A stretch of DNA of 64,000 bases from Hyphococcus luteus (GTDB taxonomy: Bacteria > Pseudomonadota > Alphaproteobacteria > Caulobacterales > Parvularculaceae). A model generated the notes under the pieces. The model did no database searches. It was not told the DNA's origin and saw only the letters and a list, made by a program, of their open reading frames with translations. The stretch spans positions 1 through 64,000 of the forward strand of contig NZ_PJCH01000007.1 in NCBI RefSeq assembly GCF_002943565.1, given 5' to 3'. The position numbers were made by a program, and so were the translations under genes. Positions 1 through 64,000 of this stretch are shown piece after piece (positions within the stretch are counted from its first letter, which is position 1; each line of letters begins with the position of its first letter).

Positions 1-1160
1 GCGATCGAGAGCGCCTGAATGCCCAGCTGCTGCTGGACCTGCAGGGACTGCAGGCGGGCCGAAGCCGCTTCCAGGTCAGCGTCGGTCAGGGCGCCGATGC
101 CGGTTTTCAGCGAGTCCGTCAGGTTCGAGACGAACTCGTTCTGAATTTCGATCCGCTTTTGGGCGGAACCGAATTCAGCCGAAGCGTCGACCGATTCCTG
201 AATGAGGCCCTCGATTTTGACGAGCGCATCGGCGGCGCCAGCGGAGGTCGAAACGTCAAGAGTGTTCAGGTTGGCAAGCCCGCCGCCGGTGCCGTCCGTC
301 ACATTGACTTCGTAGGCGACGGTGCCGCCGGTGTCGTTGGTGATATCGAGCTGAACGTCGGCTGAACCGGCGGTGCCGGCCGTAAGAGTGGTGGTGTAGC
401 CCGCGTCGGTCAGCAGGTTGTTCAGCCCCGTGCCCACATCGTTAAGGTCGTCGCCGACCTGGGCGGTGTAGGTGAATTTGCGGCCGTCAATGCGGACTTC
501 CCAGACATCGCCGCCCGCGGAAGGGTCATAGTTCTGGTCGATGTCGAGAGCGAAGTCGTTGCCGTTGGCGACGAGCTGAGCGGCGCTGTTCTGGTTGCCG
601 TTCACGCCGGACGCGCCGGCGCCGAGGCTGGAATCAACGGCCGTTCCAGCCGTCGTTTCGAGGCTGAAGGAATCGACCGTGATGGCGCTCGCCGTCACGT
701 TGCCGCTGGAATCGCGGTCAAGCGAGGCCAGGAAGTCGGTCGAATCCGTGCCTTTGAGGAAGTTCAGACCGTTGAACTGCGCCGCATCGACGATGCCGTC
801 GATCTGGTCGCGAAGCTGTGCAATATCCGTCTGAATTTTCGTACGGTCGACGTTGTCTTCCTGAGCCGCAACGATGAGACCTTTCATGTCAACGAGCAGT
901 TCAGACACTTTTTCAGCCGCGCCGCGGGCAACGCCCACAGCCGCGCTGCCGAGGTTGAGAGACTGGTTGATGGCTTCAAAGCCTTTCACGTCCGACTGCA
1001 TGACGGTGGAGATCGCGAAGATCGCCGCATTGTCCTTGGCGGTCGAGACCTTTTTACCGGTCGAGATTTGCTCTTGAACCATATTGAGGCCTTTGTTGAC
1101 CGTGCGCAGGTTCTGAAGCGCCACCATCGCGGATGTGTTGGTGAGAAGACTATTCGTCAT
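1..1160 (-). CDS. fliC: Flagellin, C-terminus cut by window edge
   Basis: Filament subunit, exported by the flagellar type III system and polymerised outside the cell. I translated it by hand from ATG at 1160-1158; it stays open to base 1, giving about 386 codons. The N-terminus MTNSLLTNTSAMVALQNL and the following QISTGKKVSTAKDNAAIFAI are the conserved D0/D1 helices. The middle is Gly/Thr/Asp-rich and variable (D2/D3-like). Near the left edge RLQSLQVQQQLGIQALSI is the C-terminal D0 helix, so only a few residues are missing. The coding strand runs out of the window, so further flagellin copies may follow. Family assignment is firm; the particular symbol is by analogy. Confidence 0.95.
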   Translation of the reverse strand, partial: MTNSLLTNTSAMVALQNLRTVNKGLNMVQEQISTGKKVSTAKDNAAIFAISTVMQSDVKGFEAINQSLNLGSAAVGVARGAAEKVSELLVDMKGLIVAAQEDNVDRTKIQTDIAQLRDQIDGIVDAAQFNGLNFLKGTDSTDFLASLDRDSSGNVTASAITVDSFSLETTAGTAVDSSLGAGASGVNGNQNSAAQLVANGNDFALDIDQNYDPSAGGDVWEVRIDGRKFTYTAQVGDDLNDVGTGLNNLLTDAGYTTTLTAGTAGSADVQLDITNDTGGTVAYEVNVTDGTGGGLANLNTLDVSTSAGAADALVKIEGLIQESVDASAEFGSAQKRIEIQNEFVSNLTDSLKTGIGALTDADLEAASARLQSLQVQQQLGIQALSI

Positions 1161-1378
1161 GATTGAGACTCCGTGTTGGATCGTTATTTTTAACGGTCCG
1201 ACCTCGCAAAGGAGTTGTCGGGAGTCCCGCAAATAGATTTTGCAGGAATTTATGAGCCGTTTTAGCTCGCGGCAGGCCGTTTAAGCATGTCCGCGGCAAC
1301 CACGTGGTTGCGTAAAATAAGTTATATGAATTGCGGAATAATATGCCTTTAAGAAGTATGCTTTCCGCGAAGTTAAAA
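1161..1378 (-). promoter_or_regulatory. Flagellin upstream region with a perfect 16-bp palindrome
   Basis: AT-richer gap of 218 bp between the flagellin start and the FlgN-like stop. It contains the perfect palindrome GCAACCACGTGGTTGC at 1296-1311, with core CACGTG, about 136 bp upstream of the start codon. A short inverted repeat CGGGA-G-TCCCG lies at 1219-1229 in the likely 5' leader. I found no convincing sigma-54 element (GG-N10-GC) or sigma-28 element, so the promoter class is unresolved. Confidence 0.45.
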
Positions 1379-1765
1379 TTACGCCTTGGCTGCAATTGTT
1401 GACGCGTTCGGGTTCCGCAGCGCGGCGCCGTCGGCGCTGTATGCGCCGGTGTTGAATTCGGCTTCGCGTATCTTCTTCAACCGCGCGCGCGCTTCGCGCA
1501 CGCCTTGCGCCGTCGCTTTCAGGATGGCGGCGTTTTCCTCGGCTTTCTGACGAATTGCATCGAGTTCGGCAACCAGTTGTTCACTGAGCTCGGAGGCGTC
1601 GAGTTCGCGCGCGATTTCATCGAATTCAGCGAGCAGTGATTCCTTTTGCGTCGTCAGCGCTGCGATCTGGTCGAAAGCCCGCTTGCCGATGAACGTTTCT
1701 TCCTGCTCGGTCACCGTTTTCAGGTTCGCGATGATTGCTTTCAGTTTGTCGAGCTGGCTTTTCAC
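1379..1765 (-). CDS. flgN: FlgN-like flagellar export chaperone
   Basis: Product of 128 residues, almost entirely charged alpha helix (LKAIIANLKTVTEQEETFIG at the start, then repeated E/K/A heptad-like stretches), ending in a short Asn/Ala-rich tail. Length and composition fit FlgN, the chaperone that escorts hook-associated proteins to the export gate. Alphaproteobacterial FlgN is poorly conserved, so the call rests on the fold signature and position: its start overlaps the stop of the rod-binding gene by 4 bp (ATGA), so the two are translationally coupled, and flagellin follows. It could be another small coiled-coil flagellar protein. Confidence 0.6.
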   Translation of the reverse strand: MKSQLDKLKAIIANLKTVTEQEETFIGKRAFDQIAALTTQKESLLAEFDEIARELDASELSEQLVAELDAIRQKAEENAAILKATAQGVREARARLKKIREAEFNTGAYSADGAALRNPNASTIAAKA

Positions 1766-2082
1766 TTGAGCTGACCTTTCAGCTGACGGTAAATCTGGTC
1801 GGCGAGGCCGAAGCCGCCTTTTTCGGCGAGATCTTCGGCGTAGCTTTCAACCAGCATGCCTGAGAAGGCTTCGCCGCCGAAACCGGCGTCTTGCGAGACG
1901 GCCTTGTCGAAACCGGCGTGCGACAGCATTTCGGAAATGAAAACGGCTTCGAACTCCTGCGCGGTCTTGCGCAAGGCTTTTTCTTTTTCAGCCTTTGTCT
2001 GTTCGGCGTTCGAATCGGGCGCTTGGCGGGCCTTGCCGGCGGCCGCCGAATTCAATGCGAGCGAGAGATTGGCGATGTCCAT
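1762..2082 (-). CDS. flgJ: Rod-binding protein (FlgJ N-terminal domain only)
   Basis: Small protein of 106 residues that caps or guides rod assembly in the periplasm. The core KTAQEFEAVFISEML, then FGGEAFSGMLVESYAEDLA and GGFGLADQIYRQL, is the FlgJ rod-binding domain. The muramidase domain found in enterobacterial FlgJ is absent, which is usual in alphaproteobacteria. I chose the internal ATG at 2082 (MDIANLSLALN) because GGAG lies just upstream; a longer frame to 2148 would add an unlikely hydrophobic leader. It overlaps the FlgN-like gene by 4 bp and is divergent from fliK. Confidence 0.85.
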   Translation of the reverse strand: MDIANLSLALNSAAAGKARQAPDSNAEQTKAEKEKALRKTAQEFEAVFISEMLSHAGFDKAVSQDAGFGGEAFSGMLVESYAEDLAEKGGFGLADQIYRQLKGQLK

Positions 2083-2163
2083 CAGGACGCTCCGGATTGG
2101 AAAAATTTTAGACAAACTAGGCCGCGTAACTAAAAAATAAGTTATCAAATGTAAGAAAGCTTT

Positions 2164-3447
2164 ATGGAAAACGCTCCGCTTTCAATTTTAACGGCGCTTT
2201 TCGGCGGCAAGCCGGCAGGCGATAAATCCTCCGGCGCCAATGCGCTTTTCGCGAACACTCCGGGCGACGCCGAGAAGGGCGGTCAGGGTTTCTTTTCCTT
2301 TATTGAAGGTCTGTTAATGACGGAGCCGGAGAGCAGAGACGATGCGGCCAATCCGCTCGGCGCGCAGACGCCGTTTGCAGGCGCCTCGGTCAGTCTGGAT
2401 TTTGCGCCAAAGGATGACGCCGCGTCATCCGCGAAGAGCGGCTCTCTCGCTTTAACCGAAGAGGGCGTGCTTGCGCCGGGGCTGGTCTCTCATCCCGAGG
2501 CTTCCGCGGATGCTTTCGCTGGCGCTGATGCGCCGGCGGGGCCGCTTGAAACCCAGACGGGCCCCCAGTTGCTCGTTTCTGCTTTCGCAAAGGAAGGCGG
2601 ACAGGCCGAAGGCCATTCCGCAGCCAATGATCGCGGCGTCGAAAGCGCCGCCGGCAAAGCGGGGACTGAGACGCAAACGGCGATTGTGAATGCAGGAGCG
2701 CAGACGCAACAGAAAACCCCGGCGCTGGCCTTGGCGAATGCGGCTGAGGCCGCAGACGCCGGGACGCCTTCAACTGAAGAGCCCGCGTCGGAGATTGACG
2801 CGTCTCTTGATACGCGGAAAAGCAAGAGCGACAACGCGCCGGGCCAGCTGTTGATTTCGGACCAACATCTGAAAACGCCGGGTTTCGCGGCGAATCCCCA
2901 TGCGAATGCGGCGGCGGCGATCGCAGAACATGCCTCGCCGGAGGCCTTGAGCTATTCCGCCGTGACCCGTGACGAGGGCGGTCCCGAGTTCGACCGGCTG
3001 GCCACCACGCGCCTCGAAACGACTTCTGCGGCTTCCGACCGGCCCGCCCATCTTAATCCCGTGCGCGACCAGATCGTTGCGGCGGTGGCCGCCCGTCATA
3101 GCGACGGCCGGCTTGAAGTGCGGCTCGACCCGCCGGAGCTTGGCCGCGTGACCATCCATTTTGACCGCGACGGCGCCGAAATGGTGCGGGCGGTTGTTTC
3201 CGCCGATACGCCGGACACGCTCGATCTCATGCGCCGTCATGCGGACGTTTTCCAGCGCGCGCTGGAGGATCAGGGCTTCGCCGGTCTTGACCTTCAATTT
3301 ACCGATCAAGGGACCTGGGAAAACCCGGCTGATGAGGCCAATGGCCATTCTCAGAGTTTCCGCCTCGCTGAAGAAGAGGAAACGATGGCGGCCGCTTCCG
3401 GCCCGGCGCCGCAAGTCGCGCTCGGCCGTCTCGACCGCCGGTTCTAG
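2164..3447 (+). CDS. fliK: Flagellar hook-length control protein FliK
   Basis: Molecular ruler that stops hook elongation and switches the export gate to late substrates. 427 residues. Residues 1 to about 300 are Ala/Gly/Glu-rich and low-complexity, as expected for the extended ruler segment. About 310-395 form the Flg_hook domain, with LEVRLDPPELGRVTIHF followed by VRAVVSADTPDTLDLMRR and LEDQGFAGLDLQF, the usual core. It is followed after 29 bp by flgD, which fits a hook operon. The ribosome-binding site is weak (AAGAAAG). The ruler part shows many out-of-frame open frames, which are codon-bias artefacts. Confidence 0.93.
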   Translation: MENAPLSILTALFGGKPAGDKSSGANALFANTPGDAEKGGQGFFSFIEGLLMTEPESRDDAANPLGAQTPFAGASVSLDFAPKDDAASSAKSGSLALTEEGVLAPGLVSHPEASADAFAGADAPAGPLETQTGPQLLVSAFAKEGGQAEGHSAANDRGVESAAGKAGTETQTAIVNAGAQTQQKTPALALANAAEAADAGTPSTEEPASEIDASLDTRKSKSDNAPGQLLISDQHLKTPGFAANPHANAAAAIAEHASPEALSYSAVTRDEGGPEFDRLATTRLETTSAASDRPAHLNPVRDQIVAAVAARHSDGRLEVRLDPPELGRVTIHFDRDGAEMVRAVVSADTPDTLDLMRRHADVFQRALEDQGFAGLDLQFTDQGTWENPADEANGHSQSFRLAEEEETMAAASGPAPQVALGRLDRRF

Positions 3448-3476
3448 GCGTCAAAACCCAAGGGAGACGCATCATC

Positions 3477-4175
3477 ATGCAGGCAACGCCAACCGTTTCG
3501 CCGTTTACCCAGCCGCAGCAAAGCAGCGGCGCGACAGCGGCCGCAGGCGCAAAGGAAGGGGAGAGCAATCCGGCGCTCAATGCGGCGGACTTCCAGAACT
3601 TCCTGAAGCTCTTGACGGCGCAGCTGCGCAATCAGGACCCGCTCAATCCGGCGGACTCCACCGAATTTGTCGCCCAGCTCGCCCAGTTCAGCTCCGTCGA
3701 GCAGCTGGTCAACGCCAACACCAAGCTCGATAACATCGCTTCGGCCATGGTCGCCGACGGCATCGAAAAATATGCCGGCTGGATCGGTAAAAAAGCCGAA
3801 GCGATAGACGCACCGGCCTATTTCGACGGGACGAACCCGGTGGAATACCGGTTGTCCGGTCTTAGCGAAGCAAGCCGCGTCGAAGCCGTTATCACCGATC
3901 CCGCAGGCCAAGAAGTCACGCGCTTCGATACGGTCAACGGAGCGATGGTTCAGAGCTGGAATGGCGTGGTCGACGATGAATCCGCGGCGCCGGGCGTTTA
4001 CGCCGTGACTGCGCTTTACTATGACGAGGACGGCAAGGTGATTGGCGAAGAAATCGCCAACACATTCGGCGGCGTTCGCGAAGTGCGCCTTGAAGGCGAT
4101 GAACCGTCGATCATTCTCGAAGGCGGCGTCGATCTTGAGCCCGATCAGGTCGCCGGTCTCGGCCAAAAAGAATAA
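3477..4175 (+). CDS. flgD: Hook assembly protein FlgD
   Basis: Scaffold needed to polymerise the hook. 232 residues. The N-terminal motif FLKLLTAQLRNQDPLNP, then STEFVAQLAQFSSVEQLVN (residues about 40-80), is the diagnostic FlgD signature; the C-terminal half is the FlgD Tudor/Ig-like region (VEAVITDPAGQEV, WNGVVDDESAAPGVY). The start is set by AGGGAGACGC nine bases ahead of ATG. It lies 29 bp after fliK and is followed by a strong terminator. Confidence 0.96.
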   Translation: MQATPTVSPFTQPQQSSGATAAAGAKEGESNPALNAADFQNFLKLLTAQLRNQDPLNPADSTEFVAQLAQFSSVEQLVNANTKLDNIASAMVADGIEKYAGWIGKKAEAIDAPAYFDGTNPVEYRLSGLSEASRVEAVITDPAGQEVTRFDTVNGAMVQSWNGVVDDESAAPGVYAVTALYYDEDGKVIGEEIANTFGGVREVRLEGDEPSIILEGGVDLEPDQVAGLGQKE

Positions 4176-4201
4176 GCGGAAGCTGCGAACAGATGAATCG
4201 C

Positions 4202-4231
4202 AAACGCCGCCTTTTAGGGCGGCGTTTTTTT
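4202..4231 (+). terminator. Rho-independent terminator after flgD
   Basis: Ten-bp stem AAACGCCGCC (4202-4211) and GGCGGCGTTT (4218-4227), loop TTTTAG, running into a T tract to 4231. It ends the fliK-flgD unit and insulates it from the convergent fliL gene. On the minus strand it has only a short T run, so it probably works mainly in one direction. Confidence 0.9.
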
Positions 4232-4258
4232 GTTCCCGAATTTTACGTTGAAACAAGA

Positions 4259-4789
4259 TCAGTAATTCTGGATGCCGAGATCGAGGATCAAAACGTCCAG
4301 CGCCGCGTCGCCCATGATTTTGCGGCTTTCTTCGAGCAGCGCCATCTTGGTGTATTCGAGCTTGTCCATGTCCTCCAGCATCTGCGGCAGCATGCCTTCG
4401 CCGGAAAGAGCCATCAGCCGGGCCAGAAAGGCGTCCCTGAGACGCGGTTCGAGCGCGTAAACGCCCTCGCTTTCGCTGCTGTCGACCTCGATATTGATGT
4501 CGAGGATGACCATGGATTTCGGCCTGCCGTTATGAACGACGGGAACGACGAACTGGCGGCTGAATTTCATATAGGTGGTGCTTGTGGCGTCTTCCTCGCC
4601 ATGGCCGCCGCCATGACCGCCTTTTTTGGCTTTTTTCTCGCCATGGCCGTCATCCGCCTCGCCATGAGCGCCGTCTTCTCCGGAGGCGGAGGTCTTTCCC
4701 GACATCATCGTCTTGGCGAAATAGCCGCCCCCGCCGCCGGCGACGCCGGCGACTGCTATAAGGATGACGGGAAGCAGTTTCTGAAGCAC
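4259..4789 (-). CDS. fliL: FliL-family basal-body protein, copy 1
   Basis: Single-pass inner-membrane protein that surrounds the stator and supports torque. 176 residues: a membrane helix at about 5-25 (LLPVILIAVAGVAGGGGGYF), a hydrophilic linker at about 30-70 rich in His, Gly and Lys (KKGGHGGGHGEE), then the periplasmic FliL domain (FVVPVVHNGRPKSMVILDIN to the C-terminus). Last gene of a minus-strand operon after flgH, 16 bp downstream of it. A second FliL lies at 12083-12784. Which of the two acts at the stator is unknown. Confidence 0.88.
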   Translation of the reverse strand: MLQKLLPVILIAVAGVAGGGGGYFAKTMMSGKTSASGEDGAHGEADDGHGEKKAKKGGHGGGHGEEDATSTTYMKFSRQFVVPVVHNGRPKSMVILDINIEVDSSESEGVYALEPRLRDAFLARLMALSGEGMLPQMLEDMDKLEYTKMALLEESRKIMGDAALDVLILDLGIQNY

Positions 4790-4805
4790 GGGGGGAGAGC
4801 TCCTC

Positions 4806-5561
4806 TTAGAAGGGCGAAATGAGGTCGATCACCTGCTGGCCGTAGCGCGCCCGCTGCAGATCGGATATCTGTCCGCGTCCGCCATAGGAGATGCGCGCGT
4901 CGGCGATCTTGTCATAGGTGATGGTGTTGTTGCGCGCGATGTCCTCCGGCCGGATGATCCCGGCGACGAGGAGTTCGCGCAGCTCGTAATTGACGCGGAT
5001 CTCCTGGCTGCCGGCGATGGCGAGGTGGCCGTTCGGCAATTCGTCGGTCACGGTCGCCGCAACGCGCAGGGTGATCTTTTCTTCACGCTTGATCTGGCCG
5101 TCGCCGGATGACGTGGTCGACGAGTTTGCGCCGATCGCAGGATCGAGCGTCGCGCCGCGCGGCAAGACGTCTTCGGCGAGAGAATTGAGGCCGAAGAAGT
5201 TCGACACAGCCATGTCGTCATTGGAGCTGCGCGAGCGGCTCGTCGAGTTCTTGATCTCCGCCTCATCGTCCATTTCGATGACAACAGTGACGATGTCGCC
5301 TTTGGTGCGCGCGCGGCGGTCGCCGAAGAGCGACGAGGGGCCAGAGCGCCAGAGCGAGGCGGTGGTGATTTTCGCCTCCGTCTTTTGAACCGGTTTCGGC
5401 GGCACGTTATAGCGCCGCGGGTCCGGCGGCGGCATCGGATCGCCGCGCACGTCTCCGACCGGAGACATGGGCGGCGGCGTGAACATATGGTCGAGGCGCG
5501 ACATGCATCCGCTTGTCGCCGCCATGACCGGCAGGGTTAGAAGAAGGAGTTTTCTGTTCAT
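4806..5561 (-). CDS. flgH: Flagellar L-ring protein FlgH
   Basis: Outer-membrane lipoprotein that forms the L-ring bushing. 251 residues. Signal peptide with lipobox near residue 19 (MAATSGC), then a Pro-rich linker, SLWRSGPSSLFGDRRARTKGD and IVTVVIEMDDEAEI, the conserved FlgH core, and GIIRPEDIARNNTI near the C-terminus. The start overlaps the flgA stop by 4 bp (ATGA). In the order flgF-flgG-flgA-flgH, as in Caulobacter relatives. Confidence 0.96.
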   Translation of the reverse strand: MNRKLLLLTLPVMAATSGCMSRLDHMFTPPPMSPVGDVRGDPMPPPDPRRYNVPPKPVQKTEAKITTASLWRSGPSSLFGDRRARTKGDIVTVVIEMDDEAEIKNSTSRSRSSNDDMAVSNFFGLNSLAEDVLPRGATLDPAIGANSSTTSSGDGQIKREEKITLRVAATVTDELPNGHLAIAGSQEIRVNYELRELLVAGIIRPEDIARNNTITYDKIADARISYGGRGQISDLQRARYGQQVIDLISPF

Positions 5562-6067
5562 TTGGCAACCGCCTTGTTGGGGCCGGTGATGACCGCGGTG
5601 AGAATGGTTTTCGAATTAAGGTTCATGACGCGGACGGCTTCGCCGACCGCGCCGGCGTCGAGCGCCCGGCCTTCGGTGGTGATCATCAAAGGCCCGCGCA
5701 CGAATTCAAGCGTGACGATGGCGTTGCGCTGTACCGCTGTCGGGAGCCCCACATCGTTCGGAGACAGTTTGACGCCTTTATAGAGGGCGCGCTTCAGCTC
5801 CATGCCGACAAAGAGGTCGAGCGCATCTGCGTCCTCTCCTTCGGCGATGAGGTCGGAGGCGTGAAGCACGGTTCCGGCGCGCAAATTATGCGCGGCTTTG
5901 ACGACGGCCGGCTTTTGTTTTACCGGCATCACCGAGGACATGGGGATGTCGCCCTTGGCGCTGTTCGCGACGTTTTGCGGCGTCGGCGCCAGCGCGGCGA
6001 GATCCTGCGCGGCGCCGGGCGCGATGGCGGCGAAAAGAACGGCGGTGGTGAATAGAGCGCGTTTCAT
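5558..6067 (-). CDS. flgA: P-ring assembly chaperone FlgA
   Basis: Periplasmic chaperone for P-ring assembly. 169 residues, shorter than the roughly 220 of enteric FlgA. Signal peptide at 1-20 (LFTTAVLFAAIAPGAAQ). The SAF-like domain begins near AAHNLRAGTVLHASDLI, followed by GMELKRALYKGVKLSPNDVG and the C-terminal module AVGEAVRVMNLNSKTILTAV, which is typical of FlgA. It follows flgG after 4 bp and overlaps flgH. No flgI is in the window. Confidence 0.92.
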   Translation of the reverse strand: MKRALFTTAVLFAAIAPGAAQDLAALAPTPQNVANSAKGDIPMSSVMPVKQKPAVVKAAHNLRAGTVLHASDLIAEGEDADALDLFVGMELKRALYKGVKLSPNDVGLPTAVQRNAIVTLEFVRGPLMITTEGRALDAGAVGEAVRVMNLNSKTILTAVITGPNKAVAK

Positions 6068-6071
6068 GATG

Positions 6072-6857
6072 TTACCGGAGCTGCGTTGTGGAGCCGAGCA
6101 TCTGGTCGGCGGCGGAAATCACTTTTGAGTTCAACTCATAGCCGCGCTGGGCTTCGATCAGGTCGGCGATCTGCGCGACGACGTCCACTGAGCTTTCCTC
6201 AAGGAAGCCCTGGCGGATGGCGCCGCGCCCGTCGAGGCCGGGTTCGCCTGGGATCGGCGCGCCCGAGGCCTGCGTTTCCCGGAACATGTTGCCGCCCATG
6301 GCTTCGAGGCCTTTTTCGTTGACGAAAATCGTTGTCTGCAGGGCGCCGACCTGCTGGCCTTCGGTCTCGCCGTCGAAATAGGCGTAGACCTCGCCATTGG
6401 CGTTGATGGTGATCGAGCGCGCATCCTGCGGAATGGTGATGTCGCCGGCGAGCGGATAGCCTTCGGAATTGACGATCAGCCCTTCGCCGGTCTTCTTGAA
6501 CGCGCCGTCGCGGGTGTAGGCGGGGTCGCCCGAGGGAAGCGTCACCTCGAACCAGCCGCGTCCTTCGATGGCGAGGTCGAGATCGCCGCCGGTCTGGCGC
6601 AGCGAGCCTTGCGTGTGGTTGACCGAGATCGCCGACGTCCGGACGCCGAGGCCGAGCTCGATGCCGGCCGGCGCAATCAGGCCGGTGGAAGAGGAAATCG
6701 CGCCGGGCGCGCGAAGCTGTTGATAGTGGAGGTCGGCGAATTCCGCGCGCCGCGTGTCATAGGCGGTGGTGCTCATATTCGCGATATTGTTGGACACGGT
6801 TTCAACGCGCTTCTGCTGCGCGTCCATGCCTGTCGCGGCGATTCTTAGAGCCTGCAT
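6072..6857 (-). CDS. flgG: Distal rod protein FlgG
   Basis: Main subunit of the distal rod. 261 residues, the usual length. The N-terminal motif NNIANMSTTAYDTRRAEF and the C-terminal QGFLEESSVDVVAQIADLIE with AQRGYELNSKVI are the flagellar rod/hook signatures, and QTGGDLDLAIEGRGWFEV marks the middle D1 domain. Start set by GGAGG before CTACATC-ATG. Twenty-nine bp after flgF. Confidence 0.97.
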   Translation of the reverse strand: MQALRIAATGMDAQQKRVETVSNNIANMSTTAYDTRRAEFADLHYQQLRAPGAISSSTGLIAPAGIELGLGVRTSAISVNHTQGSLRQTGGDLDLAIEGRGWFEVTLPSGDPAYTRDGAFKKTGEGLIVNSEGYPLAGDITIPQDARSITINANGEVYAYFDGETEGQQVGALQTTIFVNEKGLEAMGGNMFRETQASGAPIPGEPGLDGRGAIRQGFLEESSVDVVAQIADLIEAQRGYELNSKVISAADQMLGSTTQLR

Positions 6858-6886
6858 GATGTAGCCTCCTTCTTGTTCTTGCGCCC

Positions 6887-7603
6887 TTAACGGCGTCTCA
6901 TCGCGTCAACGGTTTTCGAAATCCGCTCGTCTTCGTCTTTCAAAAGCTGCTGGCCCATTTCGTAGGCGCGCTGCACTTCGATGAGACGCGAGACTTCAAG
7001 CACGGTGTTGACGTTCGATTCTTCAATGAAGCCCTGGCGGAGCTTCGGGAATTCCACTTCGCGGTATTCTTCTTCGGCGCGCAAAAGATTGGCGCCTTCG
7101 CGGGCGAGGGCGGTGGGCTCGACCGTCACAAGACCGAGCTTGCCGATGGGTGCGCCGTCGGCGGCGATGGAGCCGTCCTGGGCGATGGTGATGCTTGTCG
7201 CTTCCGGCGGGATCGCGATGGGCGAGCCGCCGTCGCCGAGGACGCGGTGGCCGGCGGACGTCACAAGCTGGCCTTCCGCATTGAGCATGAAGCTTCCCTG
7301 CCGGGTCAGGCGCTCGCCAAACGGCGTCTCCACGAGGAAATAGCCTTCGCCGTCGATGGCGACGTCGAACATGCCGCCGGTCTGAGTGACCGCGCCGGGC
7401 GTTGCGTCAAAATAATGACCGCCCACATTGGCCTGGGAGATGCTGCGGTCCTGCGGACCCAGCGCGCGGACATATTCGGAAAACAGCATGCCTTCCCGGC
7501 GATAGCCGGCGGTGCTGGCGTTGGCGATATTGTTCGCAACGCTGTTGAGTTCTTTCGACAAGCCCGCCTGCTTCGAAAGCGCGGCGTAAACCGTGTTGCT
7601 CAT
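6887..7603 (-). CDS. flgF: Proximal rod protein FlgF
   Basis: Rod subunit of 238 residues. I placed the start at ATG 7603 (MSNTVYAALSKQAGL), because the frame upstream codes only an Arg-rich stretch antisense in character. GGAGGAGAAGG lies ahead of this ATG, and the start overlaps the preceding stop in an ATGA. Motifs: NSVANNIANASTAGYRREGM at the N-terminus, TGGMFDVAIDGEGYFLVETP in the middle, RQGFIEESNVNTVLEVSRLI near the C-terminus. Confidence 0.95.
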   Translation of the reverse strand: MSNTVYAALSKQAGLSKELNSVANNIANASTAGYRREGMLFSEYVRALGPQDRSISQANVGGHYFDATPGAVTQTGGMFDVAIDGEGYFLVETPFGERLTRQGSFMLNAEGQLVTSAGHRVLGDGGSPIAIPPEATSITIAQDGSIAADGAPIGKLGLVTVEPTALAREGANLLRAEEEYREVEFPKLRQGFIEESNVNTVLEVSRLIEVQRAYEMGQQLLKDEDERISKTVDAMRRR

Positions 7604-9975
7604 CGTCCTTCTCCTCCGGCGTCGAGGTCGATCCTTGCAAGACCGGTTTCCATGAAGTTCTTTTCTTTCGCGACGCCCTGCGTGAAATCCGACAAAAGGT
7701 CGATGGCGCGGACATTCACCGCCGGCGCGGCGTTGAACATGTGGGCGAGGGCGGCGAGCGCGTCTGGATTCCTGGCGAGGGTTTCGCGCACGGAAAGCGG
7801 CAGATCGCCGGCGCCGGCATTCAAGGCGGCGAGGGCGGCGCGGGCGGCGGCGTCGGCGTTGCGTTGTTTTTTCGGCGCCTTTTCGAAAGCTTGCGTCGTC
7901 AGCGGCCAATCCCCGGCGCGCCAGGCGGCGTTGGCGAATTCCGTATCCGCCGCGCCGCCGCGCATGGCCGACTTGATCGCGGCGACAGCGCCGGCGCGGT
8001 CATGATTGCGTTCATGGGCCTTCACGGCGACGACGCCGAGTTCCGGGCTTAACCGGCCGTGCGCCGCAATATCGAGCGCGCCCTGGGCGTCGCCGCTGTT
8101 AAGATGGGAAAGCGCCTTCATGGCGTCGGCCTGGGCGCGCCAGGACGCAGGGACGCCGGCGAGCGCTTCGTCCACAAGCGCGTTCGCGCCATAGGCGGCG
8201 AGTTCGCGCGCGACGGCGATATTGAGATCGCCGTCGCCGGAAATCGCTAGGAAATCGCGGTTCTGGAAAAACGCCGCCACGGCCTCAAGGCGCGTTTCGT
8301 CATCTTCCATGAGCGCATTCAGAATGAACGAACGGGCGAGCGCCCGGCTTGCCTCGCGCGCAGCGGGCGCGGAGTCCGCCGCCGCGTTCAGGACCGTCAC
8401 GCCCTCGCGCAGGCGGCCCGCGCTGATGAGCGCCTTGGCGCCGGCGAAAGAGGCGCGTGCTTCGGAAAGCGAGGCGCTCTTGCGCGATGTCTGAGAGGCG
8501 ATGTCGTCAAGAAGGCCTTCATAGGCGGCGTCGGCGCGCTCTTGATAATCCTCGGCGAGGAGGGCGAGCGCGCGCGCCTGCATGGGGCCGGGATTTTGCG
8601 CGATGTTTTTCAGCTCTTCCCTTGCGGCCGGCGATGCGCCATGGCCGGTTTGCGGCGTTTCCGCCGCGTCCTGGCTGTCTTCTTCCTGTGTGGTTTCGCC
8701 CGACTGCGCAGCGAACGTGTTTTCCATGATCACCAGCGCCGGACTGCCTTCAGATCCGCGCGCGGCTTTCGCGATTTTGTAGAATTCCTTCGCGACAAGC
8801 ATGTCGCCATGCTCGATGGCGTTGAGGCCGAGATTTTCGGCAAGCGGCGCGCGCAGGGCCTGTGTGACGGGCCGAAGCGCGGCGAGATGTTTTTCCTGCA
8901 TGGGAACGACATTGTCATCGTCAATCCGCGCCGCCGCCGCATAGGCCATTTCGAAAAACGGGCCGCAATCGCGATAGGGCGCGAGCTGGCGGCTGGCGCG
9001 CGATTTCGATCCCGCCGCAATGTCAGCGAGGGCGCCGGCGACCGCCATAGTCGCATCGCCGTCCCGGGCGAGCGGGCTTGCGACGGCGCTGGCTTCTTCG
9101 AAGAAACCGATATGGATATAAGCGAGCGAAAGCGTGGCGGCGAGGTCCCGGCGTTCTTCATCGTCAAGCGCCAGTTCGTATCTCTGGCGCAGATTGGTGA
9201 TGGCGGAAAAGTCGAACTCGCCTTCATCGTCTTGCGGCTCGTTGAACAGCGTGGGATCGGCGCAAAGAACGGCCTGCTGGATATGCTCTTCACGCAGATC
9301 GGCCGCGATCAGCGGTTCAGGGGCGCCGTCGGCGTGAGGCGCGTCAAACGTCTCCGGCGCATGGGACGCTTTGGTGACGGGCGTCGCGGCTTGCGGGGAG
9401 GGGGCCGGCGTTTCTTCCGCAGGGGCTTCGGTTTCGTCTTCCTTGTCTATTTTGAGCTGCACGACGCCCTGGCTGCGCGCTTCGGCGAGAAGCGCGATCA
9501 TGCGGTCGCGGGCGGCGCGCATGGATTCCGGCGTCGCTTGCTCGCTGTTCTTGGCGGCCTCGGAAATTTCCGGCTGCGGATCGGTTTCTTTCTCCGCAAG
9601 CGTTGCGGGCGCTTTGTTGAAAATATCGATGACGATGGAGTTTCCAGCGCCTTTCGAGGTGCGCACGGGGCAGTCGCAGGTGAGCGACAGAATGAGCGCG
9701 CGCGTTTCGCCCATATCGAGAACGCGCGCATTGAGAACGCGGTGCGCCTTGCGCTTGTCGATAATATCGGAGAGTTCGAAATCGTAGCCTTTGGGAAAAG
9801 TGATCTCGATTTTTCGGTCCGATGTGGCGATGCGCCAGTCCGTCGGGGCGTTGGGAATGACCAGACGCGAATAGTCGCCATGCTCGCCCGCCCGCACGGA
9901 CAAGGTTTCGCCCGCCGCATGCGCTGCGGCGGGGACGAGAAGGAGAAGCAGGGCGAGGAGCGCGCGCCTCATCAA
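7600..9975 (-). CDS. Large secreted helical-repeat protein in the flagellar operon, role unknown
   Basis: 791 residues. Signal peptide at 1-20 (LALLLLLVPAAAHA), so the protein is periplasmic or outer-membrane-linked. Residues about 22-125 look beta-rich and AMIN-like (YSRLVIPNAPTDWRI, then SIVIDIF), with a CDC pair near residue 100. A Glu/Pro/Ala-rich linker follows to about 240, then a long alpha-solenoid of TPR-like helical pairs (RYELALDDEERRDLAATLSL, LAYIHIGFFEEASAVASPLA) to the end. It overlaps motA upstream and flgF downstream by 4 bp each, so it is co-translated with core flagellar genes. I do not recognise a named family. A role in peptidoglycan or P-ring contact would be inference. 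Confidence 0.8.
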   Translation of the reverse strand: MMRRALLALLLLLVPAAAHAAGETLSVRAGEHGDYSRLVIPNAPTDWRIATSDRKIEITFPKGYDFELSDIIDKRKAHRVLNARVLDMGETRALILSLTCDCPVRTSKGAGNSIVIDIFNKAPATLAEKETDPQPEISEAAKNSEQATPESMRAARDRMIALLAEARSQGVVQLKIDKEDETEAPAEETPAPSPQAATPVTKASHAPETFDAPHADGAPEPLIAADLREEHIQQAVLCADPTLFNEPQDDEGEFDFSAITNLRQRYELALDDEERRDLAATLSLAYIHIGFFEEASAVASPLARDGDATMAVAGALADIAAGSKSRASRQLAPYRDCGPFFEMAYAAAARIDDDNVVPMQEKHLAALRPVTQALRAPLAENLGLNAIEHGDMLVAKEFYKIAKAARGSEGSPALVIMENTFAAQSGETTQEEDSQDAAETPQTGHGASPAAREELKNIAQNPGPMQARALALLAEDYQERADAAYEGLLDDIASQTSRKSASLSEARASFAGAKALISAGRLREGVTVLNAAADSAPAAREASRALARSFILNALMEDDETRLEAVAAFFQNRDFLAISGDGDLNIAVARELAAYGANALVDEALAGVPASWRAQADAMKALSHLNSGDAQGALDIAAHGRLSPELGVVAVKAHERNHDRAGAVAAIKSAMRGGAADTEFANAAWRAGDWPLTTQAFEKAPKKQRNADAAARAALAALNAGAGDLPLSVRETLARNPDALAALAHMFNAAPAVNVRAIDLLSDFTQGVAKEKNFMETGLARIDLDAGGEGR

Positions 9976-10841
9976 GCGGCCTCCTTTTTCAATTGTTTCA
10001 AGGCTTCGTCGATGTCGGAAAAACCGGGGCGGTCATGGCCCGGAATATTCCGGCGCGCCACTTCGACGCACATCTGCGGCGTGTGCATCTGAAGATGCGC
10101 GACGATGCATTCGCGAATGAGCTTGTAAAAACGCTGTTCCTGTTCGTTGACCTCAAGGATGCGGTTCGCAAACGGGCCGACGAGAGAATAGGCGAGGAAA
10201 ACGCCGAGAAAAGTGCCGACCAGCGCGCCGCCGATCATCTGACCGAGGACTTCCGGCGGCTTGTCGATCGACGCCATGGTTTTAATGACGCCGAGCACCG
10301 CGGCGACGATGCCGAGCGCGGGCAGGGCGTCGGCGATATTGGTCAGCGCATGACCGCCATGCAGGCTTTCGTGGTGCATGGCGTCAAGCTGTTTTTCCAG
10401 AAGGTCTTCCACCTGATGCGGATTATCGAAATTCATCAGGATGGAGCGGATCGTATCGCAGATGATGTCGGTCGCGTCGTGATCCTTGGCGATTTTCGGA
10501 TAGCGCTGGAAGATTGTCGATTCCGCAGGATTCTCGATATGGGCTTCCGCCTGCACCGGGCTTTCCTTGGCGACGCGCAGAAGCTCGTACATCAGGCAGA
10601 GAAGGTCCTGGTAATCCTTCTTCTTCCACTTCGGGCCGGTGAGCGCCTTCATCATATCGCCGCCCACATGCATTATGGTGCCGAAGTCGTTGCTGACGAC
10701 GAAGGCGCCGGCGGCGGCGCCGCCGATGATCATAAGCTCATAGGGGAGGGAATGGAGAATGATCTCCATCTTGCCGCCAGCCATGAGATAGCCGCCGAAC
10801 ACCATGCCGAGCGTAATGACAATGCCGAGGATAGGTCCCAT
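9972..10841 (-). CDS. motA: Flagellar motor stator protein MotA
   Basis: Stator subunit forming the proton path with MotB. 289 residues. Membrane helices near 1-20, 33-52, 168-190 and 200-222. Conserved pieces are LMIIGGAAAGAFVVSND, the cytoplasmic loop with charged residues, and the TM3-TM4 segment ALPALGIVAAVLGVIKTM with IGGALVGTFLGVFLAYSLVG. Start at ATG 10841; its stop overlaps the next gene by 4 bp. motB is not in the window, which is common where motA and motB are unlinked. Confidence 0.97.
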   Translation of the reverse strand: MGPILGIVITLGMVFGGYLMAGGKMEIILHSLPYELMIIGGAAAGAFVVSNDFGTIMHVGGDMMKALTGPKWKKKDYQDLLCLMYELLRVAKESPVQAEAHIENPAESTIFQRYPKIAKDHDATDIICDTIRSILMNFDNPHQVEDLLEKQLDAMHHESLHGGHALTNIADALPALGIVAAVLGVIKTMASIDKPPEVLGQMIGGALVGTFLGVFLAYSLVGPFANRILEVNEQEQRFYKLIRECIVAHLQMHTPQMCVEVARRNIPGHDRPGFSDIDEALKQLKKEAA

Positions 10842-10930
10842 AAAAGCCCGCAGTGAGTGTTTGCAAATTTAACTTCTCGCTTAACCATGTATTCCATGGA
10901 GAAGTTAATCTTCGCTGAAACCCCGCGTTA
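10842..10930. promoter_or_regulatory. motA upstream gap with long inverted repeat and CtrA-like half-site
   Basis: Perfect 10-bp inverted repeat TTAACTTCTC (10869-10878) and GAGAAGTTAA (10899-10908), 20-bp spacer. Inside the spacer are TTAACCAT (10881-10888), resembling a CtrA half-site, and a second dyad CCATG/CATGG (10885-10899). No T run follows, so I read it as an operator or RNA hairpin rather than a terminator. Confidence 0.5.
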
Positions 10931-11467
10931 TTATTGCGCGAGCTGCTGCGAGCGATTGGCGAGGATGACGCTGACGAGATAGGCCTTTTCGGAGTCCATG
11001 CTGGCGACGACCCGGGCGGCCTGTTCGTTGTTCATGGCGGACAACAGGCCTGCGGCGAATTTCGAGTCCATCTCATTGATGATTTTGCCGGCCTGGTCCG
11101 GTTTCATGCCTTCATAGATGGCCGCGAGTTTGGCGATGTCTTCATTACGCGACTCTTTGACTGTCTCGATCTTGTCCTGAAGCGCGCCATTGGCCTCCTC
11201 AAGTTCGGCGAGACGCTTGTCGATCTGCGCTTCATAGGTTTTGAGTTCGGCCTCGCGGTCGGCGATGGCGGTCTCGCGGCGGTCGAGCGAATACATCCGG
11301 TCCTTGACGGCCGATGCAAGCTCGCCGTCGACACAGGCGCCGACGGCGTCGCCTTGCTCTACGCCGGGCGACGCCTTGCCCGTCGCTTCCGACGCGAGCA
11401 CGGCGATGCGGCCGATAAAGGAGGCGAAGAAAACGACGCCCAGGACTAACAACGCTCTGGTTTTCAT
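10931..11467 (-). CDS. motE: MotE-like motor chaperone
   Basis: 178 residues. N-terminal signal or anchor helix (ALLVLGVVFFASFIGRIAVL), a central coiled coil at about 60-115 (REAELKTYEAQIDKRLAELE), then a C-terminal MgtE-N-like helical domain (LAAIYEGMKPDQAGKIINEM, AARVVASMDSEKAYLVSVI). This arrangement matches MotE, a periplasmic chaperone that stabilises MotC or other motor parts in rhizobia. Three bp downstream of the coiled-coil membrane protein and 89 bp ahead of motA. Confidence 0.82.
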   Translation of the reverse strand: MKTRALLVLGVVFFASFIGRIAVLASEATGKASPGVEQGDAVGACVDGELASAVKDRMYSLDRRETAIADREAELKTYEAQIDKRLAELEEANGALQDKIETVKESRNEDIAKLAAIYEGMKPDQAGKIINEMDSKFAAGLLSAMNNEQAARVVASMDSEKAYLVSVILANRSQQLAQ

Positions 11468-11470
11468 GAT

Positions 11471-12070
11471 TTACCCGGCGATTTTTTTCATTTTGCGCTG
11501 ATTGCGGGCTTTCATGAGCGCGGCCGTCACCTTGGTTGCGGATTTCGCTTTCGCCTTGGCGGCCGCCGGCGTCTCGTCTTCGTCAATGTCGAGATAGGAG
11601 ACATTGTCACCGGTTGGCTTGCCGGATGGCGCGCGCGTTCCCGGGCCGTCCGGATCCGGACCGTCCACAAGGAAGAAATCGATCTGCTCGTCGAGGCGCT
11701 CCTGCAGGGCTTTCGCCTTGGCGAGGCGCGCGTCGAGCTCGGCGCCGGCTTTCCCGGACGCCTCATTGACGTCGCGGATGGCGATTTCAGCCAGTTCGGA
11801 AATGACGTCGATCATTTCCGTCAGCTGCGGCAGGATGTCTTTGGTTTCCTCGATCAGCGGGGTCAGCTCGCTGATGCTTTCCGCGCTCGATTCCTTCGCC
11901 ATGGTCACGGTGGAGCGCGCCTGGTCGACCGTATGCGACATGGTCGCGATTGTCGCGCCGAGGCCTTTTTCGGTGTTCTTCAGCGCTTCCAGTTTGCGGC
12001 TGAGGATGAAACAGTAAAATGTCGCGGCGCCGGATGCGGCGAGCAACATAAAATCAATGATCATCTCCAT
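11471..12070 (-). CDS. Membrane-anchored coiled-coil flagellar protein (DUF6468-like)
   Basis: 199 residues. One N-terminal membrane helix (MEMIIDFMLLAASGAATFYC), then coiled coil at about 30-130 (SRKLEALKNTEKGLGATIAT and following), then a disordered Ala/Lys-rich basic tail. I believe this matches the DUF6468 family found beside fliL and motE in alphaproteobacterial flagellar operons; the family number is from memory. It lies 12 bp after the fliL copy 2 stop and 3 bp before motE. Function not established. In many relatives fliM sits between fliL and this gene; here it does not. Confidence 0.7.
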   Translation of the reverse strand: MEMIIDFMLLAASGAATFYCFILSRKLEALKNTEKGLGATIATMSHTVDQARSTVTMAKESSAESISELTPLIEETKDILPQLTEMIDVISELAEIAIRDVNEASGKAGAELDARLAKAKALQERLDEQIDFFLVDGPDPDGPGTRAPSGKPTGDNVSYLDIDEDETPAAAKAKAKSATKVTAALMKARNQRKMKKIAG

Positions 12071-12082
12071 TTCGAAGGCCCC

Positions 12083-12784
12083 TCAGGTTAAGACGAATTC
12101 AGTGATGAGAACGTTCTGAACATTGGCGTCCGGAACGATGGCGCGCACGCGCCGGAGAATTTGCGCGCGCAGGCGCGACATGGCTGCAGGATCTTCAAGC
12201 ACCTCGCTGCCGATCGAGCGCAGAAACGTATTGAGCACGTCCTGAACGTAAAAACCGTTTTCGAGAAGCTGCTCGGCACCGTCGTCATCGGTCTCAAGAA
12301 CCAGTGAAATCTTTAAATGCTTGGAACGCCCGATCGGTGAGATCGACACGACCATCGGATCCATCACGACGAATGTGGCGTGTTGCGAATGCTGTATTTC
12401 GCCGAGTGGTTTTATATCGCTTTTGGCGTTCTCGCCGCCTTGACCGCCATGTCCGCCGCCATGACTTTTGCCGGCTTTTTTCTTCTTTTCTTTGCTGGCG
12501 AGTTTTTGTTCTTCGCATTCCGCAAGCGCGGCTGCATCTTGTTCGTTGCTTTCGGCGCCGTGTTCATCGCCGCCATGACCGCCGGCGGCTTCAATGCAGG
12601 CGGCGTTTTCTTCTTCGGCGCCGGGCGTCAGCACAAACGCCGCGCCGCCCGCAACGCCTGCGGCGACAACGCCGGCGGCGATCATCGGGATTAGCCCCAG
12701 GGTTTTGGCCTTGGGCGTCTCTTCGGCTTCGGCGTCCTCGGCGCTGTTTTCGGCTTCGGACTCTTTTGGCGTTTCGTTGGACAC
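12083..12784 (-). CDS. fliL: FliL-family basal-body protein, copy 2
   Basis: About 233 residues from the GTG at 12784 (SNETPKESEAENSAEDAEA). An in-frame ATG at 12829 would add 15 residues; I prefer the GTG because AGGTG lies 9 bp ahead and the acidic start is typical of FliL. Cytoplasmic acidic N-terminus, membrane helix (LGLIPMIAAGVVAAGVAGGA), a long linker rich in His, Gly, Lys and Glu (KSHGGGHGGQGGE), then the FliL domain (ATFVVMDPMVVSISPIGRS to FVLT). First gene of the minus-strand motor operon, divergent from fliF. Confidence 0.85.
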   Translation of the reverse strand: MSNETPKESEAENSAEDAEAEETPKAKTLGLIPMIAAGVVAAGVAGGAAFVLTPGAEEENAACIEAAGGHGGDEHGAESNEQDAAALAECEEQKLASKEKKKKAGKSHGGGHGGQGGENAKSDIKPLGEIQHSQHATFVVMDPMVVSISPIGRSKHLKISLVLETDDDGAEQLLENGFYVQDVLNTFLRSIGSEVLEDPAAMSRLRAQILRRVRAIVPDANVQNVLITEFVLT

Positions 12785-12829
12785 GACGCAGCGCACCTGT
12801 TGATTTCGAAACGCACCATAGACAGCCAA

Positions 12830-12920
12830 ACGTAAACCCTAAATTAATCATACCCCCGGAAATTAACCATGAAATTTCAGGTATGCGCCGCTCCTCGCGG
12901 TCATCCTTCGGGGCTTTTGT
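12830..12920. promoter_or_regulatory. Divergent fliL/fliF promoter region
   Basis: Shared upstream region of the two main flagellar operons. It holds TTAACCATG at 12863-12871, the same nine bases as at 10881-10889 upstream of motA, resembling a CtrA half-site. CATACC (12849-12854) and GGTATG (12880-12885) form an inverted repeat around it. The dyad suggests a regulator-binding site; no second TTAA at the N7 spacing of a full CtrA box is present. Confidence 0.5.
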
Positions 12921-14447
12921 ATGTTTAAACTTGCTTCTGTCTGGAACGAAATGTCGCTTTCAAGGAAGGCGATCCTGGTCGGCGTTTTGGTGGCGACGCT
13001 GATCGTTTTTTCCGCCGTCATGAATATGGCGACGAAGCCGCGCATGGCTTTTCTTTATGGCGGTCTCGACGCGTCTGCGGCGGGCGACGTTCTCGGCGCG
13101 CTCGAGGCGATGGATGTCGAGGCGGAAGTGCGCGGGGAGGCGATCTATGTGCCTGAAAACCGCCGCGACAGCTTGCGCATGGCGCTCGCCCGTCAGGGCC
13201 TGCCGCAGCAGGGCCAGCCGGGGTTTGAGCTCCTTGACGAATTAAACGGCTTTGCAACGACTTCGGAAATGTTTGACGCCGCCTATTGGCGCGCCAAAGA
13301 AGGCGAGCTCGCCCGCACGCTGCTGGCGACGCCGGGCGTGAAATCGGCCCGCGTGCACATTGCGGTTCCGAAATCGTCCTCATTCGCCCGGCGGCGCAGG
13401 CCGCCGAGCGCCTCGGCGACCATCACCATGAGCCGCGGCCGGCTCGACCTGCAACATGCGACGGCTATGCGGTATCTTCTGGCGCTCGCCGTGCCGGATA
13501 TGGAGCCCGAGCAGGTGGCGATCATCGACAGCGTCAATGGCGTCGTCTTAAAGCCCGGCGCCGGCGATCCCGTGGTTCAGGCCGAAGGCGACAGTCTCGA
13601 CCGCGAACGCCGCCTGGAAGCCAATCTCATGGATCTTCTTGAAGCGCGGGTCGGTCCCGGCAACGCCCGGGTGACGGTTTCTCTCGATATCGACCGCGAG
13701 CACGAAACGGTCTCCGAGCGTATTCTCGATCCGGAAAGCCGGGTGATGATGGGCCGCGAAACCACCGAAATGCAGGAATCCGATCAGGGCGGCGCGTCGG
13801 GGGCCGTGTCGGTCGCCAGCAATCTGCCGGACGGCGACGCCGGCGGCCAGACGTCGCAATCGAGCTCGTCGCGCAGCGAAACCAACGAACAAACCCGCTT
13901 CGACATTTCCGAAGTGAACCGTCAGCGCGAAAAACTGCCCGGCGCGATTTCCCGCGTGCATGTGGCGGTGCTGGTCAATAACGCGCCGGGCGCCGACGGT
14001 GCCGAACCGGCGCCCCGCAGCGATGCGGAGCTTGAATCGATCCGCGAGCTTGTGACCGCCGCCGTCGGCTATGACGAGGCGCGCGGCGACATCGTCACCG
14101 TGAAATCGATGCCGTTCCACGAATTCGAAGCGGTGGAGACGCCGGAGGAAACCGGCGGGATCATGCTCTGGGCGCAGCAGAATGTGATGTCGATCCTGCA
14201 GATCGTCATTCCGGCGATTGTCGTCATCGTGCTCGGCATGTTTGTCCTGAAGCCGGTTCTGACTCAGGATATTGCGGGATCGTCTGAAACGCCCGCGCTG
14301 CTCACCGCCGAACCGGCCGAATTGCAGCCGGCTGGCGACGTCGCCCGCTCGCCGCTTGAAGAGTTGCGCGATTTCAGCTCATCCGACAAGGAAGCGACGG
14401 CCACGCTGCTGAAAGAATGGCTCGGCGACACGGAACGGGCGGCGTAA
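12921..14447 (+). CDS. fliF: Flagellar MS-ring protein FliF
   Basis: Inner-membrane base of the basal body and export housing. 508 residues. Membrane helices at about 14-36 (AILVGVLVATLIVFSAVMNM) and about 422-445 (ILQIVIPAIVVIVLGMFVLK). Ring-building domains lie between them (FLYGGLDASAAGDVLGALEA, RTLLATPGVKSARVHIAVPK, LEARVGPGNARVTVSLDID). The C-terminal cytoplasmic tail, DFSSSDKEATATLLKEWLGD, is the FliG-binding end. Followed without a gap by the FliH-like gene. Confidence 0.97.
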   Translation: MFKLASVWNEMSLSRKAILVGVLVATLIVFSAVMNMATKPRMAFLYGGLDASAAGDVLGALEAMDVEAEVRGEAIYVPENRRDSLRMALARQGLPQQGQPGFELLDELNGFATTSEMFDAAYWRAKEGELARTLLATPGVKSARVHIAVPKSSSFARRRRPPSASATITMSRGRLDLQHATAMRYLLALAVPDMEPEQVAIIDSVNGVVLKPGAGDPVVQAEGDSLDRERRLEANLMDLLEARVGPGNARVTVSLDIDREHETVSERILDPESRVMMGRETTEMQESDQGGASGAVSVASNLPDGDAGGQTSQSSSSRSETNEQTRFDISEVNRQREKLPGAISRVHVAVLVNNAPGADGAEPAPRSDAELESIRELVTAAVGYDEARGDIVTVKSMPFHEFEAVETPEETGGIMLWAQQNVMSILQIVIPAIVVIVLGMFVLKPVLTQDIAGSSETPALLTAEPAELQPAGDVARSPLEELRDFSSSDKEATATLLKEWLGDTERAA

Positions 14448-15050
14448 ATGGCGGCAAGCTCCTTCAACTTTTCTGAAGACGCCGAGGCGAAGTCGGTGCG
14501 CATTCCATCCCTGCCGGGGCGCCGTCATGGCGGCGACGGCCCGTCTGTCGACGTCAATTCCGAAGGCTATAAGGCTGGTTTCGATGCCGCCTCCCGGGAG
14601 TTTCTGGCGCAGCTCGAAGAGCAGGAAGCCTGGCACGAGGATTTCGCGAAAAAGACCGGCGAGATGCTCGCCGAGATGGATGCGCGCTATCGCAGCGAGT
14701 GTCTCACGCTCATTACGCGGCTCTTCGCTGCAGCGGCGCCGACGCTGGCGCGGCGTTCGTCGCTCGCTGACATCATGCAGCTGATCGAAGAACGCGTTGT
14801 GCAAGGAAAGTCCGATCTTGTCTTGCGGGTGCATCCGACGCTGGCGGCGCATCTTCCTGACAAGGAGAGCCGCGTTCTGGCTTCAGCGCCGGAAGTGACG
14901 CTGATCCGCGACGAGAGCTGCGCGCCCGCCATGATCGATGCGAAATGGAAAGACGGCGGCCTGTTTCACGATCCGGACGGGTTGATCGAAGAGGTAATGC
15001 GCGCGCTGGAAGAAGAGGCCGCGCCGCTTGAGGAGACGAGCGATGAGTGA
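14448..15050 (+). CDS. fliH: FliH-like export ATPase regulator
   Basis: 200 residues. Poorly conserved family. Supporting signs are the extended N-terminus, a coiled-coil middle (DAASREFLAQLEEQEAWHED, KKTGEMLAEMDARYR) and a C-terminal globular domain (DLVLRVHPTLAAHLPDKES, VTLIRDESCAPAMIDAKW, then GGLFHDPDGLIEEVMRAL), which resembles FliH/YscL ends. It starts right after the fliF stop and overlaps fliN by 8 bp. In Caulobacter relatives fliH (flbE) also lies between fliF and fliN, which supports the call. Confidence 0.72.
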   Translation: MAASSFNFSEDAEAKSVRIPSLPGRRHGGDGPSVDVNSEGYKAGFDAASREFLAQLEEQEAWHEDFAKKTGEMLAEMDARYRSECLTLITRLFAAAAPTLARRSSLADIMQLIEERVVQGKSDLVLRVHPTLAAHLPDKESRVLASAPEVTLIRDESCAPAMIDAKWKDGGLFHDPDGLIEEVMRALEEEAAPLEETSDE

Positions 15051-15381
15051 AGAAAAAAATGAAGTGACGGCCGTTGAAGACGCAAGCGATGAGGAAATCA
15101 TCGCCGATGTTCTCGCCGGCGGCGACGGCGGCGCCGGAAACCGCAACATCCTCGAGCTGCCGGTGCGCATCATGGTGTCTATCGGCTCGGCCAAGATCAC
15201 CATTCAGCAATTGCTGGCGATGACCAAGGACACGGTCATCGACCTTGAACAACTGATCGAGGACCCGGTGGATATTTTTGTGGGCGACCGTTTGATCGCA
15301 AAGGGCGAGCTTGTGGAAGCCACCGATAATGAGAATGGCATCGGCGTGAAGATGCTCGAGATCTGCGGCATCGGCGGTTAG
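15043..15381 (+). CDS. fliN: C-ring switch protein FliN
   Basis: 112 residues from ATG 15043 (MSEEKNEVTAVED), chosen because GAGGAG precedes it and it overlaps the fliH stop. The SPOA domain is clear: LELPVRIMVSIGSAKITIQQ, LLAMTKDTVIDLEQLIEDPV, DIFVGDRLIAKGELVE. It forms the lower C-ring with FliM and FliG. fliM is absent from the window. Confidence 0.95.
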   Translation: MSEEKNEVTAVEDASDEEIIADVLAGGDGGAGNRNILELPVRIMVSIGSAKITIQQLLAMTKDTVIDLEQLIEDPVDIFVGDRLIAKGELVEATDNENGIGVKMLEICGIGG

Positions 15382-15402
15382 GTCGGGAAGGGCGAGAGGG
15401 GC

Positions 15403-16170
15403 ATGAGACGCGTAAAGGCGTTTTTGGCGTTGGCGCTTGCGGCGGCGGTGATTTTCATCGCCGAGCCGGCGGCGGCGCAAACGCTTGGGCAAGCGGCCGA
15501 TCCGCTTCGCGAGACCGCTCAAACAGTCGCCGAAGGCGGGTTTTCAAAGCGCATCATCCAGATGTTCCTCATGGTCACGGTGCTGAGCCTTGCGCCCGGC
15601 ATCGCGATGATGGTCACCTGTCTGCCTTTCATGCTGATCGTTCTGTCGATCCTGCGCCAGGGCGTGGGCCTGCAGCAGGCGCCGCCCAATATGCTGATCG
15701 TCAGCGTTGCGATCTTTCTCACCTATTTTGTCATGGAGCCTGTGTTCAAGGACGCCTGGAGCGCCGGTATTCAGCCGCTTCTGGACGGGACGATCAGCGA
15801 GGCGTCGGCTTTTGCGCTCACCATGGAGCCGTTCCGGATGTTTATGGAGGCGCGGGTCGATCCGGGCGCCGTCGACATTCTGATGGATGCGCGGCCGATC
15901 GAGACGGCGCAGGCCGCGGACGGCGCGACGCCGCTGTCCATGCTGGTGCCGGCTTTCGTTCTGTCGGAGATTCAGCGGGCCTTTGAAATCGGCTTTATCG
16001 TGCTTCTGCCGTTTCTGGTGATCGACCTTCTGGTCGCGTCGATCCTGATGGCCATGGGCATGATGATGGTGCCGCCGGCGATCGTGTCGCTGCCTTTCAA
16101 GGTGGCGTTCTTTGTGTTGACGAATGGATGGGTCGCCGTTTCCGGCGCGCTTGTAAGAGGGTATTCGTAA
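15403..16170 (+). CDS. fliP: Flagellar export gate protein FliP
   Basis: Core of the FliPQR export channel. 255 residues. Cleavable signal peptide at 1-25 (ALALAAAVIFIAEPAAAQ), as is usual for FliP. Membrane segments follow, with conserved CLPFMLIVLSILRQGVGLQQ, VAIFLTYFVMEPVF, FVLSEIQRAFEIGFIVLLPF and ASILMAMGMMMVPPAIVSLP. Twenty-one bp after fliN; its stop overlaps the fliG start (TAATG). fliQ and fliR are not in the window. Confidence 0.97.
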   Translation: MRRVKAFLALALAAAVIFIAEPAAAQTLGQAADPLRETAQTVAEGGFSKRIIQMFLMVTVLSLAPGIAMMVTCLPFMLIVLSILRQGVGLQQAPPNMLIVSVAIFLTYFVMEPVFKDAWSAGIQPLLDGTISEASAFALTMEPFRMFMEARVDPGAVDILMDARPIETAQAADGATPLSMLVPAFVLSEIQRAFEIGFIVLLPFLVIDLLVASILMAMGMMMVPPAIVSLPFKVAFFVLTNGWVAVSGALVRGYS

Positions 16171-17291
16171 TGTCGACGGCGCTGCAAAAAGCGGACATGC
16201 GCGGAGGCAAACAGGAGCTGACGCGCGGCGAGATGCGCTATGAGAACTGGTTCACGAAGGCGCATAAGGCGGCGATCGTGCTTGCGTCTTTGAGCGCGGA
16301 AGCCGCTGCGGCGATTGTCGAGGAGATGTCCGACGCCGAGCTGCGCGTTTTTGCGAAAGCGTTTTCCGAACTGAAATCCGTTTCGCCGCAACTCTTGCAG
16401 GCGGTGGCCGAGGAATTCATCGCCGAGGTCGGCCAGGAAGACAACAATCTCGCCGGCGGGCCGGACGAGACGCGCCGCGTCCTCGCGCTGATGGCGCAGG
16501 AGGAGCGGGCGGAGCGCATTCTTTCGGATATGGGCGGAGGCGGAGACTCCGCCGTCTGGCCGCGGATCGAAAAGATCGAAGATCAGGAGCTTGCGGATTA
16601 TATCCAGGCGCAGCGCATGCCGGTCGCCGCCGCCATCATCTCCAAACTGTCTCATGAGAAAACCGCAAGCGTCCTTGACCTTGCCGAAGGCGATTACGCC
16701 AAGGCCGTCCTTCTTGAACTCGCCCGCAAACAGCCGCCTTCGGGCGAAGCGCTGGAGGCGATCGCCAATGTGCTGGAAGAGGAGCTTTTGAAATCTTCAG
16801 GCGGCGCCGATGAAGAAGAGGGGGAAGACGGCGACGGGCCGAAACCCAAAAACAACGCCGGCGCGAAAGTGGGCGAGATCATCAATTACCTGCCGGGCGC
16901 GAAACGCGATGCGCTGCTCGATCACTTTAAAGAAGCCGATCCCGAAATCGGCGCGGCCGTCAGGAAAGCGATCCTCACTTTCGAAGAGCTGCATGCGCGC
17001 ATGCCGGCGGCGGGCGCCACGGCGCTCCTGCGCGATCTCGATCGCGAAGTGCTTTTGAAAGCCATCAAATATGGCGAGACCAATGCGCCTGAAACAGTAG
17101 AGTTTCTGTTCGGCAATATCTCCAAACGCATGGTCGAACAGTACAAGGAAGAACTCGCCGAAATGGAAACGCCCTCAGAAACCGACGGCGAAACGGCGCA
17201 ACGCGAAGTGACGGGCGAAGTGCGCAATCTTGTCGCCCAAGGCGAATTCAAGCTCATTGCTCTACAGGAAGAAGATGCGCCGGCGTCTTAA
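16170..17291 (+). CDS. fliG: C-ring rotor protein FliG
   Basis: Rotor protein linking the MS-ring to the switch and touching MotA. 373 residues from ATG 16170 (MSTALQKADMRGG), chosen over a longer frame because AAGAGG precedes it and it overlaps the fliP stop. N-terminal helices KAAIVLASLSAEAAAAIVEE, middle QELADYIQAQRMPVAAAIIS with SHEKTASVLDLAEG, and C-terminal LDREVLLKAIKYG and FGNISKRMVEQYKEEL all align with FliG. An acidic insertion (GADEEEGEDGDGPKP, about residues 211-225) interrupts the middle region. The stop TAA at 17289-17291 abuts the MITE-like element. Confidence 0.93.
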   Translation: MSTALQKADMRGGKQELTRGEMRYENWFTKAHKAAIVLASLSAEAAAAIVEEMSDAELRVFAKAFSELKSVSPQLLQAVAEEFIAEVGQEDNNLAGGPDETRRVLALMAQEERAERILSDMGGGGDSAVWPRIEKIEDQELADYIQAQRMPVAAAIISKLSHEKTASVLDLAEGDYAKAVLLELARKQPPSGEALEAIANVLEEELLKSSGGADEEEGEDGDGPKPKNNAGAKVGEIINYLPGAKRDALLDHFKEADPEIGAAVRKAILTFEELHARMPAAGATALLRDLDREVLLKAIKYGETNAPETVEFLFGNISKRMVEQYKEELAEMETPSETDGETAQREVTGEVRNLVAQGEFKLIALQEEDAPAS

Positions 17292-17477
17292 GAGCCTGAA
17301 CGAAAATCCGGCAATGCAGCAAAATTACGATGATCAGACGTCAGCTAGCCGCAGCACGGTACGCCGGCAGGCCCTTAATTCTTCTAAAGAGTAGGGCCCG
17401 AGACGCATCGCTTTCCGGCTGACGAACGTCTGACAAACCCTCATTTGCATGGCTTTGGTGAATATTCGTTTGGGCTC
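17292..17477. mobile_element. MITE-like element, 186 bp, with terminal inverted repeats and TAA target duplication
   Basis: Ends GAGCCTGAACGAA (17292-17304) and TTCGTTTGGGCTC (17465-17477) are inverted repeats matching at 11 of 13 positions. TAA stands directly outside both ends (17289-17291 and 17478-17480), as expected for a 3-bp target duplication. Internal dyads share nearly the same centre near 17384: TCAGACGT (17334-17341) with ACGTCTGA (17426-17433), and GGCCC (17370-17374) with GGGCC (17394-17398), so the whole forms an imperfect long hairpin. No open frame of note. The pattern fits a non-autonomous element of IS5/IS1031-like type; the family is inference. It also fills the gap between two convergent genes and could terminate both. 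Confidence 0.72.
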
Positions 17478-17482
17478 TAAGT

Positions 17483-17938
17483 TTATTTGTCGAGAACGCC
17501 CGGCCAGTTTTCCTCGCCGGCGGCGACTAGGCCGGGAATGTCCGCTTCCCAGCGTTTCTGGATCTCGTCATTATAGTTGAGATAAAGCTTGCCTTCGTAA
17601 ATCGTCCAGTTCTCCGGATTGCCGCGGGCGGTGTAGTCTTGCGAAACCGCCCAGGCGCAATAGCCGCCGAATTGGGGCGCGTATTTTTCCGGTTCGGCTT
17701 TGAAGGCGGCGAGATTATCGGCGGAAGCGAAGCGCCATTCCGCGCCTTTATATTCCATCGAGAAGGTCTTTTCGCCCTTCACCGGCTTTCCTTCGGTGAA
17801 ATAGGCGACGGCGTCATAGCCGTCTACGGCGTTGTTTGAAAAAAGACCCGTATAAACCGGATCTTTCGCAAAAGCGGCGCTTGCCGTTGTGGCGGCAAGA
17901 AAGAAGGCGGCGAAAGCGATGACGAAGCGTTTGACCAT
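17483..17938 (-). CDS. Secreted YHS-domain protein
   Basis: 151 residues from ATG 17938 (MVKRFVIAFAAFFLAATTAS). Signal peptide at 1-24. The YHS-like domain covers VDGYDAVAYFTEGKPVKG, YKGAEWRFASADNLAAFKA and PEKYAPQFGGYCAWAVS, with the Cys of the YCAWA segment. Such small periplasmic proteins are thought to bind metal or act near metal transport; no specific substrate is visible. The start was moved from 18031 because the upstream residues are Arg-rich noise. The stop is 5 bp from the MITE-like element. Confidence 0.88.
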   Translation of the reverse strand: MVKRFVIAFAAFFLAATTASAAFAKDPVYTGLFSNNAVDGYDAVAYFTEGKPVKGEKTFSMEYKGAEWRFASADNLAAFKAEPEKYAPQFGGYCAWAVSQDYTARGNPENWTIYEGKLYLNYNDEIQKRWEADIPGLVAAGEENWPGVLDK

Positions 17939-18054
17939 GGCTGGCTCCCGGACTGGCAAGGGCGTATTCCGACGCCTTTGTCTGAAAGTCCTAGGACGAA
18001 GCCCAGCGCCTGCCAATTCAAACGACATCACATCGCTGCGATCCTTGATGATGA

Positions 18055-19287
18055 CTAACCGGCCTTGCCGCCGTTTTCTTTCCTCGGCTCTTCCGGCGGC
18101 AGGCTTTCCACATGCAGCGTCCGGGTCGGATAGGCGAAGTCGATGCCTTCATCCTCGAAGGCCTTGTGGATGTTCAAGAGCACTTCGTGATTGACATCCA
18201 TATAGGTCATGTAGGCGCGATCCTCGATCCAGAAGACGGATTCGAAATTGATCGAGCTGTCGGCGTATTCTTTCAAATGCGAACGCTCGAACCGGGCCTT
18301 GTCGACGTTTTCGACCGCCTTTTCCACGAGCTGCGGTATTTTTTTCAGCTTTTCGTGGGGCGTCTGGTAGAGAACGCCAAGGGTGATGCGCGCGCGCCGT
18401 TCGTCCATGCGCCGGTAATTGCGGATTTCCTTGTCCAGCAATTGCGAATTGGCGATGACGATCTCTTCGCCGGAAAGCGAGCGGATGCGCGTCGTTTTCA
18501 TGCCGATCTTTTCGACGTCGCCCCAATAGTCTCCCTGATCGAAACTGATGAAGTCGCCGCGCACAAAGGGCTGGTCGAAAACGATGGCGAAAGAGGAAAA
18601 GAGGTCCTTGAAAATCGACTGGGCGGCGAGGCCGACGGCGATGCCGCCAACGCCGAGGCCGGCGATGAGCGCCGTGATCTCGATATTGAGATTGGACAGG
18701 ATCATCAAAAAGGCGATGGACCAGACGGCGATCGTCACCAGGGTTTTGATGAGGTTGATGGCGTTGGTGAGCACGCCGGACTGTGCGGACGCTGTGTCGG
18801 CGTATCCGACAATTCCTGCGGTCAGGAGTTCGCGCGCCCAGGCGGCGAGCTGAATAATGCCGATGATGACGGCGAGGGTGCGCGCATAACCGCCCCAGCC
18901 TTCGGGAATGATCGGGAAAAACGGCATGACCAGCGCCGCCGCGACGACAAGCAGGAAGATCGAGCTTGTCTTGGTGACGAGGCGGGACACCACATTGGCT
19001 GGATCGTAATATCCTTTTTTCTTGCGCTTGATGAAACCGGCGATCACCGCCCGGGCGATGCGCAAGACGAGGAAGACGGCGATCCAGGCGCCGACCGCGA
19101 GGGCGAAGTCCGATCCGTTGGCCTGAATCCAGTCCCAGCCCTCCTGAAGACGCGGGCCGAGCTTGTCGAAAAACGAATCAACGCCGTCCGCCGTCTCTTT
19201 CACGGCTTCTCCGGCGTTTTCGCTTCCGTCTTTGCCCGGCGCGCTGGCCGGGGTCGACTGGGTGCGGCCATAGCTAAAGTATTTCAT
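18055..19287 (-). CDS. MscS-family mechanosensitive channel
   Basis: 410 residues. Membrane helices at about 55-75, 103-122, 132-155 and 183-205. The pore helix and beta domain are GLGVGGIAVGLAAQSIFKDL, FSSFAIVFDQPFVRGDFISF, then KIGMKTTRIRSLSGEEIVIA and SQLLDKEIRNYRRM. The Gly/Ala-packed pore helix is diagnostic. It releases solutes during hypo-osmotic shock; the gene stands alone. Extended acidic N-terminus (ENAGEAVKETADGVDSFFDK). Ribosome site weak. Confidence 0.93.
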   Translation of the reverse strand: MKYFSYGRTQSTPASAPGKDGSENAGEAVKETADGVDSFFDKLGPRLQEGWDWIQANGSDFALAVGAWIAVFLVLRIARAVIAGFIKRKKKGYYDPANVVSRLVTKTSSIFLLVVAAALVMPFFPIIPEGWGGYARTLAVIIGIIQLAAWARELLTAGIVGYADTASAQSGVLTNAINLIKTLVTIAVWSIAFLMILSNLNIEITALIAGLGVGGIAVGLAAQSIFKDLFSSFAIVFDQPFVRGDFISFDQGDYWGDVEKIGMKTTRIRSLSGEEIVIANSQLLDKEIRNYRRMDERRARITLGVLYQTPHEKLKKIPQLVEKAVENVDKARFERSHLKEYADSSINFESVFWIEDRAYMTYMDVNHEVLLNIHKAFEDEGIDFAYPTRTLHVESLPPEEPRKENGGKAG

Positions 19288-19450
19288 AGGGTTGCCCCGC
19301 GCTTCCCGATGGCTTCAGTGATGGTGTCTGCCTTGAAAAGAACAGGCGCGGCGCGGGAGCGTTCCTCAAAAAAAGCGGTATTTTGGATGCGTGGCGGCGC
19401 GTGATAAGAAAAATAAGGGGATGCAGGGCAGATCAGGCAGGGAGATATCT

Positions 19451-21217
19451 ATGTTGAAAGCGCTGGCCGCCGCGGCGACGATCTTCGTCGGCGTCGCAAT
19501 TTTGCCGGGCGCCGCTTTGGCGGGGCCCGCCGAGGATCTCGATGCGCTTTTCGACGACTACTGGGCGAACGAGATGGAGGAAAACCCGTTTGCGGCGACG
19601 CAGTCGGGCGTTTCCGGCTATGACGACAAGATCCCGGGCGTCGCGCCATCCGACTATGCCCGCCGCCGCGAAGAGGCCGAAGCGTTTCTGGCCCGGCTCG
19701 AAGCGATCGATCTTAGCGCGGTCGATGAGAATCACGCGCTCAGCGCCGATCTTCTGGCGTTTATTCTAAAGCACGACATTACGCTCGCCGCTTATGACAG
19801 CTGGCGCATTCCCTTTCTCGCCGATACGGGGTTTCACACCAATTTCGGCTATGTCGTGAGCGCGGCCCCCTTCCGCACGGAAACGGATTATGAAAACTAC
19901 ATTGCGCGGCTGAAGGCTTTGCCGGCCTATATCGATCAGAATATCGAGAACATGCGCCAGGGCCTCGCCGACGGCTTCACCCAGCCGAAGGAGATCCTGC
20001 CTTACATCATGCCGTCCTTCGAGGCGCAGGTGAAAGACAATGCGGCGGCGCATCCCTATTACGCGCCATTCAAGGCGATGCCGTCTGCGATCTCGTCGCG
20101 GCGCCAGTCGGCCCTGCGCCAGGAAGGCAAGGCCGTGCTTGAAGACGAGGTCATTCCCGCTTTCGCGCGTCTCGTGGATTTCATGCGCGACGAATATATG
20201 CCGGGCGCGCGCGACACCCTCGGCGCCTATGACCTGCCGAACGGACGCGACTATTATCGCGACCTGGTGCGCTATTTCACGACGCTCGATGACGCGACGC
20301 CCGAAAGCATTCATGCGCTCGGCCTTAAGGAAGTGGCGCGCATCCGCAAGGAGATGAACGCCGTCATCGAGGAGACCGGTTTCGACGGCACGTTCGATGA
20401 GTTCGTCGACTTCCTGCGCACGGACAAGCAATTCTATCCGAAAACGCCGGAGGCGCTTCTGGAGCGCGCGGCCTGGATCGCCAAGGATATTGACGGGCGC
20501 CTGCCGGGCTATTTCGGCAAACTGCCGCGTCAGCCTTATTCGGTGGAGCCGGTGCCGGCGGAAATCGCGCCGAACTATACGAGCGGGCGTTATGTATCAG
20601 CGCCGCCGGGCGGAACCCGCGGCGGGCAATATTGGGTGAACACATACGCCCTCGACAAACGGCCTTTTTATGAAATGACGGCGCTGACCCTGCATGAAGC
20701 GGTGCCCGGCCACCATCTGCAAAATGCGCTGGCGCTTGAAGTCGAAGATGCGCCGGAATTCCGCAAGCAGTTTTATCCGCACGCCTTTGGCGAGGGCTGG
20801 GGGCTTTATTCCGAAAAGCTCGGCGTGGAGATGGGCGTTTATCAAACCCCTTATGACGATTTCGGCCGGCTTTCCATGGAGATGTGGCGCGCCTGCCGTC
20901 TCGTCATCGATACGGGGCTTCATGCGAAAGGCTGGACCCGCCAGCAGGCGATGGATTATCTCGCCGACAACACCGCCCTGTCGCTGCATAATGTGCAAAC
21001 CGAAGTCGACCGCTATATCGCCTGGCCAGGGCAGGCGCTCGCTTACAAGATGGGCGAGTTGACGCTGTGGGAGCTGCGGGAGAAAGCCGAGCGCGAGCTG
21101 GGCGACAAATTCGACATTCGCGACTTTCACGATGCAGTGCTCGACAAAGGCGGTCTGCCGCTCGACATTCTTCGTGACGAAATCGACGACTATATTGCGG
21201 AAACGAAAGCGGAATAG
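19451..21217 (+). CDS. DUF885 family secreted putative metallohydrolase
   Basis: 588 residues from ATG 19451, preceded by AGGGAG. Signal peptide at 1-24 (AAAATIFVGVAILPGAALAG). The DUF885 features are the start DLDALFDDYWANEMEENPF, RGGQYWVNTYALDKRPFYEM and the zinc-like motif LTLHEAVPGHHLQNALAL with HEAVPGHH, followed by FGEGWGLYSEKLGVEMG. Members are suspected carboxypeptidase or esterase-like metalloenzymes; the substrate here is unknown. Followed after 5 bp by a GNAT gene. Confidence 0.92.
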   Translation: MLKALAAAATIFVGVAILPGAALAGPAEDLDALFDDYWANEMEENPFAATQSGVSGYDDKIPGVAPSDYARRREEAEAFLARLEAIDLSAVDENHALSADLLAFILKHDITLAAYDSWRIPFLADTGFHTNFGYVVSAAPFRTETDYENYIARLKALPAYIDQNIENMRQGLADGFTQPKEILPYIMPSFEAQVKDNAAAHPYYAPFKAMPSAISSRRQSALRQEGKAVLEDEVIPAFARLVDFMRDEYMPGARDTLGAYDLPNGRDYYRDLVRYFTTLDDATPESIHALGLKEVARIRKEMNAVIEETGFDGTFDEFVDFLRTDKQFYPKTPEALLERAAWIAKDIDGRLPGYFGKLPRQPYSVEPVPAEIAPNYTSGRYVSAPPGGTRGGQYWVNTYALDKRPFYEMTALTLHEAVPGHHLQNALALEVEDAPEFRKQFYPHAFGEGWGLYSEKLGVEMGVYQTPYDDFGRLSMEMWRACRLVIDTGLHAKGWTRQQAMDYLADNTALSLHNVQTEVDRYIAWPGQALAYKMGELTLWELREKAERELGDKFDIRDFHDAVLDKGGLPLDILRDEIDDYIAETKAE

Positions 21218-21222
21218 ACGGC

Positions 21223-21765
21223 GTGACGGCGTTTTCCATTCCGATTCTCGAAACGGCGCGGCTCATTTTGCGCGAGCACAGGCTCGAGGATTTTCCGGCC
21301 ATTCTTAAGATGTGGAGCGACCCGGACGTCACCCGTCTCATCGGCGGCAAACCCCGGGCCGAAGAAGAGGTCTGGATGAAATTCCTGCGCAATGCAGGGT
21401 TATGGGCGCATCTCGGCTACGGCTATTGGGTGCTGGTCGAGCGCGACTCCGGCGCCGTGATCGGCGAGATCGGGCTCGCCGATTTCAAGCGTGATCTGAC
21501 GCCGTCGATCAAGGGCATGCCGGAGCTGGGTTATGCGCTGGCGCCCTCGGCGCATGGCAAGGGTTATGCGAGCGAGGCGGCGCGCGCCGTCGTCGCCTGG
21601 GGCGACCAGCATTTGAGTGAAGATACCATGTCCTGCATCATCAGCCCGGAAAACCTCGCCTCGATACGAGTCGCGGAAAAATGCGGCTTCCGCGAAGCGG
21701 CGCGCGCTGACTATCACGGCGATGAAACACTCATTTTTCACCGCGACGTCTTCAACCGTTCGTAA
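21223..21765 (+). CDS. GNAT N-acetyltransferase (RimJ/RimL type)
   Basis: 180 residues from GTG 21223, 5 bp after the DUF885 stop. Typical RimJ/RimL start ILETARLILREHRLEDFPAI, acetyl-CoA loop YALAPSAHGKGYASEAARAV and late strand SIRVAEKCGFREAARADYHG. Likely acetylates a protein N-terminus or small amine; the target is unknown. Its 3' end overlaps the convergent ligase gene by 14 bp. Confidence 0.9.
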   Translation: MTAFSIPILETARLILREHRLEDFPAILKMWSDPDVTRLIGGKPRAEEEVWMKFLRNAGLWAHLGYGYWVLVERDSGAVIGEIGLADFKRDLTPSIKGMPELGYALAPSAHGKGYASEAARAVVAWGDQHLSEDTMSCIISPENLASIRVAEKCGFREAARADYHGDETLIFHRDVFNRS

Positions 21766-23251
21766 AAGCGTCTTTGAACCGTTCGCGTAGCGCCTGTTTT
21801 TGCACCTTGCCCATCGTGTTGCGGGGCAGGGCGTCGAGCCAGTAGAATTTGCGCGGGCGTTTGAATTTCGCGAGCGGCGAGAGGGCGGCGGCGAGCATGT
21901 CTTCATCTGGCGCGGCGCCGTCGGCCACCAGCGCCGCGACGACGCCTTCGCCCATATCGGCATGGGGAACGCCGACGACCGCGCTTTCGGCGACGCCCGC
22001 GACCGCATCGAGAATCTGTTCGATTTCGATGGGGTAGATGTTAAAGCCGCCGGCGATGATGAGGTCTTTTTCGCGTCCCACAAGCGACAGGCGCCCGTCG
22101 TCGCTCAGCATTCCCACATCGCCTGTTCGAAACCAGCCGTCTTCGGTGAACGCCTCTTGCGTCTTGTCGGGCTTCTTCCAGTAGCCGGCGCAGATATTCG
22201 GGCCTTTGACTTCCACTTCGCCGGGCGCGCCGGCCTCGCCGGCGATGCGCACGTTAATGCCGGGCAAGGCGTAACCGACCGTGCCGGCGATGCGCTCGCC
22301 ATCGAGCGGATTTGACGCGATCATGCCCGCTTCCGACATGCCGTAGCGTTCAAGAATGCGATGGCCGGTTCGCTCCTCGAACGTGTTGAACGCTTCAATG
22401 GTCAGCGGCGCCGAACCGGATATGAAAAGCCGCATATGCGCCGTGTCGCCCTTGCCGAAATCCTTTTCCGCGAGCAGGCGCGTGTAAAAAGTGGGCACGC
22501 CCATTATCACGCTGGCGCGCGGCAGGGCCTTGCGGACGTCGCCGACATCGAATTTCGGCAGGAACAGGATTTCGCAGGCGCTGAGCATCGCCGTATGCAG
22601 CGCCACGAAAAGCCCGTGAATATGAAAAATCGGCAGCGCATGCAGCAACACGTCTGTTTCTGAAAACTCCCAAAGCGCGTTCAGGGTCGCCGCGTTGGAG
22701 GCGAGATTTTCATGCGTGAGCATCGCCCCCTTGGAGCGCCCCGTGGTGCCGGATGTGTAAAGGATGACAGCGAGATCGGTTTCCGCGCGCGGGACGATGG
22801 TTTCGTCCGGCTTTGCAGCGAAGGCCGCATCGCAGAGCGTTCCCGCGCCGTCGGCCGTAAGCGTCAGCACATGGTCGACGCCCGCTTCCTTTGCGACATG
22901 CGCCAATTGGTCGTGGCTTTCCCGAGTGCAGACGAAAATTTTCGGCGCCGCATCTTCGAGAAAATAACGGACTTCTTCGGCAGTATAAGCGGTGTTGAGC
23001 GGCACATAGACAAGTCCGGCCCGCATGGCGCCGAGATAGAGCGCGATATTTTTCGGCGATTTGTCGACTTGCATGACAATACGGTCGCCGGGACTGGCGC
23101 CGAGGGCGCGCAGGGCGCCGGCCATCTGCGCCGAGCGCGCATCCATCTCGCCATAGGACAGGCTGCGCCCGTCGGGAAGGGTCAGGAAAGGCTTGTCAAG
23201 CGCATCGCGATAGGCCGCATGCAAGGCGGTGAAGAAGTTTTCACTCGTCAT
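21752..23251 (-). CDS. matB: Malonyl-CoA synthetase-like AMP-forming ligase
   Basis: 499 residues. ANL-family motifs: ILYTSGTTGRSKGAMLTH (A3, about 163-180), HALPIFHIHGLFVALHTAML, ERYGMSEAGMIASNP (A5), GWFRTGDVGMLSDDGRLSLV (A7) and DLIIAGGFNIYPIEIEQILD (A8), ending near PRNTMGKVQKQALRE. The HIHGLF and RYGMSE details fit malonyl-CoA synthetases such as MatB/ACSF3 better than long-chain ligases, though other short-acid specificity is possible. It starts 5 bp after the SulP stop, so it may be the last gene of the sulfur operon, which would be unusual. Confidence 0.85.
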   Translation of the reverse strand: MTSENFFTALHAAYRDALDKPFLTLPDGRSLSYGEMDARSAQMAGALRALGASPGDRIVMQVDKSPKNIALYLGAMRAGLVYVPLNTAYTAEEVRYFLEDAAPKIFVCTRESHDQLAHVAKEAGVDHVLTLTADGAGTLCDAAFAAKPDETIVPRAETDLAVILYTSGTTGRSKGAMLTHENLASNAATLNALWEFSETDVLLHALPIFHIHGLFVALHTAMLSACEILFLPKFDVGDVRKALPRASVIMGVPTFYTRLLAEKDFGKGDTAHMRLFISGSAPLTIEAFNTFEERTGHRILERYGMSEAGMIASNPLDGERIAGTVGYALPGINVRIAGEAGAPGEVEVKGPNICAGYWKKPDKTQEAFTEDGWFRTGDVGMLSDDGRLSLVGREKDLIIAGGFNIYPIEIEQILDAVAGVAESAVVGVPHADMGEGVVAALVADGAAPDEDMLAAALSPLAKFKRPRKFYWLDALPRNTMGKVQKQALRERFKDAFTNG

Positions 23252-23256
23252 ACTAT

Positions 23257-25017
23257 TTATTTTAGCACGTCGGCGGATTGATGCGAAGGCGCGCCATTGA
23301 CGAGTTTGAATGTCTCCGGGGCAAGCGCGTGCATGGCGTCGAACTGGCTGAGGAACACGCGGCCGGTCAGGCGCTCGAGGAAATGCGAGTGTTTCAACCG
23401 GTCCATGACCGGACCTTTCACCTCCGATAGATGAAAAACAACGCCGGCCTGTTTCAGCCTTTCATTGATCGCCTCGAGGCTTTCGAGCGCGCTGGCGTCG
23501 ATTTCGTTCACGGCCGAACACATCAGGACGATATGTCTAAGCTCCGGCGCGTCCGCGGCGAGCCCCAAGAGTTTGTCCTCCAGGAAACGCGCATTGGCGA
23601 AGAAGAGATTGCCGTCAATACGCAGGGCGGCGACGCTTGGGCTTGTGATGACGTCATGCCGGTTGATGTTGCGGAAATGCTCCGTGCCCGGCACCTGGCC
23701 GACAATGGCGCAATGGGGCTTCGAGGCGCGGAAAAGAAGCAGAAGGATGGAGAGCGCGACGCCTGCCGTGACGCCGACTTCGACGCCGAACAGGAAGACG
23801 CCGAAAATGGTGATCATCATCGCGGCGAAATCGCTTTTCGAATACGCCCATGTGCGCCGGATCGCGCCGATATTGATCAGCGACAGGACGGCGACGATGA
23901 TGGTCGCGGCGAGTGTCGCCTGGGGCAGATAATAAAGAAACGGCGTTAGGAAGAGCGCGGCCAGCGCAATGCCGGCAGCGGTGAAGGCGCCGGCGGCGGG
24001 CGTTCGGGCGCCGGCGTCGAAATTCACGACCGAGCGCGCGAAGCCGCCGGTGACCGGAAAGCCGCCGGTGACGCCCGCTGCAATGTTCGAGGCGCCGAGC
24101 CCGACGAGCTCCTGATCGAGGTCGATGCGCTCGCGCCGTTTCGCCGCAAGAGTCTGCGCCACGGACACCGATTCCACATAACCGATGATGGTGATGAGGA
24201 ATGCGGCGCCCGCCAGTTCGCGCCATAGCGCCGCGTCGAAATCGGGAACGGCGACCGGCGGCAGGCCGCGGGGAATGTCGCCGACAATGGCGACGCCTTT
24301 CGCCTCAAGACCGAACCCGGCGACAATCGCCGTGGCGCCGATGACGGCGAGGAGCGGTCCCGCCTTGGCGATGGAGGCGGCGAGCCGTTCTGAGAGGCCG
24401 GCCGCGTGCAGCAGCTTTTGCAGAAAAGCGCGCGTCAGGAACAGGAATAAAATTGAACCGGCGCCAATCGCGAGGGTTACGGGATTGGTTTGACCGAGAT
24501 GCGCGCCAAGGCTTTCGCCGATTTCGACGAGCGTGTCGCCATGGGCGGAAACGCCGAGCACATGCTTCATCTGGCTCGCCGCGATCAGAACGCCCGATGC
24601 GGTGATGAACCCGGCGATGATCGGGTGGCTTAAGAAATTGGCGAGGAAACCGAGCCGCAAGACGCCCAGCGCCAGCAGCATGACCCCGGTGATGAGGGCG
24701 AGCGCCGCCGCGGCCATGATGTAATCCGGCCCGCCGGCCTCGACGAGACGGCCGACCGCGCTGGCGGTCATCAAGGAGACAACCGCTACCGGTCCGACGG
24801 CGAGCGTGTTGCTCGTGCCGAAAACCGCATAGGCGAGGAGCGGCGCCATGGAGGCGTAAAGGCCGACTTCCGGCGGCAGACCTGCAATCAGCGCATAGGC
24901 GAGCGATTGCGGGATCAGCATGATGGTGACGATCAGCGCGGCGAGCGCGTCGTCGGCGAAAAGGGCCGGCGTATAACGCCGGCCCCAGCGCAGGATGGGA
25001 AGATAGCGGCTCAGCAT
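23257..25017 (-). CDS. SulP family anion transporter with STAS domain
   Basis: 586 residues. About 10-12 membrane helices over residues 20-420. SulP signatures are IVTIMLIPQSLAYALIAGLP, VGLYASMAPLLAYAVFGTSN, GFITASGVLIAASQMKHVLG and NIAAGVTGGFPVTGGFARS. The STAS domain occupies about 450-560 (VAALRIDGNLFFANARFLED, IVLMCSAVNEIDASALES). Likely moves sulfate, sulfite or bicarbonate. Placed between the persulfide-dioxygenase-like gene (28 bp upstream) and the ligase (5 bp downstream), so export of an oxidised sulfur product is a reasonable inference. Confidence 0.92.
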   Translation of the reverse strand: MLSRYLPILRWGRRYTPALFADDALAALIVTIMLIPQSLAYALIAGLPPEVGLYASMAPLLAYAVFGTSNTLAVGPVAVVSLMTASAVGRLVEAGGPDYIMAAAALALITGVMLLALGVLRLGFLANFLSHPIIAGFITASGVLIAASQMKHVLGVSAHGDTLVEIGESLGAHLGQTNPVTLAIGAGSILFLFLTRAFLQKLLHAAGLSERLAASIAKAGPLLAVIGATAIVAGFGLEAKGVAIVGDIPRGLPPVAVPDFDAALWRELAGAAFLITIIGYVESVSVAQTLAAKRRERIDLDQELVGLGASNIAAGVTGGFPVTGGFARSVVNFDAGARTPAAGAFTAAGIALAALFLTPFLYYLPQATLAATIIVAVLSLINIGAIRRTWAYSKSDFAAMMITIFGVFLFGVEVGVTAGVALSILLLLFRASKPHCAIVGQVPGTEHFRNINRHDVITSPSVAALRIDGNLFFANARFLEDKLLGLAADAPELRHIVLMCSAVNEIDASALESLEAINERLKQAGVVFHLSEVKGPVMDRLKHSHFLERLTGRVFLSQFDAMHALAPETFKLVNGAPSHQSADVLK

Positions 25018-25045
25018 ATGGGCGCGCCTTTTTGCTTTTCTGCAA

Positions 25046-25909
25046 TCAGAACTGATTCACCGGCATTTTGAGATAGGAAACGCCGTTGTCTTCCGCCGGC
25101 GGCATGTCGCCGGCGCGCATATTGACCTGAACCGAGGGTAGGATCAGCCGCGGCATGGCGAGCGTCTTGTCGCGCGCTTCGCGCATTTTCACGAACTCCT
25201 CTTCGCTGACGCCTTCATGAACATGGATGTTTTTCTCCCGCTCTTCGGCGACGGTTGTCTCCCAGGCATAGTCGTCCCGGCCTTCCGCCTTGTAGTCGTG
25301 ACACATGAAGAGGCGCGTGTCGCCGGGCAGGGCGAAGATCTTCTGGATGGAGCGGTAAAGGGTTGCGGCGTCCCCGCCCGGGAAGTCGCAGCGCGCCGTG
25401 CCGTAATCGGGCATGAAGAGCGTGTCGCCGACAAAGCCCGCATCGCCGATCACGATGGTCGTGCAGGCAGGGGTGTGGCCCGGCGTGTGGATGACATGAG
25501 CGTCGATCTCGCCGAGTTTGAACCTATCGCCGTCGGCGAAGAGCCGGTCGAACTGACTGCCGTCGCGTTTGAACGCGCTTTCGGCGTTGAAAATCTTCGC
25601 GAAGGTCGACTGCACCACATCGATCTTGTTTCCGATCGCCATCTTGCCGCCGAGTTTTTCCTTGAGATAGGGCGCGGCGGTGAGGTGGTCGGCGTGGACG
25701 TGGGTTTCGAGAATCCACTCGACGTCAAGACCGTTCTCCTTGACGTAAGCGATGATCTCGTCAGCGGATTTCGTCATCGTGCGCCCTGAGGCCGGGTCGT
25801 AATCGAGCACGGAATCGATGATGGCGCATTTTTTCGTGGCGGGATCGACAACGACGTGACTTGCGGTCGAGGTTGGTTCATCGAAGAAGGTTTTGACGAC
25901 GGGTTTCAT
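25046..25909 (-). CDS. blh: Persulfide dioxygenase-like metallo-beta-lactamase fold protein (Blh/ETHE1 type)
   Basis: 287 residues from ATG 25909 (MKPVVKTFFDEPTSTASHVV), with GGAGACC ahead. Metal ligands: THVHADHLTAAPYL (HxHxDH, near residue 70), HVIHTPGHTPACT, GDTLFMPDYGTARCDFPGGD and CHDYKAEGRDDYAWETTVAE. The last two segments are characteristic of ETHE1/Blh persulfide dioxygenases, which oxidise glutathione persulfide to sulfite. The start overlaps the ArsR stop (ATGA). Context with an ArsR/BigR regulator and SulP supports a sulfide-detoxification role. The symbol is by analogy. Confidence 0.88.
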   Translation of the reverse strand: MKPVVKTFFDEPTSTASHVVVDPATKKCAIIDSVLDYDPASGRTMTKSADEIIAYVKENGLDVEWILETHVHADHLTAAPYLKEKLGGKMAIGNKIDVVQSTFAKIFNAESAFKRDGSQFDRLFADGDRFKLGEIDAHVIHTPGHTPACTTIVIGDAGFVGDTLFMPDYGTARCDFPGGDAATLYRSIQKIFALPGDTRLFMCHDYKAEGRDDYAWETTVAEEREKNIHVHEGVSEEEFVKMREARDKTLAMPRLILPSVQVNMRAGDMPPAEDNGVSYLKMPVNQF

Positions 25910-26244
25910 GACCGGTCTCCTTTCCGGGGTTGTTTTGATTTCGGACCGAAAGCGGCGCACAGCGCGCCTACGAGGCTGGGTAATCGGTCATCCGCCAGCG
26001 AATAGTAGACGTTTTTCGATTCCCGCCGGGCCTTGACGAGTCCGGCCGCGCGCAGCCGGCCGAGATCGCGGGAAAGATGCGGCTGCGGCGCGTCGACCTC
26101 CGCCGCGATCTCGCTGACATTTTTCTCGCCTTCGGTGAGGGCGCAGGCGATCATCAGGCGGTTGGCGTGCGAGAGAGTCTTGAGGAGCGCCGAAACGTCT
26201 TCAGCATTGTCCTTAAGGTCCTCTATGGGCAGTGGTTTCGCCAT
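25906..26244 (-). CDS. bigR: ArsR-family repressor, BigR-like
   Basis: 112 residues from ATG 26244 (MAKPLPIEDLKDNAEDVSAL); AGGA lies 8 bp ahead, which favours it over ATGs at 26253 and 26274. Winged-helix motif VSEIAAEVDAPQPHLSRDLG and RLRAAGLVKARRESKNVYY. Cysteines in LMIACALTEGE and VGALCAAF lie where BigR has its redox pair, which forms a disulfide in response to sulfide. Its stop overlaps the dioxygenase-like start. Likely autoregulates through the AT-rich dyad just upstream. Confidence 0.85.
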   Translation of the reverse strand: MAKPLPIEDLKDNAEDVSALLKTLSHANRLMIACALTEGEKNVSEIAAEVDAPQPHLSRDLGRLRAAGLVKARRESKNVYYSLADDRLPSLVGALCAAFGPKSKQPRKGDRS

Positions 26245-26261
26245 CACTTTCATCCTATACT

Positions 26262-26282
26262 TATCATATAACATAAATGATA
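26262..26282. promoter_or_regulatory. Candidate BigR-type operator
   Basis: TATCAT (26262-26267) and ATGATA (26277-26282) form an inverted repeat with a 9-bp AT-only-but-one spacer, in the only strongly AT-rich stretch of this gap, 18 bp upstream of the regulator start. ArsR/BigR repressors bind AT-rich dyads overlapping their own -10 region. Position and symmetry support it; binding is inference. It also lies between the regulator and the divergent shc. Confidence 0.5.
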
Positions 26283-26401
26283 TATATTGGTTTTCAAGGG
26301 GCCGGCGCGCGCGTTTTTCAGGGGATGGCGGAAGACGGCGTCAAGGTCTGGCGCGGTCGCTCATGGCGCGCTAAGAACCCGGTGCGTCAAGGGGTTAGGT
26401 C

Positions 26402-28447
26402 ATGTTCGACGAAAAGGAAGCCGGCGCGGACAAGCGCTCCAATTTCGACCGCCAGCTTACGGCCTCGATCGAGGCGGCGGCGGACTGGTTAGCGCCGCGG
26501 CAGAAACCGGAGGGCTACTGGGTCGGCCGGCTCGAATCCAACGCCTGCATGGAGGCGCAGTGGATTCTCGCTCTGTGGTTCATGGAGCTTGAGGACCATC
26601 ATCTGCGCCCGCGTCTCGCCGCATCCCTGCGCGAAACGCAGCGCCAAGACGGCTCGTGGGAAATTTATTACGGGGCGCCCGCCGGCGACATCAACACGAC
26701 GGTCGAGGCTTATGCGGCGCTGCGCTCCATGGGCGACGACAAGGACGCAGCCCATATGGTCCGCGCGCGCGAATGGATTCTCTCCAAAGGCGGGCTAAAA
26801 AACATCCGCGTTTTCACGCGCTACTGGCTGGCGCTGATCGGCGAGTGGCCGTGGAAGAAGACCCCGAACCTGCCGCCGGAAGTGATCTTCTTTCCGAACT
26901 GGTTCGTGTTTTCGATCTACAATTTCGCGCAATGGGCGCGCGCGACTCTGATGCCCATCGCGGTTCTTTCCGCGCGCCGGCCGTCGCGGCCTTTGCCGGC
27001 GGAACGCCGGCTCGATGAGCTTTTTCCGGAAGGGCGCGAGAAATATAATTACGCCTATCCCGAAAAGCCGGGCGCCGGCTTCGCTGAAGCATTTTTCCTG
27101 ACGGCGGATAAAATTCTGCATGCGCTGCAAAGTTTCGGTCAGACGGCGGGGATCGGCCTTTTGCGCAAGGGCGCCATCTCTCGCGCGCTCGAATGGATCA
27201 TCAAGCATCAGGACGCCGATGGCGTCTGGGGCGGGATCCAGCCGCCATGGATCTATTCCTTGATGGCGCTCTACAATGAAGGTTATGCGCACGATCATTC
27301 GGTCGTTGCGAAAGGGCTTGGCGCGCTCGACGATCCGCGCTGGCGCGTCGATCAAGGCGAGGCGACATGGATACAAGCCTCAACCAGCCCTGTCTGGGAC
27401 ACCGAACTGACCTTGCTGGCGCTGGAAGACTGCGATCTTAGCGAGCGCCACGAAAAGGAAGTCGAAAAGGCGCTCGATTGGCTCCTTTCGCAGCAAGTCC
27501 TGCGCAAGGGCGACTGGAGCGTCAAATGTCCGAAGCTCGAGCCCGGCGGCTGGGCTTTCGAATATAAAAACTATTACTATCCGGACACAGACGATACGGC
27601 GGTGGCGCTGATCGCGCTCGCGCCCTTCCGCAACGATCCGAAATGGAAAGACAAGGGCATTGAAGAGGCCATCGAAAAAGGCGTTGAATGGCTCATCGGC
27701 ATGCAATGCAAAAACGGCGGCTGGGGCGCTTTCGACAAGGATAATGACAAGCAGATCCTGACCAAGATTCCGTTCTGCGATTTCGGCGAAGCGCTCGACC
27801 CGCCTTCGGTGGACGTCACCGCGCATATCATCGAAGCCTTCGGCAAGCTCGGGATCCGGAAAGACCATCCGGTCATGCTCCGCGCGCTCGATTACATCAA
27901 GACCGAGCAGGAGGCGGACGGCGCCTGGTTCGGCCGCTGGGGCGTCAATTATGTTTACGGCACGGGCGCGGTCCTGCCGGCGCTCGAAGCCATCGGCGAG
28001 GACATGACGCAGCATTATATCAAGAAGGCGTCAGACTGGCTGATCCTGCATCAGAACGAGGATGGCGGATGGGGCGAGTCTTGCGCCTCCTATATGGACG
28101 TCAAACAGATGGGCCGGGGCAAGTCGACCGCCTCGCAGACCGCCTGGGCGCTGATGGGCCTCGCCGCCGTGGGGCGCGCCGAGGACGAACGCGCCATCGC
28201 CGACGGCGTCCAGTTCCTGATCGAGCGCCAGAAGGACGGCGCCTGGGAAGAGCCGGAATATACCGGCACAGGGTTCCCGGGCTACGGCGTCGGCCAGCAC
28301 ATCAAGCTCACCGATCCGCAATTGCAGGAGCGGTTAAAGCAGGGCCCCGAACTCTCCCGCGCCTTCATGATCAACTATAATCTCTACCGCCACTATTTCC
28401 CGATGATGGCGATGGGGCGGGTACGGAAGATGATGGCGGGCGCTTAA
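26402..28447 (+). CDS. shc: Squalene-hopene cyclase
   Basis: 681 residues. Cyclises squalene to hopene for hopanoid lipids at the inner membrane. The catalytic DxDD acid motif is in YYYPDTDDTAVALIALAPF (about residue 396). QW repeats recur: RQDGSWEIYYG, QDADGVWGGIQPPWIY, QCKNGGWGAFDKDN, QEADGAWFGRWGVNYVYGTG and NEDGGWGES. No other hopanoid gene (hpnC-E, hpnH and so on) lies nearby. Stop overlaps the convergent cytochrome gene by 4 bp. Start set by GGGGTTAGGTC-ATG. Confidence 0.97.
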   Translation: MFDEKEAGADKRSNFDRQLTASIEAAADWLAPRQKPEGYWVGRLESNACMEAQWILALWFMELEDHHLRPRLAASLRETQRQDGSWEIYYGAPAGDINTTVEAYAALRSMGDDKDAAHMVRAREWILSKGGLKNIRVFTRYWLALIGEWPWKKTPNLPPEVIFFPNWFVFSIYNFAQWARATLMPIAVLSARRPSRPLPAERRLDELFPEGREKYNYAYPEKPGAGFAEAFFLTADKILHALQSFGQTAGIGLLRKGAISRALEWIIKHQDADGVWGGIQPPWIYSLMALYNEGYAHDHSVVAKGLGALDDPRWRVDQGEATWIQASTSPVWDTELTLLALEDCDLSERHEKEVEKALDWLLSQQVLRKGDWSVKCPKLEPGGWAFEYKNYYYPDTDDTAVALIALAPFRNDPKWKDKGIEEAIEKGVEWLIGMQCKNGGWGAFDKDNDKQILTKIPFCDFGEALDPPSVDVTAHIIEAFGKLGIRKDHPVMLRALDYIKTEQEADGAWFGRWGVNYVYGTGAVLPALEAIGEDMTQHYIKKASDWLILHQNEDGGWGESCASYMDVKQMGRGKSTASQTAWALMGLAAVGRAEDERAIADGVQFLIERQKDGAWEEPEYTGTGFPGYGVGQHIKLTDPQLQERLKQGPELSRAFMINYNLYRHYFPMMAMGRVRKMMAGA

Positions 28448-29568
28448 CTGCAACCGCCTTCCATCTGCGCAATCCATTTCGAAACCAATTCGACGCCTTC
28501 CTCATGCCTCACGGCGCGGCCGAGCTCAGGCATCATGGCGCCGGGGTCGGTCGTTTCCATGCGGAAGACGGTGATGGAAAGATCGGGCCGGCCGGGGACG
28601 ATGTCATAGGGCCGCCCGCCGGTGCCGCGGCCCGCTGCGATGGGCGCTTTGCACTTGCCCATGGCGGGGCCGGAGGCGTCGGGTTCCAGATTTAGGCCGG
28701 AGGTGTCCGCAGGCCCGTCCGGATTGTGGCAATGGCTGCAATTGGCGTCGAGATAGGCGCGCGCGCGGGCGTCGAGCGGCGCGGTTTCATCAGTCCAGTC
28801 GACATTGCGCGGCGCCGGCGCCTCGATCTCGCCGGCAAGAAGGCCCTTCGCCAGCCAGTGATCGAGCTGGTTGAAGCCGGGCGCGAAGCTCGACGGCTTG
28901 TTGAGGTGTCGCGCCTTGGGACCGATGGGCTTGATCTCTTTCGTCGTCGCATTGTCGGCGTGACAGCCGGCGCATTGGTTGGCGTTTGGCACGAGATAGG
29001 AAAAGGGCTCCATGCGCCCGTCATCCCGGTGGAGCGTCATGGGAACGACCGCGCCGGTGCGTTTTAATACGGCCTCGGTCTGCGCCTCGTTCCAGACATA
29101 AGGGAGCGCATCCCAGCCATCTTCGCGATGGACGAGGATGCGAGTCTCCACGAGATGCAGATGATCGAGCGCCAAGCTTTTGCCTTTTGGGCCGTCATTG
29201 AGGCTGCGCTCTTTCCCGATCAGGATATCGCCGGTCCAGTCGTTTTCCGAAACCGGAAAATAAAACGTTTTGGTGATCACCGTCCCGACCGGAAAATCGA
29301 AAGCGTCGTCGGGATTGTAGACCGCGGGTTTTCCCCCCGGCGTCCAGACCGTCCTGAGTTTCAGCGCGTAATCGGAAAACAGCGGCGTAGCGAGATCGTA
29401 AGGCGTCACGCCCTCGCTTAAACGAAGCGCGCCGTCCTTCGCCGCGATCATGCCCCAGTCGCTCAAATGCTCCGGATTGTCTTCGGCGTGATAGGTCGGC
29501 GCCGTTTCTTGCGAACAGGCGGCGAGCGAGAAACCGATCAACGCAACAGCGGCAAACTTTGAAATCAT
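28444..29568 (-). CDS. Diheme c-type cytochrome lipoprotein (SO2930 family)
   Basis: 374 residues. Lipobox near residue 18 (GFSLAACSQE). Two heme c motifs, NQCAGCHADN (about 200) and ANCSHCHNPDG (about 280), plus an extra Cys near the C-terminus. The N-terminal half (LSDWGMIAAKDGALRLSEGV, TPYDLATPLFSDYALKLRTV) matches what I recall of TIGR03806, which is encoded beside a beta-helix protein. That partner is directly upstream here, overlapping by 4 bp. Electron-transfer partner and substrate are unknown. Confidence 0.88.
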   Translation of the reverse strand: MISKFAAVALIGFSLAACSQETAPTYHAEDNPEHLSDWGMIAAKDGALRLSEGVTPYDLATPLFSDYALKLRTVWTPGGKPAVYNPDDAFDFPVGTVITKTFYFPVSENDWTGDILIGKERSLNDGPKGKSLALDHLHLVETRILVHREDGWDALPYVWNEAQTEAVLKRTGAVVPMTLHRDDGRMEPFSYLVPNANQCAGCHADNATTKEIKPIGPKARHLNKPSSFAPGFNQLDHWLAKGLLAGEIEAPAPRNVDWTDETAPLDARARAYLDANCSHCHNPDGPADTSGLNLEPDASGPAMGKCKAPIAAGRGTGGRPYDIVPGRPDLSITVFRMETTDPGAMMPELGRAVRHEEGVELVSKWIAQMEGGCS

Positions 29569-30785
29569 AAGCCGGCGAGGGGTCCTTTGAGTTCAACCGG
29601 GGGCAGCTTGTCAAAAGCGCAGTCATGGGCCGCGCCGTCTTCGACTTTCGGGCTCTTGTTGTCGTTGGGCGCATCCACATTAAGGACTTTCGCTTCGCCG
29701 TTCTGCACGCACAAAACCTCTTTGGGGCCGGATAGCGCCGGATCCACATAGCCGTCCCACAGGACGTCGGGCAGGCTGCCCAAACCGGCGACCGCGACTT
29801 TCAGCGCCTTAAGCTCAAGTCCGTCGGGATTGCCGCCGCCGCCTTCGAAACGATTGCCGTAGACGTAGATGCCGTCCGGATAGGGATCGAAATCCGCCTC
29901 CATGCCATCGGTGGAGAGGCCGGAAGAAAAGATGCTGGCGACAATGACGTTCGCCGTCTTGTTGTCGCGAATGTCGTTGTTGAAGATCTCGACTTCGTCA
30001 TTGGCGTTGATGACGACGCCGGAGCCCGCCGGGACGGAGGCGACGGCGGTGCCCTCAAGGCCGAAATTTTTCGTGTTGTTCTCGTAAATCTCGTTGTCAT
30101 AAACGCGGGTGCGTGCGCCGGGCTGTTTGAGGTTCGGCATGTTGAAGACGAGAATGCCGCCGGTGTTGTTGGTCGCGACATTGCCGTAAACGTCGGCGTC
30201 GAAGGTGTTCTCGATTTCGATGCCGGCGACATTGTATTCCGCGCGGTTGTTGCGGATGACGACGTTCTGCGACTGGCCGATATAAAGCCCGGCGTCCGAA
30301 GCGCCAATGGCGACGGATTCCTCCATCAGCAGGTTTTTGACCTGCACGGGATAGATGCCGTAGGCGCCGTTTTCGGTTTTCGGCTCGCCCGTCCATTCGG
30401 TCCGCACCCGGCGGATGACGATGTTCTCGCCTTCGGTGATTTTGAGCGCGTCGCCGATAGTGTCCTCGATGGTGAGGTCTTCAATGGTGAAATCGCTCGC
30501 GGTGACGAGGAGGCCCTCGGCGCCGGCAATCTGTCCGGCGAAACTCAGAACCGTCTTATCCATGCCGGCGCCCTTGATCGTGACGCCGTCGACGGTGAGG
30601 CTCAAAGAGCGGTCGAAGGCGAAACGGCCTTCGGGGATCTCGATGACGTCGCCGGGCTCGGCGTCGAGAAGCGCCGCCATCAGGGTTTCCTGATAAGAGG
30701 CGTCGCCGGCCGGCGCAGCCTCCTGTTTCTCGCCGCATGCGGCGAGCATCAGCATTGCTGCGCTTGCGAATATGAGCTTCTTCAT
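29565..30785 (-). CDS. Parallel beta-helix lipoprotein (SO2929 family)
   Basis: 406 residues from ATG 30785 (MKKLIFASAAMLMLAACGEK), with AAGGGAG ahead; lipobox LMLAACG. The rest shows right-handed beta-helix repeats: NIVIRRVRTEWTGEPKTENG, IGASDAGLYIGQSQNVVIRN, VAGIEIENTFDADVYGNVAT, NTGGILVFNMPNLKQPGART. Such folds bind or cleave polysaccharide, but no lyase catalytic set is evident. It is the known genomic partner of the diheme cytochrome that follows. Confidence 0.88.
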   Translation of the reverse strand: MKKLIFASAAMLMLAACGEKQEAAPAGDASYQETLMAALLDAEPGDVIEIPEGRFAFDRSLSLTVDGVTIKGAGMDKTVLSFAGQIAGAEGLLVTASDFTIEDLTIEDTIGDALKITEGENIVIRRVRTEWTGEPKTENGAYGIYPVQVKNLLMEESVAIGASDAGLYIGQSQNVVIRNNRAEYNVAGIEIENTFDADVYGNVATNNTGGILVFNMPNLKQPGARTRVYDNEIYENNTKNFGLEGTAVASVPAGSGVVINANDEVEIFNNDIRDNKTANVIVASIFSSGLSTDGMEADFDPYPDGIYVYGNRFEGGGGNPDGLELKALKVAVAGLGSLPDVLWDGYVDPALSGPKEVLCVQNGEAKVLNVDAPNDNKSPKVEDGAAHDCAFDKLPPVELKGPLAGL

Positions 30786-30889
30786 GACGTCTCCCTTTTG
30801 CGTCCTGCGTCTCGTTCTTGATTTTGGGCGCGGCCCCTTACAGCATCCGATGATGCCGGAAACGGGCCGGGAATAAAAGGAAGCTTTGC

Positions 30890-32386
30890 ATGTCACTGAC
30901 GCGGCGGAACCTGATGCAGTCCGGCGGTTACGCCGCCATGCTCTTAACGGCGGCGGGCGCGTGTTCGCGGCCCGATCAGGCGGCCTCGAACGACCTCGCC
31001 GAACTCGACGGCGTGGAGACGGCGGCGCGACTCAAATCGGGCGAGCTTGGACCAACCGAAGCCGTCGAGGCGGCGATCGCGCGGGCCGAGCGCGTCGATC
31101 CGCAGATCAACGCCATCGTCACCAAAACCTTCCGGCGCGCGCGGAAAGAGGCGGCGGCCAAGGGAGCCAATGCCGGTCTTTGGGCGGGCGTGCCGACTTT
31201 CGTCAAGGATCTCGACGACGTTACGGGCGTAACCACCCGGTTCGGCAGCCGCGCTTTCCCCTTCTACAAGGGCAAGGAACAGACGCCGCTCATCGATGCG
31301 TTTTTGGGGATGGGCGTCGTCAGCCTCGGCAAGTCGGCGACGCCGGAATTCGGCCTTTCCGCCACGACCGAATCCATCGCAACCGGCCAAACACGCAATC
31401 CGTGGAATACGGAGCATTCGACGGGCGGCTCTTCGGGCGGCGCGGCGGCTCTCGTCGCGAGCGGCGTCGTCCCCATCGCGCACGCCAGCGACGGCGGCGG
31501 TTCGATCCGCATTCCGGCCTCCTGCTGTGGCAATGTGGGGCTGAAAGTTTCGCGGGGGCGCAATCCGATGGCGCGGCCGGAAGATGCGGTGGGCCCGATT
31601 TCGCTCGCCGTTCACGGCGTTCAGACGCGCACGGTGCGCGATACGGCGGCGGTCGCCGCGACGCTGGCGCTGCCTTCGAGCGAAAGCGGGCTCGCGCCTT
31701 TGCCGCTCGTTACGGCGCCCGGCAAGGAGCGCCTGCGCATCGCCGTGACGACGCAGGGTCTCGCCGGCCGGGCGCCCGACCCGGCGGTGAAGCAGGCGGC
31801 AGAAGACGCCGCTGCGCTTTGCGCGGATCTCGGCCACCATGTGGAGGAAGCTTCCTTGCCCGTGGATGACGGCCTCTCCGAAGATTTCACGCTTTACTGG
31901 GCGGCGTTCGCGCATGCGACCGTCGCCATGTGGGAAAAGACTTTTCATTTGCCGCGCAACGGGCTCGCCTTCGAACCCTTCACCATCGGGCTTGCGGACC
32001 GTTTCGAGCGCGAAGAGGCGGACTTTCCCGGCGCCATCGAGCGGCTTCAGGCCGTGGCGGCGCGCATGGCGGCGTTTCACGAGACTTACGATCTCGTTCT
32101 GTCGCCGGTGGTGACGGCGCCGCCGCCGGAGATCGGTTATCTCGGCGCGACGCTCGATTACGAAACGCTGATGCAGCGTCTGACGGACTATGTTCAGTAT
32201 ACGGTGCTCTATAACGTCACCGGCGCGCCGGCGATCTCTCTGCCGCTGTCCATGTCGCCGGACGGGCTTCCCGTCGGAGCCATGTTTGGCGCGCCCTTGG
32301 GCCGGGAAGACCGGCTGCTCGCGCTCGCCTATGAACTCGAAGAAGCGAAGCCCTGGGCGGGCCGCCGTCCGGCGGTTTGGGGCTAG
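30890..32386 (+). CDS. Amidase-signature family hydrolase, exported
   Basis: 498 residues. N-terminus [19 protein letters not shown] then AGAC looks like a Tat-type lipoprotein signal. Amidase-signature triad: Lys in [16 protein letters not shown], Ser in [20 protein letters not shown], Ser in [20 protein letters not shown]. Ends with typical [20 protein letters not shown]. Substrate unknown. Start set by AAAGGAAG. Divergent from the beta-helix gene (104 bp between starts). Stop overlaps purQ by 4 bp. Confidence 0.92.
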
Positions 32387-33045
32387 GAAACCGCCTCGAT
32401 CAGCCCCTTGAAAAACGCCGCGCCGTCGGTTCCGCCGAGGAGGGGAGAGATCACCCGTTCCGGGTGCGGCATCAGCCCCATGACATTGCCGGAATCGTTG
32501 ATCAGTCCGGCGATGTCGCGGGCCGAGCCGTTCGGGTTGTCCACATAGCGCAGCGCGACGCGGCCTTCGCCTTCGAGCCGGTCGAGGGTTTCGTCGTCGG
32601 CGTAGTAATTGCCGTCATGATGGGCGACCGGAAAATTCACATAGGCGCCTTTTTCGAAGCCGCGGGTGAAGATCGACTGGTTGTTCTCGATCTTGAGCGT
32701 CACCGTGCGGCAGACGAAATCGAGCCCGGCGTTGCGCATCAGGGCGCCGGGGAGGAGCCCCGTCTCGCACAGGACCTGGAACCCGTTGCATACGCCGATC
32801 ACCGGCGCGCCGGCTTTCGCCTTGTCGATCACCGCCTGCATGATCGGCGATTTCGCCGCCATGGCGCCGGCGCGCAAATAGTCGCCATAGGAAAAGCCGC
32901 CGGGCAGGGCGTAGAAATCCGCATCCGGCAAATCCGTGTCGCCATGCCAGACCATCGCCGGCTTGGTTCCGGTCGCCTGTTCGAGCGCGACGGCGATGTC
33001 GCGATCGCAGTTGGAGGCGGGAAAGACGATGACAGCGGTTTTCAT
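32383..33045 (-). CDS. purQ: Phosphoribosylformylglycinamidine synthase subunit PurQ
   Basis: Glutaminase subunit of the FGAM synthase complex in purine synthesis. 220 residues from ATG 33045 ([20 protein letters not shown]), with GGACC ahead. Class I amidotransferase nucleophile in [15 protein letters not shown], and the His/Glu pair in [40 protein letters not shown] is diagnostic of PurQ. purL, the synthetase partner, is not in the window. Confidence 0.97.
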
Positions 33046-33055
33046 GACAGGTCCA

Positions 33056-33739
33056 TCACTGGTTGGTCTTGTTTTCAAAGGCGGCGATGAGATTGTCCGA
33101 ATCGGTCACCCAGCCGAAGACGTTTTCAAAATTCCAGAGGGTCGCATCGCGGACGAAGTCGGGTCCCGCATGGTTCATGGCGTCTTCCACCATGACGGGC
33201 CAGTATTCCTGGAAATAGGCGTCGCGCGCCGTGCTTTCCACGCAGACATTGGTGGCGATGCCGGTGAAGAAGAGCGTTCGGATATTCAAGGCGCGCAGAT
33301 CGTTGTCGAGGGTCGTGCCGGCGAAGCCGCTGTAACGGGACTTGCGGATGACGATATCGCCCGGCTGCGGCTTTAGGTCGTCGACGATCTCCCAGTCCCA
33401 TGTGTCGTGGATCAAAAGCTTGCCTTCAAGCTCGGGCCGCGCGCGCATGGTGCGCAAGGAAAGCTCCTTGTGATAGTTCGGCGAGCGCGGGCCGCCGGCG
33501 TCCGAGAGGTCCGGCTTGTAGCCGACCTGAAGATAGACGACTTTGACGCCCGCTTTGCGCGCCGTTTCGATCAGCTTTTTGTTGATGTCGACGACCGCCG
33601 CCGCCTTCGAAATGTCATGACCGGCGAGGTCGAGCATCCCGCCTTTCGACGCGAAGGCGTTCTGCATGTCGACGACCACCAGCGCCGATTGGTGAAGGTC
33701 GATATCGACCGGATCGGGCTTGGCGGCGAGTTTGACCAT
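33056..33739 (-). CDS. rutB: RutB-like isochorismatase-fold amidohydrolase
   Basis: 227 residues. Cysteine-hydrolase triad: Asp in [20 protein letters not shown], Lys in [20 protein letters not shown], Cys in [17 protein letters not shown]. The segments [18 protein letters not shown] and [20 protein letters not shown] match ureidoacrylate amidohydrolase RutB of uracil degradation more closely than generic isochorismatases. No other rut gene is present and it sits between purS and purQ, 10 bp from purQ, so a different substrate is possible. Ribosome site weak. Confidence 0.82.
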
Positions 33740-33757
33740 GATGTCGTTTGACCGCCC

Positions 33758-34000
33758 TCAGGCGAGAATTTCGATGGAGTAGTTCTCCATCACCGGATTG
33801 GCGAGCAGTTTTTTGCACATGTCTTCGGCTTTGGCCCGGGCGGCGGCCTCGTCGGTCTCGGCGAGCTTCATCTCGATCACCTTGCCCTGACGCACATCTT
33901 CCGCGCCTGCAAAGCCGAGCCCGGCGAGCGCGCTTTCAATGGCCGCGCCTTGCGGATCGAGAACGCCGTTTTTGAGCGTGATGGTGATTTTCGCTTTCAT
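33758..34000 (-). CDS. purS: PurS subunit of FGAM synthase
   Basis: 80 residues, the normal PurS length. KAKITITLKNGVLDPQGAAI, ESALAGLGFAGAEDVRQGKV and AEDMCKKLLANPVMENYSIE are the conserved PurS pieces. It bridges PurQ and PurL in the complex. GAAGGG precedes ATG. Separated from purQ by the RutB-like gene rather than adjoining it. Confidence 0.95.
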   Translation of the reverse strand: MKAKITITLKNGVLDPQGAAIESALAGLGFAGAEDVRQGKVIEMKLAETDEAAARAKAEDMCKKLLANPVMENYSIEILA

Positions 34001-34106
34001 GAGCCCTTCGCCCGCTGGTCTAAGCCGTCAACGGGGCTGATACACCGGGCCGGGAAAGCGCGCAATGCGAGGGGGCCGGAAAGGCGGGCGCTCGAGCGCC
34101 GGAAGG

Positions 34107-34667
34107 TCAGTGAATGAGCGCGGCGTCAGACGGCGCGCCGGAAAAGCCGTCAAGCTGGCGGTAAGCGGCGGCGGCCTGGGCGGCGAGGAAGCGCGCGGCG
34201 TCCTGACGCTGACTTTCTTTCCAGGATTCTTCAAGCTCGTGGGCGCGCAGGGCGGCCTCTTCGCGGATGAGAAAGGCGTGCGCAAGCTGGGCGACGGCGC
34301 GCTCGCGGATGGTCGGCGGACCGGAATAGAGCGCCTGTGATTCGAGTTTTTTCAGCGCCTTGATGTCTTCGGCGCGTTTCTCTGGCGGCGTCAGCGGCTC
34401 GGGGCCTGTGTCGGCAGGGCTGTTTTGGGCGGCGCGGCGCGCAGCCGCTTCCGCGTGCGGGTCGCTGGCGGGCTGTTTCGGCGTCTCGCGATCCGTCGTT
34501 CTTTTCGAATCGGTCTCGGCGGACCCTGCCGGCTTGTTTTCTCTGGGGGCCGATTCTTCAGGATTGAGCGGATCGGGGGCTTTACGGTCAGCCGCTGCAG
34601 CGCGCACGGGCGTAACCGCGCCAGCCGTGGCGCGCCCGGAACCCTGTGCTGATCCTACATAAGCCAT
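34107..34667 (-). CDS. Hypothetical protein between purC and purS
   Basis: 186 residues, no family recognised. Residues 1 to about 95 are low-complexity and disorder-like, rich in Ala, Pro, Glu and Lys (SAETDSKRTTDRETPKQPAS). About 98-175 look helical (EKRAEDIKALKKLESQALYS, QLAHAFLIREEAALRAHELE, RFLAAQAAAAYRQLDGF). No signal peptide or membrane helix. No clear ribosome site, so the start is uncertain. On the strand of the purine genes, with its own 174-bp upstream gap, so it may be transcribed separately. Confidence 0.6.
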   Translation of the reverse strand: MAYVGSAQGSGRATAGAVTPVRAAAADRKAPDPLNPEESAPRENKPAGSAETDSKRTTDRETPKQPASDPHAEAAARRAAQNSPADTGPEPLTPPEKRAEDIKALKKLESQALYSGPPTIRERAVAQLAHAFLIREEAALRAHELEESWKESQRQDAARFLAAQAAAAYRQLDGFSGAPSDAALIH

Positions 34668-34841
34668 AACGGCTTAAGGTTATCCCCAGAAAGCTTGCCG
34701 GGGCGTTCGCAAACAGGGGTGATTTTTAACGATTAGTTCAAGACTTGATTGACCACAGTTAGGTGGGGCGGGCGTCGTGGCCGCAAAGTGGCAGCCCCCG
34801 CCTTATATTTCCCTAACAGGTCCGGATTTTCCGCTGCGAAC

Positions 34842-35618
34842 TTATTTTTCGTTGTCGGAGACCAGCACCGGGCCCGACTGGCCGGAGCTTTCGTTCTCGC
34901 GCAAAATGCCGAGGCGGCGCGCCACTTCCCGATAGGCGTCGGTGACCTCGCCGAGATCCTTGCGGAAACGGTCCTTGTCCATGATGTGGCCGGTTTCCAT
35001 GTCCCACAGCCGGCATGAATCGGGGCTGATCTCGTCGGCGACGATGAGGCGCATCATGTCCCCTTCATATTGCCGGCCGAACTCGATCTTGAAATCGACG
35101 AGCTTGATGCCGGCGCCGGCGAACAGGCCCGACAGGAAATCGTTCACCCGGAGCGCTTGCGCCATCATGTCGTCGATTTCCTGGGGGTTGGCCCAGTTGA
35201 AGGCGGTGATGTGCTCTTCGGAAACGAGAGGGTCGCCAAGCTCGTCGCTCTTGAAATAGAATTCGATGACCGAGCGGGGCAGGGCCGTGCCTTCCTCGAT
35301 GCCGAGGCGCTTCGAGATGCTGCCGGCGGCGTAATTGCGCACCACCACTTCGAGCGGCACGATTTCCACATGGCGCACGAGCTGCTCGCGCATATTGAGG
35401 CGCTTGATGAAATGGGTCGGAACGCCGATGCGCTCGAGCCCGGTCATGATGAATTCGGAAATCCGGTTGTTGAGGACGCCCTTGCCTTCCAGCACCGCTT
35501 TTTTCTGGTTGTTGAAGGCGGTGGCGTCGTCCTTGAAATACTGGATGATCGTGCCGGGCTCCGGCCCTTCGAACAGGATTTTCGCCTTGCCTTCGTAGAT
35601 TTGTTTGCGGCGAGCCAT
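34842..35618 (-). CDS. purC: SAICAR synthetase PurC
   Basis: 258 residues. Ligates aspartate to CAIR in purine synthesis. Typical [60 protein letters not shown] and [20 protein letters not shown], then [20 protein letters not shown]. Start set by AAGGA. First gene of the purC-purS-purQ strand, divergent from the DUF1476 gene, an arrangement shared by many alphaproteobacteria. Confidence 0.97.
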
Positions 35619-35898
35619 TTTATTAATCCTTTCAGCGCCTTGCGGGCGGATAGATCGGCGCAGGGCGGGCTATTTCAAGGGCCGGGTCGCGCCATTTGCG
35701 GGCTGCGGGCCCTCCCGTTTTGGCTAGCACGGCTGGCGCGGCGGGAGAAGCGGGGGTTTACGCTCCCCCGCGGGCGATGAAAAGCCCCTTGCCGGAGACG
35801 GGCCCGACAATTTTCCGCTTTACATTGCGCCGCGCCCAAACCGGCATTAAGTACCCTTGCAAAGGCCCGTTTTCATTACGAGTTTGGAGAGGCACCCG
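35619..35898. promoter_or_regulatory. Divergent purC / DUF1476 region with GC hairpin
   Basis: 280-bp gap with no credible gene. GCGGGGG (35750-35756) and CCCCCGC (35765-35771) form a 7-bp stem with an 8-base loop. No T run follows on either strand. A purine riboswitch core was looked for and not seen. A TTGCAA element at about 35858 could be a -35 box for the DUF1476 gene. Confidence 0.35.
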
Positions 35899-36222
35899 AT
35901 GACGACCTTCGATGATCGCGAAGACAAGTTCGAGAAGAAATTCGCCCATGACGCGGAGCTTCGCTTCAAGGCTGAAGCGCGCCGGAACAAGCTCTTAGGG
36001 CTTTGGGCGGCCGACCTCATGGGCAAGACCGGGGCTGATGCCGAAAGCTACGTCAAGGAAGTCATCAAAGCCGATTTCGAAGAGGCGGGCGACGACGATG
36101 TGTTCCGGAAGATCCGGGCGGATTTCGACGCCGCCGGGGTCGATCAGTCGGACCATCAGATTCGTCGCCAGATGACCGATTTCCTCGCCGAGGCGGTCCA
36201 GCAGCTTCAAAAAGGCGAATAA
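35899..36222 (+). CDS. DUF1476 protein, F1F0-ATPase zeta-type inhibitor
   Basis: 107 residues from ATG 35899 (MTTFDDREDKFEKKFAHDAE), with GGAGAGG ahead. Conserved LRFKAEARRNKLLGLWAADL, MGKTGADAESYVKEVIKADF and DDDVFRKIRADFDAAGV match the alphaproteobacterial zeta subunit first described in Paracoccus, which blocks ATP hydrolysis by F1. Helical, cytoplasmic, no membrane segment. Confidence 0.92.
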   Translation: MTTFDDREDKFEKKFAHDAELRFKAEARRNKLLGLWAADLMGKTGADAESYVKEVIKADFEEAGDDDVFRKIRADFDAAGVDQSDHQIRRQMTDFLAEAVQQLQKGE

Positions 36223-36255
36223 GCGCCGGCGCTCATCCGCTGAGGAGGCAAGGCC

Positions 36256-36879
36256 ATGATCGAGGGAACGGCTTTTGCGTTGTTCTTAAGCGGCGCGCTT
36301 CTTCTCAACATCACGCCCGGGCCGGACATGGCGTTCACGCTGGCCTCGTCGGCGCGGGGCGGAACCCGCGCCGGGATCGCCGCCGCGCTCGGCGTCGGCG
36401 CCGGGGCGCTGGGCTGGGCGGTCGCCGCGGCGGCGGGGCTCGCCGCGCTCCTAGCGGCGTCGGATCACGCGCTGACGATCATCAAGATCGCGGGCGGGCT
36501 TTATCTTCTTTATCTTGCGGTGCGCGTCATCATGGAAAAGAAAGCGCCGCCGGAGATGAGTGGGGCGGGCGGCGGCTTGAAGGCGTTTCGCGCCGGCATG
36601 CTCACCAATCTGCTCAATCCGAAAGTCGGTCTTTTCTTTCTGGCTTTCCTGCCCGGCTTCGTTCAGCCGGAGGCGGGAAGCCCCGCCTTTCAGATCTTCG
36701 TCCTCGGCGCGATTTTCAGTTTCACCGGAACTTGCGTTCTTATCGCGGTCGCCGCCGCGGCGGGCGCCCTGCGCGCCAGGTTTGTTGAAGATCCGCGCGC
36801 GCAAAAAGGCATGAAGGCGCTGTCGGCCAGCGTCTATGGCGGGCTCGGCCTTTATCTCCTGACGGCGCCGTCGAAATAA
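36256..36879 (+). CDS. LysE/RhtB family exporter
   Basis: 207 residues, six predicted membrane helices. Family start ALFLSGALLLNITPGPDMAF, then TLASSARGGTRAGIAAALGV and AGGLYLLYLAVRVIMEKK, then FRAGMLTNLLNPKVGLFFLA and FLPGFVQPEAG. Exports amino acids or homoserine lactone-like molecules; substrate cannot be told. GAGGAGG precedes ATG. Confidence 0.94.
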   Translation: MIEGTAFALFLSGALLLNITPGPDMAFTLASSARGGTRAGIAAALGVGAGALGWAVAAAAGLAALLAASDHALTIIKIAGGLYLLYLAVRVIMEKKAPPEMSGAGGGLKAFRAGMLTNLLNPKVGLFFLAFLPGFVQPEAGSPAFQIFVLGAIFSFTGTCVLIAVAAAAGALRARFVEDPRAQKGMKALSASVYGGLGLYLLTAPSK

Positions 36880-36886
36880 ATCTGAA

Positions 36887-37258
36887 TTAACGCCGGCGCG
36901 GCGCATTCGCCCGGGCAGGCTGCAAGCGCAAAGGAAACAGCGGCATGGGCTTGCCCTTGTCGTCGTCCTCTTCCTTGCGCGGCAGGAGGAAGACCGCCGT
37001 GCCCATGGAGCCGGCGCCCCAGGTGATCATCATCACGATCATCAACATGATGACCGCCATCGGCCCGACGGAAGAGCCCGTCACCAGCGAGCCGAGCCCG
37101 CCAATGTCGAACCAGATGAGGGCGGCGACGAAAATCCAGCCGCTCACCGTGCCGATGATGAGATGCGTCAGCAAAAACCGCACAAGCCGCCAGTCGAGTC
37201 CCTTGGCGCCGCCTTCGGGCGGCGCGGAAGCAGGTTTGTCTGCGTCAGCGTATTCCAT
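36887..37258 (-). CDS. Small unknown inner-membrane protein
   Basis: 123 residues. Two membrane helices at about 27-50 (FLLTHLIIGTVSGWIFVAAL) and about 65-92 (VGPMAVIMLMIVMMITWGAG). Short Pro/Ala-rich N-terminus and basic C-terminus. Resembles small conserved alphaproteobacterial membrane proteins but I cannot name a family. No clear ribosome site. Convergent with lysE, 7 bp apart, and divergent from the SDR gene. Confidence 0.7.
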   Translation of the reverse strand: MEYADADKPASAPPEGGAKGLDWRLVRFLLTHLIIGTVSGWIFVAALIWFDIGGLGSLVTGSSVGPMAVIMLMIVMMITWGAGSMGTAVFLLPRKEEDDDKGKPMPLFPLRLQPARANAPRRR

Positions 37259-37406
37259 AAACCGAATATATGACGCCGGCGGCGAAGACGCATTGCGGCA
37301 TGACGCCGCCAGCAGGAATGCCGCTCCAGAGCTGCATTTGCCGCCTGCGGTTTCTCCTGCGCTGGGCTAGGGTGTCCCAAAAGTGGGAAATCAGAGGAGA
37401 CGGCTT

Positions 37407-38180
37407 ATGGGACGCGTCAGCGGCAAAAAGGTTGTGATTACCGGCGGGGCGCAAGGGCTGGGCGCCTGTTTCGCGCGCATGCTGACCGACGAAGGGGCGA
37501 AAGTCTTTCTGACCGATATCAACGGCGATGGCGCGGAAGCGACCGCCGCCGCTATCAATGAGAAACATGCCGGCGCGGCGTCGTCCATCGAACATGACGT
37601 AACGAACCGTGACGACTGGACGGCGGCGCTCGAAGCTGCGTCCGAAGCGATGGGCGGGATCGACACGCTCATCAACAACGCCGGCGTCGGAACCTTCGGC
37701 AGCATCGAGACCGAGACGGAGGAGAACTGGCGGCGCACCCAGGCGATCGACGTCGATTCCATTTTCACCGGAACCCAATTGGCGATGCCTTACCTTAAGC
37801 GCTCGCAGCCGGGGTCGATCATCAATATCTCATCGGTCGCCGGCCTGATCGCCGACGGCAATATGATCGCTTACAACACGGCGAAAGCGGCGGTCTGGAT
37901 GATGACCAAATCCATTGCGCTCCACTGCGCGCGGTCGGGCTACGACATCCGCTGCAACTCCGTGCATCCCGTCTTCACCCGCACGCCGATCATCGATCCG
38001 CTGATCGAACTGGGCGGCGGCGGGGACGAAGGCGAAAAACGCCTCGTCCAGCAGATCCCGTGGCGCCGCCTCGCCGAACCGGAAGACGTGGGCTACTGTA
38101 TCCTTTATCTCGCCGCCGACGAGTCGCGTTACATCACCGCCTCCGAATTCAAGATCGACGGCGGCATTACGGCGCAGTAG
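37407..38180 (+). CDS. Short-chain dehydrogenase/reductase
   Basis: 257 residues from ATG 37407 (MGRVSGKKVVITGGAQGLGA), with AGAGGAGA ahead. Rossmann motif TGGAQGLG, NNAG at about 88-91, active-site Ser in NISSVAGLIAD and YNTAKAAVW (YxxxK), C-terminal YITASEFKIDGGITAQ. Residues after the first beta-alpha-beta (FLTDIN) suggest NAD(H) preference. Related to cyclic alcohol and hydroxysteroid dehydrogenases; substrate not clear. Confidence 0.93.
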   Translation: MGRVSGKKVVITGGAQGLGACFARMLTDEGAKVFLTDINGDGAEATAAAINEKHAGAASSIEHDVTNRDDWTAALEAASEAMGGIDTLINNAGVGTFGSIETETEENWRRTQAIDVDSIFTGTQLAMPYLKRSQPGSIINISSVAGLIADGNMIAYNTAKAAVWMMTKSIALHCARSGYDIRCNSVHPVFTRTPIIDPLIELGGGGDEGEKRLVQQIPWRRLAEPEDVGYCILYLAADESRYITASEFKIDGGITAQ

Positions 38181-38200
38181 GGCCCGCGCCGCGAGGCCTG

Positions 38201-38794
38201 TCAGTGAGGCCGATAGGCGCCGACGACCTGTTTCAGTTTGGCCTTGATCTGGGCGGCGCGCATCGAGGCGACGATGCGGCCCGGCACCCAGAGAAGGCCG
38301 AAGACGACCGCGCCGGAAACCCCGCCGCCGAGAACGCCGAAGAAAAGCTTTTCGCCGAAACCGCCCTCGCTCATCATGATCATGAGCAAGACGAGCGCGG
38401 CGACGACGCCCGCGCCGCCGAAGACCACAAGATCGGGAAAGGCGTATTTGGCGAGGCCGGACCCGTCTTCATAAGCCTCGCCGGTGTTTTCGTTGGTGAC
38501 GTCGAACCACAGGTTCTTGTCGGCGCCGCGGACCACAAGCTTGTGTCCCTCGCGGCAGGGGATGACGAAATCGACGAGATTGACAGCGTACTGCCCGCCA
38601 TCGTCGTCTTTCAGATAGATGGTTTGGTAACGCGTGGTTTTCGAAGAAATGCGGCCCGCAAAGGGGCCCTGGTTGGAAGGAATTTCGCCGCGCACTTCCG
38701 TCTCGGCGCGCGTGGTCTCGCTCTCGACCTCACCGGTTACCTCAAAAAGGCTGTATTTCTTAAATATTGCAATGCCGTCGCCAATCTTCTTCAT
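38201..38794 (-). CDS. Unknown protein with C-terminal membrane helices
   Basis: 197 residues. Residues 1 to about 110 are a soluble beta-rich domain (FEVTGEVESETTRAETEVRG, IYLKDDDGGQYAVNLVDFVI, CREGHKLVVRGADKNLWFDV). Two membrane helices at about 122-142 and 149-172 (VVFGGAGVVAALVLLMIMMS, VLGGGVSGAVVFGLLWVPGR), then a basic tail. No family recognised. CGGAG precedes ATG, supporting the start. Confidence 0.78.
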   Translation of the reverse strand: MKKIGDGIAIFKKYSLFEVTGEVESETTRAETEVRGEIPSNQGPFAGRISSKTTRYQTIYLKDDDGGQYAVNLVDFVIPCREGHKLVVRGADKNLWFDVTNENTGEAYEDGSGLAKYAFPDLVVFGGAGVVAALVLLMIMMSEGGFGEKLFFGVLGGGVSGAVVFGLLWVPGRIVASMRAAQIKAKLKQVVGAYRPH

Positions 38795-38856
38795 CGGTTT
38801 TCTCCGAATGGGGTCTAATTCTCATGGATTGTTGCTGAAGCCGTTTCGCGCCTGCC

Positions 38857-39237
38857 TTACCGGCACAGCACCTGCAGCCGGTCGGCTTCGCACCGGACCT
38901 CGTTCTGGAATTTGAGACCCGCATCGGCGCAGGTCTTGTACATCAACTGAACGACGGTCCCGACATTGCTGGTGTCGCTCAAGGATTCTTCGGCCAGTTC
39001 GAGCTTGGCTTCACAGCTCTGGTCGGCGGCGTTCGGGTTTTCGCCGGCGTCGATCGCCTCCATTTTGATCTGGGCGAGATACATCTGTTCCGGGCCCCAG
39101 GCGTCGAGCCATCTGTCTTCGCTCGATGAGGATGGTCTGGATGAATCGGATGACTTCTCGCCCCCGCAGCCGGACAGGCCTGCGGCGGCGAACGCCGCGA
39201 TGAGGTACGGCAAAATCCGGCGAGGGGGATGCTGCAT
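38857..39237 (-). CDS. Small lipoprotein of unknown function
   Basis: 126 residues. Signal peptide with lipobox LSGC at about 21-24 (LIAAFAAAGLSGCGGEKSSD). Ser-rich linker, then a compact domain with four cysteines (QSCEAKLELAEESLSDTSNV, MYKTCADAGLKFQNEVRCEA, LQVLCR), perhaps two disulfides. AAAGGAG precedes ATG. No family recognised. Confidence 0.82.
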   Translation of the reverse strand: MQHPPRRILPYLIAAFAAAGLSGCGGEKSSDSSRPSSSSEDRWLDAWGPEQMYLAQIKMEAIDAGENPNAADQSCEAKLELAEESLSDTSNVGTVVQLMYKTCADAGLKFQNEVRCEADRLQVLCR

Positions 39238-39381
39238 TTTCTATCTCCTTTGATATCCGGGCCGCCCTTAAAGGGGCCGGCCGCTTTTCTCCGGCGGCGT
39301 CCCTTGAGCGGGCGCGCCAGAGCTAGGGATATGAAAATGCGGAGAAAAAAGCGTCGAGCGAAATCGGCGGAAATAGACACT

Positions 39382-39398
39382 TAGCGCTATTAACGCTA
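39382..39398. promoter_or_regulatory. Short dyad in the divergent gap before the HTH-TPR gene
   Basis: TAGCG and CGCTA arms around an AT-rich 7-base spacer (39382-39398). It lies in the 246-bp gap between the divergent lipoprotein and HTH-TPR genes. It could be an operator for the HTH protein, but the arms are short and chance is not excluded. Confidence 0.3.
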
Positions 39399-39483
39399 GT
39401 TTTCCGGCGCGCTGGCGGCCTGGTCTTTGCGAAAGTGCGGGGGCGAAAAGTCCGGGGGCGAGAAGAGGGGTTTCGGACGAGCG

Positions 39484-41490
39484 ATGGCCGAATCGGAAGA
39501 TCAGCTTCCCCGGACCAAGCGAAGGGGCGTGCGCGCCTCGCGCATCAAGCTTGAGCAGGCGCTCGGAGCAAGCGATCTCGAGCGCAAGACCCAGGCCGCG
39601 CTCGCCGAACGAATCGCCGATCTTGAAGAGCTGGACGCGGCGCCGAAGGATCTCGTCAGCAAGGTCTTCCGCGAGCTTCCCGTCGACCCCCAGACGTTGG
39701 AGCGCGTCGCCCGCGGCCTCGGCGTCGAGGCGCAGACGCTCTATCTTGAAGAGCCGGACGCATCTGCGGACCGCTCCGAGGCGCCGGCGGCGGCGAACGA
39801 GGGCTGGGCGGCCGCCGGATCGGAAACCGCAGCGCGGCTTTCGCGCATCGAACGGCTTCAGACGCTGGCGATTTTTTCGCTGGTCTTTGCATTTCTCCTC
39901 CTGGGCGCGTCGCTGGCGGTCCGGCCTTCAGGGCCGTTATGCGGCTTGCGCGAAGCGGTGGCGCGCCCGGCGGTGGAAGAGGGAACCTTGGGGATCGTCG
40001 TCGCCCGCTTCGCCGGCGATCCCGAAAACCGCGCCCAGCAATATCTCGCCGCAAGCCTCGCCAATGACCGCAATCTCGCGCCTTATACGTCGGTGATTGC
40101 GACCTGCGCGCGCCCGCGCTGGACCGGCCCCGGCGACCTCCGGCGCAAGCTCGCCGAGATTCGCGAGAAGGGACGAAAGAAACTCGGCCGCGCGGGCGGG
40201 CATGTGATGCTCTGGGGCGAGCTTGACGGCGATGACATCATCGTGCGTTTCATCACCACCCGCCGCGACGTCTCGCCCCAAGCGCTGGAGGTGTCGGGAC
40301 GTCCTTTGAAAGTCGAAGAAGACAATATCGAACTGCGCGTGCCCATCGGACTGCCCAGCGAGGCGCTCGCCGATGTGAAGCGCTTCGCGCTTGAGCTCGT
40401 TGCGCCCGGCGACGCGGCGCTCGCGGATTTACGCGACGCGGCGATGCAGTCTTACAAATCCTCCGCCGACTGGCTGCGCGCGGCGGTCGTCAGTCAGCGC
40501 AATCTTGCGCGCTCGGTCAATCCTGAAATCGATCCGCAGCGCTGGGCCGCGATCAACATGCAGCTTTGTTACGATTTGCGCCTGCTCGGCGATTACGACG
40601 CCAAGGCGGACCATTATCGCGATGCGCTCGAAGCATGCGAGGCAGGGCTCGCCGTGCGCCCGAGAGCGCGTTTCCCGAGAGACTGGGCGGCGCTGCAGGT
40701 CAACAAGGCGTCGTCTCACATTCGCCTTCATTATTACGCCGAGACCCGCGACGCGGCGCTGGGCGAATTGCGTGCGGCTGAAAAAGGGCTCCTTTTGGTA
40801 TTGGAGGATGGTCCGCCGGCGCCGCAGCAACAGCTCACCGCGCGTCGCAATCTCGGCGTCGTTTATCTGCGCTTGGGCGAACTGAGCGAAGGCGATGCGT
40901 CCTCGGATTATTTCGACAAGGGGCTTTCCGATCTTAAAGGCGCGCTCGATGCGCTCGATCCCGACCGCCGGCCGCTCGACTGGGCGATCACCCAGCAGAA
41001 TATCTGCCTGGCGCTTTACCAGCATGGCGCCCGCCTCGGCGGAGAAGCGGCGGCGCAGGTTCGTGAAGCAAAGAAAAGATGCGCTGACGCCGTAGCGCGC
41101 CTTTCTCCTGACAATACGGCGATCGACTGGGCCATGACCCAGAACAATCTCGCCGCGGCGACGGCGATCCTCGCGCAGATGGAGGGCGACGCCGATGGGC
41201 TTTCCGGCGCCGTAGCCGATTTCATCGCGGCGCAGCGCGTTTACCGGCGCGAGACCCTGCCGGAGAACTGGGCGGAGGTGGAGCTCAATCTCGGCGAACT
41301 TCAGTGCAATCTGGGGGTCCTGAAAAACGATCCGGGCGCCTTCGACGTCTCGCTCGCGCATCTTGATTCGGCGCTTGAAGTGTTCATCGACAAGGGCAAT
41401 GCGCGCTATCGCCGCTATGCGGAAAATCTCGCCTCGTCCGTAAGAGCCTGCCAGGCAAACGGGATGGAGCAATGCACATGCGGCGGTTAA
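39484..41490 (+). CDS. Membrane-anchored HTH-like protein with TPR-type C-terminal domain
   Basis: 668 residues from ATG 39484 (MAESEDQLPRTKRRGVRASR). Residues about 30-85 resemble an XRE-type HTH (TQAALAERIADLEELDAAPK, PVDPQTLERVARGLGVEAQT). One membrane helix at about 127-147 (LQTLAIFSLVFAFLLLGASL). The remaining 500 residues are periplasmic: an alpha/beta part (GTLGIVVARFAGDPENRAQQ, GHVMLWGELDGDDIIVRFIT), then helical repeats of TPR type (WAALQVNKASSHIRLHYYAE, TQQNICLALYQHGAR, AEVELNLGELQCNLGVLKND). Two similar repeats carry DWAIT-QQN and DWAMT-QNN. It looks like a transmembrane regulator; no named family. Start is uncertain since an upstream TTG also exists. Confidence 0.75.
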   Translation: MAESEDQLPRTKRRGVRASRIKLEQALGASDLERKTQAALAERIADLEELDAAPKDLVSKVFRELPVDPQTLERVARGLGVEAQTLYLEEPDASADRSEAPAAANEGWAAAGSETAARLSRIERLQTLAIFSLVFAFLLLGASLAVRPSGPLCGLREAVARPAVEEGTLGIVVARFAGDPENRAQQYLAASLANDRNLAPYTSVIATCARPRWTGPGDLRRKLAEIREKGRKKLGRAGGHVMLWGELDGDDIIVRFITTRRDVSPQALEVSGRPLKVEEDNIELRVPIGLPSEALADVKRFALELVAPGDAALADLRDAAMQSYKSSADWLRAAVVSQRNLARSVNPEIDPQRWAAINMQLCYDLRLLGDYDAKADHYRDALEACEAGLAVRPRARFPRDWAALQVNKASSHIRLHYYAETRDAALGELRAAEKGLLLVLEDGPPAPQQQLTARRNLGVVYLRLGELSEGDASSDYFDKGLSDLKGALDALDPDRRPLDWAITQQNICLALYQHGARLGGEAAAQVREAKKRCADAVARLSPDNTAIDWAMTQNNLAAATAILAQMEGDADGLSGAVADFIAAQRVYRRETLPENWAEVELNLGELQCNLGVLKNDPGAFDVSLAHLDSALEVFIDKGNARYRRYAENLASSVRACQANGMEQCTCGG

Positions 41491-41633
41491 CTTTTGGCTG
41501 ATCCCTTCCGCCTAGGAGTCTCGCGGATTGCGGGGGGCGGGCGAACCCCCTAAACTGACAGGAAAATTCCGGCGCGCGGCGGGAAAAGCCCGATTTTGCC
41601 TGAAAGCCGCCTCACATCCAAAAAGGAGACGCC

Positions 41634-42197
41634 ATGTCCGGCATTCTCATATTTCTCGGCCTTATCGTCGTTGTCGTTGTTTTCGTCATCACGATCTACA
41701 ACCGCATCGTCGCGCTTTCTCAGCGCACGGAGCAGGCCTTCGCCGACGTGGACGTGCAGTTAAAGCAGCGCCATGACCTGATCCCGAATCTCGTGGAGAC
41801 GGTGAAGGGCTACGCCACGCATGAAAAGGAAACCCTGAACGCTGTCATCGAAGCGCGCAACAATGCGCAGGCCGCGCATGGTCCGGCGGAACAGGGCGCC
41901 GCGGAAGGCGTCCTCGGCGCCGCGCTCGGACGGCTTTTCGCCCTCGCCGAAGCTTATCCCGATCTCAAGGCCAATACGAACTTCCTGGAGCTTCAAAGCG
42001 AGCTTTCCGATGTTGAAAACAAGATCGCCGCGGCGCGGCGCTTCTTCAACAATGCGGTGCAGGAGTTCAACACGGCGATCCAGCAGATCCCCGGCAATTT
42101 CGTGGCGCCGCTCGGCGGTTTCACCAAGAAAGAATTCTTTGAAATTCCAGAAGCCAGCCGAGCGCAAGTTGAAGCGGCGCCGGAAGTGAAGTTCTAA
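41634..42197 (+). CDS. lemA: LemA family protein
   Basis: 187 residues. N-terminal membrane helix (ILIFLGLIVVVVVFVITIYN), then the LemA helical domain: RTEQAFADVDVQLKQRHDLI, PNLVETVKGYATHEKETLNA, SELSDVENKIAAARRFFNNA and VQEFNTAIQQIPGNFVAPLG. AAAGGAGA precedes ATG. LemA genes often pair with an M48 protease; here the protease lies 1.7 kb downstream on the same strand, with three genes in between. Confidence 0.96.
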   Translation: MSGILIFLGLIVVVVVFVITIYNRIVALSQRTEQAFADVDVQLKQRHDLIPNLVETVKGYATHEKETLNAVIEARNNAQAAHGPAEQGAAEGVLGAALGRLFALAEAYPDLKANTNFLELQSELSDVENKIAAARRFFNNAVQEFNTAIQQIPGNFVAPLGGFTKKEFFEIPEASRAQVEAAPEVKF

Positions 42198-42199
42198 TC

Positions 42200-42823
42200 A
42201 TGTCGCCGGAGCGGCCCGCGCTGCGCGCCGCCGGGATGGACGATGCGGGCGCGGCGGCGGACATACTCGCCGCGGCTTTCGCCGCCGACCCGGTGATGAG
42301 CTGGACATTCGGCGGGAACAGCGCTTTTCGCACGATTTTTCATGAACTCGCCCGCGGGGTCTATTTGAAACACGGCTTCGGGCATATCGCAGACGGCGGC
42401 GTTGGAGGCGGAAGGGCCGCGACGCTCTGGCTTCCCGCCGGTGCAGCCTTGAGCCTGCCGCCGCTCAATGAACTGAGGATCGCCCTTGCGTCGGTCCGGC
42501 ATGGCGGCTTCGGCGCCGTCGCCCGCGCGTTGAAAATTGCAGGGGTCCTTGAGAAACATCACCCGCAAGAGCCGCATTATTATCTCTTCGCCGTCGGCGT
42601 GACGCCGGGCGCGCAAGGGCAAGGGCTTGGCGGCGCGCTGTTGCGCGAAGGGTTGAAGCGCGCGGACGAGGAGGGGGCGATCGCCTATCTCGAAAACTCC
42701 AACCCGAAAAATACGCCGCTTTACGAACGGCTCGGGTTTAGGGTCACGGCGCCTTTGCCCCTGCCAGCGGGCGCGCCGCCGCTGCTTTCCATGCGCCGCG
42801 CGCCGCAAGGAGCTTCGTCATGA
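42200..42823 (+). CDS. GNAT N-acetyltransferase
   Basis: 207 residues. N-terminal ALRAAGMDDAGAAADILAAA, acetyl-CoA loop VGVTPGAQGQGLGGALLREG and YLENSNPKNTPLYERLGFRV are typical GNAT elements. Related to the group that acts on small amines or antibiotics, but the target is unknown. It begins 2 bp after lemA and its stop overlaps the racemase start by 4 bp (ATGA). Confidence 0.9.
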   Translation: MSPERPALRAAGMDDAGAAADILAAAFAADPVMSWTFGGNSAFRTIFHELARGVYLKHGFGHIADGGVGGGRAATLWLPAGAALSLPPLNELRIALASVRHGGFGAVARALKIAGVLEKHHPQEPHYYLFAVGVTPGAQGQGLGGALLREGLKRADEEGAIAYLENSNPKNTPLYERLGFRVTAPLPLPAGAPPLLSMRRAPQGASS

Positions 42824-43509
42824 AACTCTTAGGCCTCATCGGCGGCGTCAGCCCGGAAGCGACCGTCATCTATTACCGCCTCCTCACTGAGGCGGCGCGG
42901 GCGCGGCTGGGGCCGCTCCATTCCGCCAATCTTATGTTCTACGCGCTCGATTACGGCGTGATGATCGAGCATTACGACAATCGCGACTGGGAGGCGTTTA
43001 ACCGGCAAGTCGTGAAGGGTGCGAAACATCTGGAAAGCGCCGGCGTCGAGGCGCTCGTCATCTGTTCGAACACCACCCATGTCGCCGCCGACGCGGTGGC
43101 CCGCGAAACGCGCCTTCCGCTCATTCATATGCTGGATGTGCTCGCGGAAGAAATGAAAGCAAAAGGCGCCAAGCGTCCGCTGCTTCTCGGCACGCCCGTG
43201 GTGATGGGCGAGGCGCATTACCGGAGCGAACTCGCCAAGCGCTATGACGGCCAAGTGCTGGTTCCGACGGAGGAAGAACAGGCGCTCATCGGGCGCGTCA
43301 TTCTCGACGAACTGGTGCTTGGCAATGTTTACGATTCCTCGCGTGACGAGCTCCTCGCCATCATCGACCGCCACAAACCGGACGGCGTCATCCTCGGCTG
43401 CACCGAGCTCTGCATGATCCTCGCGCAGGACCATTGCGATATTCCGGTGTTCGACACGACCGGGCTGCATGCCGCGGCGGCGGCGCGTTTCGCTTTTGGG
43501 GAGGGGTGA
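42820..43509 (+). CDS. Aspartate/glutamate racemase family protein
   Basis: 229 residues. Two catalytic cysteines expected of the family: VICSNTTHVAADAVARETRL (about 86-90) and VILGCTELCMILAQDHCDIP (about 195). GGVSPEATVIYYRLLTEAAR is the usual N-terminus. Probably interconverts L- and D-aspartate or a related amino acid. Start overlaps the GNAT stop. Confidence 0.93.
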   Translation: MKLLGLIGGVSPEATVIYYRLLTEAARARLGPLHSANLMFYALDYGVMIEHYDNRDWEAFNRQVVKGAKHLESAGVEALVICSNTTHVAADAVARETRLPLIHMLDVLAEEMKAKGAKRPLLLGTPVVMGEAHYRSELAKRYDGQVLVPTEEEQALIGRVILDELVLGNVYDSSRDELLAIIDRHKPDGVILGCTELCMILAQDHCDIPVFDTTGLHAAAAARFAFGEG

Positions 43510-43512
43510 TCC

Positions 43513-43866
43513 TTGGATCCCGAGGTCAAATTATGCGGTGAATGGCACATCGCTCTTGTTGATTTTATTCGTGCAGCGAAGTCATCCGACATACAAAATA
43601 TTCTGCCTCCGGATATACACGGGGCAGTAGGGTGGGTCGGTATTTTGGCCAGCAAAGAAGATGAGGTTAAGACGTTAATTAGAAAATCGTTTAGTGAAAT
43701 CGGGCTGCATGTCCTTTCGGTGGAAGATATTCAACAGCTTTGCGATACAGAGAGATTTGAAGAATTCGACGAACACTTAGCTGAAAATATGAGATTGCGC
43801 CCGCATGATGATCCACCAGTAGTTTGGGGAACGCTGCATATGTATTATGGGGAAGGAGAAGTCTGA
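43513..43866 (+). CDS. AT-rich orphan gene, unknown function
   Basis: 117 residues from TTG 43513, with GGGGAGGGG six bases ahead. No family recognised; acidic, no signal peptide or membrane helix (IALVDFIRAAKSSDIQNILP, IRKSFSEIGLHVLSVEDIQQ). Two 60-base rows I counted are about 42 percent GC, well below the neighbours, and it uses AGA and ATA codons that neighbours avoid. Its TGA overlaps the protease ATG (TGATG), so it is translationally coupled. Likely recent transfer. Confidence 0.75.
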   Translation: MDPEVKLCGEWHIALVDFIRAAKSSDIQNILPPDIHGAVGWVGILASKEDEVKTLIRKSFSEIGLHVLSVEDIQQLCDTERFEEFDEHLAENMRLRPHDDPPVVWGTLHMYYGEGEV

Positions 43867-44831
43867 TGGGCGCTTTCGGCCTTCAGACCCATATCTGGAA
43901 CAACAATCTGAAATCCGTCGTCCTCATGGCGGGGTTTCCGGTTCTGTTGCTTTTGCTAATGTATGGGCTGTCGGTCGGTTATGTGGGACTGACCCAGCCC
44001 ATCGATAATGTGGGGCAGGGCATGGTCCTCGCCCTCGATCATTTGCGCCGGCTCTGGCCGTTCGCGTTTTTAGGCGCGGCGCTCTGGTTCGCCATCGCCT
44101 GGTTTTCCTATCAGTCGATCATCGAGATGTCGGTGGGCGCGCGCGGCCTGACGCGCAAAGAGGCGCCGGAGCTTTACAACCTGCTTGAAAATCTCTGCGT
44201 CTCGCGCGGGCTGACCATGCCGACGCTCAACATCATCGAGACCCCGGCCTTGAACGCCTTTGCGAGCGGGCTTTCGGAGAAAAGCTACAAGGTGACGGTG
44301 ACGCGCGGGCTGATCGAAACGCTCGACAAGGACGAGCTTGAGGCCGTGCTCGCCCATGAACTGACGCATATTATGAACAAGGATGTGCGGCTCCTGATCA
44401 TCGCGGTGATTTTCGTCGGCGTCTTTTCGTTCTTCGGCGAACTCGTTTTCCGCTCCATGTTCTATCGCGGCGTCCGGATCGGCGGGCATACGCGCTCAAG
44501 GAGCGGGGACAGCCGCGGCGGCGGCGTTCTGATCCTCATCGCCATCGCCATGATCGTCATCGCCTATGTGCTGGCGCTCGTCATCCGCTTTTCCCTGTCG
44601 CAAAAGCGCGAATATCTCGCCGACGCCGGCGCGGCGGAGCTGACCCGCAATCCCGACGCCATGATCTCGGCCCTGAAGAAGATTTCCGGCCACTCGACGG
44701 TCGACGCCCCGAACGACATCCAGCAGATGATGGTGGACAATTCCCACCCCTTCGCCGGCGTTTTCGCCACTCATCCGCCCATCGAAAAACGCATCGCCGC
44801 GCTGGTGAAATTCGCCGGCGGGGCGGCTTAG
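43866..44831 (+). CDS. M48 family membrane metalloprotease (HtpX-like)
   Basis: 321 residues from ATG 43866 (MGAFGLQTHIWNNNLKSVVL). Membrane helices at about 16-38, 60-80, 175-195 and 220-245. Zinc motif LEAVLAHELTHIMNKDVRLL (HExxH) with the third ligand in YLADAGAAELTRNPDAMI, and TPALNAFASG ahead, as in HtpX. Ends HPPIEKRIAAL. Likely degrades or clips membrane proteins. Stop overlaps the desaturase gene by 4 bp. Confidence 0.94.
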   Translation: MGAFGLQTHIWNNNLKSVVLMAGFPVLLLLLMYGLSVGYVGLTQPIDNVGQGMVLALDHLRRLWPFAFLGAALWFAIAWFSYQSIIEMSVGARGLTRKEAPELYNLLENLCVSRGLTMPTLNIIETPALNAFASGLSEKSYKVTVTRGLIETLDKDELEAVLAHELTHIMNKDVRLLIIAVIFVGVFSFFGELVFRSMFYRGVRIGGHTRSRSGDSRGGGVLILIAIAMIVIAYVLALVIRFSLSQKREYLADAGAAELTRNPDAMISALKKISGHSTVDAPNDIQQMMVDNSHPFAGVFATHPPIEKRIAALVKFAGGAA

Positions 44832-45595
44832 GTCGCCGTCCGCTTGCCGAACCCTTTGTCGGTTTTCATCAGCTTGTCCCAGAACCGGAAATAGAGCCCG
44901 TAATTGGCGCTGTAATCGGTGTGATGCACGTCGTGATGGGTGGCGGAGATGACATGCCGTCCGAAAGTCCCGTGAGTCATCCGGCGCGGCAGGATTTCCC
45001 AGCCCGCATGATTGGTAATGCTGACGACGGTCATGAAAATCAGCAAAAAGAAAACCGTGCCCACATGGATCGGGATAAAGAATGTCGCGAGCGGCAGCGG
45101 CCAGGCGCTGATCAGCGATTCCCAGGGATGAAAGGAAAAGCCCGCCCAGGGCGTCGGATGGCGCGAGCGGTGATGAGCAAGGTGCATAGCGCGGAAAAGC
45201 TTCGGGTGATGCATCGCCCGATGCGACCAGTAGAAATAAGCATCATGGATCGCAAGATAGATAAAGGCCGAAACCGGAATCCACAGCCAGTCGCCGATCC
45301 CGTTCATCTCCGTATAAATCGCCGTGCCGCCATGCTTGAACGCCTCGATGACGATCGCGCCCGGCGCGGCGTAAATCAGCGACGACAGAAGCGACATCTG
45401 GATTTCGAAGGAAACGATTTTCCGCGTCGGCCGCACGGGCGACAGCTTTGTGGCGCGCACTTTCTCTTCCGGGCGCCCCCATAAGAGCCAGTAGAACAGC
45501 CCGGCGACCGCGAAATAACGCGCCCAGATGATCGCGGTGAGCGCGGAATAGGTGAACGCCAGTTCGCCAGGGCTGATCTCGGAAACCCAATTCAT
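44828..45595 (-). CDS. Sterol desaturase/fatty acid hydroxylase family enzyme
   Basis: 255 residues, membrane-bound di-iron oxygenase. Four or five helices. Histidine clusters: IHDAYFYWSHRAMHHPKLF, MHLAHHRSRHPTPWAGFSFH and ATHHDVHHTDYSANYGLYF. Substrate could be a lipid or sterol-like molecule. It is divergent from crtY with 60 bp between starts, so a carotenoid substrate is possible. Confidence 0.9.
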   Translation of the reverse strand: MNWVSEISPGELAFTYSALTAIIWARYFAVAGLFYWLLWGRPEEKVRATKLSPVRPTRKIVSFEIQMSLLSSLIYAAPGAIVIEAFKHGGTAIYTEMNGIGDWLWIPVSAFIYLAIHDAYFYWSHRAMHHPKLFRAMHLAHHRSRHPTPWAGFSFHPWESLISAWPLPLATFFIPIHVGTVFFLLIFMTVVSITNHAGWEILPRRMTHGTFGRHVISATHHDVHHTDYSANYGLYFRFWDKLMKTDKGFGKRTAT

Positions 45596-45655
45596 CAGCG
45601 ACTTCTAGCGAAATTCCGCTACACTGTCATGGAATGAAAGGACGCGAAAAGCGGC

Positions 45656-46831
45656 ATGAGCGACATTGATCTGGCGATATTGGGCGGCGGGCTGGCGGGC
45701 GGTCTTGCGGCGCTGGCGCTCCACCGCCGCAAGCCGGATCTCTCTGTAGCGCTGATCGAGGCGGGGCCGCGCCTTGGCGGCGAGCACACCTGGTCGTTTC
45801 ACGATACGGACCTCACGCGTGAGGGCATGGCCCTGATCGAACCGCTGATCAGCTACAAATGGCCCGCGCAGCAGGTAAAATTCCCGGCTTATGAGCGCCG
45901 CCTTTCCACCGGCTACAATTCCATCGCTTCGTCGCGTTTTCATGACGTGCTGATGGAGATGCTTGGCGCCGCCGTGCGTCTCGAAGCGCCTGTCGACAAA
46001 GCGTCGCCGGAAAGCGTGACCTTGAAATCCGGAGAAACCATCCGCGCCCGCGCCGTGCTCGACTGCCGCGGTGCGGCAGCCTCGCCGCATCTGAAACTGG
46101 GTTTTCAAAAATTCGTCGGCCAGGAATTGCGGCTCGCTGCCCCGCACGGGTTCGACGCGCCGGTCATCATGGATGCAACCGTGCCGCAAATTGACGGATA
46201 CCGTTTTATCTATGTGCTGCCTTTCGACGAGCGCACATTGCTGATCGAGGATACGCGCTATGCGGACGGTCCTGGTCTGCCGGTCGATGTCTTCCGCAAG
46301 GAGATCGCCGATTACGCAGCGGCGCAAGGCTGGCGCATTGAAGAGGTCATCCGCGAGGAAGAGGGCGTGTTGCCCATCGCGCTTGGCGGCGACATCGACG
46401 CCTTCTGGGACGCGCCGCAACAAGGCGTCGAGGGGCCGCTCGCGCGCGGCGGCATGCGCGCGGGGCTGTTTCATCCGCTGACCGGCTACTCCCTGCCGGA
46501 CGCCGTCGCGCTGGCGCTTGAAATCGCAGGGCAGGACGACCTTTCCGCGCCTGCTCTCTATAATGTGACCAGAGGCCATTCGACGCGGGCCTGGCGCGAA
46601 CGCAGCTATTACCGCTTCCTGACGCGCATGCTGTTTCTCGCAGCGTCGCCCGAAAAGCGCTATCGTGTGCTTCAACGGTTTTACAAAATGCCCGAACCGC
46701 TCATTGAACGGTTCTATGCGGGGCGCTCGGGATTTGCGGACAAGGCGCGTATTCTGATGGGCAAGCCGCCGGTGCCGGTCGTGAAGGCGGCGGGCGTCAT
46801 GCGCGAAGAAAGCGTGATGGGAAACGGATAG
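45656..46831 (+). CDS. crtY: Lycopene beta-cyclase CrtY
   Basis: 391 residues. FAD/NAD-binding start DIDLAILGGGLAGGLAALAL, then the CrtY-type motifs RLGGEHTWSFHDTDLT and YRFIYVLPFDERTLLIEDTR, and GLFHPLTGYSLPDAVALAL. Converts lycopene to beta-carotene. Followed after 6 bp by crtI. The long open frame on the opposite strand is a codon-bias shadow. Confidence 0.95.
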   Translation: MSDIDLAILGGGLAGGLAALALHRRKPDLSVALIEAGPRLGGEHTWSFHDTDLTREGMALIEPLISYKWPAQQVKFPAYERRLSTGYNSIASSRFHDVLMEMLGAAVRLEAPVDKASPESVTLKSGETIRARAVLDCRGAAASPHLKLGFQKFVGQELRLAAPHGFDAPVIMDATVPQIDGYRFIYVLPFDERTLLIEDTRYADGPGLPVDVFRKEIADYAAAQGWRIEEVIREEEGVLPIALGGDIDAFWDAPQQGVEGPLARGGMRAGLFHPLTGYSLPDAVALALEIAGQDDLSAPALYNVTRGHSTRAWRERSYYRFLTRMLFLAASPEKRYRVLQRFYKMPEPLIERFYAGRSGFADKARILMGKPPVPVVKAAGVMREESVMGNG

Positions 46832-46837
46832 GAAGAG

Positions 46838-48346
46838 ATGAGCGAAGTCAAAAAAGCGGCGGTGATCGGCGCCGGATTCGGCGGGCTGGCGCTTGCGATC
46901 AGGCTGCAATCGGCGGGGATTGAGACCAAGCTTTTTGAAAAGCGCGACATGCCCGGCGGGCGCGCTTACGTTTATAAAAAAGACGGATTCACCTTCGACG
47001 CGGGACCGACCGTCATCACCGACCCGTCGGCGCTGGAAGAACTCTTCGCGCTCACCGGAAGAAAGCTGTCCGATTATGTGGAGCTCATCAATGTGGACCC
47101 GTTCTACCGGCTCTGCTGGGAGGACGGCTATACGTTCGATTATTGCAGCGACGAAGAGCGGCTCTACAAACAGATCGAGGAGAAGAACCCGGAAGACCTC
47201 GAAGGCTATAAACGCTTTTATGAATTCTCCGAAAAGGTGTTCGAGGAAGGCTATGTGAAGCTCGGCGCCGTGCCGTTCCTCAATTTCTGGTCGATGATCC
47301 GCGTTGCGCCGCAGCTGACGCAGCTGCAAAGCTTCCGCAGCGTTTACGGGCGGCTGTCCGATTTCATCAAGGACCCGCAGCTGCGCCAGGCCTTCAGCTT
47401 TCACACGCTGCTCGTCGGCGGCGATCCGTTCAAGACCTCGTCCATCTATGCGCTCATTCATGCGCTGGAGCGCAAATGGGGCGTTTGGTTTCCGCGCGGC
47501 GGCACCGGCGCGCTGGTCTCCGGGCTGGCGCGGTTTTTCACCGATCTCGGCGGCGAGATTTACCTCAACGCCCCCGTGGCGGAGCTGACGACGAAAGACG
47601 GGCTCATCGACGAGGTGGTGCTCGAAGACGGGCGGCGCGAGCGTTTCGACGCCGTCGCCTCGAACGCCGACATTGTCCACACTTACGACAAGCTGCTCGG
47701 CAAGGATGCGCGCGGCGCGTCTATGGGCCGGTCGCTCAAGGGCAAACGTTTTTCAAACTCGCTCTTCGTCGCCTATTTCGGTCTCAAGAAAAAACACGAT
47801 CATCTGGCGCATCATTCGATCCTGTTCGGGCCGCGCTATCGTGAATTGATCTCGGAGATTTTCTCAGGGCCCGACCTGCCGGATGATTTCTCGCTCTATC
47901 TGCACATGCCGACCAAGACCGATCCCGCGCTGGCGCCGGAAGGCTGCTCCGCCTTTTACGCGCTGGCGCCGGTGCCCAATCTCGAAAAAGCGAAGATCGA
48001 CTGGTCAGTGGAAGGGCCGAAATATCGCGACCGGATTTTCGACTATCTCGAAAAGCGCTACATCCCCGGCCTGCGCGAGGATCTCGTGACGAGCCACATT
48101 TTCACGCCGGCGGATTTCGAGACCGAACTTAACGCCCATGCGGGCTCGGCCTTTTCCATCGAACCGATCCTGACGCAGTCGGCCTATTTCCGCACTCATA
48201 ACCGCGACGACAAGATTCCCAATCTCTATTTTGCAGGCGCGGGAACGCATCCGGGCGCCGGCGTGCCGGGCGTTGTCGGCTCGGCGAAGGCGACGGCGGG
48301 TTTGATGCTTGAAGACCTGGCCCCTGCTTTGAAAGTCGCGGAATAG
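46838..48346 (+). CDS. crtI: Phytoene desaturase CrtI
   Basis: 502 residues. Dinucleotide fold AAVIGAGFGGLALAIRLQSA, GGRAYVYKKDGFTFDAGPTV, YALIHALERKWGVWFPRGGT, and C-terminal NLYFAGAGTHPGAGVPGVVG, all diagnostic of bacterial four-step phytoene desaturases. Produces lycopene. GGAAGAG precedes ATG; stop abuts the crtB start. Confidence 0.97.
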   Translation: MSEVKKAAVIGAGFGGLALAIRLQSAGIETKLFEKRDMPGGRAYVYKKDGFTFDAGPTVITDPSALEELFALTGRKLSDYVELINVDPFYRLCWEDGYTFDYCSDEERLYKQIEEKNPEDLEGYKRFYEFSEKVFEEGYVKLGAVPFLNFWSMIRVAPQLTQLQSFRSVYGRLSDFIKDPQLRQAFSFHTLLVGGDPFKTSSIYALIHALERKWGVWFPRGGTGALVSGLARFFTDLGGEIYLNAPVAELTTKDGLIDEVVLEDGRRERFDAVASNADIVHTYDKLLGKDARGASMGRSLKGKRFSNSLFVAYFGLKKKHDHLAHHSILFGPRYRELISEIFSGPDLPDDFSLYLHMPTKTDPALAPEGCSAFYALAPVPNLEKAKIDWSVEGPKYRDRIFDYLEKRYIPGLREDLVTSHIFTPADFETELNAHAGSAFSIEPILTQSAYFRTHNRDDKIPNLYFAGAGTHPGAGVPGVVGSAKATAGLMLEDLAPALKVAE

Positions 48347-49324
48347 ATGACAGCCGTCGCCGACACGCAGGCGAGCCTCGCCGAACACGGCGCCGAGAGC
48401 ATTGCGAAAGGCTCGAAAAGCTTCGCGCTCGCCTCGCTTCTTTTCGGCAAGGCGATGCAGGCCGATGTGCACATGCTTTACGCTTGGTGCCGCCATTGCG
48501 ACGATGTGATCGACGGGCAGACGCTGGGCGGCGACGCGCCGGATGCAGGGCTTTCTAAAGAGGACATGCAGAACCGGCTGGAGCTGTTGCGCGCGCAGAC
48601 GCGCATGGCCTTGAATGGCGAGCATACCGGGGTTCCCGCCTTTGACGGTTTTATGGGCGTCGCTGCGCGCCGGGGCGTCCCCGAAGCCTATCCCATGGAT
48701 TTGCTAGACGGTTTCGCCCATGACGCCGAGGGGCGCACATACGAAACCCTCGATGAGCTGATGGAGTATTGTTACGGCGTCGCCGGGGTTGTCGGCGTGA
48801 TGATGGCTATCGTCATGGGCGTCGATGCGAACGACAATGGAACGCTCGACCGCGCCTGCGATCTCGGGCTCGCCTTTCAGCTCACCAATATCTGCCGCGA
48901 TGTGGTCGACGACGCAGAGGGCGGGCGGGTCTATCTCCCCCGGGACTGGCTGGCGCAGGCGGACGTGCCGGGAACGCCGGAGGCGTTGCGCGATCCGTCG
49001 AACCGCAACGCGATTGCCTCTGTCGTCGCGAAAGTGCTTGCCGAAGCCGACCGCTATTACGCCTCCTCCAGCCAAGGCGCGCGGCGCCTGCCTTTGCGCG
49101 CCGCCGCCGCGGTGCTCGCCGCGCGCAATGTCTATCGCGAAATCGGCCGCAAGGTGGAAAGACTGGGCCCCGCCGCCTGGGACAGGCGCACGGTCATCTC
49201 CAATCCGAGAAAGCTGTGGCTTGCCGCCTTGGGCGTCGCGGCGAGCGGCGGGCAGGCGGTGTGTTTGCGCGGGCGCGCCTTAAGTCCTCGCGGCGATTTG
49301 TGGACAAGGCCTGCGAGAAGCTGA
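48347..49324 (+). CDS. crtB: Phytoene synthase CrtB
   Basis: 325 residues. Prenyl-binding Asp motifs MLYAWCRHCDDVID and QLTNICRDVVDDAEGGRVYL, plus GSKSFALASLLFGKAM at the start. Condenses two geranylgeranyl diphosphates to phytoene. Starts immediately after the crtI stop. The last 20 residues (CLRGRALSPRGDLWTRPARS) are of lower similarity but in frame. Confidence 0.95.
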   Translation: MTAVADTQASLAEHGAESIAKGSKSFALASLLFGKAMQADVHMLYAWCRHCDDVIDGQTLGGDAPDAGLSKEDMQNRLELLRAQTRMALNGEHTGVPAFDGFMGVAARRGVPEAYPMDLLDGFAHDAEGRTYETLDELMEYCYGVAGVVGVMMAIVMGVDANDNGTLDRACDLGLAFQLTNICRDVVDDAEGGRVYLPRDWLAQADVPGTPEALRDPSNRNAIASVVAKVLAEADRYYASSSQGARRLPLRAAAAVLAARNVYREIGRKVERLGPAAWDRRTVISNPRKLWLAALGVAASGGQAVCLRGRALSPRGDLWTRPARS

Positions 49325-49338
49325 CTCGTATCCGCTCT

Positions 49339-49408
49339 TTCCCGCGAAAGCGGGAACCCAGATATTGAAATCAACGCAGATGGGCCGGATCCCCGCCTGC
49401 GCGGGGAT
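49339..49408. repeat. REP-like palindrome pair between crtB and crtZ
   Basis: TTCCCGC-GAAA-GCGGGAA (49339-49356, 7-bp stem) and ATCCCCGC-CTGC-GCGGGGAT (49389-49408, 8-bp stem). This style of paired palindrome, with GCGAAAGCGGGAA and CCGCCTGCGCGGGGATGA, is common as a dispersed extragenic repeat in many proteobacterial genomes. It fills the gap between two convergent genes and may end both transcripts. No other copy was noticed in the window. Confidence 0.75.
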
Positions 49409-49422
49409 GATCGGTCATTTCA

Positions 49423-49917
49423 TCAAGCCTTCGCCGGGGCGCGCATGGTCTTGTCCTGGGTGGCGGCGAGCATCGTTTTCAATCTTTGCGGCGAGGGCGC
49501 GAAGATAAAGCCGAAGGAAACGCAGCCATGCTTGCCCTCGACGGCGTGATGCAGCCGGTGCGCCTGCACGACGCGCGCGAGATAGCCCTTTTTGGGCCTG
49601 AGGCCGAAATCGATCCGCCGGTGGACGAGAATGTCGTGAAAGAAGAAATAGATGAGCCCATAGCCGAGAATGCCGAGCCCCGCTGCGAGCGCCAGGGGCG
49701 TTCCGTGCACGCCGAAATACATTAAAATCATAGAGGGGATAGCGAAGAACACCGCGAACCAGTCGTTCTTCTCGAACGTTCCTTTGCGCGGTTCATGATG
49801 GGATTTGTGCAGGGACCACAAAAATCCGTGCATTACATATTTATGTGTGATCCAGGCGACCGCCTCCATCAGGAGGATGAAGCCAATGAGAACTGCGATG
49901 AAGGCGAGGGCGTCCAT
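49423..49917 (-). CDS. crtZ: Beta-carotene hydroxylase CrtZ
   Basis: 164 residues from ATG 49917 (MDALAFIAVLIGFILLMEAV). Histidine boxes: ITHKYVMHGFLWSLHKSHHE, FHDILVHRRIDFGL, VQAHRLHHAVEGKHGCVSFG. Adds 3-hydroxyls to beta-carotene, giving zeaxanthin. Upstream residues in the longer frame are noise. Eight bp after crtE. Confidence 0.95.
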   Translation of the reverse strand: MDALAFIAVLIGFILLMEAVAWITHKYVMHGFLWSLHKSHHEPRKGTFEKNDWFAVFFAIPSMILMYFGVHGTPLALAAGLGILGYGLIYFFFHDILVHRRIDFGLRPKKGYLARVVQAHRLHHAVEGKHGCVSFGFIFAPSPQRLKTMLAATQDKTMRAPAKA

Positions 49918-49925
49918 AATGCGCG

Positions 49926-50879
49926 TCAGCTTTTTCTGGTCAGCGCCTTGAATTTCTCTTCGACGGCGCGGGCGAGATCGGCGAGCGGCGCGCCGGCGCC
50001 GCAATCGACGCGGGCCGCAGCCGCAACGGCTTCGCCGATCCAATGGCTTGCGGTCATATTCGCCTTGCGCGCGCCCATCAAGGTGACGACGGTGGTGCGG
50101 TTTTCATCCTTGCCGGAATCCTTGCCGGTCTGACTTTCATCGCATTCGGCGTCGATGACGTCGTCGAAGGTCTGATAGGCGAGGCCAAGCGCCGAGCCGA
50201 ACTGCTCCATAGCGTCGATCTCTATCGTGCGCGCCCCGGCGATGACCGCGCCGATGCCGGCGGCGGCGGAGAACAGGGCGCCTGTTTTTTCCAGATGGCT
50301 TTGTTCGATGGCGCGCATGCCGCCCTCCGGCGCGGCGCCGTTGCGGGCGAGATCGCTTTCCTGTCCGCCGGCGAGGCCGTCAACGCCGATGGCGTCGGCG
50401 AGTTTTTCCGTTGCGATAAGCCGTTTTTGCGGATCGACGCCGTCCATTTTCGCCAGCGTGCGAAAGGCTTCGTTGACGAGCGCGATGGAAGCGAGAATGC
50501 CGACGCCTTCGCCATAGGCCACATGGGTGGCGAGCCCGTTGCGTCTCAAATGCGCGTCATCCATGCAAGGCAGATCGTCGACGATCAGCGAGGCGGCGTG
50601 GATCATTTCAACGGCGCAGGCGGCGTCCAGCGCCTCCGCGGCGTCGCCGCCGCATTGGCGGCAGGCGAGCATGGTCATGATCGGGCGCAGGCGTTTGCCG
50701 GGGGAAAAGGCCCCATGAGCGATGGCGCCTTTCAGTCCCGGCTCGTCCGGTTTGAAAGGCAGGAGCTCCGCCAGCCGCGCATCAACATCCTGACGCAGCG
50801 AAGCCGCCAGCAATTGAAACTGATTTGTGGAGAATTCTCGTGAAGGCGGGCTCACGCCGGGCGCCGCTGATCCGTCCAT
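49926..50879 (-). CDS. crtE: Geranylgeranyl diphosphate synthase CrtE
   Basis: 317 residues from ATG 50879 (MDGSAAPGVSPPSREF), with GAGG ahead. Asp-rich motifs IVDDLPCMDDAHLRRNG (DDxxxxD type) and YQTFDDVIDAECDES, and FSPGKRLRPIMTMLACRQC near the N-terminus. Supplies C20 precursor to CrtB. Forms a two-gene unit with crtZ. Confidence 0.95.
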   Translation of the reverse strand: MDGSAAPGVSPPSREFSTNQFQLLAASLRQDVDARLAELLPFKPDEPGLKGAIAHGAFSPGKRLRPIMTMLACRQCGGDAAEALDAACAVEMIHAASLIVDDLPCMDDAHLRRNGLATHVAYGEGVGILASIALVNEAFRTLAKMDGVDPQKRLIATEKLADAIGVDGLAGGQESDLARNGAAPEGGMRAIEQSHLEKTGALFSAAAGIGAVIAGARTIEIDAMEQFGSALGLAYQTFDDVIDAECDESQTGKDSGKDENRTTVVTLMGARKANMTASHWIGEAVAAAARVDCGAGAPLADLARAVEEKFKALTRKS

Positions 50880-51061
50880 CGCAACCTCAATTTTCCTTAG
50901 GGCATCGTGCCCGCTTTTCCGGGCCGGCGCAAACTGAATCGCCCCGGCAGGGCGGCTCCGGAGAGGTCTTTTTTGCAGTTGCGAGAGCGGCGGCTTTGAG
51001 ATCACATCTGTGCGATCAAATAGATCCGTACAGAAATGATAATCGCCGGCTTATCCGCGCT

Positions 51062-52360
51062 CTAAATGCCCAGCGCGTCCCGCATGCGATACCAGCTCAT
51101 GCCCAGCGCGAGCATGGGGCCGCCGATCGCATCCGCGGCCGGCACGCGGAAATGTTTCGTCGCGTCGAAAAGATCGACGCCAGTTTCCTTGCCGCGAATG
51201 GCGTCGGCGAACATTTCGCCGACAATATGCCCGCAATTAACGCCATGCCCGGCATAGCCTTGCGCATAAAAGACGTTATCGCTGACTTTGCCGATCAGCG
51301 GCACGCGGTTCAAAGGGATTCCTATCACGCCGCCCCATGAAAAATCGACCCTTGTTTTTTTCAGCTGAGGAAATACCCGGCGCATGCTGGGCGTCATCGA
51401 GCCTTCGATGTCGTCGATGTCGCGATTGGAATAGCTGCAGCGCCCGCCGAAAAGAAGCCGCTTGTCGCCGGTGAGGCGGAAATAGTCGAGCACCCAGTTG
51501 GCGTCGCAAACAGCCAGATTGGTGGGGAGCAGCTCTTGCACAAGCGCATCGCTCAACGGTTCGGTGGCGATGATATAGGTTTTCGCCGGCAGCATGTAGC
51601 CTGAAAGCTTTTGCTTTTCGAGCGCGTGATAGGCGTTGCCCGCAAGGATCGCATATTTCGCCGTAACCTTGCCGCGGTCCGTGTGAACGACCGGTGCGGG
51701 CCCGTGCTCGATCTTCGTGACGTGCGTTCCTTCAAAAATCTTGACGCCGTTTTTCTCCGCCGCCGCCGCTTCGCCAATGACGAGATTGAGCGGGTGACAA
51801 TGCGCGCCGCGATGATCGATGAGCCCGCCCACATAAGCGTCCGTGACGACGTGTTTGCGCAAAGCCGGTCCGTCCGCCAGCTCCACGACCTCGTCCAGTC
51901 CATGTTCGGCGTAGTCGGCGTATTCCTCTTCGAGCGCTTTCATCTGGCGGGCGTTCAGGGCGACGGTCGCCGCGCCGCGCACATAATCGCATTTGATGTC
52001 GTATTTCTGGATGCGCGCCTCGACGATGTCATTGCCGAGATAGCGCGTGTTCCAGAGAAATTCCTCGGCCTTGGGCCCCGCCTGTTTGACGAGTTCGCCT
52101 TCGCCGGACCAGCCGCCAAGGCATTGTCCGCCATTGCGTCCCGACGCGCCCCAGCCGATGCGATTGGCTTCGAGAAGAACGACGGAATGGCCGCGTTCGG
52201 CGAGCGATAATGCCGAGGCGACGCCGGTGAAGCCGCCGCCGACAATGACGATGTCGGCCTCGATGTCCTCATCGAGCGCGGGCCGTTCCGGCGCGGGGGT
52301 GGCGCTGGCGGCGTAATAGGAGGGGGCGTGCTGTTGTCTTATCTGCATGGGAAGGATCAA
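51062..52360 (-). CDS. puuB: Gamma-glutamylputrescine oxidase-like FAD enzyme (PuuB)
   Basis: 432 residues. FAD fold ADIVIVGGGFTGVASALSLA, IGWGASGRNGGQCLGGWSGE and KRLLFGGRCSYSNRDIDDIE, with C-terminal VFYAQGYAGHGVNCGHIVGE, fit the DAO-type PuuB family. Probably oxidises gamma-glutamylputrescine to the aldehyde with peroxide. Start overlaps the preceding glutamine-synthetase-like stop by 4 bp. Confidence 0.9.
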   Translation of the reverse strand: MILPMQIRQQHAPSYYAASATPAPERPALDEDIEADIVIVGGGFTGVASALSLAERGHSVVLLEANRIGWGASGRNGGQCLGGWSGEGELVKQAGPKAEEFLWNTRYLGNDIVEARIQKYDIKCDYVRGAATVALNARQMKALEEEYADYAEHGLDEVVELADGPALRKHVVTDAYVGGLIDHRGAHCHPLNLVIGEAAAAEKNGVKIFEGTHVTKIEHGPAPVVHTDRGKVTAKYAILAGNAYHALEKQKLSGYMLPAKTYIIATEPLSDALVQELLPTNLAVCDANWVLDYFRLTGDKRLLFGGRCSYSNRDIDDIEGSMTPSMRRVFPQLKKTRVDFSWGGVIGIPLNRVPLIGKVSDNVFYAQGYAGHGVNCGHIVGEMFADAIRGKETGVDLFDATKHFRVPAADAIGGPMLALGMSWYRMRDALGI

Positions 52361-53748
52361 AACGCCTGAAGATAGGAATCATATTCGAAATCGGTGACGC
52401 GCTCATTGGCTTTCATGATTTCCTGACGTTTGAGCGCGCCATAAACTTGCGTGAAAAGATCGCCGAAAGCAGGCGCCAGGATTTTCCCTTGCAAGAAAGT
52501 CTCGAGCGCGCCGTCCCAGGAGGTTGGAACTTTTTCCGCGCCGGATTCATAGGCGTTGCCTTGCGTTTCCGGCGGCGGCGCCAGCTTGTTTTCAAGCCCG
52601 TGGGAAACGCCGGCGAGAAGCGCCGCCATCAGAAGATAAGGATTGGCGTCGGCGCCGGCGATGCGGAACTCGAAACGGCGGTTGGCGGCGGAGTCGTTCG
52701 GAACGCGGATCGCTGTTGTGCGGTTTTCATAGCCCCAGGTGAGCGAGGTGGGGGCGTGGCTCGCATCCTGAAACCGGCGATAAGAATTTAAATGGGGGGC
52801 GAGAAAAATCATCGCCTCGGGCGTTGCAGCGAGGAGCCCCGCAACCGCTTGACCGAGAAGCGCCGAATCTTTGTCACCCGCGCCGGCGAAAACATTCTCG
52901 CCCTTGCCGTTCAGCATGCTCATGTGAACATGGAGGCCGTTGCCCGCGAGATCGCCGAAGGGTTTCGCCATGAAGCTGGCGATCAGCCCGTGTTTGGCGG
53001 CGACGCCTTTCACCGCGCGCCGAAAGAGGACCGCCTGGTCGGCGGCGGCGACAACGTCCGGCTGGTGCATGAGATTGACTTCGAACTGTCCGGCGCCGCC
53101 TTCGACGATCGCCGCGCCGAGAGGAATGCCTTGCGCGTCGCAGGCCGCGTAAAGATCATTGAAAAACGGCCCATACGCATCGAGTTCTGACATGGCGTAC
53201 ATGCGCGCATCGCCGATGCGCCGGCCTGTCGTGGGAGAGGCCGGCGTCAGGGGCCGGCCAAGCTCGTCCATGTCAGGGGAGAGGAGATAGAATTCGAGCT
53301 CCATTGCCGCGACGGGGTGAAGGCCGCGCGCCGCGAGGCGGGCTTTCATGTCGATCAGCACTTGCCGGGGATCGGCGTGAAAGGCTTCGCCGTTTTCGTC
53401 GCCCATCATCAGCATGATCTGCGCGGCCGGCTCCGCCGTCCAGGGGCAGGGAAGAAGCCCCGCGCCGACGGGAAAACAAAGCCCGTCCACATCGCCAGTC
53501 TCGAGAACGAGACCGTTCTCCATCACGTCATTGCCCCAGACATCGACGCCGATGAGCGAGCGCGGCATGCGCAAGCCGCCCTTGAACAGTTTCATGGCCG
53601 CCGAGGCGGGGAGGCGCTTGCCGCGCAAGACGCCGTTGAGGTCGGAGAGAAAGACATCGACGAATTTGAGATCCGGCGTCGCGGCGAACAATTCCTCCGC
53701 GCGCGCCTTCATCTTCTCAAGGCTTTTATGTCTTTCCTCATCCGCCAT
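52357..53748 (-). CDS. puuA: Glutamine-synthetase-family ligase, gamma-glutamylpolyamine synthetase type (copy 2)
   Basis: 463 residues. GS-family elements: KFVDVFLSDLNGVLRGKRLP, GAGLLPCPWTAEPAAQIM, AMELEFYLLSPDMDELGRP, GNGLHVHMSMLNGKGEN, APHLNSYRRFQDASHAP and TAIRVPNDSAANRRFEFRIA. The N-terminal DLNGVLRGK form is that of PuuA-like enzymes rather than true glutamine synthetase. Couples glutamate to putrescine or another amine. Seven bp after the aminotransferase gene. Confidence 0.9.
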   Translation of the reverse strand: MADEERHKSLEKMKARAEELFAATPDLKFVDVFLSDLNGVLRGKRLPASAAMKLFKGGLRMPRSLIGVDVWGNDVMENGLVLETGDVDGLCFPVGAGLLPCPWTAEPAAQIMLMMGDENGEAFHADPRQVLIDMKARLAARGLHPVAAMELEFYLLSPDMDELGRPLTPASPTTGRRIGDARMYAMSELDAYGPFFNDLYAACDAQGIPLGAAIVEGGAGQFEVNLMHQPDVVAAADQAVLFRRAVKGVAAKHGLIASFMAKPFGDLAGNGLHVHMSMLNGKGENVFAGAGDKDSALLGQAVAGLLAATPEAMIFLAPHLNSYRRFQDASHAPTSLTWGYENRTTAIRVPNDSAANRRFEFRIAGADANPYLLMAALLAGVSHGLENKLAPPPETQGNAYESGAEKVPTSWDGALETFLQGKILAPAFGDLFTQVYGALKRQEIMKANERVTDFEYDSYLQAF

Positions 53749-53755
53749 GCGTCGC

Positions 53756-55120
53756 TCAAGCGTCCAGTTCTTTCGCCGTCAGGTCGAGCGCTTTACGGAT
53801 GCGCGCGAACATTTCGTCGATTTCGGATTCGGAAATGACGAGCGGCGGGCACAGGAACATGGCGTCGCCCACGGCGCGCATGACGACGCCGGACTGGAAG
53901 CAATGATTGCGGCAGGCAAGCCCTGCAGACCCGGCGGGGTCGAAACGCTCTTTCGTTTCCTTGTTCTTGACGATTTCGAGCGCGCCGAGAAGCCCGACGC
54001 CGCGCGTCTCGCCCACCAGCGGATGATCGTCGAGGGTTTTCAGCTTGTCCTGGAAATAGCGCGAGATTTCCGCGCCGCGCTCGCCCACAAGCCCGAGTTC
54101 ATCGAGCAATTCGATATTGCGGATGGCGACGGCGCAGGCCACCGGATGGCCGGAATAGGTGAAGCCGTGGGCCATTTCCGTATCGGCGTTGATGATGGGA
54201 TCGGCCATGCGCTTGTTGAGTGCTGTGGCGGACAGCGGCACATATCCGCTGGTGACGCCTTTCGCCATGGTCATGATGTCCGGCGTGAACCCGTAAGTCT
54301 GGCAGCCGAACCACTCGCCGGTGCGCCCGAAGCCGCAGATTACTTCGTCCGACCAAAGAAGAACGTCGTATTTGCGGCAGATGCGCTCGATCTCCTGCCA
54401 ATAGCCCTCGGGCGGGAGCATCAACCCGCCGGCGCCCATGACCGGCTCGCCCGCAAAGGCCGCGACATTTTCAGGCCCGAGCTCGAGGATCTTGTCTTCG
54501 ACCGCCTTGGCGCAGCGCATGGCGAAGTCGTGTTCGCTCTCGCCGTCCTTCGCGTATTCATAATAATGCGGCGGCGGGCCTGCATGATGGAAGCGCGGCA
54601 GGGGAAGGTCGAAAATCCCCTGCATGAAGGGCAGGCCGGACATGCTGGCGCCGGCGACGGTCGAGCCGTGATAGGCGCGCTCGCGGCTGATGATGGCTTT
54701 CTTTTCGGGCTTTCCTTCGAGATTCCAGTAATACCAGATCAGCTTGATCGCGGTGTCGACCGCTTCCGAGCCGGAACTGCCGAAAGTGATCTGGTCGAGG
54801 CCTTCGGGGGTTTTTTCCGCGATGAGATCGGCGAGCTTCGCCACATAAGGCGTCGTCGTCTGGAAAAAGAGATTGTAATAGCTCAAGGTCTTCATCGTCT
54901 CGGCGGCGACGTCCACAAGCTCCTGGCGGCCATAGCCGATATTGACGCACCACAGCCCCGCCATGCCGTCGATGATCTGGTTTTCGTCCTCGTCATAGAT
55001 GTAAACGCCGTCGGCGTGAGTGATGACGCGGGGGCCCTGTTCGCGCAATTCGTGATGCGTGGTGAACGGGTGGAGGTGGTGCGCGCTGTCGAGCGCCTTA
55101 ATGTCGAGATTGGTTTTCAT
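53756..55120 (-). CDS. spuC: Class III aminotransferase, putrescine/polyamine type
   Basis: 454 residues. PLP lysine in FTPDIMTMAKGVTSGYVPLS; LWSDEVICGFGRTGEWFGCQ and ADPIINADTEMAHGFTYSGH are typical of putrescine-pyruvate or gamma-aminobutyrate transaminases (SpuC group). HHLHPFTTHHELREQGPRVI near the start also fits. It sits between the two glutamine-synthetase-like genes with gaps of 3 and 7 bp. Pyruvate as acceptor is likely but not shown. Confidence 0.88.
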   Translation of the reverse strand: MKTNLDIKALDSAHHLHPFTTHHELREQGPRVITHADGVYIYDEDENQIIDGMAGLWCVNIGYGRQELVDVAAETMKTLSYYNLFFQTTTPYVAKLADLIAEKTPEGLDQITFGSSGSEAVDTAIKLIWYYWNLEGKPEKKAIISRERAYHGSTVAGASMSGLPFMQGIFDLPLPRFHHAGPPPHYYEYAKDGESEHDFAMRCAKAVEDKILELGPENVAAFAGEPVMGAGGLMLPPEGYWQEIERICRKYDVLLWSDEVICGFGRTGEWFGCQTYGFTPDIMTMAKGVTSGYVPLSATALNKRMADPIINADTEMAHGFTYSGHPVACAVAIRNIELLDELGLVGERGAEISRYFQDKLKTLDDHPLVGETRGVGLLGALEIVKNKETKERFDPAGSAGLACRNHCFQSGVVMRAVGDAMFLCPPLVISESEIDEMFARIRKALDLTAKELDA

Positions 55121-55123
55121 TGT

Positions 55124-56473
55124 TTACACATTGACCATCAGATAACGCACGTCCCAGGGAGAGAGGACGCTGGAGCGGTGTTCGAATTCGGAATGCTTGA
55201 TTGCGGCGTAGGTGTCGACGAAGCCTTCGCCGAGGTATTTTTTCAAGGCGTCGGATTCGGAAAAGGTTTCGATGCTTTCGGTGAGCGTCGCGGGCAGCGG
55301 GCTGTCGCTGTCGTCATAGCCCTGGCCGACATATTCCGCGCGCGGTTCGATCTTGTCGACCATGCCGGCGTACCCGCAGACGAGCGAGGCGGCGATGGCG
55401 AGATAAGGGTTGATGTCCGCGCCGGAGATGCGGTTTTCGACGCGCCGCGCTTCGGGCCCGCTCGACGGCACGCGCAAGCCCACCGTGCGGTTTTCGCGCC
55501 CCCAATGGGTGTTGGTGGGCGCGCTCATATAGGCTTCGAAACGGTTGAAGGAGTTGGTGTAGGGCGCGAAAAGCGGCATCGCGGCGGGCAGATGCGCCTG
55601 CAGTCCGCCGATGAAATGGCGGAAGATCGCTGAATCTTCCCCGTCCTTGTCGGCGAAGATGTTCTTGCCGGTCTTGCGGTCGACGACGCTCTGGTGAAGG
55701 TGGATCGAGGAGCCGCTTTCGTCCGCATAGGGTTTCGCCATGAAGGTGACGAACATGCCGTGGCGTTTGGCGACCTGGCGCGCGAGGCGTTTGAACAGGA
55801 AGAGCTGGTCGGCGACCTTCATCGCCTCGCCATGGCGGATGTTCACCTCGAACTGGCAGGGGCCGTCTTCATGGATCAGCGTTTCCAGATCGATATGCTG
55901 GATGTCGCAGAACTGGTAGAGCTCCTCGAACAGCTTGTCGAACTCGTCGATGGCGTCGAGGGAATAGACATGCTGGCCGAATTCGCGAAGCCCTGAGGCG
56001 CCGTCGGGCGCGCGCGGCTCCAGCACCACGTCGTTGAAGCGCGCGATGAGATAAAATTCGACTTCCGGCCCGACGATCGGCGTCCAGCCTTTCTGGTGAT
56101 AAAGCTCCACCACATTGCGCAGCACCTGGCGCGGGGCCATGTTGAACGGCGCGCCCTGATCGGTGAAAGCGTCGCAGATCACCGCCGCCGTCGCATCCGT
56201 GTTCCAGGGCGCAAGATGGATGGTGTCGAGATCCGGCGCGAGCACGAGGTCGCGCTCCGTACCCGGCACGTGATCGTTATAGATCATCTCGCCGTGAACG
56301 GAGATCGTATAGGTGCCTTCGGGAATGCGAAGGCTCTTGTTTTCAAGGCTTGAAAGGAACAGGCCCGGCAGCATGTTTTTGCCGCGGGCGTTGCCGCTCA
56401 TGTCCGGCGTCAGACAGGAGACGTCGCCGATGCGGCGCTCGCGCATCCATTCCTTGAGATCGTTAAGCTCCAT
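55124..56473 (-). CDS. puuA: Glutamine-synthetase-family ligase (copy 1)
   Basis: 449 residues. MRERRIGDVSCLTPDMSGNA, KNMLPGLFLSSLENKSLRIP, GPEVEFYLIARFNDVV, SGSSIHLHQSVVDRKTGKN, APYTNSFNRFEAYMSAPTNT and INPYLAIAASLVCGYAG are GS-family blocks. Differs from copy 2 over most of its length, so it is an old paralog, not a recent duplication. First gene of the operon, 354 bp from the divergent gntR. Confidence 0.9.
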   Translation of the reverse strand: MELNDLKEWMRERRIGDVSCLTPDMSGNARGKNMLPGLFLSSLENKSLRIPEGTYTISVHGEMIYNDHVPGTERDLVLAPDLDTIHLAPWNTDATAAVICDAFTDQGAPFNMAPRQVLRNVVELYHQKGWTPIVGPEVEFYLIARFNDVVLEPRAPDGASGLREFGQHVYSLDAIDEFDKLFEELYQFCDIQHIDLETLIHEDGPCQFEVNIRHGEAMKVADQLFLFKRLARQVAKRHGMFVTFMAKPYADESGSSIHLHQSVVDRKTGKNIFADKDGEDSAIFRHFIGGLQAHLPAAMPLFAPYTNSFNRFEAYMSAPTNTHWGRENRTVGLRVPSSGPEARRVENRISGADINPYLAIAASLVCGYAGMVDKIEPRAEYVGQGYDDSDSPLPATLTESIETFSESDALKKYLGEGFVDTYAAIKHSEFEHRSSVLSPWDVRYLMVNV

Positions 56474-56827
56474 AAATCACCTTGAGCGTTGGCGCGAGGC
56501 CCCTTGGGCCGGCGCGAAACGCCTGCTGTTGTTTTTCCTGACCGTCCGGTCCGGGCCCCGATCGGCTAGCCCCCAAATCGACATAAGCGGGGCGTGGGAG
56601 CGGAAAGACGGCGATCTTGCGCCAACCAGTCTACCAAAAACCGGCCTAATGAAAGACGAAAGGGCGCGGGCGGTCAAAACGTGATCACAAAATACGGCCG
56701 CCTTTTCATTTCCGCAAGCCCCGTAAAGCGGAGACCTCTAATTTGGTTTACTCAATTTTGCCTTTCATTTGGAGGGTGAGGCCCTATGGTCTGATGAACA
56801 CGAGATCACGAGGGAGAAACGGATCCG
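56474..56827. promoter_or_regulatory. Divergent puu/gntR promoter with GTGATCACAA operator candidate
   Basis: 354-bp gap without a credible gene. It contains the palindrome GTGATCAC at 56681-56688, extended as GTGATCACAA; the GT-N4-AC pattern suits a GntR-type dyad. It is 208 bp from the puu start and 140 bp from the gntR start. GGCCC-CTT-GGGCC-like GC dyad lies near 56499-56511 in the puu leader. A TTTACT/CAATTTTG stretch near 56740-56760 could be the gntR promoter. Confidence 0.5.
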
Positions 56828-57556
56828 GTGACAGCTGCAAAGGCGCCATTGCGAATCGTGGCGGACGGCGCGCCGAAAGGCGACGCCGGCGGGCGCGGGG
56901 CCGCCGTTCACGAGGCGGTCTATGAGCGCCTGCGCCGGGCGATCATGTCCGGCCAGCTGGAGCCGGGGCGGGCGCTGTCGGTGCGCTCGCTCGCGGCGGA
57001 ATTCGGCGTCAGCGCCATGCCGGCGCGCGAAGCGATCCGCCAGCTCGCCGCCCTCGGCGCGCTTGAGTTCACCCCAACAAGGCGGGTCGCCGTGGCGCAT
57101 ATGACTCCTCGAAAGCTGAGCGAGCTTTGCGACGCGCGCCTGGCGCTCGAACCGGCGCTGGCGGCGCGCGCTTTGACGGCGCTGGGCGATGATGAGGGCG
57201 CCCGGGAAAAGCTTGCAGCGAAGCTTCTCAGCATCGACGAAACCCTCGACAGGGCGATCGAGCAGGGCGACAGCGCCGCCTATGCGCGGCTCAACAGCGA
57301 GTTTCATTTCGCGCTTTACGAAGCGGCGAGGGCGCCGGTCTATCTGGGGCTTGTGGAAAGCCTTTGGCTGCAGACCGGTCCCTTCATGCGGGTCGTCATC
57401 GGGCGGCTCGGCACGGCGGCGCTCGAAGACGACCAGCACAAGGAGGTCGTGGAGGCCCTGCGCGCGGGCGACAGGGCCAAGCTTGAAACCGCCATTCGCG
57501 ACGACATCAAGCAGGGCATGACCAATATCGCCCGGGGCTATTCTTCGAACGAATAG
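56828..57556 (+). CDS. GntR-family regulator, FadR/FCD type
   Basis: 242 residues from GTG 56828, with GGGAG ahead. N-terminal winged HTH: VHEAVYERLRRAIMSGQLEP, GRALSVRSLAAEFGVSAMPA and REAIRQLAALGALEF. C-terminal FCD helical ligand domain: LCDARLALEPALAARAL, SEFHFALYEAARAPVYLGLV and DDQHKEVVEALRAGDRAKLE. Divergent from the puu operon, so it probably represses it and is relieved by a polyamine or derivative. Its 3' end overlaps the amidohydrolase by 19 bp. Confidence 0.92.
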   Translation: MTAAKAPLRIVADGAPKGDAGGRGAAVHEAVYERLRRAIMSGQLEPGRALSVRSLAAEFGVSAMPAREAIRQLAALGALEFTPTRRVAVAHMTPRKLSELCDARLALEPALAARALTALGDDEGAREKLAAKLLSIDETLDRAIEQGDSAAYARLNSEFHFALYEAARAPVYLGLVESLWLQTGPFMRVVIGRLGTAALEDDQHKEVVEALRAGDRAKLETAIRDDIKQGMTNIARGYSSNE

Positions 57557-59568
57557 ACCTTCTCGCCGCCGAACCAGGTTTCAAGCACTTTCGTCTCGCT
57601 GATCCTGTCGGCTTCGCCGTTTTCGGCAAGCGCGAAAATATCCTGATCGATGATGACGAAATCGGCCTTTTTGCCGGGCTCGAGAGAGCCGGCGACATCC
57701 GCCTGATGCATCGCTTGCGCCGCATTAATCGTATAGGCGTCGACCGCGTCGTAGATCGAGATCGCTTCATCGAGGTTGAGCGGCGGCGGGCCGAAAATCG
57801 CGCGATTGACGGCGCCTTCGATGTTGACGAAGGGGCGCGGGTCGATGGTGTCCACCGGCGCGTCGGAGCCGGCGATAATGGTCCCGCCCGCATCCTGGAT
57901 CGCCTTCGCCGGATAGGCGTTCTGGTAATAATAGCCGTCCGGGTCATAAACCCCGTTCGGGCCGTCGGCGCGGTCGATGAAGGGAATGACCGTGGTGTCG
58001 TATTGTTTGTCGGAAGACGCCCAGGCGAAGGTGAACGAGGCGTAGATGTCGTCCTTTGCAAAGCGGGCCTGATCTTCCGGCCGGACGAGCTGAAGATGCG
58101 TGATGATGTGCCGGTGGTGCGTGCCGTTCGCAGCCGTCGCCGCTTCGAGGGCGTCAAGCGCGGTTTTGATGGCCCGGTCTCCGATCGCATGGATGTGCCA
58201 GGTGAAACCGGCCGCATCGCCCTCGCGGACATAATCCATGATCATGTCTTCCGGGTGCTGAAGAACGCCGTTCGACGTCACGCATTGTAACGGATGAAAC
58301 CCGTGCTCGGCTTTGAAGGCCGCGACGTCAGGGATCTCGCCGTCGGCGATTTTTGCGCGCGTTTCCGCGCAAAGGTCGCTGTCCGTATCCACATAGCCCG
58401 TCACCTTCACCCATTGGGCTTGCTCGTCCCATTCATAGATCGGCTGCAGATAATCGCGCGACAGCGCGGCGTTGGGCGCCATTGGCGGGTCGGAAAGGGG
58501 ATCGCCTTCAAGCACGCCGTCTGCGAAAAGCTTCAGGAAGTCCGCTTCGATGAGCGGATTGTCCTCATATTTTGCGCGAATGGCTTTCGCTTTTCCAAGC
58601 AGCGTTTCGTAATCGACGTCGCCGTTTTCGTCGGCATAGGCGCTCGGGTCGAAATATAACGACAGACGCGCCCGGGCGTGGAATTCGCCTTTGTCGAGAA
58701 GCGCGTCGTAAATATCGAGACTGTCCGGGTCGGCGGCGGCGTCCATGAACGCGGTGATGCCGCGGGGGAGGGTGACCTCCATCAACAGCTCCGGCGAGGC
58801 CCGGCGTTTTTCCATGCCGGCTTCGAGAAGACTGCCCGCGCCGATGGCGCCGAGCGCGTAAGACTCGGTGAGCCGTCCGTTCGGTTCGCCGGTTTCATCG
58901 ACGCCGATATAGGGCGCGAGCTCCGTAAAGTCGGTCTCAAGCGTTTCTTTTGAAAAGCCGACGACATCGCCGTCGGCGTTTTGGGCGCGGGCGAGCGCGA
59001 TGGAGTTCACCGCATAATGATGGCCGTCGCTGCCGCGCAGGATCACCGGCTTTTCCGCCGAGACATAGTCGAGCGCCTCGCGCATGGTCTGGAAGCGTTC
59101 GCCCGGCTGGTTGCCGGCGGCGAAGTTCCACGCCATGACCACAAGCCAGTCGTCCTCGGCCATGTCCGGCTGCGCTGTGCACTCGGCGGCGTAATCGGCG
59201 ATCTCGGCGAGCGTCAGGGGCGCGTTTTCGAGGGTGCAGACCGGCACCGGCATGGCGCTGATCGGATGGATATGCGCGTCATGAAGGCCGGGCAGGACGA
59301 GGCGGCCGCCAAGGTCGATGGTTTGCGTGTCGGGGCTCGCGAACGCCTCGAGGTCTTCGGGAGAGCCGGCGGCGAGGATTTCATCGCCGTTGACGGCGAA
59401 CGCCTCGACGAAATTGCGGTCGGAATCGGCGGTGTAGATTCGGCCGTTAGTGAAAATTCTGTCTGCGGATGGAGCGGCGGTTCCTTCCGGGGCTGTTTCC
59501 TGACCGCCGCAAGCGGCGGCGAAGGTGAGAAGCGCGGCGGCGCTCAGCTTGAGAAAGTGACGTTTCAT
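57538..59568 (-). CDS. Exported amidohydrolase-family lipoprotein (YtcJ-like)
   Basis: 676 residues. Lipobox near residue 20 (AALLTFAAACGGQE). Amidohydrolase metal motif GRLVLPGLHDAHIHPISAMP (HxH), later TWHIHAIGDRAIKTALDALE and AGSDAPVDTIDPRPFVNIEG, C-terminal GSLEPGKKADFVIIDQDIFA. These match the YtcJ/DUF type with unknown substrate. Upstream of it, in the divergent gap, is a GTGATCACAA motif, so it may share the GntR regulon. Confidence 0.92.
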   Translation of the reverse strand: MKRHFLKLSAAALLTFAAACGGQETAPEGTAAPSADRIFTNGRIYTADSDRNFVEAFAVNGDEILAAGSPEDLEAFASPDTQTIDLGGRLVLPGLHDAHIHPISAMPVPVCTLENAPLTLAEIADYAAECTAQPDMAEDDWLVVMAWNFAAGNQPGERFQTMREALDYVSAEKPVILRGSDGHHYAVNSIALARAQNADGDVVGFSKETLETDFTELAPYIGVDETGEPNGRLTESYALGAIGAGSLLEAGMEKRRASPELLMEVTLPRGITAFMDAAADPDSLDIYDALLDKGEFHARARLSLYFDPSAYADENGDVDYETLLGKAKAIRAKYEDNPLIEADFLKLFADGVLEGDPLSDPPMAPNAALSRDYLQPIYEWDEQAQWVKVTGYVDTDSDLCAETRAKIADGEIPDVAAFKAEHGFHPLQCVTSNGVLQHPEDMIMDYVREGDAAGFTWHIHAIGDRAIKTALDALEAATAANGTHHRHIITHLQLVRPEDQARFAKDDIYASFTFAWASSDKQYDTTVIPFIDRADGPNGVYDPDGYYYQNAYPAKAIQDAGGTIIAGSDAPVDTIDPRPFVNIEGAVNRAIFGPPPLNLDEAISIYDAVDAYTINAAQAMHQADVAGSLEPGKKADFVIIDQDIFALAENGEADRISETKVLETWFGGEKVYSFEE

Positions 59569-59657
59569 GGATATTGCCCCGGTTCAACTTCGTCAGGGCG
59601 AGGCTTTCCTCGCTCCGCAAATTCTGCATCATGACGCCTATGATGCCGCCCGCAAGG

Positions 59658-59667
59658 TGTGATCACA
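59658..59667. promoter_or_regulatory. GTGATCACAA motif, second copy
   Basis: Palindrome TGTGATCACA at 59658-59667 in the 144-bp divergent gap between the amidohydrolase and TPR-sulfotransferase starts, 45 bp upstream of the latter. It shares ten bases GTGATCACAA with the copy beside gntR (56681) and with 61317. Confidence 0.45.
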
Positions 59668-59712
59668 AGTGCAAAGGCCCGATTTTGTCATGACGCCGCA
59701 GGAAAAGGCCCG

Positions 59713-61320
59713 ATGAGGGGGCCGGGGACAGGGGCGCGGGCCGATATCGCCGCGGCGCTGCAGGAGGGATTCGCGGCGCTGAACGCCGGCGAGCCGAAAA
59801 AGGCGGCGGACGCCTGCCGCCGCGCGCTTTCCATGGACCGCGCCAATCCGGAGGCGCATTTTCTTGTCGGCCTCGTCGCCGTCGACATGCAAGACTACAA
59901 GACAGCGGTCAGCGCCTTCGGCTCGGTGACGAAGATCAAGCCGGATCACGCCGCCGCCTGGGCGCAACTGGCGCAGATCTTCATGCGCCTCGGTCAGCCG
60001 GGCCGGGCCGAACAGACGCTCGAAAAAGCCAAAGCCGCTTTTGACGGAGACGCGGCGGTCGCGGATCTCGTCGGCATGGTTTCGTCTTCCCTCGGCGATC
60101 AGGCCGCGGCGAAAGACTGGTATCAACGCGCCATCGACAAAGCGCCCGACCGGCCCGTCTACAAAGTCAATCTTGCTACGGCGCTCACCTTTCTCGGCGA
60201 GACGCAGGCGGCGGAAGACACGCTGACGGCGCTGCTCAAGGACAATGAAGACATCGCCCAGGCGCAATGGCTGTTGTCGTCCGTCAAAAAGGCTGAAGAC
60301 CCATCGCGCGCGGACATGCTGATGGAAAAGGCGGGCGCTGTGAAGGACGCGCATTCCCGCGCTTTCCTCGCTTACGGCGCCGGCAAGGAATATGAAGACT
60401 GCGAGCAATGGGCGAAGGCGTTCGCCGCGTTCGATGCGGGCGCGAAAGCCAAACGCGCGACGCTCGATTACGATGAAAAGGCCGACGAAGCGCGTTTCGA
60501 TGCGTTAAAATCGGCCTTTACGGGCGAATGGGCGGGCGAAAAACGCGAAGGCCATGACGATCCGTCGCCGATTTTCGTCGTCGGCCAGCCGCGCACCGGC
60601 ACGACCCTGATCGAACGCATCATCACGAGCCACTCCATGGTCGAATCCGCGGGGGAGCTGCAGCAATTCGGCCTTTCGGTGCGCCGCCTTTCCGAAGGCG
60701 CCTTTGCGGATCGCTGGGCGCCCGAAGCGATTGCGGCGTCGGCGCATGTGGATGCGGCGGCGCTCGGCAAGGAATATCTGCGCGCCTCGGCCGTGATGAG
60801 GAAAGGCGCGCCGCGCTTTGTCGACAAGCTGCCGGGCAATTATTTTCATATCCCGCTCATTCTCGCCGCCTTGCCGAATGCGCGCATCGTTCACTTAACG
60901 CGCAATCCCATGGACAGCTGCTTTGCGAGCTTCAAACAGCTTTTCGCCGAAGCTTATTTTCACTCCTACGACCAGCTTGAGATGGCGCGCCATCATGCGC
61001 GCTATCTAAAACTCATGGATCATTGGCGCGCGCTCTTTCCGCAGAAGTTCCTCGACATTTCCTATGAAGAGACGGTCGCAGACACCGAACCGAATGCGCG
61101 CCGGCTCATCGACTTTCTGGGGCTCGGCTGGGAGGATCAATGTCTTTCCTTCCATGAACAAAAGGGGGCGGTGGCGACCGCCAGCGCCGTTCAGGTGCGC
61201 GAAAAACCGCACAGCCGGTCGGTCGGGCGCTGGCGGCGGTACCAGGCGGAGCTCGCCCCGATGCACGCCGAATTGGCGGCGGCTGGCGTACGCGGCCTTG
61301 CGGATGCGAAAGAAGTGTGA
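59713..61320 (+). CDS. TPR-repeat sulfotransferase
   Basis: 535 residues from ATG 59713 (MRGPGTGARADIAAALQEGF), with AGGAAAAGG ahead, preferred over a GTG at 59659. Residues about 15-250 are TPR repeats (ALNAGEPKKAADACRRALSM, HFLVGLVAVDMQDYKTAVSA). The sulfotransferase domain starts with the PAPS loop PIFVVGQPRTGTTLIERIIT; later RFVDKLPGNYFHIPLILAAL and RIVHLTRNPMDSCFASFKQL. Substrate unknown; such genes often neighbour TonB-dependent receptors, as here. The stop TGA lies inside another TGTGATCACA palindrome. Confidence 0.92.
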   Translation: MRGPGTGARADIAAALQEGFAALNAGEPKKAADACRRALSMDRANPEAHFLVGLVAVDMQDYKTAVSAFGSVTKIKPDHAAAWAQLAQIFMRLGQPGRAEQTLEKAKAAFDGDAAVADLVGMVSSSLGDQAAAKDWYQRAIDKAPDRPVYKVNLATALTFLGETQAAEDTLTALLKDNEDIAQAQWLLSSVKKAEDPSRADMLMEKAGAVKDAHSRAFLAYGAGKEYEDCEQWAKAFAAFDAGAKAKRATLDYDEKADEARFDALKSAFTGEWAGEKREGHDDPSPIFVVGQPRTGTTLIERIITSHSMVESAGELQQFGLSVRRLSEGAFADRWAPEAIAASAHVDAAALGKEYLRASAVMRKGAPRFVDKLPGNYFHIPLILAALPNARIVHLTRNPMDSCFASFKQLFAEAYFHSYDQLEMARHHARYLKLMDHWRALFPQKFLDISYEETVADTEPNARRLIDFLGLGWEDQCLSFHEQKGAVATASAVQVREKPHSRSVGRWRRYQAELAPMHAELAAAGVRGLADAKEV

Positions 61321-61594
61321 TCACAATGTTGGCGAGTCAGCCGTCGCAGCTGGAATGCGCGCATCAAGAGGGCGAGGTTAGTAATTTCTTGTTTTTACTT
61401 GTAAAATTTTTTAACCGGCATTCTACGGGCGTGATATTTTCGCCGCGCCGCAGCGAAAAATGCATCATTTGGGATCGCGAAACTGTTCGCTCAGTTGTGA
61501 GAATCCGGCTTTATTGTTACGAATTTGCGATCGGGATCGCGGCGCTTATCCGCGCCGTTTCGCGCCTCCGGGCGCCATCAGGAGGGGCCTTAAA
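61316..61594. promoter_or_regulatory. Upstream region of the TonB receptor with third GTGATCACAA motif
   Basis: TGTGATCACA at 61316-61325 overlaps the preceding stop codon, followed by AATG. The 274-bp leader has AT-rich stretches (TTGTTTTTACTTGTAAAATT near 61387-61407) that could hold the promoter. No small gene supported. The motif is 270 bp from the receptor start, so control of that gene is tentative. Confidence 0.4.
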
Positions 61595-63913
61595 ATGAGA
61601 CCGACAGGACTTCATAAAAGCATCTTGCTGGCCGGCTGTTCGGCGGCGGCGATGTTCGCTTCCGGCGCGGCGCTGGCGCAGGACGATGTCATCATCGTCA
61701 CCGCCCAGAAACGCGACGAATCCATTCAGGACGTGCCGCTGGCGATCACGGCGCTCTCCGGCGACTTCACTCGCGAGGTCAATCTCGACGACGTGAAGGA
61801 TCTTGTCCGGTATACGCCGGGCGTGACGGGCAACTCCGCCGACAGCTTCATCGACACGCTGTCGATGCGCGGCATTCTCACCAATGATTTCGGCGCCGGC
61901 GGCGATCCTTCGATCGGTCTTTTCAAGAACGGTCTCTATCAGGGCCGCAACGGCGCAGTGGTGACGAGCCTTTACGATATGGAGCGCGCGGAAGTGTTGC
62001 GCGGGCCGCAAGGCTTCCTGTTCGGGCGCAACGCCATCGGCGGCGCCATCAGCGTTCATACGGCGCGGCCGAATTTCGACGGCGTCAGCGGCTATATCGA
62101 AGCCGACGTCGCCGAGCGCAACCGTTTCTTCGGCGAAGGCGCGATCAACATGCCCTTGTCCGACGTTTTCGCCGTGCGTCTCGCGCTTTATGGCGGGCAC
62201 GAAGACGGCTATGTGGACAATGCTTACTTCCCGGACCACGACCCGCTGATCGAGCCGGAAAAATACGCCGGGCGCTTTTCCGCGCTTTACAGCGACGGGC
62301 CGTTCGAGGCGTTTTTCACCGCCGAATATGAAGACCGCAAGCAGTCAGGCTCGGTCTATCGGGCGACCGAAGGCGGTCCCGGCTATGAAACGCTGGTGGA
62401 TATTTTCGGCGTTTCCGTGGACGGGAACGGACGCGACATCGACAGCGACCTGCAGCTAGGCGAGGCGGACGACTCCGAGATTTTGAGTCTCGGCCTTGAG
62501 CTGACTTACGATCTCGGCGGCGCGGTCATCACCTCGCTCACCGGCTTTAAGGATCATGACTATTATTACGCCGAGGATTTCGACGGCACGCCGCTCGGCA
62601 TCAACGCCTACGCCCAGGATCAGTCCGGCAATTATTTCGAGCAGGAACTGCGTGTCGTCTCCGACACCGACGGGCCGCTTTCCTGGTATGCGGGCGCGAG
62701 CTTCTACAATGAAGAGATCGACGTTCTCTTCACCCAGGCCGCCGATGAAGAGGTAATGTGCCAATTCTACTGGAGCTATTACGGCATCAACTCCTGCTCC
62801 GATTATTTCGCTTATTACTATTACTCGTTCACGCCGACCCCGGAGGGCCTCGTTGAAAGCAACGCCGTTCGCGGGCGCTATCACGGCTGGGCGGCCTATG
62901 TGGATGCGACGCTGGCGATTACCGATCAATTCGATATCGGCGTCGGCGTGCGCTATTCGAAGGACATCAAGAAATTCGCCATCAGCGCGCCGCCGGTGAC
63001 GAGCGATCTCGGACCTTATTTCGGGGTCGGCTTCACGACGGCGGAGCCGCTGGAAGACAAGCAGAGCTGGGACGCCTTCACGCCGCGTTTCATTGCACGC
63101 TACCGCCCGAGCGACGAGTGGACGGTCTTCGCCAGCGCCACGCGCGGCTTTAAATCGGGCGGCTTCGGCAGCTTCTTCATTTCGCCGTCGAGCGTGACTT
63201 ATTGCGGCCCGTTCAGCACCGACTGCCTCGGCCTTACCAATGCAGACGCTTCGCCCAACGCATTCGATCCGGAAAAGGTCTGGTCCTATGAGGCGGGCGT
63301 TAAAGGCTCGCTCTTTGGCGGCGCGACCCGCGTCGACGCCAATGTCTATTATTATCAGTACAAAGACCTGCAGGTGAACGTGCCCGGCACGGGCGGCGGC
63401 ATTCTCGTCGACAATGTCGGCAAGGTGAAAGGCTGGGGCTTTGAAGCCTCCACCAACACCGATCTCGGCGAGTATTTCGACCTTTATTTCGCCGGCGCTT
63501 ATGCGGACACCGACGTCACCAACGCCGAACCGCTTTGCGACGGCACGCTCGCCTGCGAAGGAACTTCGCTCGGTTATGTGCCGAAATTCTCCGCTTCGGC
63601 GGCGTTGCGGTTCAACTATCCGGTTGCAGAAGGCGCCATCAAGGCCTCTGCGGAAGCCTTCGGCCAGACCAAGACCTATGGCGGTCTTCTAAAGCCGGAT
63701 TATGCGGTCAACGATGCTTACGTGGATCTGTCGCTGCGCCTTGGCTATGCGTCGGACGCCGGCTGGAGCGTCATCGGTTATGTGGAGAACGTCGCGAACG
63801 AACTCTATTATGACGGCGTTTCGGAAGGCGGGAACTTCATTCCCGCCCACTATTTCGGCCCGAGCCGTCCGCGCACCTTCGGCGTTTTGCTGAGCTACGA
63901 ATTCGGCGGCTGA
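61595..63913 (+). CDS. TonB-dependent outer-membrane receptor
   Basis: 772 residues from ATG 61595 (MRPTGLHKSILLAGCSAAAM), with AGGAGGGG ahead. Signal peptide at 1-28. TonB-box-like DDVIIVTAQKRDESIQDVPL at the mature start, plug domain with RGILTNDFGAGGDPSIGLFK and RAEVLRGPQGFLFGRNAIGG, then the barrel, ending RTFGVLLSYEFGG. The Tyr/Asp-rich barrel and VTAQKRDE start fit the sphingomonad/Caulobacter TonB receptor class; the ligand is unknown. Upstream sulfotransferase suggests a modified or sulfated ligand, by context only. Confidence 0.94.
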   Translation: MRPTGLHKSILLAGCSAAAMFASGAALAQDDVIIVTAQKRDESIQDVPLAITALSGDFTREVNLDDVKDLVRYTPGVTGNSADSFIDTLSMRGILTNDFGAGGDPSIGLFKNGLYQGRNGAVVTSLYDMERAEVLRGPQGFLFGRNAIGGAISVHTARPNFDGVSGYIEADVAERNRFFGEGAINMPLSDVFAVRLALYGGHEDGYVDNAYFPDHDPLIEPEKYAGRFSALYSDGPFEAFFTAEYEDRKQSGSVYRATEGGPGYETLVDIFGVSVDGNGRDIDSDLQLGEADDSEILSLGLELTYDLGGAVITSLTGFKDHDYYYAEDFDGTPLGINAYAQDQSGNYFEQELRVVSDTDGPLSWYAGASFYNEEIDVLFTQAADEEVMCQFYWSYYGINSCSDYFAYYYYSFTPTPEGLVESNAVRGRYHGWAAYVDATLAITDQFDIGVGVRYSKDIKKFAISAPPVTSDLGPYFGVGFTTAEPLEDKQSWDAFTPRFIARYRPSDEWTVFASATRGFKSGGFGSFFISPSSVTYCGPFSTDCLGLTNADASPNAFDPEKVWSYEAGVKGSLFGGATRVDANVYYYQYKDLQVNVPGTGGGILVDNVGKVKGWGFEASTNTDLGEYFDLYFAGAYADTDVTNAEPLCDGTLACEGTSLGYVPKFSASAALRFNYPVAEGAIKASAEAFGQTKTYGGLLKPDYAVNDAYVDLSLRLGYASDAGWSVIGYVENVANELYYDGVSEGGNFIPAHYFGPSRPRTFGVLLSYEFGG

Positions 63914-63941
63914 CGCCCGGGCGAGACTGATCGATAAAACC

Positions 63942-63969
63942 CGCGCCGGCCGGCGGTTCGGCCGGCGCG
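63942..63969 (+). terminator. Putative terminator after the TonB receptor
   Basis: Perfect 11-bp stem CGCGCCGGCCG (63942-63952) and CGGCCGGCGCG (63959-63969), loop GCGGTT, 28 bp after the receptor stop. Followed by CTTATT, not a full T run, so termination may be partial or need Rho. Confidence 0.65.
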
Positions 63970-64000
63970 CTTATTCGGACTGGCTATGATCATTAAAACC

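Follow-up and report, generated by a model that had tools for sequence, protein, structure and literature searches.

The element that begins at the fliG stop codon of Hyphococcus luteus is probably a copy of a non-autonomous mobile repeat of the Parvularculaceae, ~186 bp in length and composed of two inverted arms of ~88 bp separated by a linker of ~10 bp. Copies were found dispersed at many loci with near-constant length, and their arms keep an end stem, N-A-G-A-G-C-C, whose strands covary, together with a CAGACGT box at a fixed distance. The repeats form a new family of small non-autonomous intergenic mobile repeats, itself a known class. As far as searched, the family has so far been seen only in the Parvularculaceae, and a search of open-licence papers yielded no description of it.

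Within the window (the whole 64,000-nucleotide stretch of DNA analysed), the element together with the TAA on each side spans 17289-17480 and reads TAA-GAGCC…GGCTC-TAA. The 186 bp between the two TNA triplets (17292-17477) begin with GAGCCTGAACGAA at 17292 and finish with TTCGTTTGGGCTC at 17477. The left TAA (17289-17291, plus strand) is the stop codon of the fliG gene (16170-17291), and the right TAA (17478-17480) forms the right edge of the element. The initial annotation had described inverted-repeat ends matching at 11 of 13 positions, flanked on both sides by TAA with the fliG stop codon on the left, and the sequence is exactly so; when the ends are extended, the segments 17291-17317 and 17452-17478 are 74% complementary across 27 nt. 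Based on domain matches, the neighbouring genes encode a protein with the FliG N, M and C domains and, convergently on the opposite strand, a YHS-domain protein. Excision of 17292-17480 puts the fliG stop and the YHS stop (17483-17485) 2 nt apart, in agreement with the near-abutting convergent genes that had been predicted after removal.

Other copies, which the initial annotation had suggested looking for, were found in the same genome. A BLAST search with the element returned seven places at E ≤ 0.001, the window copy included, and five of the seven, again including the window copy, were 82-100% identical over nearly the full length. A scan for the end pattern gave 25 sites, while the same pattern reversed as a control gave 6, and further diverged copies were located from it. 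With a covariance model built from 13 copies, at least 29 distinct places were matched at E ≤ 0.003, plus one overlapping match, the best 150 of 1525 first-look candidates being scored; three of the 29 were shorter than 178 bp and were excluded from the length-based counts. Given this number of genomic copies by both BLAST and the covariance model, the window element is not a chance arrangement. Across all carrier genomes, 66 of the 73 length-eligible copies measured 186-191 bp including the TNA, and the copies tabulated (n = 68) were short, non-coding and dispersed at different loci. Pairwise identity was 45-89% (median 57%) among 26 copies of the H. luteus genome (G000), with medians of 80% in G029 and 89% in G035.

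The model matched 9 of 100 genomes: H. luteus itself, six relatives with strong matches (G009, G011, G024, G027, G029 and G035) and two, G008 and G017, each with a single weak match. Of 289 genomes drawn from across the class, H. luteus was the sole match, the model searches over 40 genomes being run with stricter filters than the smaller ones. When 84,980 species genomes were scanned with a DNA pattern, 38 stretches were found in three genomes, all of them Parvularculaceae or Parvularcula MAGs; such scans are not sensitive to every subfamily, as two narrower patterns matched 5 and 8 of the 29 H. luteus copies and none of eight copies from G011, G024 and G027. No match was found in the plasmid and phage collections (both searched with the window copy, and the plasmids also with one G029 copy) or, using one pattern, in viral contigs.

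AGAGCC marks the outer end and GGCTCT the inner end of each ~88 bp unit, and the two units are inverted relative to each other. In the window copy, arm A (17289-17377, plus strand) has the outer end TAAGAGCCTGA and the inner end GCAGGCCCTTA, which can pair with mismatches, one of them an A-C within the box. The conserved box TCAGACGT of this arm lies at 17334-17341; in the genera compared, the box is ~47 bases away from the outer end. Arm B, an inverted unit of the same kind (17391-17480, minus strand), reads on the plus strand with GTAGGGCCCGA as its inner end and TTGGGCTCTAA as its outer end, and its box (17426-17433) appears as ACGTCTGA on the plus strand and as TCAGACGT on the minus strand. 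The linker (17378-17390), which is ~10 bp in most copies, is 3 bases longer here. Among 107 arms from G000, G029 and G035, representing three genera and leaving aside arms with no recognisable box, the box started at position 47 ± 1 in 99 and the inner end fell at position 82 ± 1 in 97. The internal dyads sharing one centre had been read in the initial annotation as parts of one long hairpin. The window copy does fold far more strongly than 200 dinucleotide shuffles (z -5.7 and -6.5 on the two strands). The dyads themselves turned out to be largely inner copies of the element's own ends, and the element is therefore composed of two inverted ~88 bp units.

Single-arm, truncated and triple-arm forms were also observed, as were tandems sharing one TNA, mostly in G035 and G029. 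The element contains direct repeats ~99 bp apart, so that slippage would be an easy origin for the single, triple and tandem forms. In G035, one copy with a duplicated arm (L009, 1366-1590, contig C42) starts at the stop of an amidase gene (PF01510) and lies directly upstream of the RNase P RNA gene (RF00010, 1661-2117). On another G035 contig (C160, L147), identical partial ends TAAGAGCCTAAACAGAAAAGCA at 3810 and 9408 face each other across ~5.6 kb; their inner flanks are near-identical and each has a tRNA gene (Rfam) on its inner side, an arrangement resembling a large inverted duplication or an assembly effect.

To define which positions are paired, four ends were located in 71 of the 73 length-eligible copies (those on G024 contigs C285 and C291 were dropped, with fewer than 4 of 6 inner-box bases), the inner end being found by the consensus GGCTCT alone with N not used. 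The flanking base N paired with the base N' at the inner end of the same arm in 56/71 and 53/71 copies for the two arms (35 and 29 expected within genomes), and in these 71 copies no flanking base beyond N paired inside the arm. After thinning to 33 representatives below 75% identity, N-N' pairing was seen in 28/33 left and 29/33 right arms (9.2 and 12.5 expected). In the same thinned set, the N of the two inner ends was directly repeated in 15/33 (7.7 expected, P 0.0015), and complementarity of N between the outer ends occurred in 7/33 (8.2 expected). When all column pairs were compared in 82 half-units from 41 copies, N-N' was the top covarying pair (z 22.7). The second pair (z 8.3) was formed by the first stem C and its partner, and the fourth (6.7) belonged to the same stem; the third-ranked pair (z 7.0) was not a stem pair. 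The RNAalifold covariation term for the half-units, +0.62, was not favourable.

The end boxes were also compared. A non-consensus box at one or both ends was present in 34 of 142 arms, matched within the arm in 9 and not in 25. The matched variants were AGTGTC (five arms, G024), AGAGTC (G009), AGGGCC (G027) and AGCGCC (two arms), and no copy had a variant common to both outer ends; in the thinned set, variants were matched within the arm in 8/66 arms and between outer ends in none. The outer ends of a single copy can differ, as in G024, where AGTGTC at one end and AGAGCC at the other each match their own inner end; the outer ends also differ in the copy on G009 contig C34. All eight G024 copies inspected (L098, L106, L111, L211-L215) have AGTGTC or a close variant as the outer box of one arm, and the other arm has AGAGCC in seven and AGTGCC in one.

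The strength of the pairing varied between genomes. In G000, N matched N' in 21 and 22 of 26 copies (7.8 and 8.4 expected) and in G024 in 5 and 6 of 6, with 2 and 2 of 3 in G009 and 2 and 2 of 2 in G027. The values for G029 (16 and 13 of 17) and G011 (4 and 4 of 5) are uninformative, since N hardly varies in these genomes. In G035, where the copies resemble each other most, pairing was found in 6 and 4 of 12 (2.5 and 1.6 expected). The within-arm covariation, insertion-point base included, is clear though uneven.

The single long hairpin was considered as the conserved structure and rejected, with an RNAalifold covariation of 0.03 (13 copies) and two-sided change in 4 of 31 pairs. In its favour, the inner ends of the window copy share a variant, AGGGCC, that the outer ends lack. 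The folding energy lay more than 2 sd below shuffles in 57 of the 65 copies examined, which either fold would give. With the highest covariation lying in pairs at the closing of the single arms, the long hairpin is not clearly the conserved structure.

The target sites of the copies resemble (C)TNA(G), with C before the TNA in 50/68 and G after it in 43/68. TNA was present on both sides in 36/68 copies, the N being identical in 24 of these 36 and complementary in 2. Among the 61 copies with terminal inverted repeats recognisable at both ends, N was the same on the two sides in 34 (16.9 expected), and after thinning to the 33 representatives in 15/33 (8.9 expected, P 0.006). The A adjoining GAGCC and the T adjoining GGCTC were each conserved in 59/61, compared to 50/61 for the outermost left T and 39/61 for the outermost right A. 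Based on these edge-base counts, AGAGCC…GGCTCT is taken as the conserved element and N as the only demonstrably repeated base. The TAA duplication proposed initially is partly supported by the repetition of N beyond expectation; the low conservation of the outermost right A and the stronger pairing of N inside the arm complicate it. A 5-bp CTNAG duplication was also considered and is argued against by copies that lack the flanking C or G on one side only.

The pairing of N with N' can be read in more than one way. More simply, N would form the last pair of the element's own stem, inherited per subfamily or adjusted later. Alternatively, and in our view very improbably, the target would be chosen by pairing: N', at the inner foot of each arm, would act as an internal guide, and the N of the TNA would have to be its complement. 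With the inner ends written as the reverse complement, the left ends of G029 have N = A in 16/17 and an inner A in 17/17, and those of G011 have N = T in 4/5 and an inner T in 5/5. A strict guide is disfavoured because N matches in only 10 of 24 arms of G035 though its copies are the most alike. If the guide reading were true, the element would be structured, non-autonomous and programmable in its target by a single base, the N' of a subfamily setting the N of its insertions.

A related proposal, that the repeat is a single-strand HUH element of the REP/IS200-like kind, in which a tyrosine transposase recognises the two arms in their folded form and the target is read by internal pairing, is also improbable. 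The pairing of a flanking with an internal base does resemble IS608, for which a passage of PMC5934647 describes the reading of a tetranucleotide target by pairing, and REP units are arranged head-to-head as dimers, folding either separately or jointly, as stated in a section of PMC3733652. The partial repeat of N on both sides is not expected of such an element, however, and the corresponding transposase family, PF01797, was absent from H. luteus, G011, G027 and G029; it was clear in G009 and G035, below the cut-off in G024 and present in 21 of the 100 genomes overall. No copy of the element was found at the 10 Y1 loci examined.

The mobiliser was also sought among DDE-type genes. Elements of the IS1031 group have GAGCC-type ends and a TNA target, and the initial annotation had likened the repeat to the IS5/IS1031 elements on such features. 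In this scheme, the repeat is a MITE derived from an IS5-family, IS1031-type element and mobilised by its DDE transposase, which reads the terminal GAGCC and duplicates TNA; we hold this to be unlikely. The GAGCC ends fit the group, as may the TNA target, the repetition of N on both sides agrees with it, and IS5-type gene fragments are present in the H. luteus genome, in which Pfam transposase models detected PF01609 at four places and PF13586 at one weak place (these two models were searched in this genome only). A three-nucleotide target also accords with a passage of PMC2516522, in which IS1031-group elements recognise three nucleotides. Against this scheme, a search for a full IS with matching ends gave none: the end search covered the 10 PF01609, PF13586 and PF13340 loci (one, in G035, cut by a contig end) and detected no matching end pair, and no element copy was found at these loci or among the 20 transposase loci as a whole, the PF01797 loci being checked for element copies only. 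PF13340 gave five matches in 4 of the 7 carrier genomes and none in G029, though that genome is copy-rich. The only IS5-type element for which both ends were seen, in G011 (L114), starts with CTAGGCTCAGGACC. Recognition of terminal repeats would furthermore predict alike outer ends, whereas those of the G024 subfamily differ, each matching its own inner end. Membership of IS5/IS1031, as first suggested, is therefore not supported. The G011 element itself (contig C232, 1410-2262) comprises two frames and has the ends CTAGGCTCAGGAC, which are unrelated to those of the repeat.

The fliG locus was compared with that of relatives. G005, a genome of the same genus, has fliG and the YHS gene in convergent orientation, ~64 nt apart and with no element between them. 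G009 has a longer stretch after fliG with the YHS gene farther off and no model match there, and in G003, G004, G006, G007, G010 and G017 no copy was present 3' of fliG, the YHS gene not being found in the stretch compared. The junction in relatives, a comparison proposed by the initial annotation, was thus free of a copy in G005 and in the other relatives compared. The many scattered copies and the same-genus junction without one together indicate dispersed insertion. They also support the earlier description of a small, non-coding, dispersed element of near-fixed length that starts exactly at the fliG stop. No true empty site was obtained at base resolution, and transposition and target duplication are inferred. 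The C-terminus of FliG is about the same length as in four relatives, so the fliG stop is probably native.

Presence at the same position in all distant relatives, as for a conserved structure, was not seen for the window copy; another copy is common to two species. This copy occupies an orthologous place in H. luteus (L121, 1121-2000, contig C12) and G024 (L213, 1061-2050, contig C186), flanked on one side by a response regulator gene (PF00072, matched in L121) and on the other by a tRNA gene (Rfam, both), and by eye the G024 copy seems to have an additional arm. As this copy is common to G000 and G024, some of the copies are old, and these could be retained because they serve a function.

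The stop codons used by the copies were analysed further. Without any retained TNA, 10 of 25 gene ends that use the TNA as a stop would extend by at least 20 codons. The triplet at the other end of the element was also a stop in 22/25, compared to 17/27 control sides (P 0.04); for the H. luteus genome alone the values were 9/10 and 6/7. Together with the length of FliG, these other-end stops favour a TNA that was present beforehand and give modest support to its having served as a stop before insertion. At another H. luteus copy (contig C12:1018146; L079, 1688-1720), two convergent genes both terminate at the element, and by eye the right-hand gene is about three residues shorter than its G011 relative, its stop being completed by the edge of the element.

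Based on codon-scored gene calls, 6 of 26 H. luteus copies lay inside a called gene, and 10 of the other 20 fell exactly on a stop codon. Of all usable TNA triplets in the window, 46 of 297 lie on a stop codon, relative to which the copies show an excess (P 3e-4). The excess is weak relative to usable CTNAG (4/12, P 0.09) and disappears under a local null of sites within 200 bp, for which 10.5 are expected and 10 were observed. Stop-codon copies numbered 3/14 in G029 (2.1 expected) and 1/11 in G035 (0.3 expected). Special targeting of stop codons was consequently rejected: the local null explains the counts, although the window-wide null does not. Convergent junctions held 10 of the 20 H. luteus copies compared to 10/61 (P 0.004). 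The stop-codon placement fits an ordinary target preference combined with tolerance at convergent gene ends.

The enrichment at convergent junctions also bears on the view that the repeat is a host-maintained structured RNA or DNA element, such as a transcript end or a processing site between convergent genes, dispersed by happenstance. It agrees with this view, as do the stems that covary and the spacing that stays rigid though the interiors have diverged, the good pairing of the stems in G000, where the copies have diverged most, and the retention of one copy at an orthologous site in two species. The weak pairing in G035 and the inner variant shared within the window copy lowered our confidence in the mobile repeat, in the HUH proposal and in the guide, and raised that in a host function slightly. 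A host function is rather unlikely all the same, as few Parvularculaceae genomes have the element, wobble pairs indicate no consistent strand, and a simple scan detected no T-run terminator at the window copy. No Rfam match was obtained at the window at gathering thresholds, and at four loci searched at E ≤ 1 only a tRNA was matched. For comparison, the one T-run stem found in G005 lies within the YHS gene; between fliG and YHS of that genome, a G+C stem was noted by eye alone.

The mobile repeat of two inverted arms is the reading we prefer. An enzyme supplied from elsewhere, with DDE, HUH and other types as candidates, would recognise the arms, folded or paired, as a pair of structured ends and would insert the unit at (C)TNA(G) sites. 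At fliG, the unit would have landed on the TAA stop and restored it at its left edge, so that neither fliG nor the convergent YHS gene would have lost its stop; the empty fliG-YHS junction would then read TTAAGTTTA. Copies would survive mostly where harm is least, which is at a gene's 3' end or between two convergent genes.

The findings add a small mobile-repeat family to a little-studied family of the Alphaproteobacteria and provide a case of paired half ends, insertion-point base included, that covary across diverged copies. Two questions thereby become accessible to testing: the identity of the enzyme that moves CIR-type two-arm repeats, and whether pairing reads the target. The fliG copy may also serve as an example of an insertion into a stop codon passing harmlessly between convergent genes.

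The repeat was finally compared with known systems. The IS1031 group of the IS5 family and the MITEs derived from it are alike in GAGCC-type ends and may be so in their TNA target, but no IS partner was found for the fliG repeat and its outer ends need not match. The REP dimers or BIMEs of the GTAG and CGTC families, as covered in sections of PMC3733652, are likewise inverted palindromic pairs, and their units occur singly, as dimers and in groups. A REP unit measures 20-40 bp, however, and bears a GTAG or CGTC tag, whereas the units of the fliG repeat are ~88 bp with AGAGCC stems, and the REP/RAYT system employs the PF01797 tyrosine transposase, which had no match in the H. luteus genome. MITEs of the ERIC, RUP and NEMIS type are also non-coding, 100-200 bp, dispersed and palindromic; in the relevant passage of PMC2229807 their stem-loop is formed by pairing of the 5' and 3' ends, while in the fliG repeat the clearest covariation is within each half. 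The nearest known kind, by virtue of its two arms, is the CIR of Caulobacter and Brucella, which according to part of the same source (PMC2229807) is alphaproteobacterial and intergenic, with two separately folding arms and a linker. The fliG repeat has the same plan, its arms pairing within themselves as unevenly as described above. The CIR differs in being ~110 bp with a conserved GANTC at the loop; the fliG repeat is ~190 bp and depleted in GANTC, with 31 sites in 73 copies compared to a shuffle mean of 75, and none in the window copy.
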